51,331 nucleotides of DNA, taken from the NCBI GenBank assembly GCA_021604845.1, contig BQJT01000005.1:1-51331 (forward strand). The letters run 5' to 3'. The notes under the pieces were generated by a model that was not told where the DNA came from, made no database searches, and saw only the letters and a list, made by a program, of their open reading frames with translations. This document shows, one piece after another, positions 1 through 51,331 of the stretch. Both the position numbers and the translations under genes were made by a program. The DNA is from Cyclobacteriaceae bacterium (GTDB lineage: Bacteria > Bacteroidota > Bacteroidia > Cytophagales > Cyclobacteriaceae). Numbering within the stretch: position 1 is the stretch's first letter; the number at the start of each line of letters is the position of its first letter.

Positions 1-1434
1 GAAGATCTGTTTGAGCAAAACCATTGGGAATATCATCCTCAGACGATAATTCGCAGGGAAATCAATACCAACGGGAAATCCCGGGCTTTCATCAACGACT
101 CCCCGGTAACTTTAGACGGATTAAAAACTTTGGGTACTCAACTGCTTGATGTGCATTCTCAAAACGACAGCCTTAAATTAGGAGGCCAGCATTTTCAACG
201 CGATGTGCTGGACATTTTTGGACAGCACAGGACACTGGTTGAAGAATACCAGCAGCAGTTCAATAAATGGAGCCAACTTAAAGAAGAATCCCATCAGCTC
301 ATCTCGGAGTCAAAACAAAGACAGCAAGAAGCTGACTATAAGAACTTCCTGCTTAAGGAGTTAGAAGCGGTATCGTTAGATACAGTAGCACAGGAACAAC
401 TTGAGAGTTCACTGAAGGTGATGGAACATGCAGAGGAGATCAAAATAAATCTGCAGGGTTGTTTACAGCTGCTTGAAGTTGGGGAATTTAATGTAGAAGA
501 GCAACTTGCCGCCGCCATCCAGATGTTGAACAAAATCCAACAATATGCCTTACCCTATGATGCCTTAAAAGAACGATTGGAAAGTACCCTGATCGAAATA
601 AAAGACATAGCAAACGAACTCCAGGACCTGGATGACCGGATTGAACATAATCCGAAGCAAATCCAGGAATTGCAATCGCAACTAGACGGAATCTATCGAT
701 TACAAAATAAACATTCGGTTGATAGCGTAGAGGCACTGATTGAAATCCGGGACCAACTGGATAAGGAGTCCAATAAATTGGAATATCTGGAGCAGTCAAT
801 TCAGGAGCTGCAGGTAAAAATAAATAAAGCGGAAACCGGGATGATAGCACTTGGAACTGAATTACAGGCCCGCCGCAAAGATACCTTTCCGCATTTCAAA
901 CAATGCATGGAAGACCTGCTTAACAAGCTGGGAATGGAAAAAAGTAATCTCCAATGCAGTTTTGAAAATACTTCCCCAGGGCCATTCGGGCTGGAACGTA
1001 TTCAATGGCTGTTTAGCGCCAATAAAGGAGTCGAGCCCCAGCCACTGAAAAAGGTAGCCTCAGGGGGTGAGTTTTCCCGGCTGATGTTTTGTGTTAAATA
1101 CCTTATTGCTGACAAGGTATCCCTGCCCACAATAATTTTCGATGAAATAGATACCGGTATTTCGGGCGAGGTAGCATTACAAATGATCGATATGATGCAG
1201 GAGATGGCCCGGAATCATCAGGTTGTTACTATCAGTCACCTTCCGCAGTTTGCCGCTAAAGGGGACCACCACTACTATGTTTATAAGGAAAGTGATTCGA
1301 TAACCACCTCCAGCGGAATCAAAAAACTTACCAACCAAGAACGCCTTGAAGAGATTGCAAAAATGTTGGGTGGTAACAACCCATCGGATATAGCTTTAGC
1401 GAATGCCCGTGAATTAATGGGAGCAGAGGAATAG
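1..1434 (+). CDS. recN: DNA repair protein RecN, 3' part (5' end outside window)
   Basis: RecN is an SMC-like ATPase that acts at double-strand breaks with RecA. The reading frame is open from base 1, so the gene starts upstream; 477 residues are visible against roughly 550 for the family, so the Walker A end is missing. What is visible: a stretch typical of RecN near the left edge (REINTNGKSRAFINDSPV, then LDVHSQND), a long coiled-coil middle, the ABC signature VASGGEFSRLMF, Walker B with the D-loop (IIFDEIDTGISGE), and the switch histidine in TISHLPQFAAKGDHHY. A TTG at 130 could look like a start, but homology continues upstream of it. A 158-bp AT-rich gap follows before fabI, so co-transcription is uncertain. 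Identification is secure. Confidence 0.96.
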   Translation, partial: EDLFEQNHWEYHPQTIIRREINTNGKSRAFINDSPVTLDGLKTLGTQLLDVHSQNDSLKLGGQHFQRDVLDIFGQHRTLVEEYQQQFNKWSQLKEESHQLISESKQRQQEADYKNFLLKELEAVSLDTVAQEQLESSLKVMEHAEEIKINLQGCLQLLEVGEFNVEEQLAAAIQMLNKIQQYALPYDALKERLESTLIEIKDIANELQDLDDRIEHNPKQIQELQSQLDGIYRLQNKHSVDSVEALIEIRDQLDKESNKLEYLEQSIQELQVKINKAETGMIALGTELQARRKDTFPHFKQCMEDLLNKLGMEKSNLQCSFENTSPGPFGLERIQWLFSANKGVEPQPLKKVASGGEFSRLMFCVKYLIADKVSLPTIIFDEIDTGISGEVALQMIDMMQEMARNHQVVTISHLPQFAAKGDHHYYVYKESDSITTSSGIKKLTNQERLEEIAKMLGGNNPSDIALANARELMGAEE

Positions 1435-1592
1435 GGAGCAATCGGACATACGAACAATTGAACTATAGCCCTTTTGATCCGGAAGCAAATAACAAAGTTC
1501 CAATGTTGTTCCTTTTAATAATTAATCATTAATTGCTGATCATTAAACTACCAATACACATTGTTCATTGTTAATTCTTAATTTTTAATTGA

Positions 1593-2402
1593 ATGTATAA
1601 CCTGCTAAAAGGAAAAAGAGGTATAATATTCGGGGCGCTGGATGAGCGTTCTATCGCATGGAAAGTAGCGCTCAAAGCGCACCAGGAAGGAGCACGTTTT
1701 ACCCTTACTAATGCTCCCATAGCCTTGCGAATGGGACAAATTAACAGCTTGGCAGAAACCTGTAATGCTGAAGTAATAGCTGCGGATGCCACTTCCACCG
1801 AAGATCTTGAATCTCTATTTACCAAGAGCATGGAAATTCTTGGCGGGAAACTGGACTTTGTATTGCATTCAATCGGTATGAGTCCTAATGTCCGAAAAAA
1901 CCGACCGTATGGAGATCTGAACTACGACTGGTTTCAGAAAACCCTGGATATCTCAGGACTTTCATTTCATAAAGTACTGCAAACGGCCGATAAGCTGGAT
2001 GCCATGAATGAATGGGGCTCTATTTTGGCACTGAGTTATATTGCAGCTCAACGTACATTCCCGGATTATTCCGATATGGCCCAGGCCAAAGCCCTGCTGG
2101 AATCTATCGCCAGAAGCTATGGCTATTTCTTTGCCAGGAAAAATAAAGTCCGGGTCAACACCATTTCACAATCCCCAACCATGACCACCGCTGGCAGCGG
2201 AGTAGGTGGATTTGATGTGTTTTTTGATTACGCTGATAAAATGTCTCCATTAGGTAATGCCACCGCAGAGGAATGTGCCGATTATGTGGTGGTGATGTTT
2301 TCAGATTTAACCAAAAAGGTAACCATGCAAAATCTTATGCACGATGGAGGCTTCTCTACTTCCGGAATTACCGGTGAATTGATTAAGGACCTCACCAAAT
2401 AG
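1593..2402 (+). CDS. fabI: Enoyl-[acyl-carrier-protein] reductase (NADH), FabI
   Basis: FabI catalyses the last reduction of each fatty-acid elongation cycle (trans-2-enoyl-ACP to acyl-ACP) in the cytosol. The 269-residue length fits the family. The N-terminal cofactor region shows the FabI pattern GALDERSIAW (residues 14-23), and the active site has the FabI spacing Tyr149-x9-Tyr159-x6-Lys166, different from classical SDRs. The substrate-loop region (QSPTMTTAGSG) and the C-terminal MHDGGFSTSG also fit. The ATG at 1593 puts the Rossmann fold at the very start. ispE begins 9 bp after the stop, so the two are probably co-transcribed. FabI is the target of triclosan-type inhibitors in other bacteria (family knowledge). 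Confidence 0.96.
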   Translation: MYNLLKGKRGIIFGALDERSIAWKVALKAHQEGARFTLTNAPIALRMGQINSLAETCNAEVIAADATSTEDLESLFTKSMEILGGKLDFVLHSIGMSPNVRKNRPYGDLNYDWFQKTLDISGLSFHKVLQTADKLDAMNEWGSILALSYIAAQRTFPDYSDMAQAKALLESIARSYGYFFARKNKVRVNTISQSPTMTTAGSGVGGFDVFFDYADKMSPLGNATAEECADYVVVMFSDLTKKVTMQNLMHDGGFSTSGITGELIKDLTK

Positions 2403-2411
2403 CTTCGACCA

Positions 2412-3221
2412 ATGGTATTATTTCCTCATGCCAAAATCAACCTGGGATTACAGGTGATTGAGAAACGGCGTGATGGATTTCACAATATTATCAGTTGCCT
2501 TTACCCGGTAGGATGGTGTGATATACTGGAAGTGCTGGAAGCGGGCAAACTTACATTCAAAACCTCCGGCCTTAACATACCTGGCAGCCCTGAACAAAAT
2601 CTATGCCTAAAAGCCTATAACCTCATCAGGGAATTGCATGATACACCTCCGGTTCATATACATCTGCATAAGGTGATTCCCATCGGGGCCGGATTGGGTG
2701 GAGGCTCAGCAGATGCGGCTTATACCTTAATAGCGCTGAAACGACTTTTTAATCTTTCCATAACCAATGTAGAACTTGTGGGACTGGCCGCCAAATTGGG
2801 AGGTGATTGTGCTTTTTTTGTTGAAGGCAAGCCAGCGTTAGCTACCGGAAAAGGGGATAAACTGGAACCAGTGGAAATTACTTTGCCCACAGGTTACTTG
2901 GTGGTGGTAGTCCCTCCAGTTGCGGTAAATACCGCAGATGCTTATGGAATGATCCACCCGAAGCCTTCCGAAAATGATCTGGGCCGGTCTCTCAGTCAAG
3001 ACCCGATGGATTGGCAACAATTGATCACCAACGATTTTGAAGATAGGGTATTTAAACAATTTCCGATCATTGAAAAACTTAAAGAAACCTTGTTGAAAAA
3101 AGGAGCAGTTTATGCCAGTCTCAGCGGATCAGGTTCCTCTGTATTCGGTATTTACAAAAATAAGCATGACTTCGGCAGTTGGTTTCCTGAAGACTATAAA
3201 ATTTGGGTAGAAAAACTTTAG
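2412..3221 (+). CDS. ispE: 4-diphosphocytidyl-2-C-methyl-D-erythritol kinase
   Basis: IspE phosphorylates CDP-methylerythritol with ATP, the fourth step of the MEP pathway to isoprenoids. The 269 residues form a GHMP-kinase fold: N-terminal AKINLGLQV with Lys8 where the catalytic lysine is expected, the glycine-rich ATP loop PIGAGLGGGSADAA (90-103), the GGDCAFF motif with Asp132 as catalytic base, and the third GHMP motif SLSGSGSSVFG near the C-terminus. It sits 9 bp behind fabI. A second gene of the same pathway, ispH, lies at 41255-42148 in this window, unlinked to this one. The following gene is convergent; the 77-bp gap is AT-rich, with a run of TTTTTAG-type repeats but no clear terminator. 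Confidence 0.96.
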   Translation: MVLFPHAKINLGLQVIEKRRDGFHNIISCLYPVGWCDILEVLEAGKLTFKTSGLNIPGSPEQNLCLKAYNLIRELHDTPPVHIHLHKVIPIGAGLGGGSADAAYTLIALKRLFNLSITNVELVGLAAKLGGDCAFFVEGKPALATGKGDKLEPVEITLPTGYLVVVVPPVAVNTADAYGMIHPKPSENDLGRSLSQDPMDWQQLITNDFEDRVFKQFPIIEKLKETLLKKGAVYASLSGSGSSVFGIYKNKHDFGSWFPEDYKIWVEKL

Positions 3222-3298
3222 AGTTTTAAGTTTTTAGTTTTTAGTCCTTAGTTAGAGCGAGCCGCCGGATCGACGGATGGTGAATTTTCACCGATTGG

Positions 3299-4222
3299 TT
3301 ATTCCTTATTAGGTGTTCGGTGTTCCGTATTAAGATTGCCATCGCTGATAGACGGAATCATCTTGTTGAGCAAAGGATGTGCTAATACTGCCAGTAATAT
3401 TATCCCGGTACCGAGATAGAACCCTGAGGTCATTCTTTCCTTGTCGCCAAAAATGATTACTGCCATTATTATGCCATATACCGGCTCCAGGTTAACGGTT
3501 AAGTTAATTGCGAATGCAGAAATTCTCTTCATAAGCTCTACCGACACTGAATAAGCGTAAACAGTACATACCAGGGCAAGAATTAACAGGTAGATCCAAT
3601 CAATACTGGTAGGCACCAATTGTAACCCCTGTACTTTATAACTGTACCACGGAAAAAACAATGCAATACTTGCCAATGCACCAATCATCTCGTAAAAGGT
3701 AATGGCATAATGATCATAATCATGGGTCCATTTACCGTTTAACACGGTAAATAGTGATCCCAGGAAAGCTGAGATAATCCCCAGAGTAAGCCCCCAGGCA
3801 AACTGAAATTCGAATTGAAAAATAACATAAAGTCCAAACAGGGTCAAAAACCCTAGCATCACCTGATACCACCTGAACTTTTTCCGCAGGATAATTGGTT
3901 CCAGAAGGCTGGTCCAAAGAGCTATGGTGGCAAAACCAACCAGGCTTACAGAAACGTTTGACACCCGTGCGGATAGAAAGAAGGTTATCCAATGGGCGCC
4001 GATCAAAATTCCTGTTAGTACAATGGCAATAATCGTTTGGAGTCCTAGTCTGAAACTGGTACCCCTGGCAATTAATACAATGCCCAGAAGGGCCGCAGAT
4101 AATACAGTGCGATAAAAAACCAATTCCACCGGTGGAATGGTTATTAATGCTCCCAAAATAGCGGTAAATCCCCAGAGTAGTACAATAAAATGCAGCTCTA
4201 GATAGTCTCTGGTACTGGCCAT
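3299..4222 (-). CDS. EamA/DMT-family membrane transporter
   Basis: This 307-residue integral membrane protein has about ten hydrophobic segments in two repeated halves, the arrangement of the EamA (drug/metabolite) transporter family; the substrate cannot be told from sequence. The first half has the family-like sequence LLWGFTAILG near residues 14-23. The start ATG lies directly against the stop of the upstream permease gene (4223), so it is the last gene of a tgt-permease-eamA operon. The last ten codons read NTEHRTPNKE and come from a small direct repeat (GGAACACC/GAACACC) that looks like intergenic filler, so the stop may have been displaced into a repeat; the transmembrane part ends before it. 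Confidence 0.87.
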   Translation of the reverse strand: MASTRDYLELHFIVLLWGFTAILGALITIPPVELVFYRTVLSAALLGIVLIARGTSFRLGLQTIIAIVLTGILIGAHWITFFLSARVSNVSVSLVGFATIALWTSLLEPIILRKKFRWYQVMLGFLTLFGLYVIFQFEFQFAWGLTLGIISAFLGSLFTVLNGKWTHDYDHYAITFYEMIGALASIALFFPWYSYKVQGLQLVPTSIDWIYLLILALVCTVYAYSVSVELMKRISAFAINLTVNLEPVYGIIMAVIIFGDKERMTSGFYLGTGIILLAVLAHPLLNKMIPSISDGNLNTEHRTPNKE

Positions 4223-5296
4223 TTAGCGGGGAACGGTTCTATACATCACCATGGCTACCAGTGTAAAGAAAATATTGGGCAGCCAAACCCCCAGCATGGG
4301 CGGAACAGCTCCCTTTAGGGCAAACTCCCGGCTCATCATAAAGCAAATAATAAATATGAAGGCAATAAAAAACCCCAGGGCGATTTGAAAACCTACCCCT
4401 CCCCTGGCTTTTCTTGACGATACGATGACACCCATAAAAGTGAGGATGATAATAGCAAATGGTGACATATACCTCATGAATTTTTCTACCATGTATAATT
4501 CCACGTTGTCTGCCCCTCTGGATTTGAGCAATGCAATGGTCTCGTTCAACTCATCTATGGTCAGTGTCTGCTCCATATACTTGCTGTTTTCAAAGTCCTT
4601 TGGGGTGATATTCAACAAAGTATCCAATTCCGTTCCCTTGGAAATATATTCTTCCCGGCCGTTAAACTCCCTTAACGTCCAGTCCTGTACTTTCCATTTT
4701 TCATTCTCTTCATCCCAGCTTACCCTTCTTGCGGTCAACTTTTGAAGCATCTGATGATCCTTGACGGTTTCCAGCGTAAACGAATGGCCCACTTTACTGT
4801 GGTTGTTGTAATTTCTTAAATACAGATAACTTTCCGGTGCAACCTTCAAGTGTATGTTGTTCTCGGTATAACTAAAAGGTCTCTGGGTATATGCTATCAA
4901 AAAAGCTACTCTGGATTTATCCGAATTAGGAATCAACCATCCGTTTAAATAAAAACTCACTCCGGCAATCAATGTGGCCCCAACTAAGTACGGTAAAAGC
5001 ATTCTTTTAAAACTTACACCGCTGCTTAATATCGCAATCACTTCAGTGTGACCGGCCAGCTTTGAAGTTACAAATACCGTGGCGATGAAAACCGTTATTG
5101 GAGTTATGAGGTTGGCAATCCAGGGAACAAAATCCAGATAATAGCCGATGATTTGCTCGAAGGTTAACTGATGTTCCAGAAAATCGTCACTCTTTTCGGT
5201 TATGTCAATCACCAATATCACTGTTACCAGTATCAATACCACAAACAGGTAGCTGATCAGGAATTTCTTCAGTATGTAACGATCCAGGATCTTCAT
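4223..5296 (-). CDS. LptF/LptG-family permease (YjgP/YjgQ), lipopolysaccharide export
   Basis: Permeases of this family pair with the LptB ATPase and lift lipopolysaccharide from the inner membrane to the Lpt bridge. The 357 residues show the expected plan: N-terminal MKILDRYILKKFL leading into membrane helix 1, two further helices (about 60-80 and 100-120), a large periplasmic domain (about 130-270) and three C-terminal helices. The sequence KLAGHTEVIAILSSGVSF after helix 2 is the coupling-helix region typical of LptF/G. Whether it is the F or G copy cannot be decided; Bacteroidota usually have two. It begins 1 bp after the stop of tgt and abuts eamA, so the three genes form an operon. Confidence 0.92.
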   Translation of the reverse strand: MKILDRYILKKFLISYLFVVLILVTVILVIDITEKSDDFLEHQLTFEQIIGYYLDFVPWIANLITPITVFIATVFVTSKLAGHTEVIAILSSGVSFKRMLLPYLVGATLIAGVSFYLNGWLIPNSDKSRVAFLIAYTQRPFSYTENNIHLKVAPESYLYLRNYNNHSKVGHSFTLETVKDHQMLQKLTARRVSWDEENEKWKVQDWTLREFNGREEYISKGTELDTLLNITPKDFENSKYMEQTLTIDELNETIALLKSRGADNVELYMVEKFMRYMSPFAIIILTFMGVIVSSRKARGGVGFQIALGFFIAFIFIICFMMSREFALKGAVPPMLGVWLPNIFFTLVAMVMYRTVPR

Positions 5297-5297
5297 G

Positions 5298-6431
5298 CTA
5301 TAACCTTTGCATTAATTTTTCAGCCATTGGTCCTTTCCAGGCACTAAAGCTGCCATCCTCTATTCTCTTATGCATCTCTCCCATTAACCAGCAGTAAAAT
5401 GAAAGGTTCTGCAGGCTGGAGAGCTGGGCGCCAAGAATCTCATTGCTCTGTATCAGATGACGTAAATATGCCTTACTGTGTTGCACTCCGGCATAGCCTC
5501 CCAGGGATTCATCTATGGCTGTAAAATCATTCTTCCACTTATGGTTTCTAATGTTAATGATGCCCTGCGTAGTAAAGATCATGCCATTTCGGGCATTTCG
5601 AGTGGGCATTACACAATCGAACATGTCAATCCCCAATGAAACACTTTCCAGCAGGTTAGCCGGAGTACCCACTCCCATAAGATAACGGGGTTTATGTTTA
5701 GGAAGTATGTCGCAGCACACCTGGGTCATTTCATACATGAATTTAGCTGGCTCCCCTACAGATAACCCACCAATAGCATTACCCGGAAGGTCCATCCCGG
5801 CAACAATTTCAGCCGATTGCCTGCGAAGTTCGGGATAAACACTTCCCTGTACAATCCCAAACAGACTCTGAATATGTGGCGCTGAAGCACTAGTCGATTC
5901 AAAGTGAGTTTTACACCGATCTAACCACCTGTGAGTAAGTTCCATGGAAGTTTTTGCATAGTCAAAATCACACGGGAAAGGGGTACATTCATCAAATGCC
6001 ATGATAATATCAGCACCGATGATCCGCTGAATATCAATGGCGTATTCCGGAGTAAAGGTATGACGACTGCCATCAATGTGAGATTGGAAAGTTACCCCCT
6101 CCTCACTGATCTTTCTGGACTGCGCCAGCGAATATACCTGGTAACCTCCTGAGTCGGTTAAAAGGGGGCCATCCCATCCCATAAAATTGTGTAAGCCGCC
6201 CGCCTTGGATATGGTATCCATACCTGGTCTCATATACAGATGGTAGGTATTACCAAGGATGATTTGTGCTTGAATATCACTGATCAGCTCCCGTTGCTGT
6301 ACTGCTTTTACGGTGCCTGCAGTCCCTACTGGCATAAAAACAGGAGTGGTGATTGTTCCGTGCTCGGTAGTGATTTTCCCAGTTCGTGCCTGGCTCTGGG
6401 GGTCGGATGTGCCTAGCTCAAAGGAAATCAT
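5298..6431 (-). CDS. tgt: Queuine tRNA-ribosyltransferase, zinc ligands lost
   Basis: Tgt exchanges guanine 34 of certain tRNAs for a queuosine precursor. With the ATG at 6431 the protein has 377 residues. An in-frame TTG at 6443 exists, but it lies inside the likely -7 box (6441-6448), so the ATG is preferred. Catalytic features are present: LTDSGGYQVYS with Asp93, FGIVQGS, GGLSVGE, and FDCVMPTRNARNG with Asp272 as the expected nucleophile. The zinc site is gone: aligned to the E. coli enzyme, the three Cys (302, 304, 307) correspond to Leu310, Gly312 and Gly315, and His333 corresponds to Gln341. All four ligands are lost together while the fold-defining sequence around them (SKAYLRHL, NEILGAQL) remains, which argues for a working zinc-free enzyme rather than decay. 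It is the first gene of a leftward operon. Confidence 0.95.
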   Translation of the reverse strand: MISFELGTSDPQSQARTGKITTEHGTITTPVFMPVGTAGTVKAVQQRELISDIQAQIILGNTYHLYMRPGMDTISKAGGLHNFMGWDGPLLTDSGGYQVYSLAQSRKISEEGVTFQSHIDGSRHTFTPEYAIDIQRIIGADIIMAFDECTPFPCDFDYAKTSMELTHRWLDRCKTHFESTSASAPHIQSLFGIVQGSVYPELRRQSAEIVAGMDLPGNAIGGLSVGEPAKFMYEMTQVCCDILPKHKPRYLMGVGTPANLLESVSLGIDMFDCVMPTRNARNGMIFTTQGIINIRNHKWKNDFTAIDESLGGYAGVQHSKAYLRHLIQSNEILGAQLSSLQNLSFYCWLMGEMHKRIEDGSFSAWKGPMAEKLMQRL

Positions 6432-6440
6432 AATCGGCAG

Positions 6441-6448
6441 CAAAAATA
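6441..6448 (-). promoter_or_regulatory. Probable -7 box for the tgt operon
   Basis: Read on the minus strand the site is TATTTTTG, matching the Bacteroidota -7 consensus TAnnTTTG, about 10 bp before the tgt ATG. No TTTG is found 19 bp further upstream, so the -33 half is weak. Its main use is to argue against the TTG start at 6443, which would fall inside the box. Confidence 0.45.
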
Positions 6449-6479
6449 GCCTATTTTATTAATATATTGCTATTTTAAG

Positions 6480-7610
6480 TTGCATACCCAAGCGTTTTCG
6501 GTGACCCTGATCTTTGTTGTTTTTTTACTTTGTACCGTTCTTCAGTCCGCCTGGTGGCTGGGTTATTTTTCCCATTTGGCATTTACCCCTGATAATAAGA
6601 TTCCGCCTGCAGGCACCACCAATGAAAAGGTGTCTGTGATTGTTTGTGCTCATAACCAGCTCCATAATCTGCAGATTCTGTTACCCAAATTACTAAAACA
6701 GGATTATCCCGTGTATGAAATAATTATTGTGAATGACCGGTCAACAGATGGAACCAAACCCTGGCTGGAAAAGCAATCTTATCCCCGATCCAAAATTCGT
6801 ACCCTGGATATAACCACCGTAACCAAAGGTCAGAACCCAAAGAAACACGCGTTGGTCCGGGGGGTTGAGGCGGCAAACTACCAGCTGCTGCTGCTTACGG
6901 ATGCGGACTGCTACCCAAAATCGAATAACTGGATCCGGCTGATGGTACAACAGTATAAGCCTGGTATTAATATCGTTCTTGGTTACTCTGGATATACTCC
7001 CCGGCCGGGCTTACTAAATAAACTTATCCGTTATGAGACACTTGTGACAGCCATCCAGTACCTGTCCAGAGCCCTGGCTAAAAAACCCTATATGGGTGTA
7101 GGAAGGAATTTATCCTACAAGAAAGCCTTTTTTCAACATACAGGAGGGCTAAAAGGGTTAATGCACCTTACCGGTGGTGATGACGATTTGTTTGTTAATA
7201 GAAATGCCAACGGTGAAAATACCGCGGTCTGCCTGGAAAAGGACTCGGTGGTTATGTCATACCCCAAGCTATCTTGGGATGCCTATTTCAAGCAAAAAAT
7301 CAGACACCTCTCAGTAGGAAAATACTATAAGAAGGCAGATCTGCTGATTCTTGGCATATTCTCGGTAACTCATATAATCTTTTGGAGTTCTTTAGTAAGT
7401 TTGTTGGTGACCCAAACAATGGTAGGCTGGGTGGTTGCGGGATTCATCATTCGTCAACTCTCGCTTTCCTGGGTAGTAGAGCAATCTTCTCGAAAACTTG
7501 GTGAACACATTGGTATCTGCTATGTGCCCCTCCTGGATTTCCTGTATAGTCTTTTCTATCTGCTCACCGGGCTATCAGCATTGGTTACTAAAAAAGTAGA
7601 TTGGCATTGA
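6480..7610 (+). CDS. Membrane-anchored family 2 glycosyltransferase
   Basis: A GT-A fold glycosyltransferase (family GT2) that transfers a sugar from a nucleotide donor to an unknown acceptor at the inner membrane. It has 376 residues: an N-terminal hydrophobic segment (about 8-28), the GT2 core beginning KVSVIVCAHNQ, the metal-binding acidic motif in LLLLTDADCYP, a second acidic motif in GGDDDLFVNR, and QKIRH (the QxxRW-like position), then hydrophobic C-terminal segments. No ATG precedes the domain, so the TTG at 6480 is the likely start; the frame is open for a short way upstream. It overlaps the sigma-factor gene by 10 bp, so the two are translated from one message. Donor and acceptor are unknown. 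Confidence 0.88.
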   Translation: MHTQAFSVTLIFVVFLLCTVLQSAWWLGYFSHLAFTPDNKIPPAGTTNEKVSVIVCAHNQLHNLQILLPKLLKQDYPVYEIIIVNDRSTDGTKPWLEKQSYPRSKIRTLDITTVTKGQNPKKHALVRGVEAANYQLLLLTDADCYPKSNNWIRLMVQQYKPGINIVLGYSGYTPRPGLLNKLIRYETLVTAIQYLSRALAKKPYMGVGRNLSYKKAFFQHTGGLKGLMHLTGGDDDLFVNRNANGENTAVCLEKDSVVMSYPKLSWDAYFKQKIRHLSVGKYYKKADLLILGIFSVTHIIFWSSLVSLLVTQTMVGWVVAGFIIRQLSLSWVVEQSSRKLGEHIGICYVPLLDFLYSLFYLLTGLSALVTKKVDWH

Positions 7611-8206
7611 AGCAGTTTTCTGATAAAGCATTACAGGATTTCGGACTAATCGATCGTGCGGTTGACAACAACGATGAGAAAGCCTATGCAGAATTGATGA
7701 AGCGTTATAAAACGCCTGTTTACCACATGATCCTGAAAATGATAAGGAATGTGGACGATGCAGAGGACCTGACCATTGAAGCATTCGCCAAAGCATTTAA
7801 GAACCTCCATAAGTTTAAAAAAGATTTTACTTTTAGCACCTGGCTGTTTCGAATTGCCACCAACAACACCATTGATTTTATCCGAAAAAAAAAGCTGGAC
7901 ACCTTCAGTCTCAATACATCACTGAAAAATGACGATGGTGACAATGTGAATATTGATTTGGAAGATAAAAACCTGGACCCCCAGGAAGAAGCCATCAAGG
8001 TACAGAAAATTGAACTGATCCACCTGTTTGTAGGCAAGCTACCTCCCAAATATCAGCGATTGGTTAGATTGCGTTATTTTGAAGAGCTTTCCTATGACGA
8101 GATCGCAACAGAACTTGAAGCTCCTTTAGGAACGGTTAAAGCACAGTTGCACCGGGCACGGGAACTGATGTACGACCTGGTAAAAGGTAAGAAAGATCAT
8201 ATTTAA
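7601..8206 (+). CDS. Sigma-70 family (ECF-type) RNA polymerase sigma factor
   Basis: A 201-residue sigma factor with region 2 (about 20-100; core YKTPVYHMILKM, then DAEDLTIEAFAKAF and FSTWLFRIATNN) and region 4 (about 140-195; LPPKYQRLVRLRYFEELS followed by the helix-turn-helix YDEIATELEAPLGTVKAQLHRA). The acidic linker between the domains (NDDGDNVNIDLEDKN) is ECF-like. The start is a TTG at 7601, overlapping the glycosyltransferase gene by 10 bp; a second TTG at 7607 is possible. No anti-sigma gene is adjacent; rsmG follows after 3 bp. The absence of an anti-sigma partner and its place in a housekeeping operon suggest constitutive or growth-linked use, which is inference. Confidence 0.9.
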   Translation: MALKQFSDKALQDFGLIDRAVDNNDEKAYAELMKRYKTPVYHMILKMIRNVDDAEDLTIEAFAKAFKNLHKFKKDFTFSTWLFRIATNNTIDFIRKKKLDTFSLNTSLKNDDGDNVNIDLEDKNLDPQEEAIKVQKIELIHLFVGKLPPKYQRLVRLRYFEELSYDEIATELEAPLGTVKAQLHRARELMYDLVKGKKDHI

Positions 8207-8209
8207 TCC

Positions 8210-8833
8210 ATGGAGTTCGATCCGGGCCCCCAAATCATCTTTCAATATTTTGATGCCCTTGATTCTATTCAGAAAAATCGTTTTGTGCAACTTGGCACAC
8301 TTTATCATACCTGGAATCAACGAATCAACCTGATCTCAAGAAAAGACATGGTGAGTTTTTATCAGAATCATGTATTGCACGCACTTGGTATAGCAAAGAT
8401 TCGCGCATTCAAGCCTGCGGATACCGTACTGGATGTAGGCACCGGAGGTGGTTTTCCAGGAATTCCACTGGCCATCCTGTTTCCGGAGACCCGTTTCCAT
8501 CTTATAGACTCCATTGGAAAAAAAATAGCGGTGGTTGACCGGATTATCCATAAATTGGAGCTGACAAACGCAACCTGCCAAAAAGTGCGCGCCGAACAAG
8601 TAGATGGTTCTTACACTTATGTGGTTTGTAAGGCTGTTGCCAGACTAAACAAACTACTACCCTGGGTTGAACATAGTCTGGTTACTGGAGGAAAAGTTAT
8701 TTGCCTTAAAGGAGGAGACCTGAAAGCAGAGATCCGGGAAGTAAAGAATAAGGTCCAAAGCTACCAGCTTTCAGACTATTTCCAGGAGCCGTATTTTGAT
8801 ACCAAAAAAGTGCTGGAGATTAGCATTAAATGA
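8210..8833 (+). CDS. rsmG: 16S rRNA (guanine(527)-N(7))-methyltransferase RsmG
   Basis: RsmG methylates N7 of G527 in 16S rRNA using S-adenosylmethionine. The 207-residue length is normal. The SAM-binding motif is LDVGTGGGFPGIPLAI, followed by LIDSIGKKIAVVD; both are hallmark RsmG sequences. NLISRKD near residue 42 also matches the family. It starts 3 bp after the sigma-factor stop. The gene ends 60 bp before the left end of the IS1-family element, so the insertion did not damage it. Confidence 0.95.
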   Translation: MEFDPGPQIIFQYFDALDSIQKNRFVQLGTLYHTWNQRINLISRKDMVSFYQNHVLHALGIAKIRAFKPADTVLDVGTGGGFPGIPLAILFPETRFHLIDSIGKKIAVVDRIIHKLELTNATCQKVRAEQVDGSYTYVVCKAVARLNKLLPWVEHSLVTGGKVICLKGGDLKAEIREVKNKVQSYQLSDYFQEPYFDTKKVLEISIK

Positions 8834-8893
8834 TCAACCGTTCAACACTCAAATGGGAATGATCATTTCTTCTACAGATTTTATCGGAAAGTT

Positions 8894-8908
8894 GGTAGTG
8901 TCTCAGTT
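8894..8908 (+). repeat. Left terminal inverted repeat of the IS1-family element
   Basis: Sequence GGTAGTGTCTCAGTT, identical to the reverse complement of 12260-12274. It lies 60 bp after the rsmG stop codon and 61 bp before the start of the small basic-protein gene. Confidence 0.88.
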
Positions 8909-8969
8909 TGATTTTTTTTCCCTTGTGACTGCCGAACGATCCAAAAGCCAAATTACGCTATATTGTACT

Positions 8970-9188
8970 ATGGTAAAAACAAGATCAAGAGATACCAACG
9001 AACGGGCAAAACAAATACTCGACATTGCTACCGGTGAGGCAGAGGACAAAGAGTCTAAGTCCAAAAAGAACCCCAAAGGCCGTGCCGGTGGATTAAAGGG
9101 AGGCAAAGCGAGGGCCAAAAAATTAACCGCCAATGAACGTAGCGAGATTGCAAGAAAAGCTGCCAAGAAAAGATGGGGTACTAATTAA
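8970..9188 (+). CDS. Small basic protein with GGxKGGKARAKKL motif, function unknown
   Basis: A 72-residue, very lysine/arginine-rich protein. The second half (GRAGGLKGGKARAKKLTANE and then RSEIARKAAKKRW) is a recognisable motif found in short bacterial proteins often auto-annotated as histone H1-like or nucleic-acid binding; no biochemical role is known to me. The frame is open further upstream, but the ATG at 8970 is chosen because conserved-looking sequence begins there and upstream codons run across the transposon end. It is the first gene inside the left end and its stop overlaps that of the convergent ImmA/IrrE gene by 8 bp. A role in binding DNA or RNA is inferred from charge only. Confidence 0.7.
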   Translation: MVKTRSRDTNERAKQILDIATGEAEDKESKSKKNPKGRAGGLKGGKARAKKLTANERSEIARKAAKKRWGTN

Positions 9189-10254
9189 GAGAAATCATTC
9201 CCTTTCTAGGTAGGTTAAACCAATCAATAAAGTCACTTTTTGTTATACCTCCTATTTCTTCTGCAATTTCTTCATAGCTTAACCCTAGTTCGCTTTTATG
9301 ATATTCTATAATCCTATTCATTAAGATTGGGTAATCAATTGATATAGGTGTCTTTTCTTTCTTTCTTTCACCATAACGACTTAGCTCAATAAACAATGTT
9401 TTAGCTTTTGATTCAGCTATAATCTTCAGCTGTTTTGCTCTCATTATCAGGGATGATTTAGAAACCTTCCAGTAAAGCTTTAGATTGGTCAAATTAGAGT
9501 AGGTAAATGGATTAAAGGTGTATTTTGCTGTAACTTCAGGTACAAGAAATGCTCCCGAAAACCAATCAGCTTCTTTCTCAACAGATTTCAAATCTTCAAA
9601 TTTATCATAGAACTCAGGATCACCAGAAAAAGGGATGTGCATAATTAAGTGTCCAATCTCATGAAATATAGTATGAATAATATGGTCATTGGACATGTTG
9701 CAATTTACAACTATCATTGGCATGTTGATGTCTGTGTCAATTGTCATACCGGAGAATTTATCTGAATCCACATCAAAGTATATGATTGGTATTCCAAGTT
9801 TCTCTACTAAGGAAATAGGTTTTTCAATTGGGTTATCATCAAGGTTCAGGAATAACCTAAAGGATTTGGCAATATCTTCGGGGCTGGTATTTTCCGTAAC
9901 TGGAATTTTTGGTAGCTCTCGAAAATAGATATCAACCGAGTCCAAAAATTCGATATACATTTCCCTCATTATGTCAATTTTAGCCTCAAGAGGGACTATC
10001 TTTTTCGCAGGTAGCGCATGGCGCTTTCTATAAAAGAATTTACTTATGCGCGAAGTTGATCCGCTCTTTTTAAAATATGCTACAGGAAATCTTAGGGCAG
10101 ATGCGATTTGAAAAACAACATCATCCTTTAGCTCAACCTTTCCATTCTCGATGAAGTTTAAAGTTGAGTGAGGCAAGTTTATCATTTTAGCCAATTCGGT
10201 CTGGGTAACACCCCTAACGTTCCTTGCCTTGGCAATCCTATGAAAGTGGTACAT
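9181..10254 (-). CDS. XRE-family regulator fused to ImmA/IrrE (COG2856) metallopeptidase
   Basis: A 357-residue two-domain protein. Residues 1-65 are a helix-turn-helix of the XRE type (VTQTELAKMINLPHSTLNFIENGKVEL). Residues about 120-245 are the COG2856 zinc peptidase, with HEIGH (His198, Glu199, His202) and the third-ligand region KEADWFSGAFLVPE. The C-terminal 60 residues hold a second possible helix-turn-helix (LSYEEIAEEIGGITKSDFIDW). ImmA cleaves the repressor of ICEBs1 and IrrE cleaves a repressor in Deinococcus; fused XRE-COG2856 proteins are also predicted antitoxins. It is 13 bp downstream of the 10268-10894 gene and shares its promoter. The fusion of DNA binding and protease suggests a self-contained switch (inference). 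Confidence 0.88.
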   Translation of the reverse strand: MYHFHRIAKARNVRGVTQTELAKMINLPHSTLNFIENGKVELKDDVVFQIASALRFPVAYFKKSGSTSRISKFFYRKRHALPAKKIVPLEAKIDIMREMYIEFLDSVDIYFRELPKIPVTENTSPEDIAKSFRLFLNLDDNPIEKPISLVEKLGIPIIYFDVDSDKFSGMTIDTDINMPMIVVNCNMSNDHIIHTIFHEIGHLIMHIPFSGDPEFYDKFEDLKSVEKEADWFSGAFLVPEVTAKYTFNPFTYSNLTNLKLYWKVSKSSLIMRAKQLKIIAESKAKTLFIELSRYGERKKEKTPISIDYPILMNRIIEYHKSELGLSYEEIAEEIGGITKSDFIDWFNLPRKGMISLN

Positions 10255-10267
10255 GCAATAGATCTAC

Positions 10268-10894
10268 TTACTCGGCTTTCTTCTGTGGTTTTTGTGTTTT
10301 CCTTAGTTTGCCGGTAACGGTAATTTCATCCGGTATAACTACAGGTGGAGTTATAGGGCGGACCTCAACCTTATCATCACTGATCATTTTTTCCCCAAGC
10401 TCTGTTAAGTCGCTAATCCAACAAGGTTCGTTTAAGGACTGCATCTCAACTAAATTGCATCCTAATATCTCATCCCAATTTTTGTTGACCCTAAAGCCAG
10501 CATAAAGCACTGTAATTGTGTCATCATCAAATTTAAGGCTCATGGTGTTCATATCTCGGACATGTTTGGTTACTATGTTGTCCGGCATATATTTGTTGTT
10601 AAGTTTCTTGAAATATATTCTCACATGTTTATCCAATATCAAGAAAGGCCTCCCGCAGTCATCTTTGTCCATCAAGTCAGAGAAGCTTTTTCTCAAAAGT
10701 CCTACTGCATACCAATTCATGTGGTGTGCCCACCAACCTCTACCTCTAAAATGTGGCGGTGTAGCATCTTGTTTGGTTAAATCAAATGCCTGATGAAAAG
10801 TTGGCTCGATGTTTATCCCTTTTGTTATGTAAAGTGACTCTAATCTATTTTGCCTTATTGATTTCCCCTCGTCAATCCCATATAAAAAATTCAT
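10268..10894 (-). CDS. Unknown protein, operon partner of the ImmA/IrrE regulator
   Basis: No family recognised. With the ATG at 10894 the protein has 208 residues; an earlier in-frame start at 11017 would add 41 AT-rich codons but lies upstream of a consensus promoter (10922-10952), so it is rejected. The protein looks soluble: aromatic-rich middle (FRGRGWWAHHMNWYAVGLL), then alternating strands (KHVRIYFKKL, MSLKFDDDTITVLYAGFRV, NWDEILGCNLVEM) and a lysine-rich tail (KLRKTQKPQKKAE). It has no signal peptide or membrane segment. Because fused XRE-COG2856 proteins are usually encoded next to their target or toxin, this could be the toxin or substrate, but nothing in the sequence proves it. Confidence 0.75.
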   Translation of the reverse strand: MNFLYGIDEGKSIRQNRLESLYITKGINIEPTFHQAFDLTKQDATPPHFRGRGWWAHHMNWYAVGLLRKSFSDLMDKDDCGRPFLILDKHVRIYFKKLNNKYMPDNIVTKHVRDMNTMSLKFDDDTITVLYAGFRVNKNWDEILGCNLVEMQSLNEPCWISDLTELGEKMISDDKVEVRPITPPVVIPDEITVTGKLRKTQKPQKKAE

Positions 10895-10921
10895 CTTATC
10901 AAAAAAGTTAGTTAAAACAAT

Positions 10922-10952
10922 CAAATATACGCATCCTCTTTGACCTACCAAA
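10922..10952 (-). promoter_or_regulatory. Consensus Bacteroidota promoter for the transposon passenger operon
   Basis: On the minus strand the site reads TTTG, exactly 19 bp, then TATATTTG, an exact match to the -33/-7 pattern described for Bacteroidota (TTTG-N19-TAnnTTTG). The -7 box is 10922-10929 and the -33 TTTG is 10949-10952, itself the end of another TATATTTG. Transcription would begin about 20 bp before the ATG at 10894, which supports that start codon. Confidence 0.72.
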
Positions 10953-11069
10953 TATATTTCGAATTTATTGTAAAATAAAATTTTAAATTGTTGTATAATT
11001 ATGGACTCTATACCCAATTAAATTGATATTAATGCTTGACATGAGACAAATATCACTTACCTTTATCTT

Positions 11070-11891
11070 ATGAATAGGCTGTCTATCGAAAAGCGTACTC
11101 AAATCATCAACTTGCTGGTTGAAGGAAATTCCCTCAGAATAACTTCCAGAATTACTGGAACCTCAATCAACACCGTTTATAAATTGTTAGTTGATGTTGG
11201 CAAAGCCTGTATGGAGTTCCATGATAGCCATGTTATTGAAGTCCCGTCAAAAAAGATTCAATGTGATGAAATTTGGTCATTCTGCTATGCGAAAGAAAAA
11301 AACGTACCCAGTGAATTAAAAGGTACTGGGAGGGCCGGAGATGTCTGGACTTGGACGGCAATTGATTCAGATACGAAATTAATAGTTTCTTGGTATGTTG
11401 GTAGCAGGGATGCATATTCAGCGAACGTGTTCATGAAGGATGTTGCGTCAAGGGTGGCTAACAGGGTTCAACTAACCACCGATGGACTCAATGCTTATTT
11501 GGAGGCCGTTTGGGATGCATTTGATGGGTTCGTGGACTATGCGCAACTGGTTAAGATATACGGTGAATCAGATACGGAAAAGCGCTATTCTCCTGCTGAA
11601 TGCATAGGAACTAAGAAAAGGACTGTAGTTGGTAACCCTGATAAAAAGGATGTAATTACCAGTTACGTTGAACGACAGAATTTAACTATGCGTATGCACA
11701 TGAGAAGGTTTACCAGATTAACCAACGGGTTCTCTAAGAAGATCGAAAATCACTGCTATGCGTTTGCCCTGCATTTCGTTTACTACAATTGGGTGAAAAC
11801 TCATAAAACCTTAAGAGTAACACCGGCAATGGAAGCAGGTTTGACCAAGAATTTTATGGATATTGAGGATATGGTTAAATTATCAGATTGA
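11070..11891 (+). CDS. IS1-family transposase, single open frame
   Basis: A 273-residue DDE transposase. Residues 1-45 are a helix-turn-helix (RTQIINLLVEGNSLRITSRI, then GTSINTVYKLLVDVGKAC). The catalytic domain shows IS1-type landmarks: first Asp in QCDEIWSFCYAKEK, second Asp in QLTTDGLNAYLEAV, and the Glu in SYVERQNLTMRMHMRRFTR, followed by LTNGFSKK, as in E. coli InsB. Unlike classic IS1 there is no InsA/InsB' frameshift; a single ORF is typical of the longer ISMhu11-type elements. TTG-N19-TACCTTTA (11036-11065) ends 5 bp before the ATG, which would give a nearly leaderless message. It converges with the coiled-coil gene, stop to stop, with 1 bp between. Confidence 0.92.
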   Translation: MNRLSIEKRTQIINLLVEGNSLRITSRITGTSINTVYKLLVDVGKACMEFHDSHVIEVPSKKIQCDEIWSFCYAKEKNVPSELKGTGRAGDVWTWTAIDSDTKLIVSWYVGSRDAYSANVFMKDVASRVANRVQLTTDGLNAYLEAVWDAFDGFVDYAQLVKIYGESDTEKRYSPAECIGTKKRTVVGNPDKKDVITSYVERQNLTMRMHMRRFTRLTNGFSKKIENHCYAFALHFVYYNWVKTHKTLRVTPAMEAGLTKNFMDIEDMVKLSD

Positions 11892-11892
11892 A

Positions 11893-12114
11893 TTAAGCCC
11901 CCTGATCCATTCTATGAACCTGGTTGACCAAAGCATCTTGCGTCTCCCTGATAGCATGTATGTCTACCGCCAACGATGAAAGCTCTGAGTCAACTTTATT
12001 AATACTGTCCTGAATAGGCTTTAACTTTGCGTCAAGTTTCTTATCTAATTGACCGTTTAATTTTTGATCCATTAGATCGCCGATTCGACGTAGATCATCG
12101 GAAGTGAGTGCCAT
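11893..12114 (-). CDS. Small coiled-coil protein at the right end of the transposon
   Basis: A 73-residue protein, helical throughout, with heptad-like spacing: LRRIGDLMDQKLNGQLDKKL then SINKVDSELSSLAVDIHAI. No family recognised; it resembles small coiled-coil proteins that self-associate. It has an ATG start, its stop is 1 bp from the transposase stop, and it lies fully inside the transposon (right end at 12274). The minus-strand sequence TATATTTA upstream (about 12135) resembles a -7 box with one mismatch. A helper role in transposition or a passenger role are both possible; sequence does not decide. Confidence 0.65.
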   Translation of the reverse strand: MALTSDDLRRIGDLMDQKLNGQLDKKLDAKLKPIQDSINKVDSELSSLAVDIHAIRETQDALVNQVHRMDQGA

Positions 12115-12259
12115 CGTGAAAGGTTGAAAGGTTTATTAAATATACGAAAAATGTAATCTGTTAGTGTTCATTTTTATATTATTTACGGAAAAGTTCTGTT
12201 TTTAATCCTATTTAGATCTTGTGTGAAAAAGGTATATAGTAACCCTTAATAATTATTTC

Positions 12260-12274
12260 AACTGAGACACTACC
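12260..12274 (-). repeat. Right terminal inverted repeat of the IS1-family element
   Basis: Reads AACTGAGACACTACC on the plus strand, the exact reverse complement of the left repeat at 8894-8908. The flanking 8 bp (GAAAGGTT) match the left flank GGAAAGTT at 6 of 8 positions. Confidence 0.88.
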
Positions 12275-12443
12275 GAAAGGTTAAAGAATTTTTTAATACG
12301 GCTATGTTGATCATGCAATCACTCTAAATCGGAGGCAAAAAGATAAGGCAAGGTTACATGATTATTTGATTCGTAGATTTAGGTCTTAGATTTTGAATAA
12401 AATTAGATTTTAGATCTTAGATTTATGATCTTTGATTTTTGAT
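12275..12443. other. Intergenic region between transposon and dnaE, low-complexity 3' half
   Basis: With 12115-12274 this makes a 329-bp stretch without a gene. The left part (12115-12274) is the end of the transposon. The right part from about 12373 is a degenerate AT-rich repeat built from TTAGATTTTAGATC-like units running up to the dnaE start. No clear TAnnTTTG promoter was found for dnaE here. Confidence 0.6.
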
Positions 12444-15400
12444 ATGCCTGTATTTTCACACCTCCACTGCCACACTCAATTTTCACTGCTCGACGGGGCT
12501 GCCAAGATCCCTGAAATGCTTAAAAAAGCCCAGGAAGACGGAATGCCAGCGGTTGCCCTTACTGACCATGGCAACATGTTTGGGGTATTTAAATTTGTCG
12601 CTGAAGCTAATAAATACAACGTAAAACCAATCGTTGGCTGTGAGTTTTACCTGGCACCTGACAGGCACAAAAAACAATTCAGCAAGGAACAACGTGACGA
12701 ACGCTACCATCAGTTAATGTTGGCTAAAAACGAGCAAGGTTATAAAAACTTATCCAAACTTTGTTCTCTGGGTTATATGGAAGGCCTCTACAGCAAATGG
12801 CCCAGAATAGACAAAGAGCTGATTTTGAAATATCACCAGGGATTAATTGCTACTACCTGTTGTCTTGGTGCTGAGGTACCACAGGCCATCATGCACAAAT
12901 CCGAGGAAGAAGCCGAGAAACTATTTAAATGGTGGCTGGATTTATTTGGTGAAGACTACTATGTGGAATTGCAGCGGCATGAGCTGAAAGAGCAACAACA
13001 GGTGAATGAAGTGCTTTTGAAATTTGCGAAAAAGTACCAGGTGAAAATCATCGCTACTAACGACAGTCATTATGTCGATCAGGAAGATGCGAACGCACAT
13101 GATATCCTACTTTGTGTAAACACCGGTGAGTTTCAAAGTAAGCCCGTATGGAAAGGAGAAGGATCAGGCTCCAGAGATTACCGTTTTGGATTTCCAAACG
13201 ACCAGTTTTTCTTTAAAACCCAGGCAGAAATGAGTGCGCTGTTCAAGGACCTTCCCGAAGCGCTGGACAATACCAACGAAATCATTGATAAGATCAATAC
13301 TCCGAAACTTACCCGTGATATTCTGTTGCCAAATTTTCCATTGCCCGCTGGATTCGATGATACGGACAGCTACTTAAGGTACGTGACTTATGAAGGGGCC
13401 CGGTCATCTAAACGATACGGCGAACTAACCGCATTAGTAGAAGAACGCATAGAGCATGAGCTGAATATAATTAAGACCATGGGATTTGCCGGCTATTTTC
13501 TAATAACCGCGGATCTAATTAAAGCCGGACGTGACCGCGGTGTCATGATCGGCCCCGGTCGGGGATCGGCAGCCGGTTCAGTAGTAGCCTATTGTACTGG
13601 TATTACCAACATTGATCCAATTAAATATTCTTTGCTGTTTGAGCGGTTCCTAAATCCGGAGAGAATTACCATGCCGGATATTGATACTGACTTCGACGAC
13701 GAGGGCCGGCAATTGGTGATCGACTATGTAGTGGACAAATATGGCAGAAACCAGGTTGCCCAGATCATTACCTATGGAACCATGGCGGCCAAACTGGCAA
13801 TCAGGGATGTGGCTCGGGTTACTGAATTGCCGTTGCCGGAAGCAATGGTGCTGGCTAAACTTGTTCCGGAGAGACCGGGGATTACCCTGTCAAAAGCTTA
13901 TGACGAAGTAGCTGAGTTAAAAGCCATTAAAAAGGGCAGCGACAATCGGGGGAAGGTTTTGAAAATGGCAGAAAAACTGGAAGGCTCTGTCCGTAATTCT
14001 GGTATACATGCTGCCGGAGTGATTATTGCCCCGGATGACCTTACAGAGTATATACCGGTTTGCACTTCCAAAGACTCCGACCTGCTGGTTACTCAGTTCG
14101 ATGGAAAAGTAATCGAGGCCGCGGGAATGTTAAAAATGGACTTCCTGGGACTCAAGACGCTTAGCATCATTAAGGACGCTATTAAGCTCATCCAAAAGAA
14201 AAGAAATATATCCATAGATATCGACGATATACCGCTGGATGACCAAAGTACTTTCAAATTATATCAGCGGGGCGATACCGTCGGCACCTTCCAGTTTGAA
14301 TCCCCTGGAATGAGAAAGTACCTTCAGGTGCTTAAACCTACAGATATCGAAGATTTAATCGCGATGAATGCGTTATACCGTCCGGGTCCAATGGAATTTA
14401 TTCCCAACTTCATCGACCGGAAACACGGTAAGGAAGCTGTAGAATACCCGCATGAACTACTGGAACCGATCCTTAAGAATACCTATGGTATTATGGTATA
14501 CCAGGAGCAAATCATGCAAACAGCCCAGATAATGGCTGGTTATTCACTTGGTCAGGCGGATTTATTGCGGCGGGCCATGGGTAAAAAGAAGATTGAGGAG
14601 ATGAATAAGCAGCGGACTATTTTTATCAAGGGCGCTGCGTCATTACACCAGATATCTAAAGAAAAAGCAGGGGAGGTATTCGATATAATGGAACGATTTG
14701 CTGCTTATGGTTTTAACCGAAGTCATTCAGCAGCCTATTCAATAGTTGCCTATCAAACCGCATATCTCAAAGCCCACTATCCCGCTGAGTATATGGCAAG
14801 CGTTTTGACGCATAACCAGAGCAACATTGAAAAGATCACCTTCTTTATGGATGAGTGCAAACGGCAGCATATTAAGGTCTTAGGCCCCAATATCAACGAA
14901 AGTGATTTGCATTTTGATGTAAACGATCAGGGTCAGATCCGATTCGGGTTGGGGGCCATTAAAGGCACCGGTGAGGCAGCTGTTGACGCCATTATTGCCG
15001 AACGTGACCAGTCAGGATCGTTCAAAGACATCTTTGACTTTGCCCAACGCGTCAACTTGCGGACGGTTAATAAGAAAACATTTGAAAGTCTGGCAATGGC
15101 GGGGGCATTCGACTGTTTCGAATCTTATCACAGGAGACAATATCTGGTAGCCGAAAACGGTGATTTAAGCCTGATTGAAAAACTGATACGTTTCGGCAAC
15201 CGGATCCAGGATGAACAAAATGCATCACAGGTATCTTTATTCGGAGGTGATAGCGGTGTAGATATACCCCTACCCAAGATACCAGAGAACGAGCCCTACT
15301 CGGAAATAGAAAAACTGAAAATTGAAAAAGAAGTGGTGGGGTTCTACATATCCGGGCACCCGCTGGATCAGTTTAGAATTGACATCAAACACTTTTGTAC

Positions 15401-15941
15401 CTGTACAGTTAACAATATTGAGAACCACAAGGGAGAAAAGATTTCGGTGGCAGGTATTGTTACCAAATTCAACGAAAGAATCAGTAAGAACGGCAGGCCA
15501 TTTGGTCTTTTCAGTATTGAAGATCTGGAAGATTCCCTTGATCTGGCCATGTTTGGTGAAGAATATTTAAAATTCAGGCATCTGCTGAGCCTGGGTAGCT
15601 TTGTCTTCATTGACGGGCAGGTATTGGAGCGATACAAGCAACCAGGTGTATGGGAATTGAAACCCTATAATATTCAGTTATTATCTGAGATCAGGGATAA
15701 ACTGAGTAAAGGAATAAGCATACAAGTGGACCTGCATATTCTGACAGAAGAACTTATTGACAAATTGGAAACCATTAGCAGTAATTTCCCAGGCCCCTGC
15801 CAGTTAAAGCTAAGTATAGCCGATCCACATGAAAATATTGAAGTTGAAGCACTCTCCAGAAAGTTTCAGGTAAAGCCTCAAAATGAGTTGATTACGGAAT
15901 TGGACCAGCTCGGAGATATTTCGTATAAAATTTTGAACTAA
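12444..15941 (+). CDS. dnaE: DNA polymerase III subunit alpha
   Basis: The replicative polymerase, 1165 residues from the ATG at 12444 (a TTG at 12432 is in frame but adds only four residues). Domains in order: PHP domain from residue 2 with FSHLHCHTQFSLLDG, ALTDHGNMFG, GCEFY, TTCCLGAE and NDSHYVD, suggesting a largely intact PHP metal site; palm with GPGRGSAAGSVVAY and the catalytic PDIDTDFDDEGR (Asp412, Asp414), third Asp566 in KMDFLGLKT; fingers with RPGPMEFIPNFI; helix-hairpin-helix region; and an OB fold (about 1000-1090). No intein or frameshift is seen. The transposon lies 170 bp upstream, so expression might be affected by the insertion. Confidence 0.97.
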   Translation: MPVFSHLHCHTQFSLLDGAAKIPEMLKKAQEDGMPAVALTDHGNMFGVFKFVAEANKYNVKPIVGCEFYLAPDRHKKQFSKEQRDERYHQLMLAKNEQGYKNLSKLCSLGYMEGLYSKWPRIDKELILKYHQGLIATTCCLGAEVPQAIMHKSEEEAEKLFKWWLDLFGEDYYVELQRHELKEQQQVNEVLLKFAKKYQVKIIATNDSHYVDQEDANAHDILLCVNTGEFQSKPVWKGEGSGSRDYRFGFPNDQFFFKTQAEMSALFKDLPEALDNTNEIIDKINTPKLTRDILLPNFPLPAGFDDTDSYLRYVTYEGARSSKRYGELTALVEERIEHELNIIKTMGFAGYFLITADLIKAGRDRGVMIGPGRGSAAGSVVAYCTGITNIDPIKYSLLFERFLNPERITMPDIDTDFDDEGRQLVIDYVVDKYGRNQVAQIITYGTMAAKLAIRDVARVTELPLPEAMVLAKLVPERPGITLSKAYDEVAELKAIKKGSDNRGKVLKMAEKLEGSVRNSGIHAAGVIIAPDDLTEYIPVCTSKDSDLLVTQFDGKVIEAAGMLKMDFLGLKTLSIIKDAIKLIQKKRNISIDIDDIPLDDQSTFKLYQRGDTVGTFQFESPGMRKYLQVLKPTDIEDLIAMNALYRPGPMEFIPNFIDRKHGKEAVEYPHELLEPILKNTYGIMVYQEQIMQTAQIMAGYSLGQADLLRRAMGKKKIEEMNKQRTIFIKGAASLHQISKEKAGEVFDIMERFAAYGFNRSHSAAYSIVAYQTAYLKAHYPAEYMASVLTHNQSNIEKITFFMDECKRQHIKVLGPNINESDLHFDVNDQGQIRFGLGAIKGTGEAAVDAIIAERDQSGSFKDIFDFAQRVNLRTVNKKTFESLAMAGAFDCFESYHRRQYLVAENGDLSLIEKLIRFGNRIQDEQNASQVSLFGGDSGVDIPLPKIPENEPYSEIEKLKIEKEVVGFYISGHPLDQFRIDIKHFCTCTVNNIENHKGEKISVAGIVTKFNERISKNGRPFGLFSIEDLEDSLDLAMFGEEYLKFRHLLSLGSFVFIDGQVLERYKQPGVWELKPYNIQLLSEIRDKLSKGISIQVDLHILTEELIDKLETISSNFPGPCQLKLSIADPHENIEVEALSRKFQVKPQNELITELDQLGDISYKILN

Positions 15942-15974
15942 TCGGTCAAAATTACGGTTCTGCTGACAGTATGG

Positions 15975-15986
15975 CACTATATAGTG
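15975..15986. promoter_or_regulatory. Perfect 12-bp palindrome upstream of trxA
   Basis: CACTATATAGTG, a perfect palindrome in the dnaE-trxA gap, about 63 bp upstream of the likely trxA -7 box. It could be an operator or chance AT-rich symmetry; two TGACAG(C)AT-like direct repeats flank it (about 15964 and 16014). Confidence 0.3.
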
Positions 15987-16048
15987 TCGCATCACTAACA
16001 ATGCAACGATATTTGACAGCATATACAATAGTCGACTGGAAATTGCAT

Positions 16049-16056
16049 TATATTTG
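16049..16056 (+). promoter_or_regulatory. Probable -7 box for trxA
   Basis: TATATTTG matches TAnnTTTG and lies 45 bp before the trxA ATG. No TTTG occurs 19 bp upstream; the nearest (16012-16015) is 33 bp away, so only the -7 half is supported. Confidence 0.42.
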
Positions 16057-16101
16057 CAGTGAGTTAGTTGGGAATAAAAGAACAATTAAATAATAGTAAT
16101 T

Positions 16102-16434
16102 ATGTCTAAAACAGTAGAGATAACGGATGCGAACTTTGAACAAATTATCGCATCAGACAAACCGGTATTAGTAGATTTCTGGGCTGAATGGTGCGGACCC
16201 TGTAAAATGATCGGTCCGGTGGTAGAAGAACTAGCTTCTGAATACGACGGAAAAGCAATTGTAGGTAAAGTGGATGTAGATAGCAACCCAGCAGTATCTG
16301 CGAAATTTGGTATTCGAAGTATCCCCACTCTTTTAGTTTTTAAAGGAGGAGAAGTGGTAGATAAGCAAATCGGAGCAGTCCCAAAAAGTGTACTTTCACA
16401 GAAATTAGATGCCCAGGTTGTGGCTTCGGTATAA
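16102..16434 (+). CDS. trxA: Thioredoxin
   Basis: A 110-residue cytosolic thioredoxin that reduces protein disulfides using electrons from thioredoxin reductase. The active site is WAEWCGPCKM with Cys31 and Cys34. DKPVLVDFWAEWCGPC, the GKVDVDSNPAVSAKFGIRSI stretch and the cis-proline region SIPTLLVFKGGEVV all match canonical TrxA. There is no signal peptide. It has its own apparent -7 box at 16049 and a strong hairpin terminator at 16456, so it is probably monocistronic. Confidence 0.96.
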   Translation: MSKTVEITDANFEQIIASDKPVLVDFWAEWCGPCKMIGPVVEELASEYDGKAIVGKVDVDSNPAVSAKFGIRSIPTLLVFKGGEVVDKQIGAVPKSVLSQKLDAQVVASV

Positions 16435-16455
16435 AATAGTTTTAATTTAAAAGTT

Positions 16456-16489
16456 AAAGGTCCCGCATTCAGATGTGGGACCTTTTTTT
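16456..16489 (+). terminator. Intrinsic terminator after trxA
   Basis: An 11-bp stem, AGGTCCCGCAT / ATGTGGGACCT with one G-T pair, a 4-nt loop TCAG, then seven T. It lies 22 bp after the trxA stop. Clear rho-independent terminator. Confidence 0.92.
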
Positions 16490-16537
16490 GTGCAATAGCT
16501 ACCGTCTGTTTTAGGATTGATAATAATAGCCGGGTTT

Positions 16538-16588
16538 ATGTTATATTTTTATAAATTCGGATTGAAAAGGGTACCCAAAATATAACAT
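16538..16588. repeat. 12-bp inverted repeat upstream of the DUF1059 gene
   Basis: ATGTTATATTTT (16538-16549) and its exact complement AAAATATAACAT (16577-16588) are separated by 27 bp that contain the palindrome GGGTACCC (16569-16576). The right arm ends 18 bp before the ATG at 16607. It could be a two-site operator or a 5'-leader hairpin. Confidence 0.6.
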
Positions 16589-16606
16589 TAACGCGCAGCA
16601 ACGGAT

Positions 16607-16846
16607 ATGAAAACAATGACTTGTAAACAATTAGGCGGTGCCTGTGATAAGCAATTTCATGCCAGCACATTTGAGGAAATTGCCGACATGAGCAAAAAAC
16701 ATGGCACTGAAATGTTTCAAAAAGGAGATAAGGCTCATTTAGACGCCATAAACCAGATGCAGCAATTAATGAAATCTCCAAATGGTATGCAGGAGTGGTT
16801 TGAGGCTAAAAGAAAGGAATTTGAGAACCTGCCTGCCAATGAATAA
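16607..16846 (+). CDS. DUF1059 family small protein
   Basis: A 79-residue protein starting MKTMTCKQLGGACDKQFHAS, the DUF1059 signature, which includes two conserved cysteines (here Cys6 and Cys13) and the following TFEEIADMSKKHGTEMF helix. The family is small, soluble and of unknown function, often found near stress genes. The last 30 residues (MQQLMKSPNGMQEWFEAKRK) form a helical extension. It is preceded by the 12-bp inverted repeat and follows the trxA terminator, so it is transcribed separately. It converges with the kduD-like gene across 36 bp. Confidence 0.85.
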   Translation: MKTMTCKQLGGACDKQFHASTFEEIADMSKKHGTEMFQKGDKAHLDAINQMQQLMKSPNGMQEWFEAKRKEFENLPANE

Positions 16847-16882
16847 CCTCTTGTGCTGGCAACTTTTGCATCCGGAAAGGGC

Positions 16883-17653
16883 TTACCTGGCCAGCCAGCC
16901 TCCGTCAACGGAAAGAACCGTCCCGTGCAGGTAATCTGCCCCTGCAGACGCCAGGAAAACCACCGGACCTTTCAGATCTTCCAGCTCACCCCACTTTCCA
17001 GCAGGGATGCGCTCCAGCATAGCGGCACTTCTCTGTGGATCGGCACGAATACCAGCAGTGACTTCGGTCTTAAAATAACCCGGGGCAATGGCATTTACAT
17101 TTATTCCTTGACTAGCCCATTCGTTTGACAACGCCTTGGTAAGTCCTAAAATTCCGCTTTTTGAGGCTGTATAGGCAGGAACCTGCAATCCACCCTGGAA
17201 TGATAGCACAGAGGCCAGGTTGATGATCTTTCCAGGTTTATGTTTATCCACAAAGTGCCTGGCCGCGGCCTGTGACAGGTAAAATACAGTGTTCAGATTA
17301 ATGTCAAGTACTGCTTTCCAATCTTCCGCGCTAAACTCAAGAGCCGGAGACCTTCTGATAATTCCGGCATTGTTCACCAAAATATCAATACCTCCAAAAT
17401 GATCAACTGCTTGATTGATGATTTTCCTGGCTTTTTCGTTATCCATTTCAGCCAGATCCTGCCGCACGGCAATCGCTCTTTTACCCAAAGACTCAATTTG
17501 CTGAACCGTTTCGAAACAGTCAATACGGTCGATCAATAATACATCAGCGCCGGCTTCTGCCAAACCAATTGCAATCGCCTGGCCGATTCCCCTGAATGCA
17601 CCAGTCACCAGAGCTACTTTGCCTGCTAGTTGAAAAGATTCCAGTGTCTTCAA
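16883..17653 (-). CDS. kduD: 2-dehydro-3-deoxy-D-gluconate 5-dehydrogenase (KduD-like SDR)
   Basis: A 256-residue classical short-chain dehydrogenase. Cofactor loop TGAFRGIG (17-24), NNAGIIRRSP, catalytic Ser148, Tyr161 and Lys165 (in ASVLSFQGG and YTASKSG), then INVNAIAPGYFKTEVT and the C-terminal GGWLAR. The combination NNAGIIRR, LSFQGG, RIPAGKWG and VDGGWLAR is characteristic of KduD, which interconverts uronate-derived keto-deoxy sugars in pectin or alginate breakdown. No kduI or other uronate genes are adjacent, so the physiological substrate is inferred. The only suitable start is a TTG at 17653. It lies 45 bp downstream of the signalling operon in the same direction. Confidence 0.85.
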   Translation of the reverse strand: MKTLESFQLAGKVALVTGAFRGIGQAIAIGLAEAGADVLLIDRIDCFETVQQIESLGKRAIAVRQDLAEMDNEKARKIINQAVDHFGGIDILVNNAGIIRRSPALEFSAEDWKAVLDINLNTVFYLSQAAARHFVDKHKPGKIINLASVLSFQGGLQVPAYTASKSGILGLTKALSNEWASQGINVNAIAPGYFKTEVTAGIRADPQRSAAMLERIPAGKWGELEDLKGPVVFLASAGADYLHGTVLSVDGGWLAR

Positions 17654-17698
17654 ATTTTACTGAATAAATGTTAACCAAAGTTATCCCTGATTACAGGA

Positions 17699-18739
17699 TT
17701 ACTCCAACACTTCATAAATAACCATCGGCTTCGATTTGTTCTTTAGCTGAATCTCACCTATTTCTCTACACTTGAAAGACTCCTTGATCCACTGATATGA
17801 TTTTTCGCTGATAACGATCTGGCCTTCGTCAGCCACCGCCTGTAACCGTTGGGCCACGTTTACCTGGTCACCGATCACTGTATAGTCCAGCCTGCGTAAC
17901 TGTTCAGAACCTATATTTCCAGATATCATCTCGCCACTATTGATGCCTATGGTAACATCTGGACGATATGATCCGCTTCCCGACAAAGATGGCAAACTTT
18001 GAATCCCCTCTCTTACCGCTAAAGATGCATCAATGGCCCTGTCCAGGTGATAATCCCCTCGAAATACTGCCATCACCGCATCTCCGATAAACTTGTCCAC
18101 ATATCCGTCCTGCTCAATGATTTCCTTTACCATTACCTCAAAATAACTATTAAGCAGATGGACTACGGTATCAGGGCTTGCCGTTTCGCTGATAGCAGTA
18201 AACCCACAGATATCAATGAAAATAACCGATGCGTTCACCGTCTCGTTGGCCTTTAGTTTTGATTCATAGTCCTTGCCTTCCATGAAATTCAAAACCGATT
18301 CATCCACATACATTTTCAGTATGTTGTTCTCTCTGACAGCAGCTAAAGTTTTTCTCAATTGCCGTACATAATCCAAGGTTTTTTCCATGGTAATGGACAA
18401 GTCACTAAAGTCGATGGGTTTGGTTATAAAATCGAAGGCACCCCTGTTCATTGCGGTTCGAATATTGTCCATGTCTCCATAGGCTGAAACCATAACAGAT
18501 TTTATTAACGGTGATGATTCACTGAGATGACCGAGCAAGGTAAGGCCGTCCATTTCAGGCATATTAATATCACTTAGCACTATATCAACGTCTTCTGCGG
18601 TTTTTAAGGCGGTCAACGCTTCTTTGCCATTGCCAGCGAATAAAAACTCATATTCCTTGGCGCGAATCTGCTTCCTGAATTTTTGTTTGATGAGTACTTC
18701 TAAATCCTTTTCATCATCGACCACTAATATTTTTGCCAT
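17699..18739 (-). CDS. Receiver domain fused to class III adenylate/guanylate cyclase
   Basis: 346 residues. Residues 1-125 are a response-regulator receiver (DD pair at 8-9, phosphoacceptor Asp57 in [12 protein letters not shown], Lys107 in ITKPIDF). A short helix leads to a class III cyclase domain (about 165-345) with metal-binding Asp176 ([11 protein letters not shown]) and Asp220 ([12 protein letters not shown]), base-selecting Lys216 and Thr287, and Asn294/Arg298 of the transition-state motif (NVAQRLQ). Thr in place of Asp at the second base-contact position is the class IIIb pattern, often bicarbonate-responsive adenylate cyclases. It is the last gene of the four-gene kinase operon; its ATG overlaps the stop of the receiver gene by one base. 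Product is probably cAMP; cGMP is not excluded. Confidence 0.92.
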
Positions 18740-19113
18740 TAGCTTAAAGTCTTCAATTTTGCTTTTAATTCACCGAAATCCACTGGCTTGGTTAAAAAGT
18801 CATCAGCACCCAATCTTTGTGCAGTGGCATAGTTTTCTTCATCTCCATAGGCTGTGATCATCATTACCACCGGTGGTGGTTTCAAATAGTTAGTTTTTAT
18901 CTTCTCGAGCAGTTCCAATCCGCTCATCCCTGGCATATTGATATCAGAAAGGATCAGCACGGCCTCATGCACGTGGTGATTTAGGTAGGACAATGCTTCC
19001 TCACCTGAAAAAGCAAAAGCGAATTCTATTTCCCCGCTTTTGATTTCTTTTCGGAATCTTTGTTTAAAAAGAAGCTGTACATCCTTCTCGTCGTCAACTA
19101 CTAGAATTTTCAT
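18739..19113 (-). CDS. Stand-alone response regulator (receiver only)
   Basis: 124 residues forming a single CheY-like receiver: [11 protein letters not shown] at the start, phosphoacceptor Asp57 in [13 protein letters not shown], Thr in [10 protein letters not shown] and the conserved Lys in LTKPVDF. There is no output domain, so it may act as a phosphate shuttle or bind a partner protein. It is 48% or so similar by eye to the receiver of the next gene (estimated, not computed), with the same unusual KQxFRKxI segment after the DDE motif, so one arose from the other. It lies 9 bp after the membrane kinase gene and overlaps the cyclase gene by one base. Confidence 0.93.
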
Positions 19114-19122
19114 TTGGTATTA

Positions 19123-20469
19123 CTATGTTTTAGGTAATATAATGGTAAAAATTGATCCCGCCTGTCCGGCAGGCAGGCCTTCACCTTTGTTACTTTCAAC
19201 CGTTAGTTGACCCATATGCCCTTTGGTCACAATGTCATAACTTAGGCTTAGTCCCAACCCGGTTCCCTTACCGGCAGGTTTAGTTGTAAAGAAAGGTTGA
19301 AAGATCTTATCTTTTATATCATCCGGAATGCCTGGACCGTTATCTTCTACACTGATCTCGATGTTCTTTGCCCCATTCCTGGTGGTGACCACAACTTCAG
19401 GCTTATCCACATTCCTCACTGCCTGAAAAGCATTATTGATCAGGTTCAATAAAACTCTTCCAATATCTTGAGCAACCACATTTATTTTAGGAAGATCGTC
19501 CGCCAGCACTGTTTTAAAAGTGGCATTGAAAGATTTGTCTTTGGCCCTGAAACCATGATATGCCAGCCGTAGATACTCATCCGCCAATACATTGATATCC
19601 GTAAGTTCTTTATTCCCTGTGCTGGTGCGGGAATGCTGTAACATACTTTTAACAATGGCTTCTGCCCGCTTGCCGTGGTGCATGATCTTATCTTCATTTT
19701 CAAGGATATCCTGAGTGATTGCCAGCACCGACTCCCGGTCCCCTTTTACCTGTGCCTCCTTTAACTCCTCGATCAATTCCTTATTCACCTCTGAGAAATT
19801 GTTAACAAAATTCAGTGGGTTCTGTATCTCATGGGCAATCCCCGCGGTCAATTCACCAAGGGAAGCCATCTTTTCTGAATGGATCAGTTGATTTTGGGTT
19901 TCTTTTAGCTCTAAAAGTGCCTGTTGTAATTCTTCCTTTTGTTTGGTTAGCTCTGAAGTGCGTTGGACTACCTGCACTTCCAAATCTGCCTTCAATTGGG
20001 CCATTATTTTATTCTGCTTTTCTTCTTGAAGTGTCTTTTCTCTTTCTCTTGCCAGCGCTTTGTTTTGCTTATTGGTGATAATGAGCATTACAATCATCCA
20101 TATTACAGAAAACACACCGGCAACATCAAAAACATCTTCCCATTCCTGATAGAACTCGTTGTTTGCCAATATGGTGACTTTGGTCAAAAATGAAACGATG
20201 ATGAAAGGCAAAACAGCCACAAACACTGATCTTCGTTCCCTGAATTCAGGGTTCCAATAGATTAAATAAGCTATGAACAACAACAGCGGGTAGCTTAGCC
20301 AGGTAGTGACCTGATTAATTTCATCCGAGATAATTTCAACTGCCAACAACACCAGGGAAGCGATCATTCCAGCTTTTAGTATTTGGTCCCACCGGGGTAG
20401 GGAGTCTGAACTGCGCAAGGATCTATGCAGGTATCGGAACATAAAAAAAGCCAGTATAAATTCTCCCAT
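19123..20469 (-). CDS. Membrane sensor histidine kinase with palindromic in-frame insert
   Basis: 448 residues. Four hydrophobic segments (about 34-49, 58-71, 82-100, 116-131) anchor it; a coiled coil (about 133-195) leads to the HisKA-like domain with His213 in [19 protein letters not shown] and an ATPase domain with DNGPGIPDDIKDKIF and [14 protein letters not shown]. The kinase core is a close paralogue of that in the 2182-residue neighbour. Seven residues, LPAGQAG (432-438), sit between KGEG and SIFTIILP where the paralogue has none; they are encoded by a GC-rich imperfect palindrome at 19156-19176. The insert is just before the last strand of the ATPase fold and does not break the frame. 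It is second in the four-gene operon, 18 bp after the large kinase. Confidence 0.92.
   Translation of the reverse strand: MGEFILAFFMFRYLHRSLRSSDSLPRWDQILKAGMIASLVLLAVEIISDEINQVTTWLSYPLLLFIAYLIYWNPEFRERRSVFVAVLPFIIVSFLTKVTILANNEFYQEWEDVFDVAGVFSVIWMIVMLIITNKQNKALAREREKTLQEEKQNKIMAQLKADLEVQVVQRTSELTKQKEELQQALLELKETQNQLIHSEKMASLGELTAGIAHEIQNPLNFVNNFSEVNKELIEELKEAQVKGDRESVLAITQDILENEDKIMHHGKRAEAIVKSMLQHSRTSTGNKELTDINVLADEYLRLAYHGFRAKDKSFNATFKTVLADDLPKINVVAQDIGRVLLNLINNAFQAVRNVDKPEVVVTTRNGAKNIEISVEDNGPGIPDDIKDKIFQPFFTTKPAGKGTGLGLSLSYDIVTKGHMGQLTVESNKGEGLPAGQAGSIFTIILPKT
19156..19176 (-). repeat. 21-bp palindromic repeat inserted in a kinase gene
   Basis: The seven codons for LPAGQAG form an imperfect palindrome on the minus strand (core GCCTGCCGGACAGGC) and are much richer in G+C than the gene around them. 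From memory, repeats of the CCTGCCTGCCGGCAGGCAGG type are scattered in many Bacteroidota genomes. The length of 21 bp keeps the frame. Confidence 0.7.
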
Positions 20470-20487
20470 CAGTAAACGATTAACGAT

Positions 20488-23400
20488 TTAGGTCGGAAGG
20501 CAAATTACGAATTCCGTTCCTTTTTCACTTGATTTTACCTCTATGGTACCTCCATGCCCCTTAGTCACAATATCATAGCTCAGGCTCAACCCCAGCCCGG
20601 TTCCCTCGCCGGCGGCTTTGGTGGTAAAGAACGGTTGGAAAATTTTATCCTTGATTTCTTCTGGAATCCCTGGGCCATTATCGATTATACTTACCTCTAT
20701 GCCCTTTTCACCATGCCTGGTAGTAACCACTACTTCCGGATTCGTAACATGCTTTACCGCCTGAAAAGCATTATTGACCAAATTCAATATAACCCTGCCG
20801 ATATCCTGAGAAACAATATCAATCTTAGGAAGATCGTGCACCAGCTCCGTTTTGAAATTTGCATTAAACGATTTGTCCTTAGCTCTGAACCCATGATAAG
20901 CCAGCCGCAAATACTCATCAGCCAGTACATTTATGTCTGTTAATACCTTCTCCTCGGAACTGGCTCTTGAGTGGTCCAGCATACCTTTTACGATGCCACT
21001 GGCTCTTTTACCGTGGTGCGCAATTTTATCTAGGTTCTGTATCAAATCGTTTATGAGTTCAACTACTTCTGCTGGATTCCCGCTTTCTATTTCATCTTTC
21101 ATTTCAATAAGAAGTTCGGTACTCACCTCAGAAAAATTATTGACGAAATTTAGTGGGTTCTGTATCTCATGGGCAATTCCTGCGGTAAGCTCCCCCAGGG
21201 AAGCCATTTTTTCGGAGTGGATCAGTTGGTTTTGAGCGGACTTTAATTCAGATAATGTATTCTCAACACTTTGCTTGGCTTCTTCTAACTGCACGAAATC
21301 CTCGTATCTGGAGTAGGCCACAGAGAAGGCATCGGCTAGTGACTTTACCAGCTCAATCTGATCACCGGACAAAGGTTCGGAGCTCCCTACATATAACATT
21401 CCTTGCTTAAACGGGACCTGGTGCAGGTTTAGGTTTTTAGGAGGTTTTTCTCCCATCTGGTAGGTCTTTAGGTTTTTTATAAGGCCCCTGTTTTTAAGAG
21501 ATTTCGTAAAGTTCCTAAATTGTTGCTGATCCCAGTGCATGCGATGTACGGCCTGCGTTTGCCAATGACTAATCGCCTCATGAACCAACGGTATTTCTTT
21601 TTCATCAAAACCCAGGTGTAAAGCTGCCAGTGGTTCACCTTCGGGAGTAGACAGGTACATATGGACCGTCTCACTAGGTTCATCAATTATAAATACCCCG
21701 CATCGAAAAAATGGCACCCCAAGCGAGGTCAGTTCCCTCCATACCAGAGGCGTGATACGCTGAAGATCATCAGTATATCGCATGGAAGCAATTTCTGCGC
21801 GTACCCTGTCCAGGGAAGATTGTTTGATGGCCTCCTTTTCACGGGCTTCCGCTTTTTTTAAATCCAGATACCGCCCGTAGGTTAAGGTAAAGACATTGGT
21901 AAACTTTTGAAAGATATCGGAGGCTTCCTCGGTAAAATAATCCTCCGTAAATGCGAATAAAGCCCCTTCCTTAAAAAGAAACCCGTTTGAAATGTGTCGA
22001 TCAGGCAGGCCTTTGCCAATTGGAACACTATAGTTTGGCATGTTATTTAAGTCCTGATAATAGCGTTGAGCATCTTTTCCCTTAAGCTCATAAGTAAAAA
22101 TGTCCTTACCGGCTTTCCAATGTTCAAAAAGCTGATTCACCATAGGGTGGAAAGTCATGTCCACAATGCCGGATACATTAAATACCTCACCGCCGGATGA
22201 TGTTGAGGCTGTCCATACTTCCATGGTTTTATTCTCCTTAATAATAGATACGCCACATCTGAAAGTCTCAATACCGAGGTTCTCTAATTCCTGAAAGAGC
22301 ACCATAGTGGCTTTACCTACATCATCGCTTGAATGCATGGCCATGGTACTGGATCGTACACGCTCCAACGCTGCCTCCACGCGCGCTTCACGTGCTTGTA
22401 ATTCTGCCTTTTCCAGGTCAAGAAATCGGCGATAGGCAAGATCAAAGACCTGGGCAGCTCGTAGCTGCATATCGCAAGCCTCATCAGAAGGTGGTTCATC
22501 AGCGATCATCAATAAAGCGCCGCCGGTAAACTTGGAGAAATGATAATACAGAACTTTAGGTACTACGATTTTTCCATTTTTATCATAGTCGATAACCGCT
22601 GGCGCCACACCGTTTTCCAGCACCCGATACCAGTCTTTTAGCATTTTACCTCGGGATTCAATCAGATAGCTGCTCTGGTTGGAATGATAACAGTCCATCA
22701 CTTCCCGGGTCCAGGAACAGGCATCTTTAGGCACCAGCGCCCTATCCATTACCCAACTTGTCTCATCTCCGGTAGAACGGTAGGAATACCAGGCATCAAA
22801 TGTAGGTAAGTCATCCGGATAAATATGAATTATTGATGCTTCCAGTTCTTTCTGGCCCAACTGGGCTAACTGGTCATGCAAAACTTCAGCCACTGAGAAC
22901 AGGTCATTGGAAGAATGCATGGCCATGGCCGCAGCACGTACCCGTTCCAGAGCCGCTTCAATTTGGGCTTCACGGGCTTGCTCTTCTGCTTGTTTGAGGT
23001 CAAGGAAACGAGTATAAGTTTGTTCGAATACCTTTGCAAAGCGTATTCCGATATCTATCTTATCTCTTGAAAGTTTGTCGCCACCAACCAGTAATAGGTA
23101 TCCGTGTTTGAAATTATAGGTCTGCAGGGTTAATCTGAGGGGTGAAAGTGATATCAGCTCTTGAGCTGATAAGTGGAAGTTTATACTATTTTCCGCAATG
23201 TATGTTTGGTGCGCTATGGTCTCCTTTTCATTTAATTCTACCACATGATAGGATTCTTGTTTTTCCCAGCTTGAGGTGAGCGAACGCATGACCTTGGTTT
23301 CATCCCTAGGTATACCCATGGGTTTCTTCATCATGGATTTGCTATCTGTTTCTACAGCTACCATATAGTACCAGTCGATTTTTTCGTCTTTATTCACTAA

Positions 23401-26400
23401 AGTGATTCCACTGGTTACAGATGTTACATCAAGCTTAGAGAGTTCTTGGTACAACAGAGCCCCCACTTCCAGCATTTCCTCACTTTTCTGCATTCCCATT
23501 GTACGCGACCTCACCCGCTCCAACGCAGCTTCAATTTTAGCTTCCCGGGCCTGCGCTTCAGCCTTTTTGATGTCTTCGAAACGGGTATAGGATTGCTTGA
23601 ATACCCGACCAAAACGCTGAAAAATACTTTTACCCTGATCAGACATAGGCCTGGTCCCAGCAGCACAGATCAACCCATATTGATTGCAGGTAGTGGTGGT
23701 GAACATTTTACCGGGTGACTGCATGGAGGATTTAGCTTTTGGGGGAAGATTCTTGAACTCGGATTCCTCAAACAAGTATCGGTCCCAACTCTGTTTCAGC
23801 TTACCTTTTATTTCCAGTTCAAAAAGAGATTCTTTTGACCTCCAGGCTTTAATGAATTTCTTATAATAAGGGTGGGGGGAATTAGGGAAAAAATAGTACT
23901 CAGAACCTTCTGGTACATCAGAGCTAGCGATCCATGCCTGCGCTGATTCTGATTCCTGATCTATTATCCAAATAATACACCTTTCCAATTCTACATCCAA
24001 TGAGGTTAATTCTGTAAATATTTTGCCTAAAACATTAGCTATTTCAGCTGACTCTTGCATGGCCATGGACCTGGATCTTACTCTTTCTAGAGCAGCTTCG
24101 ACCTGTGCCTCACGGGCCTGAGCTTCAGCAATTTTTAGGTCAAGAAAACGTTGGTAGGCCAAATTAAATACTGCAGCAGCCCTTTTTTGCAGATCTTTTG
24201 ACTCCTGCGAGGGTTCCTGATAGGATACCATAACCAAGGCCCCGCCGGTGAAATCACTAAAGTGAAAATATTGCTCTTTGGGTAATTGTTGACGATATGA
24301 TTTTATTTGCTTAGGTGCCACAAATGCCACTTCTTTTTGCCATTCCCTCAGTCTTTTGCCTGAAGCAAAAATGGTGTATTCATTTTGATTTGAATCATGC
24401 TTCTGGATAAACTCTTGCGCCAAGGCCGAGGTATTAATACGGATCTTTGAAATACCCGTTAAAATCTTTCTTTTTCCTTTTCCGGTGGGTACAAAGGCCC
24501 ACCAGGTATCGAAGGTTGGTGCTTCTTTGGTATAAATGTGAACCGCGGATACTGCTAACTCTGGTTGTCCAAGTAAGCCCATCTCTTCCCTCATTACCTC
24601 GGCAACTTCCAGGATTTCATCTGAAGAATGCATGGCCAATGCCCGCGCTCTTACTCTTTCCAGAGCCGCTTCAATCTGAGCTTCCCGGGCTTGCTCTTCT
24701 GCTTTTTTCAGATCTTCAAACCTGCGATAAGCCATATCAAAAACTCCGGCCAATCTTTTAAATACCGACCAGGTTTCTTCACTCAATGGCTCTACTGATG
24801 GCGCCCCCAGGATCCCGTTTGAAAATGCAACACCGTTCACATACAGTCTATGAAGGTCCAAACTTCTAAATTCTTCAGCGAGATGGGGCAACATCGGAGC
24901 AAACCAATCGATAAATTCATTCAGACGTTTCTCGTTACATATCGCCGAAAAATTCTTTTCTCCCGCCCTGTAATACTTATCCCATTCACGATACACCCAA
25001 ATACAATGTTGGTCATGGGTGGTGTGTGTGAGTGTCACTTTTCTTTCTCCCGTCACTAAATCGGAAAATGCCGCCCAAGCATCAAAAGTGCTTTGATCAT
25101 CATCATTTACATGAATGGCGCAGCCAGGTAGCCCTTCAAGCTTCAGCTCATCCAGTTGTTCCCATATCACCAATGCAATCTCCGGCAGTTCCTTACTATG
25201 CTGCATAGCCATGGTACGTGACCTAACCCTTTCCAGAGCCGCTTCGATTTGGGCCTCCCGGGCTTGTTCTTCGGCTTTTTTCAGATCCAGAAAACGGGTA
25301 TAGGTCTGCTCAAAGACTGAAGCAATCCGGGTAAAAATTGAATATGATTCCGGCACCGGCTCAAAAGTAATAAACAGTAGATGACCGTATTTTAAATAAG
25401 CTACATGATCAATTTGAAAGGATGGAAAAGGAATTCCTTTGGCTTTCATTTCCTTCAAAGACTCCCCTACTACGGGTAAAGTACATAAATACTGGTAGTG
25501 CTTCTGACAAGCTCTGCCTTCAAATTGTTTGACATACAGTGATTCTCCCTTTTTCCCTTCCTGATAATACTCAAGAAATATATTTTCCCTTTTCAGCTTA
25601 TAGGTTGGGAACGCAGCTTCATGATTGCTAAACCATTCTGTGGCTGTGTCTGAGTCTTCATCATAAATATGATAGGCACACCCCCAGGTTTCGATGCCCA
25701 AAGACTTTACCTGTTGTGCTAGCAACAAGGAAGCGTCCGCTAATTCATCACTATGCTGCATGGCCATGGTACGTGCCCGGACTCGTTCCAGGGCCAGTTC
25801 AATTTCTGCCTCACGGGTTTGCTCTTCAGCTTTTTTTAGGTCAAGGAATCTTTTATAAGCCAAATCAAAAACCGCTGCGGCCCGCTTTTGAAGAATTTTT
25901 GATTCCTCGGCAGGTTCTGTATACGTTACCATAAGCAAAGACCCACCGGAGAAATCAGAGAAATGATATATATGCTTCTCAGGGAGCACTCCCTTAAAAT
26001 ATTTTATGATCTCTGGGGCCTGTTTGGCCAGTTGTGCTAACCATTCTTTTAGCTTCTTCCCCTTGGCCACAATGGTATATTCTTTAGCCGTAGATCTGAA
26101 TGCCTTTACGCACTCTCTTGCTACTTCAGATTCTTTATAGCTGAATTTTGCTACACCTTGCACTATCTTTCCCTGGTTTTTGCCCGGTGGACGCATGGCG
26201 TACCAGGACTGAAATGCTTCGGAGTCTTCAGGGTATATATGTATAACCGATGCTTCCAGGTCGGGCTGACCCAGCAAACCCATTTGTTCACGGAGTACCA
26301 GTGCCACTTCATAGAGTTCATATGAAGAATGCATGGCTAGGGCTCTGGCTCTTACCCGCTCCAATGCTGCTTCGATTTGAGCCTCCCGGGCTTGTGCTTC

Positions 26401-27036
26401 GGCTTTCTTAAGGTCTTCGAATCGTCGATACGCCTGGTCAAATACTGCCGCAAGTTTCTTGAAAACGGACCAGGTTTCTTCACTCAGGGGTTCTAAAGAG
26501 TGGGCTCCTATAATGCCATTTGAAAAGGCTACCCCACTCGCGTACAACTGACTCAGCTGTTGGTTCCTCAACTCCTTCGCCATTGATGGCAGGTATTGTT
26601 CAACCCAGTCAATAAACTCATTCAGCTGACGCTTATTGCAAACTGCAGTAAAGGAAGAATCTCCCGCATGATAGTGCTGGTACCACACCTTGAACATCCA
26701 AATACAATCCTGCTGGTCAGTGCCCCTTCTGAGCTTCATTTCCTTCTTTCCATTCACCACCTCCGGAAATGCTCCCCAAACGTCAAAGGTCCCGTTCTCA
26801 TCATCGTTTACGTGGATGGCACAACCGGGCAACTCTTTTAACTTTAACCGGTTCAGTTGTTCCCATAGTACCAACGCCACTTCCGATAACTCCTCGCTGG
26901 ATTTCATGGCCATAGTGCGTGCCCGCACTCTTTCCAGGGCCGCTTCAATTGCCAGCTGCCGTTTTAATGCATTATTTTCCGCTTTCAAATCAGGGGTAAT
27001 ACCCCCGGGTTTTTTGGTGAGTTTTTCTTGGTTCAT
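20488..27036 (-). CDS. Giant soluble histidine kinase with ten tandem GAF-like sensor modules
   Basis: 2182 residues, no signal peptide or membrane segment, so cytosolic. Ten modules of 185-194 residues each begin with a signalling helix of the form [14 protein letters not shown]; the ERVRAR hexamer or its variant sits at residues 35, 226, 417, 602, 793, 984, 1173, 1364, 1558 and 1743. The following ~150 residues of each module look GAF-like (strand-rich core, then a helix ending [17 protein letters not shown]). By sequence the modules fall into types in the order A B C A B D E B F G. The C-terminus (about 1931-2182) is a HisKA/ATPase core with His1956 in [29 protein letters not shown] and [14 protein letters not shown]. 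It is first in the operon and probably senses several small molecules; ligands are unknown. The GAF assignment is inference. Confidence 0.9.
21793..26937 (-). repeat. Ten tandem coding repeats (about 555-582 bp each)
   Basis: Repeat units begin, on the minus strand, near 26934, 26361, 25788, 25233, 24660, 24087, 23520, 22947, 22365 and 21810 (positions of the ERVRAR codons). The 70-bp helix linker (coding [14 protein letters not shown]) is nearly identical between several copies at DNA level, which makes this stretch prone to unequal recombination and to assembly collapse. Confidence 0.88.
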
Positions 27037-27050
27037 ATCAACCAGTTAGA

Positions 27051-27058
27051 CAAAAGTA
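27051..27058 (-). promoter_or_regulatory. Possible -7 box for the kinase operon
   Basis: TACTTTTG on the minus strand matches TAnnTTTG and lies 14 bp before the ATG of the giant kinase. No TTTG is found 19 bp upstream, so confidence is modest. Confidence 0.35.
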
Positions 27059-27194
27059 TAAGGTCATCAGTAGGTGCCTCCGAATTTGGAAGTGCGCATT
27101 CATACGGTTATCCCAATTTAACATTATTCAGGAAACCTAAAACATTTCTATTTGTAGTTATTGCACTGTCAAAGGCCAGACCATCAAAACTTTA

Positions 27195-28049
27195 TTAGCA
27201 AAGTATTGCCGGCATAAACGGACCTTGAGGTTCGTTATAACCACCATAACTCATCAAGGTCAGCTGCATGGCATTTCGCAATCCATGCTCCATACACCAG
27301 CGAAGCAGCTCACCATTGCCGCTTGGGATCAGGATACCCGGGCCCTGAAATTCGGAGGCCGCTCCAATCAGTGCTTTTAGATCTTCATTGGTCTTCCCTA
27401 CCGAATGACCAAAAAATGCCATGGCAGTGCTATAACCAGTAAGGTTTCCCTGGTGCTCAACTACCGTTGCACTTCCCTGTTGAATGGCGTCTTGTAATTC
27501 AACCCCCCGGTGGTGGCCGTGAATTGTGGTGCAAAGCCGGTTGCAGGCCTCTAAATCATTTTCTGTGGCGTGACGAACCTTGTACCCTGGCAATTTCAAA
27601 TTAATCGCCGGTCCCTGCATGGTAGAAAGCATTTCGCGCGCGTCAAATCCCAGTTTTGCATATAGCGAAAACGAATGCACATTGTAGGCCGCCTGGATCA
27701 GCTGTATACCATCGGACTGTGCTTGTAGGTGGCTGATTCCGTATTCCATTAATTTACGGCCGATATTTTTATTATGTATCTCGGGATTGACAGTCAGTAT
27801 ACTAATACCCGCCATATTGGAGCGTTTAGAAACCACAATACTGCCCACAACCGTACCATTAACTTCCGCCGCCGCCGAATGAAATTTGGGATGAGGTAGT
27901 AAGTTGGAATACAAACCAGCAGCTACCTCCGGTGAAGGGAAGTCAGGTGGGTAGTTATATTGATCTGCGATGCTTTTGAATGCATGGTAGCAGATTTCAC
28001 CAAAAACGCCGGCATCTTCTGCGGTAGCTTGCCTTATTTGTGTGTTCAT
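27195..28049 (-). CDS. GNAT acetyltransferase with two GNAT halves
   Basis: 284 residues with two GNAT-like halves. The first (1-145) is complete: SILTVNPEIHNKNIGRKLMEYGI is the strand plus acetyl-CoA pyrophosphate loop, though the loop is written HNKNIGRK rather than the usual Q/RxxGxG/A. The second (about 150-284) starts YKVRHATENDLEACNRLC and keeps the overall fold but lacks an obvious acetyl-CoA loop, so it may be a substrate or regulatory half. The substrate is unknown. It stands alone: 158 bp from the giant kinase gene and 216 bp from the divergent fbaA. Confidence 0.85.
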   Translation of the reverse strand: MNTQIRQATAEDAGVFGEICYHAFKSIADQYNYPPDFPSPEVAAGLYSNLLPHPKFHSAAAEVNGTVVGSIVVSKRSNMAGISILTVNPEIHNKNIGRKLMEYGISHLQAQSDGIQLIQAAYNVHSFSLYAKLGFDAREMLSTMQGPAINLKLPGYKVRHATENDLEACNRLCTTIHGHHRGVELQDAIQQGSATVVEHQGNLTGYSTAMAFFGHSVGKTNEDLKALIGAASEFQGPGILIPSGNGELLRWCMEHGLRNAMQLTLMSYGGYNEPQGPFMPAILC

Positions 28050-28265
28050 GAGATTTAAAAAGGGATGATTCAGGAGTTAACTTTCATTAATACAATATAA
28101 GCCATAATTCCAATAACCTGACCTCCATGTGAATTTTTCAGGATGCGTTTTAAGGTAATACTGCAGGTGTTACATTCAGATTCAGAATAAATACCATCTA
28201 TCCTTTTCTTAACCTTGATTTTTTTTGGAAATTTACCACTGAAAAAATACACTTAAATCAAGATC

Positions 28266-29360
28266 ATGACCATCGCTGAAATCAAAGAAGCTATAAAGCC
28301 TGGGGTGCTACACGGAGACCAGGTACAAACCCTATTTAGTTACGCCCAGGAGCAAAATTTTGCCCTGCCTGCTGTCAACGTAATCGGCTCGAATTCAATC
28401 AATGCTGTGCTTGAAACCTCCCGTGAGGTAAATTCACCGGTTATGATCCAGTTTTCAAACGGTGGAGCACACTTTATGGCTGGCAAGGGTCTAAGCAACG
28501 ATAACCAAAAAGCGGCTATAATTGGTGCCGTTAGCGGGGCGCAACATGTGCATAGTGTGGCAGCTGCGTATGGAGTTCCAGTAGTACTACACACGGACCA
28601 TGCTGCCAAGAAGTTGTTGCCCTGGATTGATGGCATGCTGGATGCCGGCGAAGAATTTTTTGCCCGGCATGGAAGACCATTGTTCAGTTCCCACATGATT
28701 GACCTATCGGAGGAACCAATTGAAGAAAATGTGGCCATTTGTAAGGAATACCTTAAACGAATGGACAAGATGGGCATGACTTTGGAGATTGAACTTGGGG
28801 TTACTGGCGGTGAAGAAGACGGCGTTGATAATACCGATGTGGACAGCAGCCGGTTGTATACGCAACCAGAAGAAGTAGCCTATGCTTACGAACAACTTAT
28901 GGAAGTCAGCAACCGATTTACCGTGGCCGCGGCTTTCGGAAATGTTCATGGTGTATATAAGCCTGGTAATGTGGAGTTACGACCGGTGATCCTTAAAAAT
29001 TCTCAGGAGCATATCGAACAGAAATTCGGAACTTCTGACAACCCGGTCAACTTCGTCTTTCATGGCGGATCCGGGTCACCTCAGCATCAAATCAGGGAAG
29101 CCATCGAATACGGGGCCATTAAAATGAATATCGATACCGACATGCAATGGGCCTTCTGGGATGGAGTCCGCAATTACTACCAAAATAAAGAGGGTTACCT
29201 CCAAAGCCAGATTGGCAATCCGGATGGCGAAGACGTACCCAATAAAAAATACTATGACCCTCGATCTTGGCTGAGGGCTGCTGAACAAAGCTTTGTGGAA
29301 AGACTGAAAGTAGCCTTCGATGACCTAAATGCGGTTGGCGTGCTTAGCACGTTGGGCTAA
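28266..29360 (+). CDS. fbaA: Fructose-bisphosphate aldolase, class II
   Basis: Zinc-dependent aldolase of glycolysis and gluconeogenesis, splitting fructose 1,6-bisphosphate to DHAP and glyceraldehyde 3-phosphate. The 364-residue length is that of the class IIA (E. coli FbaA) type. Active-site landmarks: VVLHTDHAAKK with catalytic Asp111 and zinc ligand His112, LEIELGVTGGEEDG with a glutamate ligand, AFGNVHGVYKPGNV with a histidine ligand, VFHGGSGSP for phosphate binding, and MNIDTDMQWAFWDG. The N-terminus ELxxxIKPGVLHGDQV is also typical. It has an ATG start and is monocistronic, with a tandem-repeat region right after it. Confidence 0.97.
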   Translation: MTIAEIKEAIKPGVLHGDQVQTLFSYAQEQNFALPAVNVIGSNSINAVLETSREVNSPVMIQFSNGGAHFMAGKGLSNDNQKAAIIGAVSGAQHVHSVAAAYGVPVVLHTDHAAKKLLPWIDGMLDAGEEFFARHGRPLFSSHMIDLSEEPIEENVAICKEYLKRMDKMGMTLEIELGVTGGEEDGVDNTDVDSSRLYTQPEEVAYAYEQLMEVSNRFTVAAAFGNVHGVYKPGNVELRPVILKNSQEHIEQKFGTSDNPVNFVFHGGSGSPQHQIREAIEYGAIKMNIDTDMQWAFWDGVRNYYQNKEGYLQSQIGNPDGEDVPNKKYYDPRSWLRAAEQSFVERLKVAFDDLNAVGVLSTLG

Positions 29361-29382
29361 GCAACAAAATTAACCACCCACA

Positions 29383-29703
29383 GATGCTCCAGGCTCTTCG
29401 CTTTTGCTGAACTGTATGCTGTTCACTGCTGCTCTTGCTCATCTCTGGCAGATACACCAGAGAGTCGGCGCAACGGCAATGCGTTTGGTGAAGGCCCTGG
29501 CTATGCTATGCTCCACGCTGTTCGCTGTTGCTGAACTGTATGCTGTTCACTGTTGCTCTTGCTCATCTCTGGCAGATTCACCAGAGTGTCGGGCGCAACG
29601 GGCAAGACGTTTGGTGAAGGCCCTGGCTATGCTATGCTCCACGCTCTTCGCGTTTGCTGAACTGTATGCTGTTCACTGTTGCTCTTGCTCATCTCTGGCA
29701 GAT
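29383..29703. repeat. Tandem repeat, about 2.6 copies of 124-126 bp, overlapping the addB-like 3' end
   Basis: The 328-bp gap after fbaA is filled by this repeat. The marker GCTGAACTGTATGCTGTTCAC occurs at 29406, 29530 and 29656, giving periods of 124 and 126 bp. Each unit contains CATCTCTGGCAGAT, which in the last copy forms the final codons and stop of the addB-like gene (minus strand). Copy 2 also holds an inverted pair TTCACCA (29577-29583) / TGGTGAA (29612-29618). Units are near identical, so the duplication is recent. It is not a CRISPR array: the unit is too long and there are no spacers. Confidence 0.88.
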
Positions 29704-32556
29704 TTCCTTATAGTCGCAAAACCGGCAACGTGCTGATTCTTTCGTCTGCACAAATGGTTTAGTTTCATCAAAAAGTTCATTCAGCGCATTCTGCAACTGC
29801 CTTTCAAACTCCTGAAAACCTGCTGAAGGCACGACTTGCTGCTTATTTAGCCATTTAATTCCCTCGTTCACTTTCTTCATGGGATAAACACCCAACTTTA
29901 TCGGGGCATTCTCTCTAACTTTGTTCCATAGGTAGCCATAGAAGAGCCCCTGGAACCCGGATTTATACTTTGGCTCTTCAAAGTGCTTCAGTACATAGTT
30001 ATCCCAGTCTTCAGCAGCAATCTTGCTAGGGAGATATACCAGGTCGACTTTTCCTGTTTTGTAGTCTATGATATGAACAATCCCACGGGCCAGGTGCACC
30101 CGGTCCAGTGTTCCCTCCAAACGAACGTTGCTTCCACCATTGATCCGCAGGTCGGACTGCAGGGTAATTTCGGCGCCCAACAATTGAAAAGGTGCAGCCC
30201 ACTGGTCCTTTGCTATGGCTTTATAAATCAATTTCTGGATTACCTGTTGATGAAGGATGTCCTTCCCTTCCAATAAGGAAGGACTACTCTTCATAAGATG
30301 TTCGCTTATTGACTCATCTACGGCATCGTTTATAGCTGATGACGCCAGCAGATCCTGAATGTGGTCCCTGGTTACTGTTTGCCCAACCAATGGTTGGTAA
30401 ATTTTTTCCACTGCCTGATGCACTATATTCCCAAAGTCTCTGGGATCCAGGTCTGTAGTTTCTTTCTCTCTTTCCCTGAGTTTTACAATATATCTGAAGT
30501 AAAACCTGAGACTACAATCCAGATAATGCCTGATCGCCGTTGGTGACAATGACTTTGCAGTTTCATCAATTACCAGGAATCGCTGCATTTGCTCAAGAAT
30601 TTCCGCTGACTTTGGTATCTCCAGCTGAGAATTAACCTCGGACTTGGAGAACGGCATCTGATAAATGCACTCGCTAATCATTTCTTTGGGAAATGTCTCT
30701 TTCAATTGCCAGAGGTAGCGGCTTTTTTCTCCGGATCCGTCTATGGCAACCTCAGTATTGTACACGATGGAAATATCGCTGGCCCGCTGTAAAACACGTT
30801 TAAAGTGATAGGCGTATATGGCGTCCTGTTCTTCAAATGTGGGTAGTTTGAATGCTTTTCTAATGGCAAACGGAATGTAACTATTGTGCTGATTTCCTTT
30901 TGGGAGCTGGCCTTCATTAGCTGAAACCATAATCACTCTTTCAAAATCCAGCGCTCTGGTCTCCAGGAATCCCATCATTTGAAGTCCCTCTGTTGGTTCC
31001 CCTGAAAACGGAATTCTGGCTTGCTCCAAAGCCTGGATAATTAGCCTGGATAGGGTTATAGGTTCCAATTCCTGATGGTATTTCTCCACCCCTTCACCAA
31101 GTTTCAACAGATGCTTTAGTGCATGGTAGGCAAATTCAGTTTCAAGCAGCTCAAGTTTTTCTTCAACTCTGAGCTTTTGATATATCGCCAGCAGTAATTT
31201 CACCACCGCAGCGATCAATTCATTCACTCTCTCCCAGGAGGTTAATGCCAGTTTCAGGATTTCCCCTGAGTCTTCGGTAATCAGTTCTGAAATACCTACC
31301 CATTTGCTCTTTTTCCTAAGCCCCAACAGCAGTTTGCCCGAACCAGGCACCGATCGCTTAATAAGGGGGTTCATTAACAGCTCCCTGGTATATTGCGTGT
31401 CAGCATAGGTGCTTTCTCCCCTACCCCTTTTATTAAGCTGATAATCAAGAAACGCCACCGTCAACCTAAACCAGTGGCTGTGCTTTGCAGGATAACCCAT
31501 GGTTACATTGAGGCTGTTGATGTTTTCAGGCAACGCATACAAAAGAGGAAAAAGAAGACCCTCATCTGCCAGTACCAATCCGCAGTTATCCAGCTGGTCT
31601 TTAGTCATTTGCTGCAAGAGCTGACCCACAACTTGCGCCTGTCCCACCGATTGCACACCACCGATGAACTGTATCTTTTTGTGGTGTTTTGCCATGTCGC
31701 TAATCACCCAGTGAACCTGGTCCGTTGGGGGCCATTTTTTACGATTTCGCCGCATGAATCTTCCGGCCTCCTCCACCTCATTTTCCAGAAACAGTTTATC
31801 AGCGTCCCAATACACCTCAGCGATTCCCTTTTTCAGCAACGTTTCCATTATCACCTCTTCAGACCGCGAAAGAGCATTAAAACCGGCAAAAACCACCCGT
31901 TCGAATGGAAGGTCTATGGTACCATCCTGCAGCTGCTCCGCCAGTTGCCGGTACAACATCCCGCCATATTGAAGGTCACTGTCACCCAAAGCGCCTCTGA
32001 AGCTATGATAGGTCTTACTTACCCTGGACCATTGATTACTAAAACTTGAAGACAATAGTGTAGGTTCATTGCCCATCATGTCGTTGAAACGCTTCAGGGC
32101 AAATAGTACTTCCTCACTATCCTGGTATCGGTTCTCAATGTCCCGAAGTTGCTCCAGGTTCCGGTATAAATCTTTGGCATTAACCAAATACCGGTCGACT
32201 TCATCAAAATCTCTAAGTAGAACCTGGCCCCATGAATAGAATTTATCGAATGTGGGCAGTTCTTCCTTATCAACTTTCCCCTCCGGATTCGGCGGATAGG
32301 TCGCTTTGTAGTGCTGATACAGTGCAAATAACAAATCGAGTTCATTGCTGATGGACTTTCCGGTACAACGAACAATAAAGTCCTCGACACTAAGGATTGC
32401 CGGTAACCAAAAAGTTTCTTGCGGGAATCTGTTGAGCAGCGCTTCTCGAAAATGGTAGCAGGCCCTGCGCGAGGGAAAAACAAAGGCCCTGGTGTGAAGT
32501 GTGTTTAAATCATCCGGAGGGAGTCTATCAACTATGTGCGTAATAAACCCTTTCAT
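29689..32556 (-). CDS. AddB-like helicase/nuclease, PD-(D/E)XK family
   Basis: 955 residues. The N-terminal ~600 residues resemble an inactivated UvrD-like helicase (start RAFVFPSRRACYHFREALL; VIMVSANEGQLPKGN later). The C-terminal RecB-type nuclease has the RLEGTLDRVH strand, Asp831 and Lys833 in HIIDYKTGK, and a four-cysteine iron-sulfur pattern: Cys681 (LDCSLRFYF), then Cys944-x2-Cys947-x5-Cys953. That layout is the hallmark of AddB. Its gene overlaps the AddA-like gene by 4 bp, as expected for subunits of a break-processing complex working with RecA. The stop codon lies in the last copy of a tandem repeat, but the third cluster cysteine comes before it, so the product is complete. Confidence 0.9.
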   Translation of the reverse strand: MKGFITHIVDRLPPDDLNTLHTRAFVFPSRRACYHFREALLNRFPQETFWLPAILSVEDFIVRCTGKSISNELDLLFALYQHYKATYPPNPEGKVDKEELPTFDKFYSWGQVLLRDFDEVDRYLVNAKDLYRNLEQLRDIENRYQDSEEVLFALKRFNDMMGNEPTLLSSSFSNQWSRVSKTYHSFRGALGDSDLQYGGMLYRQLAEQLQDGTIDLPFERVVFAGFNALSRSEEVIMETLLKKGIAEVYWDADKLFLENEVEEAGRFMRRNRKKWPPTDQVHWVISDMAKHHKKIQFIGGVQSVGQAQVVGQLLQQMTKDQLDNCGLVLADEGLLFPLLYALPENINSLNVTMGYPAKHSHWFRLTVAFLDYQLNKRGRGESTYADTQYTRELLMNPLIKRSVPGSGKLLLGLRKKSKWVGISELITEDSGEILKLALTSWERVNELIAAVVKLLLAIYQKLRVEEKLELLETEFAYHALKHLLKLGEGVEKYHQELEPITLSRLIIQALEQARIPFSGEPTEGLQMMGFLETRALDFERVIMVSANEGQLPKGNQHNSYIPFAIRKAFKLPTFEEQDAIYAYHFKRVLQRASDISIVYNTEVAIDGSGEKSRYLWQLKETFPKEMISECIYQMPFSKSEVNSQLEIPKSAEILEQMQRFLVIDETAKSLSPTAIRHYLDCSLRFYFRYIVKLREREKETTDLDPRDFGNIVHQAVEKIYQPLVGQTVTRDHIQDLLASSAINDAVDESISEHLMKSSPSLLEGKDILHQQVIQKLIYKAIAKDQWAAPFQLLGAEITLQSDLRINGGSNVRLEGTLDRVHLARGIVHIIDYKTGKVDLVYLPSKIAAEDWDNYVLKHFEEPKYKSGFQGLFYGYLWNKVRENAPIKLGVYPMKKVNEGIKWLNKQQVVPSAGFQEFERQLQNALNELFDETKPFVQTKESARCRFCDYKEICQR

Positions 32557-35500
32557 ACCTGAACGATCTTTGCTTCTCCCACATAAACCAGAAACATTTC
32601 AACCTGCCGATAACCCATTTTCTCCAGCATCGCTGCATATCCTTTAATTTGCTTTCCGTGCTCAGGATTCTCTTTCTCTCGTTTATAATCTACCACTATG
32701 GTACGCTGCTGGTTGGTAATAACCCTGTCTGGCGTATATCGCCGGCCCATACTGGCGATGTCCATTTCAGAAAACACTTTCCAACCTGGTTGAAAAAATG
32801 CGCTGAAATCAGGTTGATCAAATAATCCTTCTACCTTCCCTCGAACCCCGTCATGGTCCTCTTTCTTTACCACTCCTTCAGCAGTAAGCTGGTTCAAAAC
32901 AGTCTCCAGGTCTGACCTTTGGCTCATACGTTCAAGCACTGCATGTACCTGCAGCCCCTCTCTGATATTCCGAGCATGATAGTTGTCTAGCAAGGTGAAC
33001 ATTTTACTGTTTTCGGATCGGATGGTAACCTTATTTGCATATGGTGCCATTCTCATTTGGTCAACCGCAATGGTTGGCACAATTTCCTGTTTTGTCTTAG
33101 GCACTGACTCGCTAAGATCACCTTTAATAAAGGTACTACTTTGTGCATCCCAGCAGGATTCCCATCCAGGATGATTGCATATCTCCCACAACAGCTTGTA
33201 CAAATGGGCAAGATCATCAGCCGCGATGCTCCTGGTTGGTTTGATACTGTTGACATAGAGGCGCTGGCGGGCTCGGGTAAAGGCTACATAGACCGTATTC
33301 AGCCCCTCGGTAAGCCCCTCTAGCAACTCCTGCTGGTAGGCACTGGAAAAATAAGAATCCATTAGTTCACTTGAAAAGCTCAACGGAAGCAGTTTGTATT
33401 TACTGAACTGCGCGGAAAGCTCGTCGGTCCAAAATAAATTGTCTTTACGCGGTTTCAATTCAAAATCCGCCCACGGTATCAGTACGATGGGGGACTCCAG
33501 CCCTTTGGCCTTGTGAATTGTCATTACTCTTACCGCTTCCTGGTGTGAGGGAAATACCACCATTTGCTGTTCTTTGTGTACCTCCCACCAGTTTATAAAA
33601 TCCCGGGCAGTTGTTTTTCCTTTGGCATTCTGTTCCAGACAGACATCCAGAAATCTGGTTAGGAACGGGTCGGCCTTTTTGGATTCGATCAACAAGGGGA
33701 TCACCTGGGAAGCCCACTCATAAATGTTTCTACTGGAAAGCTCATCCCACTGTTCAACCAAAGCTGCGGGCAGATATTTTTCCAGAAGTCCTGAGCCGAC
33801 GCTACATGATTCCATGAAAAGTTCGTTGAAATCAAGGTCCTCAGCCTGTACACCTTTTTGATAGAGGCAGGCCATTTCAGCCCTGGCCAAGGAGTCCCGG
33901 GCATCGACCAGCAGATACATACCGCTTACCAGCAACCGCACTGCCCAGTAGCTCGAAAGACTTAAAGCCTGTTCGCTGTCCACCGGAATACCCAAGGTCG
34001 ACAAATGTTGTGATACCTCCGATACTTCAAGGTTGGTATCGCATAGCACCAGAAAATCGCTGTAGTTTCCTGTTTCAACTACATGTTCCCTGATTACCGA
34101 GGTAGAGAATTTCAGCGCTTCATTTCTCCATTGGCCCTCATTACGTTCAAAAAATTTGATGCAAACTCCTCCGTTGGAAGATGATCCTGGCTCTTGTTCA
34201 ACTTCCCGGTAAACTTCACTGAGCATGGTAGAATCATCGGGAAGGTCTTTGGTAGCCAGCAATAACTGACTGGCTAAGGTGAAAAATTGATTATTGAATG
34301 CTACTACCTGGCCTGCACTTCTTCGATTTATTTGTAAAGACTCCACCTGAAGCTGATCGCGGTATAAGGACAGGTCATCAACTGCCTGGTTTAAAAGCAG
34401 GTTTAGGTCTCCGCCTCGCCACCTGTAAATAGACTGCTTTACATCCCCAACCAGTAATACGTGGTGGTTATGGTCCAGCGAATTGGTAATCAATGGTTTT
34501 ACATTCTCCCACTGATAGACCGAAGTGTCCTGGAATTCGTCGATCAAAACATGCTGGTAGTAGCTGCCTAATTTTTCAAAAAGAAACGGCGCTTCGTGGT
34601 CAGAAATAATTTCTCTGAGTAAAAAACTATTGTGAGAAAGCAGCATCAGATTATTGCTTTGACGGTATGTCTTGAGTTGTTCACTAATTGCATCCAGTAG
34701 CCCATAACTGTAGATATGACGCTGTAGCTGTTTGGCGGTAACGTATGCCGCATGATGCGCTGCATGATATTGGTATATTTCCAATGCGATTTTTCCCAAT
34801 CCTGCCTTCACCACCCCGTCAATTCGTGCTATGTCAGGACTCTTTTGCGTATACCAGTCAGCTGTTCCCTGGGCAACATTCTTGAAAGTATCGGTAAGTT
34901 TGAAGTTGTTAAATAATATCTTATCGAAGGTATTCGCTACTCCGTTGCTTTTTCCTTTGAAGTTTTCTTTACTCAACCCGTGCGCAGCAATCAGCTTCTT
35001 TGCCTGCCCAGCTAGTTCCTTTAAATAACTGGCGAATTCCCGTTCTGTATTTTGTAAATCCTGTTCCAGTTCCCGCAGGGACTTAATATTTACTTCTTCC
35101 CTGCTGATTTTGCTAAAACCCTGATGGAACTTTTCCTTAAACAACTCCTTACCAAATTCCAATAATGTATAATCCAGCTGCCACCCCTTATCATTATCAA
35201 TCTTACTAAAGGCAAAATCTTTGGCCCAGCCTCGTAATTCCTCATCATGCGTGAGATTTTGATACAACAGAAGCAATGATTCTTTCATTGCCGTATCATC
35301 ATCCACATCTATCTGATAGTTAAGACTCAATTTTAGCTCCCTGGCCAGTGCCCGGACCAACTGACTAAAAAAATGGTCGATGGTACTAATTGAAAACCTT
35401 GAGTAATTATGAAGAATATTGGTCAGGGCCTTCTTAGCCCTGTCCTGTATATTGAGTTTTTGTTCATAGTGCCTTACTTCCTTTTCAATGACATGCCTCA

Positions 35501-35747
35501 TGTCCGTACTTTTACCGGCTGATAAGTCAATAAGATGTTCCAGGATGCGGCGCTTCATCTCTTCAGTGGCCTTATTGGTAAAGGTAATGGCCAGGATATG
35601 CTGGTAGTCTGAGGGATTCCTCAGCACGATTTTCAAATACTCTTTTACCAGGGTAAATGTCTTGCCGGAACCGGCAGATGCCCGGTAAATGGTAAAGTTT
35701 TTGGTATTAATTGCCTCCGGGTCCTCAAAGAGGTGAAGCTGGTTCAT
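32553..35747 (-). CDS. AddA-like UvrD-family helicase/nuclease
   Basis: 1064 residues. Superfamily 1A helicase motifs: Walker A RASAGSGKTFTL with Lys29, motif Ia FTNKATEEMKRRI, Walker B HVLIDEFQDTSVYQW, motif III VGDVKQSIYRWRGGD, motif V VMTIHKAKGLESPIVLIPW and motif VI YVAFTRARQRLYV. The C-terminal nuclease motif has Asp1020 and Lys1022 in IVVDYKREKE. With the AddB-like neighbour it forms the double-strand-break resection enzyme used in place of RecBCD. It overlaps that gene by 4 bp (ATGA). The upstream gene, DUF502, ends directly against its start, so three genes form one operon. Confidence 0.93.
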   Translation of the reverse strand: MNQLHLFEDPEAINTKNFTIYRASAGSGKTFTLVKEYLKIVLRNPSDYQHILAITFTNKATEEMKRRILEHLIDLSAGKSTDMRHVIEKEVRHYEQKLNIQDRAKKALTNILHNYSRFSISTIDHFFSQLVRALARELKLSLNYQIDVDDDTAMKESLLLLYQNLTHDEELRGWAKDFAFSKIDNDKGWQLDYTLLEFGKELFKEKFHQGFSKISREEVNIKSLRELEQDLQNTEREFASYLKELAGQAKKLIAAHGLSKENFKGKSNGVANTFDKILFNNFKLTDTFKNVAQGTADWYTQKSPDIARIDGVVKAGLGKIALEIYQYHAAHHAAYVTAKQLQRHIYSYGLLDAISEQLKTYRQSNNLMLLSHNSFLLREIISDHEAPFLFEKLGSYYQHVLIDEFQDTSVYQWENVKPLITNSLDHNHHVLLVGDVKQSIYRWRGGDLNLLLNQAVDDLSLYRDQLQVESLQINRRSAGQVVAFNNQFFTLASQLLLATKDLPDDSTMLSEVYREVEQEPGSSSNGGVCIKFFERNEGQWRNEALKFSTSVIREHVVETGNYSDFLVLCDTNLEVSEVSQHLSTLGIPVDSEQALSLSSYWAVRLLVSGMYLLVDARDSLARAEMACLYQKGVQAEDLDFNELFMESCSVGSGLLEKYLPAALVEQWDELSSRNIYEWASQVIPLLIESKKADPFLTRFLDVCLEQNAKGKTTARDFINWWEVHKEQQMVVFPSHQEAVRVMTIHKAKGLESPIVLIPWADFELKPRKDNLFWTDELSAQFSKYKLLPLSFSSELMDSYFSSAYQQELLEGLTEGLNTVYVAFTRARQRLYVNSIKPTRSIAADDLAHLYKLLWEICNHPGWESCWDAQSSTFIKGDLSESVPKTKQEIVPTIAVDQMRMAPYANKVTIRSENSKMFTLLDNYHARNIREGLQVHAVLERMSQRSDLETVLNQLTAEGVVKKEDHDGVRGKVEGLFDQPDFSAFFQPGWKVFSEMDIASMGRRYTPDRVITNQQRTIVVDYKREKENPEHGKQIKGYAAMLEKMGYRQVEMFLVYVGEAKIVQV

Positions 35748-36308
35748 TTATTTTATTGGTTGATTAACGCTGGTGACCCCGCCGGATACCACGAACTTCA
35801 TGGCATCGGTACTGGACAGTGAAATGGGCGTCACCTGCTCTTTGGGAACCAGTATTAAGTTTCCGGAAAAATTATAACTATGCGGTAAATAAATAGCGGC
35901 AAAACCAGGTGCCCCCAAACTATCCATATCCTCCTGGGTTATAAATCCTACTCTCTTAACCGTCCCATCCGGCAAAATATCTACCATCACTGGCTGGTTG
36001 AATTTCTTCTGGTCTCCTACAAAGGCTGACATCAGCTCCCTTAGGGAGGTATAGATAATCCTCACAAAAGGTAGCCGCAGCATTATCTTATCAAACACAT
36101 TTAGAAAGGGTTGGGCTAACAAAGTACTTCCTAAGTATCCGATAATGGTAATTGACCCCAGGATGATCAACAATCCTAATCCTGGTATATTCAGATCTAT
36201 CAGTCCATCCAACCAGCGAATAGAAATTACAATAATATAGATGGTTAAGGCAATTGGGACTACCAGCAGCAACCCCCTTAAAAAATACTTTGGCATGAAT
36301 TGAAACAT
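35748..36308 (-). CDS. DUF502 family membrane protein
   Basis: 186 residues. Two hydrophobic segments (about 8-30 and 43-65) precede a soluble domain. The sequence MPKYFLRGLLLVVPIALTIY at the N-terminus, RLPFVRIIYTSLRELMSAF in the middle and FAAIYLPHSYNFSGNLILVP later are the DUF502 signature. The family's function is unknown. It is the first gene of an operon with the AddA/AddB-like genes, its stop directly followed by the next ATG. The 244-bp gap to nqrE upstream holds no gene and no nqrF remnant. Confidence 0.9.
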   Translation of the reverse strand: MFQFMPKYFLRGLLLVVPIALTIYIIVISIRWLDGLIDLNIPGLGLLIILGSITIIGYLGSTLLAQPFLNVFDKIMLRLPFVRIIYTSLRELMSAFVGDQKKFNQPVMVDILPDGTVKRVGFITQEDMDSLGAPGFAAIYLPHSYNFSGNLILVPKEQVTPISLSSTDAMKFVVSGGVTSVNQPIK

Positions 36309-36552
36309 CGCTTATCGGTATGTTAAACTAGTTGGTAATTTAATCAGTGCATCTACATTATACCAACTCAGCGCTTCATTTAAAACCTTTAATTTTGATC
36401 TGCCCGGATGTTGCTCTGGTAATTAATAAATTCACCTTAATCAGGGTATTTGGATAGGCGGTCTAATCTTTAGTCTTTCCCCTTGGGCAGACGTTTCAAA
36501 TGTTACCACTGAGTCTTAAAAAAAAGACCCGTTAGAATTTGCCAGATTAGTT

Positions 36553-37164
36553 TTAGATAGATATTCCTATAAAGGACATGAAAGCCAGTCCCATAAGGCC
36601 TGTGATCAACATGGTAATTCCTAGACCTTTCAGGCCATCAGGGACATTACTATATTTTAATCTTTCACGAATGGCGGCCAGTGCTATGATTGCCAGAAAC
36701 CAGCCAATACCTGAAGAAAAGCCGTAGACGGTTGATTCAATCAGGTTAAGGTCTTTTTGAACCATGAACAATGAAGATCCCAGGATCGCACAGTTTACAG
36801 CGATTAATGGAAGAAAAATTCCCAACGAACCGTACAGGGCGGGGGATAACTTTTCAATCACCATTTCTACTAACTGTACCATGGCTGCTATAATTGCAAT
36901 GAACATTATAAACTGTAGAAAACTAAGATCAACCGTGGTAAAATCTTCCCCCATCCAACTGAGTGCACCTTCTTTAAGAATGAATTCCTTAATTAAGAAG
37001 TTGGCTGGAACCGTGATGGTTAGTACAAAAATCACAGCCAGGCCAAGCCCAACTGCGGTAGAGACTTTTTTAGACACAGCGAGGTAGGAACACATACCCA
37101 GAAAGTATGCGAAAACCATATTCTCCACAAAAATTGATCTTACTCCCAGGCTAATTAAATCCAT
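36553..37164 (-). CDS. nqrE: Na+-translocating NADH:quinone reductase subunit E
   Basis: 203 residues, six membrane helices, one of the two homologous helix-bundle subunits (with NqrD) that sit in the centre of the Na+ pump. [29 protein letters not shown] carries the conserved half-helix cysteine (Cys25) that helps bind the iron centre between NqrD and NqrE; a second cysteine lies in [14 protein letters not shown]. It is the last gene of the cluster. nqrF, which normally follows and carries the FAD and 2Fe-2S cluster, is not here. Confidence 0.95.
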
Positions 37165-37167
37165 AGT

Positions 37168-37839
37168 TTAATGTTCTACGTACCCTGACTTAGTTCTTTG
37201 TATCCATATGATGATACCCAAAATCATGAATGCACCAATTGGGGTCACCATCAACCCGTTGTTGGGGAAACTTTCAAGGCCAATGGCTTTAAAAACTTCA
37301 AATCCGAATAACGATCCAAACCCGAATAATTCCCTAAAAAAAGCTACCGCAAGTATTATCCAGGCATAGCCAAAGCCACTGCCAAAGCCATCCAGTATGG
37401 AATCCCAGGCTTTATTCCCCATGGCAAAAGCTTCAAGTCGACCCATGATAATACAGTTGGTAATGATAAGCCCTACATATACGGACAATACCTTATACAT
37501 GTCGTAATAATATGCCTTAAGGACTTCGTTAACCAGGGTTACCAGAGAGGCAATAACCGCTAGTTGAACAATGATGCGAACCCGGTTTGGAATCAAATTT
37601 CTCAAAGCCGAAATAATCAGGTTTGAAAAGACAATTACAAAAAGTACTGCAATTGACATTACCAGAGTGGGCTCCATTTTAAGGGTAATGGCGAGGGCAG
37701 AACAGATTCCCAAAACCTGAATGGTAATCGGATTATCATCGTTTAGCGGGTCGGTTACAAACTTCCTTCTTCTTTTAGACAGTAAGTTTTCACTACGTTC
37801 TTTCTTAACTACGGGATGCTCTAATGTTTCAATAGCCAT
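37168..37839 (-). CDS. nqrD: Na+-translocating NADH:quinone reductase subunit D
   Basis: 223 residues with six membrane helices after a charged N-terminal extension of about 30 residues (HPVVKKERSENLLSKRRRK). Conserved cysteines occur at LGICSALAITLK and VGLIITNCIIMGRLEAFA, the paired half-helices shared with NqrE. The sequence DGFGSGFGYAWIILAVAFFR matches the NqrD signature. Gene is 3 bp upstream of nqrE and 12 bp downstream of nqrC, so they are co-transcribed and probably translationally coupled. Confidence 0.95.
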   Translation of the reverse strand: MAIETLEHPVVKKERSENLLSKRRRKFVTDPLNDDNPITIQVLGICSALAITLKMEPTLVMSIAVLFVIVFSNLIISALRNLIPNRVRIIVQLAVIASLVTLVNEVLKAYYYDMYKVLSVYVGLIITNCIIMGRLEAFAMGNKAWDSILDGFGSGFGYAWIILAVAFFRELFGFGSLFGFEVFKAIGLESFPNNGLMVTPIGAFMILGIIIWIQRTKSGYVEH

Positions 37840-37851
37840 ATCTGGTAGTTC

Positions 37852-38580
37852 CTATGATGAAATCTTCTTTAAGTAATTCTGGTAATACTCCAGATAGTTC
37901 AACAACATATTATTCACTCCCCTGGCGGTAATTGTAGCACCTGCCAGCCCATCCACATGATGAGGGTCCAGGGATTCCGGTGAATTGCCTTCACCTTTCA
38001 ACATGTTTACAGATACCAGGGACCCTTCATCGTTATACACTTCTTTTCCCACAAACCTGGATTGTACCTCTGCCTCTGAAATTCTGGCACCTAGCCCCGG
38101 GGTCTCTCCTTTATGGTCGAAAACTGCTCCCTTAATGGTACTTAGATCTTTATCCAGTGCCACATAACCCCAGATTACGTCCCATAGCCCGTTACCATAG
38201 ATTGGTAAGATATAAGCCTCCACATCCGCTCCTGTTCCCTTATAGAGAAATACCGGGTACAATCGCTCCTCCGCAGGTAATTTGTAGTTCTTTTCAATGG
38301 ACACATTTTCAGCCACCAATGGTTTTCCGGAGGCATCTTCGGACACTTCATTTCCGTTAATATCTACTACCAGTGACTCTATTCTTTGATCGTATATAGC
38401 CAATACGTCATCGGTTTTGTTGATCTCCATCACTGCTCCCAAAATACTCTTCTTAGTATCCAGTTCAACCTGAATTTTTTGTCTTGGTCCCAAACCAACA
38501 GATGCCACAGAAAGCAACCCACCCAGTACAATGGTGGTGATAATGGAAAAAACAATTATATACGCGTTAGATTGTCGCAC
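37852..38580 (-). CDS. nqrC: Na+-translocating NADH:quinone reductase subunit C
   Basis: 242 residues: one N-terminal membrane helix (about 7-28) and a periplasmic FMN domain. FMN is attached to a threonine in S/D-G-A-T-x-T; here the site is LAGATITARGV with Thr216, so the first position is Ala rather than Ser. GETPGLGARI is the other conserved block. The start is a GTG at 38580, which overlaps the end of nqrB by 14 bp. FMN attachment needs the ApbE transferase, which is not encoded in this window. Confidence 0.94.
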   Translation of the reverse strand: MRQSNAYIIVFSIITTIVLGGLLSVASVGLGPRQKIQVELDTKKSILGAVMEINKTDDVLAIYDQRIESLVVDINGNEVSEDASGKPLVAENVSIEKNYKLPAEERLYPVFLYKGTGADVEAYILPIYGNGLWDVIWGYVALDKDLSTIKGAVFDHKGETPGLGARISEAEVQSRFVGKEVYNDEGSLVSVNMLKGEGNSPESLDPHHVDGLAGATITARGVNNMLLNYLEYYQNYLKKISS

Positions 38581-39760
38581 GTTTCAATCTCCTTTTTTTG
38601 TTTGCCTGAACCACGTAAAAATCAATTAACGGGGCAAATACATTCATCAGTAAAACTGCCAGCATTATCCCTTCAGGGTATGCAGGGTTAACTACCCGAA
38701 TAATTACCGTGAGCACTCCAATTAAAAACCCATAAATCCACTTTCCTGTTTCAGTGTGTGCTGCGGTTACCGGGTCGGTTGCCATAAAAACTGCCCCGAA
38801 TGCCAATCCTCCAATTACCAGGTGATAATGCGGTGGCATGGCCATGTATGCGTTCAAACCCATTGCATTAAAAAGATAACCCATAAACAAAGCGCCACCA
38901 AATACACTGGCGATTATTTTCCAGCTACCTACTCCGGTTGCAATCAGAATAGCAGCACCCAGTAATACCATCAATGTAGATGTCTCACCTACTGAACCCG
39001 GCATGGCGCCAAAAAACAAATTTTTAAGGTCGTAGAGGCTGGCGTACCAGCTATCACCCAGTGCGCTCACCACGGTATTCGTTCCTGCTACCGAGGTATC
39101 ATATACTACTGCCAGAGCAGTAGCACCTGAATAACCTTCTACCGGGGTAGCGTCGCCCATGTAAGTCCATACATCCCCGGACATCTGTCCAGGATAGGCA
39201 AAGTACAGGAATGCCCTGGCGGTCATGGCAATGTTTAAAACATTCATGCCTGTTCCTCCAAATGCCTCCTTGGCAATCACCACCGCGAAGATTGTACCCA
39301 GTGCTATCTGCCACAACGGAATTGTAGGTGGCAGGATTAGTGGAATTAACATTCCGGTAACTAAAAACCCCTCATTGATAGGGTGTTTGCGTATGACAGC
39401 AAAGATCACTTCCACCACGCCTCCTGCGGTATAGGAAACCAATAACATGGGGATTACCACGTAGCATCCAATAGCAAATTTTTCCAAAAAAGAAGCGACC
39501 TGTCCGGTTGCAATATAGTGCTGATGCCCTACATTCCACATGCCGAACAGCAAACAGGGAATCATGGCGATTACCACTGTCATCATCAACCTTTTTAAGT
39601 CAATAGCATCCCTTACCTGCACTCCCTTGGCACCAGTGGTATGGTCCGGGGTAAACATAAAAGTCTCCAAGGCTTCAAAAAGGTAGTAGAACTTTTCGTA
39701 CTTACCTCCCCTTTGAAACATGGGTCGTTGTTTATCCAGTATGTCTTTAATTGCTTTCAT
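38567..39760 (-). CDS. nqrB: Na+-translocating NADH:quinone reductase subunit B
   Basis: 397 residues, about ten membrane helices. It carries the second covalent FMN at Thr214 in EGYSGATALAVVY, the usual SGAT motif. The region binding riboflavin and quinone, with FGGTGMNVLNIAMTARAFLY, is intact. It forms the Na+ channel path of the pump together with NqrD and NqrE. The start ATG shares one base with the nqrA stop and the 3' end overlaps nqrC, a tight operon. Confidence 0.96.
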   Translation of the reverse strand: MKAIKDILDKQRPMFQRGGKYEKFYYLFEALETFMFTPDHTTGAKGVQVRDAIDLKRLMMTVVIAMIPCLLFGMWNVGHQHYIATGQVASFLEKFAIGCYVVIPMLLVSYTAGGVVEVIFAVIRKHPINEGFLVTGMLIPLILPPTIPLWQIALGTIFAVVIAKEAFGGTGMNVLNIAMTARAFLYFAYPGQMSGDVWTYMGDATPVEGYSGATALAVVYDTSVAGTNTVVSALGDSWYASLYDLKNLFFGAMPGSVGETSTLMVLLGAAILIATGVGSWKIIASVFGGALFMGYLFNAMGLNAYMAMPPHYHLVIGGLAFGAVFMATDPVTAAHTETGKWIYGFLIGVLTVIIRVVNPAYPEGIMLAVLLMNVFAPLIDFYVVQANKKRRLKRATI

Positions 39761-41124
39761 TAACCCTCTAGCATTAAATCGATGCCATCTCTAACTATTG
39801 ATTGTATTGGATGCTTTGAAACATCAACAAACTCACACAATGCCAGATCCTCCTCAATCACCTCATATATGCCTAAGGCCTCCATATCGTCGTAATCTTC
39901 GGCCATTATTGCTTTCAGCAGGTGCGTTGGCAAAATGTCCATAGGGGTAACCCTTTCAAAAACACCTGTTTGAACAAACGCCCGCTCCTCTCCATAGGTA
40001 TTGGTATCAAGGTCGTAGCGTTCATCTCTATTCATAAAGGAAAACAAACCAAACGCCCGGTGAAAACTGAGCTTCTTGGAAGTTGGCAAAATCCAACCAA
40101 TGAATTCGGAGTGATTTCCCTCAGTTAACACAGTTACCAAATGATCATGATAACCCAAATACCCATCTGCTGATATCCTCTCTCCGGTTAATGCATTTCC
40201 GGAAATAATTCGCACGTTATCATTCGACAGGCCATTGTTGATAAATTGATCGATACAGGCACCATCAAAAGTTTTATAATACTGCGGTTCTTTAACCGGA
40301 GGTCCTGCCAAAGCGAAGATTTTGCTGGCATCATAAATCCCTTCCAGAAACAGCTTTCCAATTTGGGTCACACCGTATGGGCTAATTGTCCAGGCGATAT
40401 CACCTTTATTGATCGGATCCAGATGATGGATCTGTACCCCTACATTTCCAGCGGGATGGGGGCCTGAAAACTTGTTGACCTGGACCCCGGTTACCGACCC
40501 AAACAACGGACTTACTTCAGCATCTGAATCAATATTGAGGTGTACTTTACCTGGGGTCAGTCTTCTCAGTATGTCCAGGCCTGTTTGAAAATGTTGTTCT
40601 TCTCCTTTAAGTATAAAATCGAATCCCGGAGCCAATGGATGGGAATCGAAGGTAGAAATAAAAATTGCCTTTGGCTTGTCCGCTGGGTTTGCGATAACCC
40701 CATAGGGGCGCTGAATTATTCTCGGCCATATACCACTGGGCAGCAATTGCTTAAGGATATCTTCCCTGGAGAGGGTGCTTATCGCTGAGATGGTATATTT
40801 ATGAAAATTCTCATACTCAATTCTTTGATCAGGGAGTATTTTAATCTCTAACAGCTTCCTTCTGTCACCTCGCCTTATTTCCACAACCTCACCACTTACT
40901 GGAGCCGTGAACTTAACTTCGGGTCGGATTTTATCAAACATCAGGGGGGAACCTGCTTTGACCGTGTCACCCTCAGCCACAGAAAGCTTCGGCCGTTCTA
41001 TGCCATTGAAATCAGTTGGCTTAAGAGCAAATACATTGGGAGTAATAGAGTCAACAATCCTTTTCTTGGCGACACCTGCTAGATTAATGTTGAACCCTTT
41101 TTTTAGCTTTACAAATTTCGACAT
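39760..41124 (-). CDS. nqrA: Na+-translocating NADH:quinone reductase subunit A
   Basis: 454 residues, cytosolic subunit close to the quinone site. Characteristic sequences: KLKKGFNINLAGVA at the N-terminus, FTAPVSGEVVEIRRGDRRKL (a lipoyl-like hammerhead), GVQVNKFSGPHPAGNVGVQI and GEERAFVQTGVFERVTPMDI. It is the first gene of the nqrABCDE run, with a -7 box about 45 bp upstream. Confidence 0.95.
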   Translation of the reverse strand: MSKFVKLKKGFNINLAGVAKKRIVDSITPNVFALKPTDFNGIERPKLSVAEGDTVKAGSPLMFDKIRPEVKFTAPVSGEVVEIRRGDRRKLLEIKILPDQRIEYENFHKYTISAISTLSREDILKQLLPSGIWPRIIQRPYGVIANPADKPKAIFISTFDSHPLAPGFDFILKGEEQHFQTGLDILRRLTPGKVHLNIDSDAEVSPLFGSVTGVQVNKFSGPHPAGNVGVQIHHLDPINKGDIAWTISPYGVTQIGKLFLEGIYDASKIFALAGPPVKEPQYYKTFDGACIDQFINNGLSNDNVRIISGNALTGERISADGYLGYHDHLVTVLTEGNHSEFIGWILPTSKKLSFHRAFGLFSFMNRDERYDLDTNTYGEERAFVQTGVFERVTPMDILPTHLLKAIMAEDYDDMEALGIYEVIEEDLALCEFVDVSKHPIQSIVRDGIDLMLEG

Positions 41125-41165
41125 CTGGAGACCTTCCTTTGTCTTAGATCAGGTTGAAATCGAGG

Positions 41166-41173
41166 CAAAAATA
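41166..41173 (-). promoter_or_regulatory. Probable -7 box for the nqr operon
   Basis: TATTTTTG on the minus strand, matching TAnnTTTG, 41 bp before the nqrA ATG. It is the same octamer as in front of tgt. No TTTG lies 19 bp upstream. The AT-rich spacer between ispH and nqrA (130 bp) implies a separate transcription start for nqr. Confidence 0.45.
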
Positions 41174-41254
41174 ATAAAATTTTGATGAAATCTATCCTTT
41201 AGTGATTTTATTAAAAAATAATTGAAATCTCATCAGAAAGCTAATTTTCGCTTA

Positions 41255-42148
41255 CTAAGAGACCAATTGGGTGTGGTTGAATTCTATAAAGTCGGCCACC
41301 TGCCTCATAAGCCACATTGGGGTGGAGGTAGCTCCGCAAATCCCCACAGAATCCTCCGGGTTAAACCAGGACAGATCCAAATCCTGCTCATTCTCAATGA
41401 AATAACTTCTGACATTTTGTTCCTTACAAACGCTATACAGCGCTTTACCATTTGAACTTTTTTTCCCACTGACAAATATGATAACATCATGCAGTGTGGA
41501 GAATTGTTTGAGCTGTGGTTCACGGTTTGACACCTGTCGACAAATGCTGTCATTAGCCTTAAACTCAACCTCATTTTGGTTTTCCTTTGCCTCTGCGATG
41601 CGCTGTTGAATAAGCTCCTTGATCCTATAAAAGCCCTTTGTACTTTTTGTAGTTTGACTAAAAAGTGTAATTGGCCGGGTATAATCTATCTTATCAAGAT
41701 CCTGGTCCTCCATAACCACAATGGCCTCCTGTTTGGTCTGGCCGGTGAGCCCTATAACTTCAGCGTGACCTTGCTTCCCGTAGATCACAATCTGGCCTTT
41801 TTGATCCTGTATCTTGTCAAAAGCGTGTTTTACCCTGTTTTGCAGTTTAAGCACCACCGGGCAGGAGGCATCGATCAATTCCAGGTTGTTCTCCATGGCC
41901 AGTTTATAGGTCTCAGGAGGTTCACCATGGGCTCGTATCAGCACTCTGGAATTCTTCAGATCAGGTAATTCTTCACGACTGATAACCACTAATCCCTGGT
42001 CGGTAAGTCGTTTCACCTCCATATCATTGTGCACGATATCTCCCAGGCAATAAAGGACTTCGCCATCAAGCAATTCATCCTCCGCCATCTGTATAGCGAA
42101 CTCTACTCCAAAACAATAACCTGAATTACTGTCTATCTCTATTCTCAT
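41255..42148 (-). CDS. ispH: 4-hydroxy-3-methylbut-2-enyl diphosphate reductase
   Basis: IspH makes IPP and DMAPP from HMBPP, the last MEP-pathway step, using a 4Fe-4S cluster. The 297 residues contain the three cluster cysteines: Cys12 (GYCFGVEFA), Cys96 (ASCPVVLKLQ) and Cys203 (DSICRQVSNRE), and the catalytic-glutamate region HAEVIGLTGQ (Glu130), with VGICGATSTP near the C-terminus. It lies 9 bp behind cmk in a lipoprotein-cmk-ispH operon. ispE of the same pathway is elsewhere in the window. Confidence 0.96.
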   Translation of the reverse strand: MRIEIDSNSGYCFGVEFAIQMAEDELLDGEVLYCLGDIVHNDMEVKRLTDQGLVVISREELPDLKNSRVLIRAHGEPPETYKLAMENNLELIDASCPVVLKLQNRVKHAFDKIQDQKGQIVIYGKQGHAEVIGLTGQTKQEAIVVMEDQDLDKIDYTRPITLFSQTTKSTKGFYRIKELIQQRIAEAKENQNEVEFKANDSICRQVSNREPQLKQFSTLHDVIIFVSGKKSSNGKALYSVCKEQNVRSYFIENEQDLDLSWFNPEDSVGICGATSTPMWLMRQVADFIEFNHTQLVS

Positions 42149-42157
42149 ATTATTTTA

Positions 42158-42871
42158 TCAATTGTCCTGTGTAATCTTTCGATGATGGCCCATTTTGACC
42201 ATGGAACTAGTTGCCAGGTTCAAAATCTCCTCCACCTGCTCCGAAAAAGTTAAATGCGTAGTATCGATCAGATGAGCGTCCTGAGCGCGTTTCAATGGGC
42301 TGATACTTCTGGTGGTATCCAGCTGGTCCCGTTTTACCAGATTTTCCATGATTTTATCAAGATTGACCAACTGGCCTCTCTCCAATAATTCCACTTGCCT
42401 CCTGGCAGCCCTCACATCCAGATCAGCGGTCATAAAAATCTTTAACTCGGCATTAGGGAATACCACGGTACCAATGTCGCGCCCATCCATAACCACTCCT
42501 TTTCTTTTACCAATCTTCCTCTGCTGGGCCACCAACTTCTCCCTCACAGGAGCAAGGGCACTGACTTCACTAACTTTATCCGAAACTTCCATACTGCGAA
42601 TTCTGTGAGAGACATTGGTCCCGTTTAAAAATACCGCGCTATTTTCGGAATCACCTTGCCGTTCAAACTCCACTTCAATTTCAGCTAATGACTTAGCTAC
42701 CTGCTTTGGGTTGGTCAGGTTGATATAGTGATCGAGAAAATACAAGGTAACTGCCCGGTACATGGCTCCGGTATCGATATACAAATATTTCAATAACTGG
42801 GATACCGTTTTGGCAGTGGTGCTTTTCCCGCAGCCTGAATATCCATCTATTGCAATTACAATCTTTTCCAT
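42158..42871 (-). CDS. cmk: Cytidylate kinase
   Basis: Cmk phosphorylates CMP and dCMP to the diphosphates. From the ATG at 42871 it has 237 residues; an in-frame TTG one codon upstream adds nothing. P-loop IDGYSGCGKSTTAKT with Lys16, then LYIDTGAMYRAVTLYFLDH, GVVMDGRDIGTVVFPNAELK and the LID region ARRQVELLERG. All are standard for the family. The 41-residue lipoprotein gene ends 22 bp upstream, and ispH starts 9 bp downstream. Confidence 0.96.
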   Translation of the reverse strand: MEKIVIAIDGYSGCGKSTTAKTVSQLLKYLYIDTGAMYRAVTLYFLDHYINLTNPKQVAKSLAEIEVEFERQGDSENSAVFLNGTNVSHRIRSMEVSDKVSEVSALAPVREKLVAQQRKIGKRKGVVMDGRDIGTVVFPNAELKIFMTADLDVRAARRQVELLERGQLVNLDKIMENLVKRDQLDTTRSISPLKRAQDAHLIDTTHLTFSEQVEEILNLATSSMVKMGHHRKITQDN

Positions 42872-42893
42872 CAATTTGTGGAAGAAAGTGAAA

Positions 42894-43019
42894 TCAACAA
42901 TCTTTCTGAGGACAAGGAATAGGTTTTCCCTTTTTTATGGTTTTTTGGTTCGATTTGCAGGCTGAAAAACCCATCGCTAAAACTAAAACCATCAGGGTTA
43001 CGCGGGTAAATGTCTTCAT
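42894..43019 (-). CDS. Small 41-residue lipoprotein with C-terminal CPxxxxC tail
   Basis: A short gene read directly from the bases. It encodes 41 residues: signal peptide MKTFTRVTLMVLVLAMGFSA, lipobox GFSAC with the lipidated Cys at 21, a lysine-rich linker (KSNQKTIKKGK) and the tail PIPCPQKDC, which ends on the last codon before the TGA. So the mature lipopeptide has about 21 residues with three cysteines including the lipidated one. It lies 22 bp upstream of cmk in the same direction and is preceded by a TAACTTTG box. Function is unknown; the two tail cysteines could form a disulfide or bind a metal (inference). The complete signal peptide makes chance unlikely. Confidence 0.72.
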   Translation of the reverse strand: MKTFTRVTLMVLVLAMGFSACKSNQKTIKKGKPIPCPQKDC

Positions 43020-43040
43020 TTATTGTTCGATTATGCTTTA

Positions 43041-43048
43041 CAAAGTTA
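43041..43048 (-). promoter_or_regulatory. Possible -7 box for the lipoprotein-cmk-ispH operon
   Basis: TAACTTTG on the minus strand matches TAnnTTTG, 21 bp before the small lipoprotein ATG. A second match, TAGATTTG, lies at 43084-43091. No -33 TTTG at 19 bp for either. Confidence 0.4.
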
Positions 43049-43100
43049 CTAAAAAACTAATCCTACTTGTAAGTTGAAGATAACAAATCTAGCTTTAACT

Positions 43101-44732
43101 ATGGAGATACGGCAAATTGAAGGGAAACTGGTGGATATCATTGGCGGATCGATTTCACCGGGTATTCTTACCATACAACATGGTATTATCCAAAAAATAA
43201 CCAGGCAAAAGAGTAATTCCGGCCCTTATTTAATCCCAGGGTTTATCGATGCGCATGTGCATATTGAGAGTTCAATGCTGGTTCCTGCTGAATTCGCCAG
43301 GCTTGCAGTCGTACATGGTACAGTAGCCACTATCTCTGACCCTCACGAAATAGCTAATGTACTGGGCATTTCAGGAGTTCAATACATGATCAATAATATT
43401 AAGGATGTGCCTTTCAAGTGCTACTTCGGTGCACCGTCATGCGTTCCCGCTACTTCGTTCGAAACCTCAGGGGCAAAAATAGACAGTAACCAAATAGAAC
43501 TACTGCTGGCAAATCCCGACGTTCACTACCTGGCTGAGATGATGAATTGGCCGGGTGTTATTCATGGGGACCAGGAAGTAATGAGAAAAATCCAGTGTGC
43601 GGCAAAATACCATAAGCCTGTGGATGGACACGCTCCCGGAGTTACCGGTGATAATATTAAGAAATACGTAGAAGCCGGGATCAGCACCGATCATGAATGC
43701 AGCAGTATTGAGGAAGCGCTGGAGAAGCTCCCATTGGGAATGAAAATTTTAATCAGGGAAGGCAGCGCTGCCCGTAACTTTAATGCACTAATCCCACTTT
43801 TACCGGAGTATGCAGATAAGGTAATGTTCTGTAGTGATGACCTTCATCCAGACAGCCTGGTTAAGGGACACATTAACCTGCTGGTTCAACGGGCGGTGGC
43901 CAATGGGATCGATCCATTAATTGCCCTTAGAGTAGCTTCCAAAAATCCGATCGACCACTATAACCTGGATGTGGGCCTGCTACAGGAAGGTGATCCTGCG
44001 GATCTGGTAACAGTCGAGAATCTGACAGATTTTAATGTGCTTCAGGTATTCATCAACGGTCACCCGGTAGCAAAAAACAACAAAACGTTGATACCAAGAA
44101 AAACCACTACCAGACCAAACAATTTTATGACCAGCAGCAAAACCCCGCAAGACTTTTCAATAAAAGCCAGTGGGAATAAGCTTAGGGTAATGATTGCAGA
44201 GGACGGTCAACTGATTACCAAACAGAAAATCACCTACCCCAAAATCGATCAGGGAATGGTAATCAGCGACACTGACAGAGACATATTAAAGATAGTAGTA
44301 GTCAACCGATACCGGGAAACACCCCCTCAAATAGGCTTTGTACAGAACTTTGGGTTGAAACAAGGTGCCATTGCTTCAAGTGTAGCTCATGATTGTCATA
44401 ATATAATAGCCGTTGGAGTGGAAGATCGATATTTATGTGCGGCAGTGAATGAGATCATTGCCCATAAAGGAGGAGTAGCAGCGGTATCGCCATCTGAGCA
44501 GAAAACTTTACCTCTTCCGGTAGCAGGCCTGATGTCCGATCAAAACGGTTATCAACTGGCTGAAGATTACATAACAGTAGATGCGTTGGCCAAATCAATG
44601 GGGAGTAAGCTGGATGCGCCATTTATGACGCTGTCATTTATGGCGCTCCTGGTAATACCAGAATTAAAGCTTAGCGATCTGGGTTTGTTTAATGGAACCG
44701 ATTTTAAATTTGAATCATTGTTTGTGGATTAA
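43101..44732 (+). CDS. ade: Adenine deaminase
   Basis: Converts adenine to hypoxanthine and ammonia in purine salvage. 543 residues from the ATG at 43101; a TTG at 43074 would add nine residues that lie outside the family start. Amidohydrolase core: PGFIDAHVHIESSML with His52 and His54 as metal ligands, TVATISDPHEIANVLG, DGHAPGVTGDNIKKYVEAGI and FCSDDLHPDSLVKGH with the catalytic aspartate. The C-terminal domain (from about 380) includes VAHDCHNIIAVG and KGGVAAV, typical of Ade. It is divergent from the lipoprotein-cmk operon and its stop overlaps the convergent 44729 gene by 4 bp. Confidence 0.95.
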   Translation: MEIRQIEGKLVDIIGGSISPGILTIQHGIIQKITRQKSNSGPYLIPGFIDAHVHIESSMLVPAEFARLAVVHGTVATISDPHEIANVLGISGVQYMINNIKDVPFKCYFGAPSCVPATSFETSGAKIDSNQIELLLANPDVHYLAEMMNWPGVIHGDQEVMRKIQCAAKYHKPVDGHAPGVTGDNIKKYVEAGISTDHECSSIEEALEKLPLGMKILIREGSAARNFNALIPLLPEYADKVMFCSDDLHPDSLVKGHINLLVQRAVANGIDPLIALRVASKNPIDHYNLDVGLLQEGDPADLVTVENLTDFNVLQVFINGHPVAKNNKTLIPRKTTTRPNNFMTSSKTPQDFSIKASGNKLRVMIAEDGQLITKQKITYPKIDQGMVISDTDRDILKIVVVNRYRETPPQIGFVQNFGLKQGAIASSVAHDCHNIIAVGVEDRYLCAAVNEIIAHKGGVAAVSPSEQKTLPLPVAGLMSDQNGYQLAEDYITVDALAKSMGSKLDAPFMTLSFMALLVIPELKLSDLGLFNGTDFKFESLFVD

Positions 44733-45418
44733 GCATTATTTTTATCCTCTGTACTGAGCTGAAAACCTATTTTTTCTCCTCGAATAGCAACCAGATTCTG
44801 GTTTAGTTTCTGCTTAAGAGTAATGAATCTAATATCAGGATAATTCGCACCGATCAGATCTTTGTCCATAGCCTCGGACATACTTTTCTCAATAATCAGC
44901 CTGAGCCAATCAGAGGTAATTAAATTTTGCTCCAGATCCTGAAACAGAAAATTTAATTGCCCTGACCCCTCCACATAAAAATGGTTTTCTTTATTTATCA
45001 GCATCCTGGCAATTAGATAACCCGGATCGTTCAACCGGCTATATTTTATTGAATCTGCCAGAAAATTATATATGGTAATGTGGCCAAAGTATCGTCTGCT
45101 GGGATCCTCGGCAATAGAGGGCCTTTGCATCAGCGGAAAATCATCTTTGAAGGTGATTATATTGGACTGCATGTAAAAGATCAGAATGTCGCCGCCAAAC
45201 TTTAACCTGAATTCAAACTCTCCCAGCTCTTCGTACTCTATAGCAATGGAACTGTCCATCTGATTTACTATTTCCCTCAGTTCATCACTTATTTGCCTTC
45301 CCTGATCACGCATTTGTTCAAAAGCTTTCAATGTATTGCGATATACCAGCTGTTTAATTCCAGCCTTTTCTTTTAACTGGCGTAAAATATGCTCCAAAGC
45401 TCCCTTTTCTAAATCCAT
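44729..45418 (-). CDS. Conserved-looking protein of unknown function
   Basis: No family recognised. From the ATG at 45418 there are 229 residues (a TTG at 45451 would give 240). The N-terminal third is helical (ALEHILRQLKEKAGIKQLVY, then a helix with QMRDQGRQISDELREIV). The middle is strand-rich (GEFEFRLKFGGDILIFYMQSN, RYFGHITIYNFLADSIKY) and the C-terminus again helical (LRLIIEKSMSEAMDKDLIGA, ITLKQKLNQNLVAIRGEKIG). It is soluble, with no signal peptide. Convergent with ade (4-bp overlap) and divergent from the small coiled-coil gene at 45530. Confidence 0.75.
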   Translation of the reverse strand: MDLEKGALEHILRQLKEKAGIKQLVYRNTLKAFEQMRDQGRQISDELREIVNQMDSSIAIEYEELGEFEFRLKFGGDILIFYMQSNIITFKDDFPLMQRPSIAEDPSRRYFGHITIYNFLADSIKYSRLNDPGYLIARMLINKENHFYVEGSGQLNFLFQDLEQNLITSDWLRLIIEKSMSEAMDKDLIGANYPDIRFITLKQKLNQNLVAIRGEKIGFQLSTEDKNNA

Positions 45419-45529
45419 GTGGTTTCTTCTTTTTTCTAACAATTTATTCAATTTTAATTACCAATCCCTGTTCAAAATACCAAACCCTTTTATACATGAT
45501 CCGTAAAATTTATAACTGAAAACGTAATT

Positions 45530-45841
45530 ATGGATACAAGACATCGAAAAATGGAGGACGTCCTGCAGGAGCTTGGGCGAAAGATTGACAAAATGGTTGA
45601 AGACTCAAGGTTATCTAAGATTGAATGGAAGAAGGAAATAGATCAGCGGGTTGAAGAGGTAAAAAAAAACATCGACAGTTTAGAATATCAAACCAAAGAA
45701 ATACTGGGTGATGGCGAAAGATGGAAAGAAGTAGAGGTGAGAATTAAGAATGCTACTAAGGAATTCCGGGAAGCTGTTGAAGCGGCTTTTAAAATGAACA
45801 AATCTGAACCTTCTGGAAACGGTAAAAACCGTACTGATTAA
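45530..45841 (+). CDS. Small coiled-coil protein, function unknown
   Basis: 103 residues, highly charged and helical: MEDVLQELGRKIDKMVED, WKKEIDQRVEEVKKNIDSLE and VRIKNATKEFREAVEAAF have heptad spacing of apolar residues, ending in a disordered tail (NKSEPSGNGKNRTD). It resembles small coiled-coil proteins of Bacteroidota annotated only as hypothetical. Gene status is supported by an ATG start and by a strong intrinsic terminator that begins within a few bases of the stop. It stands alone between two oppositely directed genes. Confidence 0.75.
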   Translation: MDTRHRKMEDVLQELGRKIDKMVEDSRLSKIEWKKEIDQRVEEVKKNIDSLEYQTKEILGDGERWKEVEVRIKNATKEFREAVEAAFKMNKSEPSGNGKNRTD

Positions 45842-45870
45842 AAAAACCCTGCTTTGTTAGCAGGGTTTTT
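45842..45870 (+). terminator. Intrinsic terminator after the coiled-coil gene
   Basis: Perfect 11-bp stem AAAAACCCTGC / GCAGGGTTTTT with loop TTTGTTA, starting right after the stop codon. The A-rich 5' arm makes it work in both directions, so it can also end the convergent DUF4136 transcript. Confidence 0.93.
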
Positions 45871-45889
45871 GCACGATTAGTCTTTATTG

Positions 45890-46456
45890 TTAGTTGAATC
45901 TGGTATTAATTACTGTGCCGTCGGCGAATAATCTGTATTGATCAAATATATTTCTCACAGCCCGCTTTAGATAACGCTCGTTATCGAATTGCTGATTTCC
46001 GAATAAGCTGGAAGCGTAACCCTGCCACACAGCAGTTTCTTTCTTCCGGTCAAGGAAAATAATCAACAGGGTACCCTGCCTTAGGCTGTATTTTACAGGA
46101 TCGTATTCCATTCCCTCATCCTCATATCGTATCCATTGTTCTAATTCTGGCTGCTGATAACCCTGAAAGCTAAAATCATCATAAAAGACTTTATAGGTAA
46201 CCAACAGGCTGGGATTTCTAACTTCTTGCTTGAACCCCTGAAGTTTCATTCTGGAAGCAATAGCCTTTCTGAGTGTGGTGTCCTGACTATTTTCCATGTT
46301 GTTGTAATTTGCATCACTTAAAAAATCAAAAGTCTGGTATCTTTTGAACTTCCCCAGATAGCTGTAATCTGATTCTACGACGTATTTTTCATACGAAAGG
46401 CAACTGCTAATTAATATCAGCACCCCAAATAATGACAAGGTTTTGACGGTCTTCAT
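45890..46456 (-). CDS. DUF4136 domain lipoprotein
   Basis: 188 residues. Signal peptide with lipobox LISSC puts the lipidated cysteine at 19. The mature part carries the DUF4136 pattern: FKRYQTFDFL, then LRKAIASRMKLQGFKQE, NPSLLVTYKVFYDDF, GTLLIIFLDRKKETAVWQGY and a C-terminal RAVRNIFDQY helix. Family members are envelope lipoproteins of unknown function, common in Bacteroidota. Monocistronic by appearance; the transcript ends at the bidirectional terminator 45842-45870. The 240-bp gap upstream (46457-46696) holds only a doubtful 35-codon frame. Confidence 0.88.
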   Translation of the reverse strand: MKTVKTLSLFGVLILISSCLSYEKYVVESDYSYLGKFKRYQTFDFLSDANYNNMENSQDTTLRKAIASRMKLQGFKQEVRNPSLLVTYKVFYDDFSFQGYQQPELEQWIRYEDEGMEYDPVKYSLRQGTLLIIFLDRKKETAVWQGYASSLFGNQQFDNERYLKRAVRNIFDQYRLFADGTVINTRFN

Positions 46457-46696
46457 GGTATATGTTTAGTGCATTTGGAATTTTGATGAATTAATTTAAC
46501 GGAATCCTGAGTAAAAAGAAAACTTTTTTTTAGTTCTGTACAAGATACGACAAATTATCTATCAATGGATTTATCACCACTTCGTCAGGCAAAGGTTACA
46601 AAACGTCATTTGGGCCAAACCAGAGTAGAAATAGCGTGGTTAAAAACCTGCTCTGTAGCGGCTATCACCTAAATAAAAAGGTCGATAAATTGTGGC

Positions 46697-47662
46697 TTAT
46701 TCCTGCAATCTGGTTTTATCACCACGGTCTCTTCGAATTCCGCGGTACGGATTATAGCCGTTCAAACTTTTTTGATAATAGCCGGAGCCATTGAATGGTC
46801 TTTTATCGGGGTGCTCCAGACATTCCCTGGAACAAGCACCCTGATAAGAATTTGCGCAATCAGGGCAGATGGGCACGTGTAAATTGCAGGTGGGATTAGC
46901 GCAATTTACCATCCGGTCGCAATCGGTGGTGCAGATGTAGCATTTTGAAATAACCACCGGATTAACTGAATTAACGTCAACAGCAACCCGGTTGTCAAAA
47001 ACATAGCACTTTCCCTCAAAATCTTCTCCTCCCGCTTCCAGTCCATGTTTAATAATACCGCCATGAAGCTGGTATACGTTGTCAAATCCGTTTTCCAGTA
47101 GAAATGCAGTGGCCTTTTCACATTTTATACCACCGGTACAGTAAGTGATCACCTTTTTGTTTTTAAGATGCTGAAGTTCAGCTAATTTCTCCGGAAACTC
47201 CCGGAAATTTTCAATATCCAGGGTTTGTGCACCTTTGAATTTACCCAGTTTGTGTTCATAGTTAGAGCGCACATCCAGTACCACGGTATCTTTTTGATCC
47301 TTCATCTGTAAAAACTCATCCGGTTCAAGGTACTGGCCAGTGTTTTTCTTTGGGTCAATGTGGGGTAATCCAACGTTTACAATTTCGGATTTAACCCTGA
47401 CGTTAAGTTTTTGAAATGTATGTGATTTCCAGGACTCTACTTTAAACTCAATATGTGCAAACGCCGGATCACTACGCATATGCAACATATACTTTTCACA
47501 GTTCGACTTCAGACCCGAAACCGTACCGTTAATTCCTTCAGATGCTACAATAATCCTACCCCGCAAATCAAGTTCAAGACAGAAGAAATGATGTTCTTCC
47601 CTGAATTTCTCAGGGTTGTCAATCCTTGTATAACAGTAGTATAATAGAATACTGTAATCCAT
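46697..47662 (-). CDS. trhO: tRNA uridine(34) hydroxylase (rhodanese-related, YceA family)
   Basis: TrhO hydroxylates U34 of some tRNAs, the first step to 5-(carboxy)methoxyuridine. 321 residues: an N-terminal acylphosphatase-like domain (about 1-95; RGRIIVASEGINGTVSG), a rhodanese domain (about 110-215; LDVRSNYEHKLGKFKGA) with catalytic Cys175 and Cys181 in YCTGGIKCEKATAFL, and a cysteine-rich C-terminal region with CYICTTDC, CANPTC and CPDC pairs that could bind zinc. The layout matches the family. It is 6 bp downstream of the acetyltransferase gene in the same direction. Confidence 0.93.
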   Translation of the reverse strand: MDYSILLYYCYTRIDNPEKFREEHHFFCLELDLRGRIIVASEGINGTVSGLKSNCEKYMLHMRSDPAFAHIEFKVESWKSHTFQKLNVRVKSEIVNVGLPHIDPKKNTGQYLEPDEFLQMKDQKDTVVLDVRSNYEHKLGKFKGAQTLDIENFREFPEKLAELQHLKNKKVITYCTGGIKCEKATAFLLENGFDNVYQLHGGIIKHGLEAGGEDFEGKCYVFDNRVAVDVNSVNPVVISKCYICTTDCDRMVNCANPTCNLHVPICPDCANSYQGACSRECLEHPDKRPFNGSGYYQKSLNGYNPYRGIRRDRGDKTRLQE

Positions 47663-47668
47663 AATTTA

Positions 47669-48307
47669 CTATTGGTCAACCTTTTGTGCTGGGTTTCCAA
47701 ATACCGTCTCGTTCCGGTTAACATTGCCAATCACCACCGAACCTGCTCCGATCCTGGCATGATCCCCAATACTCACTCCCGCCACTATGGTTACACCGGG
47801 TCCTATAAAAACCCCCTCTCCTATGGTTACCTGAGCTCCGATATTGCTTCCAACACCAACTTCAGCGTAATTCTTTAGCTCCACTTCGGCATCCAGCGTG
47901 CATTGCGCATGAAGGATGTTGTGACTTCCTAATTGAGCGAATGCATTCACCAAAACACCGGCATCAACAAAGTTTCCATGTCCAATTGACGAAGAAAGTG
48001 CCATATAGGATCTACTGTGTATTGCATTTACGGGCATAACTTTCCTTTTGGCATTCAGCATTTCCACGGTTCTTTGCCTCCATTTTTTATCGTTATCCGC
48101 TAGAAAAGCCTGACACTTTTTACCGATCAGCTTCAGATAAGCCTGATCATCGGTAGCACCTAATATGGGTACTTCCCCAATTGAGGTCCCATGTAAAGCT
48201 GGGTCATCATCAAGGAATCCGTATACCATGATCTGATTACTCTGAAAAATCTCCAAAGCAGATTTTCCTAATCCACTCGCTCCAAAAACTATTACCGGTT
48301 GTTCCAT
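47669..48307 (-). CDS. NeuD-type sugar O-acyltransferase (left-handed beta-helix)
   Basis: 212 residues from the ATG at 48307; an open frame reaches 48388 but overlaps the upstream gene, and homology begins at VIVFGASGLGKSALEIF. The N-terminal part is the PglD/NeuD-like nucleotide-sugar binding domain (IVFGASG, YGFLDDDPAL). The C-terminal part has hexapeptide repeats (GHGNFVDAG, GVGSNIGAQVTIGEGVFIGP, IGDHARIGAGSVVIGNV) of an acetyl-CoA transferase trimer, ending VFGNPAQKV. It presumably acetylates an amino sugar of a surface polysaccharide; the exact sugar is unknown. It is 6 bp upstream of trhO and downstream of the membrane protein gene. Confidence 0.87.
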   Translation of the reverse strand: MEQPVIVFGASGLGKSALEIFQSNQIMVYGFLDDDPALHGTSIGEVPILGATDDQAYLKLIGKKCQAFLADNDKKWRQRTVEMLNAKRKVMPVNAIHSRSYMALSSSIGHGNFVDAGVLVNAFAQLGSHNILHAQCTLDAEVELKNYAEVGVGSNIGAQVTIGEGVFIGPGVTIVAGVSIGDHARIGAGSVVIGNVNRNETVFGNPAQKVDQ

Positions 48308-48354
48308 ACGTGACTTCAAAGTTACGTGAATGCCGAAATATCCACAACAACTAG

Positions 48355-49602
48355 CTATGGTAGTTTGTGAGTCAATTTGTTCCACCAACTATTCCCGTAT
48401 AAAATCAACCATAGAAATACCGGCATATAGGCTACTTTATACCTGACCAGTGTGCCAAAATTAGGGGTTGAAAGTGCAGTTAAACCGGAAAGAATCAATA
48501 TGTATACCAGGCATGGAATCAAATCAGCTGATCTAATTTGAACAGGCGAGAATGATTTCAATCGACCAATCAACAGTATGGAGACTACTAAATTTTCAAC
48601 AATTGTCAGATTCTGTAAGAAGCTTCCGAAATCTCCGATATTGGGTCTTAGCAAACCAGTTACAATAGCCCATGGAAAGTTCAGTGCCATCCATACCAGC
48701 GGTATAGGATGGTCTACATAATCAATTGGAGCGCGGGTTCTTGAAAGGAGGTCCTGCGCATTGATTTTTACCACAGCCGCCAAATGATCCACTCTTAAAT
48801 TGGGATGAAGCCAACTTGCACTAAAAAGTAATACCCCAAAAACAATTACCCAGGTTATTAGGTGCCTCTGCTGGTTTTTGGTATCCCGAAGTATTGAATC
48901 ACTGATGATCGACGCCAGCACCACAGAAATAAAAACTGCCATATAGTAATATTTCAACTGGACCAGCAGCAGCAACAACAATGCAACTGCTGCCCATTGG
49001 TAAGGCCGGGGTTTATTATTAAACGGCGGCCAAAACCAGGCGGTCAAAAACCCGAATCCTCCCATAAAAATCGCTTCTTTGGAAATTCCTGATGCCCAGA
49101 AAACCACCCCCGGGTAGAATATAAAGGCCGCCAGGGCAGCCTTGTAAGACTTAGAATAGGTATTGGCAACTTGATCAACCAGCGTCCAAAGTCCGAAAAA
49201 TGAAAACAGCGAAAGATATACGCTGCTCAACCAATAACTGCCTCCGGTTAAAAAAGTAAATACACTTAATAATTTAACCATTAGTAATGCCCTGGGTTGA
49301 TTTGAAAAACCAACTTCATTTATTAATGACTGCGGGACCTGGCCGCCAACGAGAATTTTAAGGTATTCAAGCGGCCTGGTTGGAATTAGTTCCGCCAGGG
49401 TTTCGGAAGCTTGGAAATATGCCCATGTATCTCCTCCATCAAAATATATTTTATAAACAGCCCCTAAAATCAACCCTCCGGTTAGGTTGAATGAAATACC
49501 ATACCAATAATATCTCCTAATTTTAGCATGATGATCGCTTTGGTAGTACCACCAGGAAATAAGCCCGACCACAGCGATATGAATTACATAAAGAAAAATC
49601 AT
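48355..49602 (-). CDS. Multi-pass membrane protein, possibly polysaccharide-related
   Basis: 415 residues with about eleven membrane segments. YKIYFDGGDTWAYFQAS, with an acidic DGGD after the first helices, and a region with an aromatic/Ser-rich loop (FYPGVVFWASGISKEAIFMGG) give it a look of a GT-C glycosyltransferase or O-antigen polymerase, but no family signature is certain. It overlaps the DUF2851 gene by 4 bp and lies upstream of the sugar O-acyltransferase, so a role in building a surface glycan is plausible (inference from context). Confidence 0.78.
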   Translation of the reverse strand: MIFLYVIHIAVVGLISWWYYQSDHHAKIRRYYWYGISFNLTGGLILGAVYKIYFDGGDTWAYFQASETLAELIPTRPLEYLKILVGGQVPQSLINEVGFSNQPRALLMVKLLSVFTFLTGGSYWLSSVYLSLFSFFGLWTLVDQVANTYSKSYKAALAAFIFYPGVVFWASGISKEAIFMGGFGFLTAWFWPPFNNKPRPYQWAAVALLLLLLVQLKYYYMAVFISVVLASIISDSILRDTKNQQRHLITWVIVFGVLLFSASWLHPNLRVDHLAAVVKINAQDLLSRTRAPIDYVDHPIPLVWMALNFPWAIVTGLLRPNIGDFGSFLQNLTIVENLVVSILLIGRLKSFSPVQIRSADLIPCLVYILILSGLTALSTPNFGTLVRYKVAYMPVFLWLILYGNSWWNKLTHKLP

Positions 49603-50882
49603 AGGGACTCATTTTGTGTCAGCAGTGACTTACCAATTTCACACTGGAGACATCTTTTCATGGTACAATATTTGTGATATAGTTCCAATAGTGCCTGGGA
49701 TTCCTGGGCAGAAGATACCTTAAAACCCATGCCCTTCCAATAAGTAATTATGTGATTTTTCTCAGGCGACAGATTGTTCAAAAGTAAAATTGCACGCCGA
49801 TGTATTTCAGGCTGACCGGTATAAATTGAATATGCCACCAACATAGGCACTACGGTATTAATCACTAAATATTTGCTGCTGGATTCTCCAAACACGCCCC
49901 CTTTTCCTCCCTTTTTGCCAAAATCGTAATGATACTGCCAATATGGTGATGGCTTTATCCCGGTTAACTTATCCGGATTAGTTTCCGTAAACTCCCGAAT
50001 GTCTGAGAACCGATACCCGTCAGTTTGCATAAATGCCGCGAATTGTGCTATTCTTATAGTTGGAAAGTTGGGCGGTCTAAGTCTCAGATACTTCCAGATA
50101 CTTGTTTTCACAATACCATCAGGCAATTGGTACTTTTCTTTCAAATAGTGATACTCTATCTGTAATTTTTTGAAATACGAATCTCCCGATACTGATTGCA
50201 GAAACCCGGCCTGCCCGAAGAACAAAGCTTCCAGTTGGAACAGGTTAAATCTAAGTTTTCTTACAATGGATAGTGGTACACACCGAACCAACAAACTGAA
50301 AGCAGCACTGTTCAGGTAAAACCCGAAATTTTTACCGTACATCAGGTAAGTCACCTGATCCCAATCGTTTTCATGTTTCTGCAAAAGGCCTAAAACTTCC
50401 GATGATCGACCAAGTAATCTTTGTGCGGTGGTAAGGTTTAGCATTGATTCCAGATCGCTCAACTCAATTTTGTAGGAAAGAGATTCACAAGGTATTTTCA
50501 AATGGGAGTTATTGAGGTGTTTATGTCTTAATAACAACTCTTTGCTTATCCTGTTCTTTAGCACCAGCGTTGGCAATTTACCCCCGGAGGCGGTGTCAAT
50601 TTCCCGATTATCGGACCACACAACATGCAGAATCACCTGATCATAGGCCTGGTCTTTATGGTGATTATGCAGAAACCATTCTGAAGATTTCACATGAATT
50701 TCCACTTCTCCTACCCAGAGCTGCTGATCCAGCAGGATATGGGCCTGGTGAAAGTCCGGACCGGCCTGGGTATTGATATTTCCAGGTTTAAGCACAGATA
50801 ATGATTTACCCTGTACTGTAGTCAAATTATTTTTGTCGAAATACTGCCGCTCCCAGATAAACATCAGGAAATCCTCTTTCAT
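49599..50882 (-). CDS. DUF2851 family protein
   Basis: 427 residues, soluble. The signature of DUF2851 is plain: FIWERQYFDKNNLTTVQGK, LKPGNINTQAGPDFHQAHIL, WVGEVEIHVKSSEWFLHNHH and VILHVVWSDNREI. The family has been likened by others to restriction-like folds, but its role is unknown to me. The C-terminus has a cysteine cluster, CTMKRCLQC, that could bind a metal. It overlaps the membrane gene by 4 bp, so the pair is translationally coupled. The 190-bp gap to pyrF contains only AT-rich TTTTTAG-like repeats. Confidence 0.9.
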   Translation of the reverse strand: MKEDFLMFIWERQYFDKNNLTTVQGKSLSVLKPGNINTQAGPDFHQAHILLDQQLWVGEVEIHVKSSEWFLHNHHKDQAYDQVILHVVWSDNREIDTASGGKLPTLVLKNRISKELLLRHKHLNNSHLKIPCESLSYKIELSDLESMLNLTTAQRLLGRSSEVLGLLQKHENDWDQVTYLMYGKNFGFYLNSAAFSLLVRCVPLSIVRKLRFNLFQLEALFFGQAGFLQSVSGDSYFKKLQIEYHYLKEKYQLPDGIVKTSIWKYLRLRPPNFPTIRIAQFAAFMQTDGYRFSDIREFTETNPDKLTGIKPSPYWQYHYDFGKKGGKGGVFGESSSKYLVINTVVPMLVAYSIYTGQPEIHRRAILLLNNLSPEKNHIITYWKGMGFKVSSAQESQALLELYHKYCTMKRCLQCEIGKSLLTQNESL

Positions 50883-51072
50883 CCAAGAAATCTAGCATCT
50901 GGGAGTCTGCAAAAATGAGACCGGCCAAATTAGTTTTAAGTGATTAATTTTTAGTTTTTAGTCTTATATCGGGCAAACTGGAAAGACTGGTTTAAAAATG
51001 GTTTAGTAAAAGGAGAAGTGTACTCTTAAGCTTTTCCAACAAAGATACTACCAGATGTCGCTGGTCAGTTTG

Positions 51073-51330
51073 TCAATGGTCAGTGGTCCATTTAATGCTG
51101 CCGAGTATCTCTGTCATTTCGCTGTGAAGCCTGCCGGCTTCCCTGGCTGCTGCATCGGCAAAATCCTCGCCTGAAGAGGCATAGATAATCCCCCGTGACG
51201 AGTTGACCAGCAATCCGCAATCCTGATTAAGCCCGGCGTTTGATATCATCCTTAAATCGCCTCCCTGGGCGCCAACTCCCGGAACCAGCAAAAAGTGTCC
51301 TGGGATAATACGGCGAATACCAGCCAGTTC
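51073..51330 (-). CDS. pyrF: Orotidine 5'-phosphate decarboxylase, 3' part (5' end outside window)
   Basis: The frame is open to the right edge; 85 C-terminal residues are visible. They contain the long-type (type 2) PyrF end: IIPGHFLLVPGVGAQGGDLR, which binds the phosphate, followed by LLVNSSRGIIYASSGEDF and a C-terminal helix. The enzyme makes UMP by decarboxylating orotidylate. An internal TTG at 51291 is not the start, since the conserved IPGHF precedes it. Confidence 0.93.
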   Translation of the reverse strand, partial: ELAGIRRIIPGHFLLVPGVGAQGGDLRMISNAGLNQDCGLLVNSSRGIIYASSGEDFADAAAREAGRLHSEMTEILGSIKWTTDH

Positions 51331-51331
51331 C

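Follow-up and report, generated by a model that had tools for sequence, protein, structure and literature searches.

On the minus strand of the window, the 51,331-nucleotide stretch of Cyclobacteriaceae contig BQJT01000005.1 that was analysed as a whole, an open reading frame at 20488..27036 (ATG at 27036) encodes P0001, a cytosolic sensor histidine kinase of 2182 amino acids and ten modules, recognized from the reading frame itself, domain hits, and helix repeats. The domain profile search placed one kinase core at its C-terminus, composed of HisKA (residues 1947-2027) and HATPase_c (2077-2181); a helical linker and this core are encoded at 20491..21291. With an HEIQNPL box and a phospho-acceptor His at residue 1956, P0001 is a sensor histidine kinase of the HisKA type. 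It is not a hybrid histidine kinase, since the same search returned no Response_reg match in P0001. Neither is it a membrane-bound sensor kinase by hydropathy: no membrane segment was found, and the highest 19-residue Kyte-Doolittle mean was 0.99, compared with 2.55 in the neighbouring kinase P0002. Ten helices with the motif [ED]RVR precede the core, the Leu in front of the motif lying at residues 34, 225, 416, 601, 792, 983, 1172, 1363, 1557, and 1742, which gives spacings of 191, 191, 185, 191, 191, 189, 191, 194, and 185 residues. The first-pass annotation of this DNA had described ten modules at a spacing of 185-194 residues, a single kinase core, and the absence of a receiver or membrane segment, and all of this was borne out. 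It had also stated that every module opens with ERVRAR. An [ED]RVR helix is indeed present in 10/10 modules, but the exact string occurs in only four (residues 35, 226, 417, and 793), and the remaining six helices read ERVRSR, ERVRAA, or ERVRSS, with DRVRAE in module 10.

Each module comprises a signalling helix and a domain for which we predict a GAF fold (see below). Module 1 spans amino acids 20-210 (26407..26979, minus strand, as are all others) and has no SnoaL_3 domain ahead of it. It is followed by module 2 (211-401; 25834..26406), whose nearest relatives within the protein are module 5 (58%) and module 8 (49%), and, as delimited by module alignment, by module 3 (402-586; 25279..25833). 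Modules 4 (587-777; 24706..25278), which is 60% identical to module 1, and 5 (778-968; 24133..24705) were those used for a two-module structural model. Module alignment likewise set the limits of modules 6 (969-1157; 23566..24132), 7 (1158-1348; 22993..23565), 8 (1349-1542; 22411..22992), and 9 (1543-1727; 21856..22410). The series closes with module 10 (1728-1915; 21292..21855), a kinase-proximal cap. The modules align over their full length with pairwise identities of 21-60% in protein and 37-62% in DNA, and module profiles find relatives across many genomes; the repeats are thus beyond chance. The annotation had named an assembly artefact as a possible source of the repeat number. This is ruled out by the diverged module DNA and by the weakness of the direct repeats in the gene (those of at least 40 bases are 61-74% identical, and there are no long near-identical repeats), and it is also countered by a one-contig genome in which one array of 14 modules neighbours another of at least 13.

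Three further genes follow P0001 closely on the same strand, the first two after gaps of 18 and 9 bases and the third with a 1-base overlap. According to domain hits and hydropathy, P0002 (19123..20469) is a second histidine kinase with hydrophobic, probably membrane, segments. Domain hits identify P0003 (18739..19113) as a stand-alone receiver and P0004 (17699..18739) as a receiver fused to a class III nucleotide cyclase, whose product we take from the catalytic motif to be cAMP. The kinase cores of P0001 and P0002 are 71% identical and agree in all of the 16 residues that begin at the His. Among the receivers of the genome, P0003 is most similar to the one in P0004 (50%), the next one listed being at 37%.

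The modules themselves were not recognizable by sequence. Searches of Pfam, NCBIfam, and PDB sequences with the P0001 modules gave matches at chance level only (the best PDB match had an E value of 0.044 over 33 helix residues), none of 81 diverse modules matched the GAF models in Pfam at E 0.01, and hhalign gave a probability of 0.3% for the module profile against a small GAF alignment of 4 sequences, a weak test. We therefore have no GAF assignment by profile from Pfam, NCBIfam, or that small hhalign comparison. Structure prediction, which the annotation had suggested as a check, gave a different picture. AlphaFold2, run on modules 4-5 with 60 two-module relatives, yielded a model with a pLDDT of 90 and a pTM of 0.82. 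In this model, each module consists, in order, of two helices, three strands, a helix, a strand, two helices, and two strands. The predicted structure of these two modules has the GAF arrangement of a six-stranded sheet flanked by helices. The last helix of module 4 runs on into module 5 as a single 48-residue helix (model residues 177-224). The top Foldseek match of the model was the GAF-PHY structure 8w26 (2.3e-11), followed by Cph2 (4bwi) and the tandem-GAF cyclase 1ykd; with VIA-align, the PDE5A tandem GAF scored Z 17.2 (309 residues, rmsd 9.2) and single GAFs Z 12-13 (rmsd 3.2-3.9), and PDE6 was also among the structural neighbours. On the strength of this predicted fold, the module would be a GAF-fold domain of a sequence family that is not listed in the catalogues searched. 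The earlier idea of sensor modules on helices feeding one core is thus supported by predicted structure, but not by a GAF profile match. A second AlphaFold2 model, of module 10 with the kinase (pLDDT 82, pTM 0.51), predicts one 94-residue helix that spans GAF 10 into the His-bearing DHp helix, and its structural matches were led by the LOV-kinase chimera 8a6x and by 4gcz, which is presumably YF1. NKFDE is the motif of cyclic-nucleotide-binding GAF domains. A loose NKFDE pattern occurred in 5/781 modules, compared with a mean of 6.3 in shuffled modules, and we dropped the idea of cyclic-nucleotide feedback through this motif as the pattern is no commoner than in shuffled modules.

We measured each junction from a 99%-conserved Arg in the last helix of a module to a 100%-conserved Arg in the opening helix of the module that follows. 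The junction was 24 residues in 675/675 adjacent module pairs; in P0001, this was the case for 9/9. Within a module, the stretch from R19 to R183 ranged from 152 to 178 residues (sd 3.7) and filled all seven classes modulo 7, with the 781 module lengths spread unevenly over such classes (86 to 147 per class). A recount with regular expressions gave 24 in 621/671 junctions, the exceptions being 47 at 12, 2 at 20, and 1 at 75; in the 30 of these 50 that were inspected, the 12s were false anchors in the same helix, the 20s kinase linkers, and the 75 a false anchor. The distance from the last conserved Arg to the phospho-acceptor His was 39 (once), 46 (39 times), 53 (23 times), or 60 (17 times), so that 80/80 are equal modulo 7 and show the heptad steps of sensor-to-DHp linkers in LOV and phytochrome kinases. 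P0001 belongs to the 46 class (Arg 1910 to His 1956), and L099 was placed at 60 by the profile anchor, its regular-expression value of 48 having come from a wrong anchor. At the other end, the SnoaL motif lay 55 residues from the first helix in 24/25 and 48 in 1/25 of those matched by the pattern. Five extra stretches from four genomes had a junction of 24 in 69/69 and an Arg-His distance of 46 or 53 in 8/8; since one of these stretches, L146, is a close relative of L089, we also counted without it (47/47 junctions and 6/6 linkers).

Heptad-stepped linkers are a mark of signalling coiled coils (PMC6798134, PMC9587094). They are reported for photoreceptor kinases, where the LOV kinase YF1 responds in the opposite sense once a single residue is added (PMC6798134), and for phytochrome-linked diguanylate cyclases, with PadC linkers that are divisible by seven in 54%, at -4 in 38%, and at +2 in a few (PMC9587094). 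On a kinase-core tree of 73 rows, linker class switched 25 times, a count to be read with the poor resolution of the tree (9/70 inner branches starred); for each of the three common linker classes, no more than 4 changes are forced by branches with good support. Some linker changes may reflect the exchange of preformed ends instead of independent indels. The constancy of the 24-residue junction is partly a matter of common descent, yet descent does not explain why the cores gain and lose residues freely while the junction never did.

To place P0001 in its family, we scanned one genome per species and kept 78 loci from the best 80 of 219 matches, a sample that leaves room for other phyla. One locus, L095, carries the label Clostridiaceae. 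The module was found in 9/59 genomes related to the window genome (its own included) and, at E <= 1e-8, in 34/395 sampled Bacteroidota genomes, again with the window genome. In the latter, which is 94% complete, P0001 is the sole gene with the module. Among four congeners, two have no module, one of these being rated 100% complete. The 87 loci hold 111 module-bearing ORFs, of which 29 have at least ten modules and 25 more than ten; complete ORFs have at least ten in 25/70. Close kin are included in this set, several pairs (L089/L146, L075/L126, L076/L135, and L064/L074 were named) sharing 90-98% DNA identity over 0.8-4 kb. Counting modules in relatives, as had been suggested, gave a range of 1 to 22, the longest complete array being that of L097 from Algoriphagus lacus (4606 aa, 22 modules); L089 from A. 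limi has 21 visible modules in an ORF that is cut. The first-pass view that kinases with so many modules are rare was thus not supported, and ten is an ordinary number within this family. A kinase box was present in 73/82 ORFs with their own C-terminus. Of the others, L105 has a SpoIIE phosphatase and L102 a nucleotide cyclase at the C-terminal end of the array, and seven are fragments or have no recognized end. L084 carries TPRs, and L122 has a weak 7TMR-DISM match.

Modules clustered, both at full length and by core only, into subfamilies that are common to many proteins and occur in differing order. The nearest relative of a module sat in another protein for 763/781 modules and in its own protein for 18/781. 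When modules of different loci were close (core identity of at least 55%), the next neighbour was of the same subfamily in 60/446; among internal close pairs this was 35/369 (9.5%), compared with 2.5% in random internal pairs. Module order is therefore only weakly conserved. One subfamily, that of P0001 module 10, was the last module found in the ORF in 42/42 members, and 36 of these 42 ORFs have their own 3' end within the locus. At three clustering thresholds, same-type modules within a protein numbered 17 observed vs 31 expected, 43 vs 50, and 101 vs 108, and are therefore not in excess. We did not retain same-type avoidance as a proof of many inputs, as the deficit was present only at the tightest clustering (17 vs 31) and was unclear at the two looser ones.

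The exchange of whole modules could be followed between L089 (21 modules visible) and L146 (15 modules), which share four aligned blocks at 92-95% DNA identity. Modules 1-3 of L089 correspond to 1-3 of L146, module 9 to 4, modules 11-17 to 6-12, and modules 19-21 to 13-15. Modules 4-8 and module 18 of L089 have no counterpart in L146, and module 10 of L089 and module 5 of L146 have the same place and length with no match at or above 85%. We therefore read one five-module indel, one single-module indel, and one replacement from this alignment. The block ends fall at module boundaries, in conserved helix DNA. Alignment gaps were also seen in the pairs L075/L126, L076/L135, L076/L136, and L064/L074.

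With respect to output, a P0003-like receiver beside a P0004-like receiver-cyclase shared the stretch of the array in 12/86 loci, many of which are cut by contig ends, and paralogous kinases often accompanied arrays with this pair. For the upstream GNAT gene P0006, no match was found in the 86 loci. In the class of the window genome, 11/11 array genomes hold the receiver-cyclase: on the same contig at no more than 11 kb from a listed module in 8/11, at ~37 and ~117 kb in two, and on another contig in one. A strong P0004 match was found in 0/23 array genomes of other classes, with a weak one in two. The cyclase is thus not a universal output of the arrays. We regard linkage as better evidence than co-occurrence, which is confounded by genome relatedness. 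The phylum sample also contained 13 genomes of the window's class with a receiver-cyclase and no array; the cyclase hub is therefore wider than the arrays, and arrays seem to plug into it.

Taken together, we give a probability of roughly 0.6 to the reading that P0001 is a soluble dimeric kinase rod, with ten GAF-fold sensors on one helical spine, one kinase, and a cyclic-nucleotide output. In this rod, ten GAF-fold domains would be strung along a continuous, parallel, in-register coiled-coil spine of the dimer, the closing helix of each GAF continuing unbroken as the opening helix of its successor and that of GAF 10 as the phospho-acceptor helix, as predicted for one module pair and for module 10 with the kinase. 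A ligand-bound GAF would twist or shift the spine, which would allow up to ten inputs to act on one kinase/phosphatase switch. The array kinase and its membrane-kinase partner P0002 would then pass phosphate to the neighbouring receivers P0003 and P0004, and the cyclase-fused P0004 would turn this into a cyclic-nucleotide signal, probably cAMP. Dimerization, ligand binding, the phosphotransfer partners, and the cAMP product are what we infer from the genes and models at hand. The first-pass annotation had offered ten inputs or one input through a mechanical chain of helices, and the evidence favours both together. All junctions measured keep one helix register, which a mechanical chain requires; the module cores, for their part, have diverged, remain under purifying selection, and belong to subfamilies that many proteins share, as would be expected of different inputs. 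For the family as a whole, we tentatively suggest, at somewhat less than even odds, a combinatorial sensory rod. Bacteroidota kinases would be assembled from a common pool of recombining GAF-fold modules, in any order and number (1 to at least 22) while staying in phase. Whole units would be inserted, deleted, and replaced at the constant-length helix between position-specific ends, and together they would control a single kinase, in many cases along with a single cyclase.

The strongest competitor, which we nevertheless hold to be unlikely, is that most modules are ligand-free GAF folds that provide length and dimer stability and relay a single input, in the relatives perhaps from SnoaL_3. 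Each of the 53 tested N-terminal extensions (150-185 residues) proved to be a SnoaL_3 domain, located at the end of the array away from the kinase, module number ranges from 1 to 22 and has changed between close relatives, and no ligand motif was found in the modules by the NKFDE pattern. Strong conservation is moreover limited to the helices: in 781 modules, sequence entropy was ~0.8-1.7 bits in columns 1-30 and 171-188 and 3.0-3.7 bits in columns 51-160, so that the cores vary far more. Yet, despite this variability, the cores are under purifying selection, with a median dN/dS of 0.095 in the 73 usable of 115 pairs (2/73 above 0.5), a ratio that is lowered by the selection of pairs at 80-96% identity, 42/115 being saturated or undefined. 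In addition, P0001 has no SnoaL domain by the domain profile search, and the modules belong to many subfamilies instead of being copies of one, with no same-type excess within proteins.

We consider it improbable that the shuffled GAF modules serve as a dimerization barcode that keeps paralogous kinases with similar cores homodimeric. Such a role would fit the scrambled module order and the frequent position of arrays within clusters of paralogous kinases, whose cores in the window genome are 71% and 65% identical to that of P0001. However, P0002 has no modules, and this 94% complete genome, with its single array, offers no second array kinase from which P0001 would need to be kept apart. Near-neutral turnover, in which recombination at conserved helix DNA alters module number with little functional meaning, would account for the wide range of module numbers, the patchy occurrence even within a genus (2/4 congeners), and the indels of five modules and of one module that separate close relatives, but it too is a poor candidate given that the nearest module lies in the same protein in just 18/781 cases, that P0001 holds no recent copies (at most 62% DNA identity), that the terminal type is fixed (42/42), and that core dN/dS is low.

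Among known systems, tandem GAF units (PDE2/5/6 and the cyanobacterial adenylyl cyclase 1ykd), which were among the best structural matches, likewise combine two GAF folds with a long helix, but they have two GAFs where P0001 would have ten and its relatives up to 22. No sequence similarity to them was found for the arrays, NKFDE is not enriched, and the array output is a histidine kinase. Phytochromes with their GAF-PHY spine and LOV kinases (4gcz) share a helical spine into the DHp and heptad-step linkers, as described in PMC6798134 and PMC9587094, whereas the arrays have many modules of one unlisted type with a single inter-module junction length. Multi-GAF cyanobacteriochrome kinases also have several regularly spaced GAFs in a row; these GAFs bind bilin and are few in All2699, which has three, while the array modules match no GAF profile in Pfam. 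The S-helix is, according to PMC1592074, a ~40-residue helix between signalling domains, often ahead of kinases and with a central ER motif, which resembles the array helix. Its signature is ERT, with non-polar residues disfavoured at the T, while the array consensus is ERV (V in 85% of 781 modules). We therefore rejected membership on this triplet, although the array helix may work like an S-helix. In the texts consulted from the open-licence PMC literature, we found no description of the module or of kinases with such arrays.

What makes these kinases noteworthy is the combination of an unlisted family with a predicted GAF fold, a fixed junction, heptad-stepped linkers, and whole-module exchange. 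In P0001, this concerns ~1,900 of the 2,182 residues, which Pfam and NCBIfam leave unannotated. Most work on the reach of a conformational signal along a coiled coil, and on the number of sensors that a single kinase can combine, has used one or two sensor domains, and both questions are open. The hundred-odd array ORFs, with 1 to 22 modules, one junction length, and heptad linkers, form a ready-made test series for these questions. If the modules can be swapped as units, the family would also be a natural plug-in kit for biosensors.

Arrays of the same modules as those of P0001, the ten-module histidine kinase, were also found with outputs other than a kinase. At one locus of another genome (L105:6850-12555) the array ended in a C-terminal SpoIIE phosphatase, and at a second (L102:6304-11364) in a C-terminal nucleotide cyclase, in both cases without a kinase. 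Since these domains take the place of the kinase, the modules together seem to form an input unit that can be transferred.

At the other end of the array, all 53 N-terminal extensions tested in relatives carried a SnoaL_3 (NTF2-like) domain (for example L097:1702-2211, at the N-terminus of the Algoriphagus lacus protein), and 5 of the 53 were also matched by the CaMKII association domain. This domain may serve as an oligomeriser or as a sensor.

Within the window, a palindromic 20-base stretch (19157-19176, minus strand) lies near the C-terminus of the coding sequence of P0002, the adjoining second histidine kinase, at the residues LPAGQAG. It was ruled out as an abundant repeat of this genome, because only two further near copies, with 2 and 3 mismatches, were present there. 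Elsewhere in the window, domain matches identified a protein with HTH_3 and Peptidase_M78 (IrrE-like) domains (9181-10254, minus strand), and genes encoding Rnf-Nqr, NQR2/RnfD and NqrA domains (36553-41124, minus strand) that probably constitute a sodium-pumping NADH dehydrogenase locus.

In other genomes, adjacent genes each bore an array of their own (e.g. L075, L086, L098, L134, L143/L144, L146 and L147) and sat inside larger clusters of paralogous kinases. Such side-by-side array genes are likely to provide a setting for module exchange.
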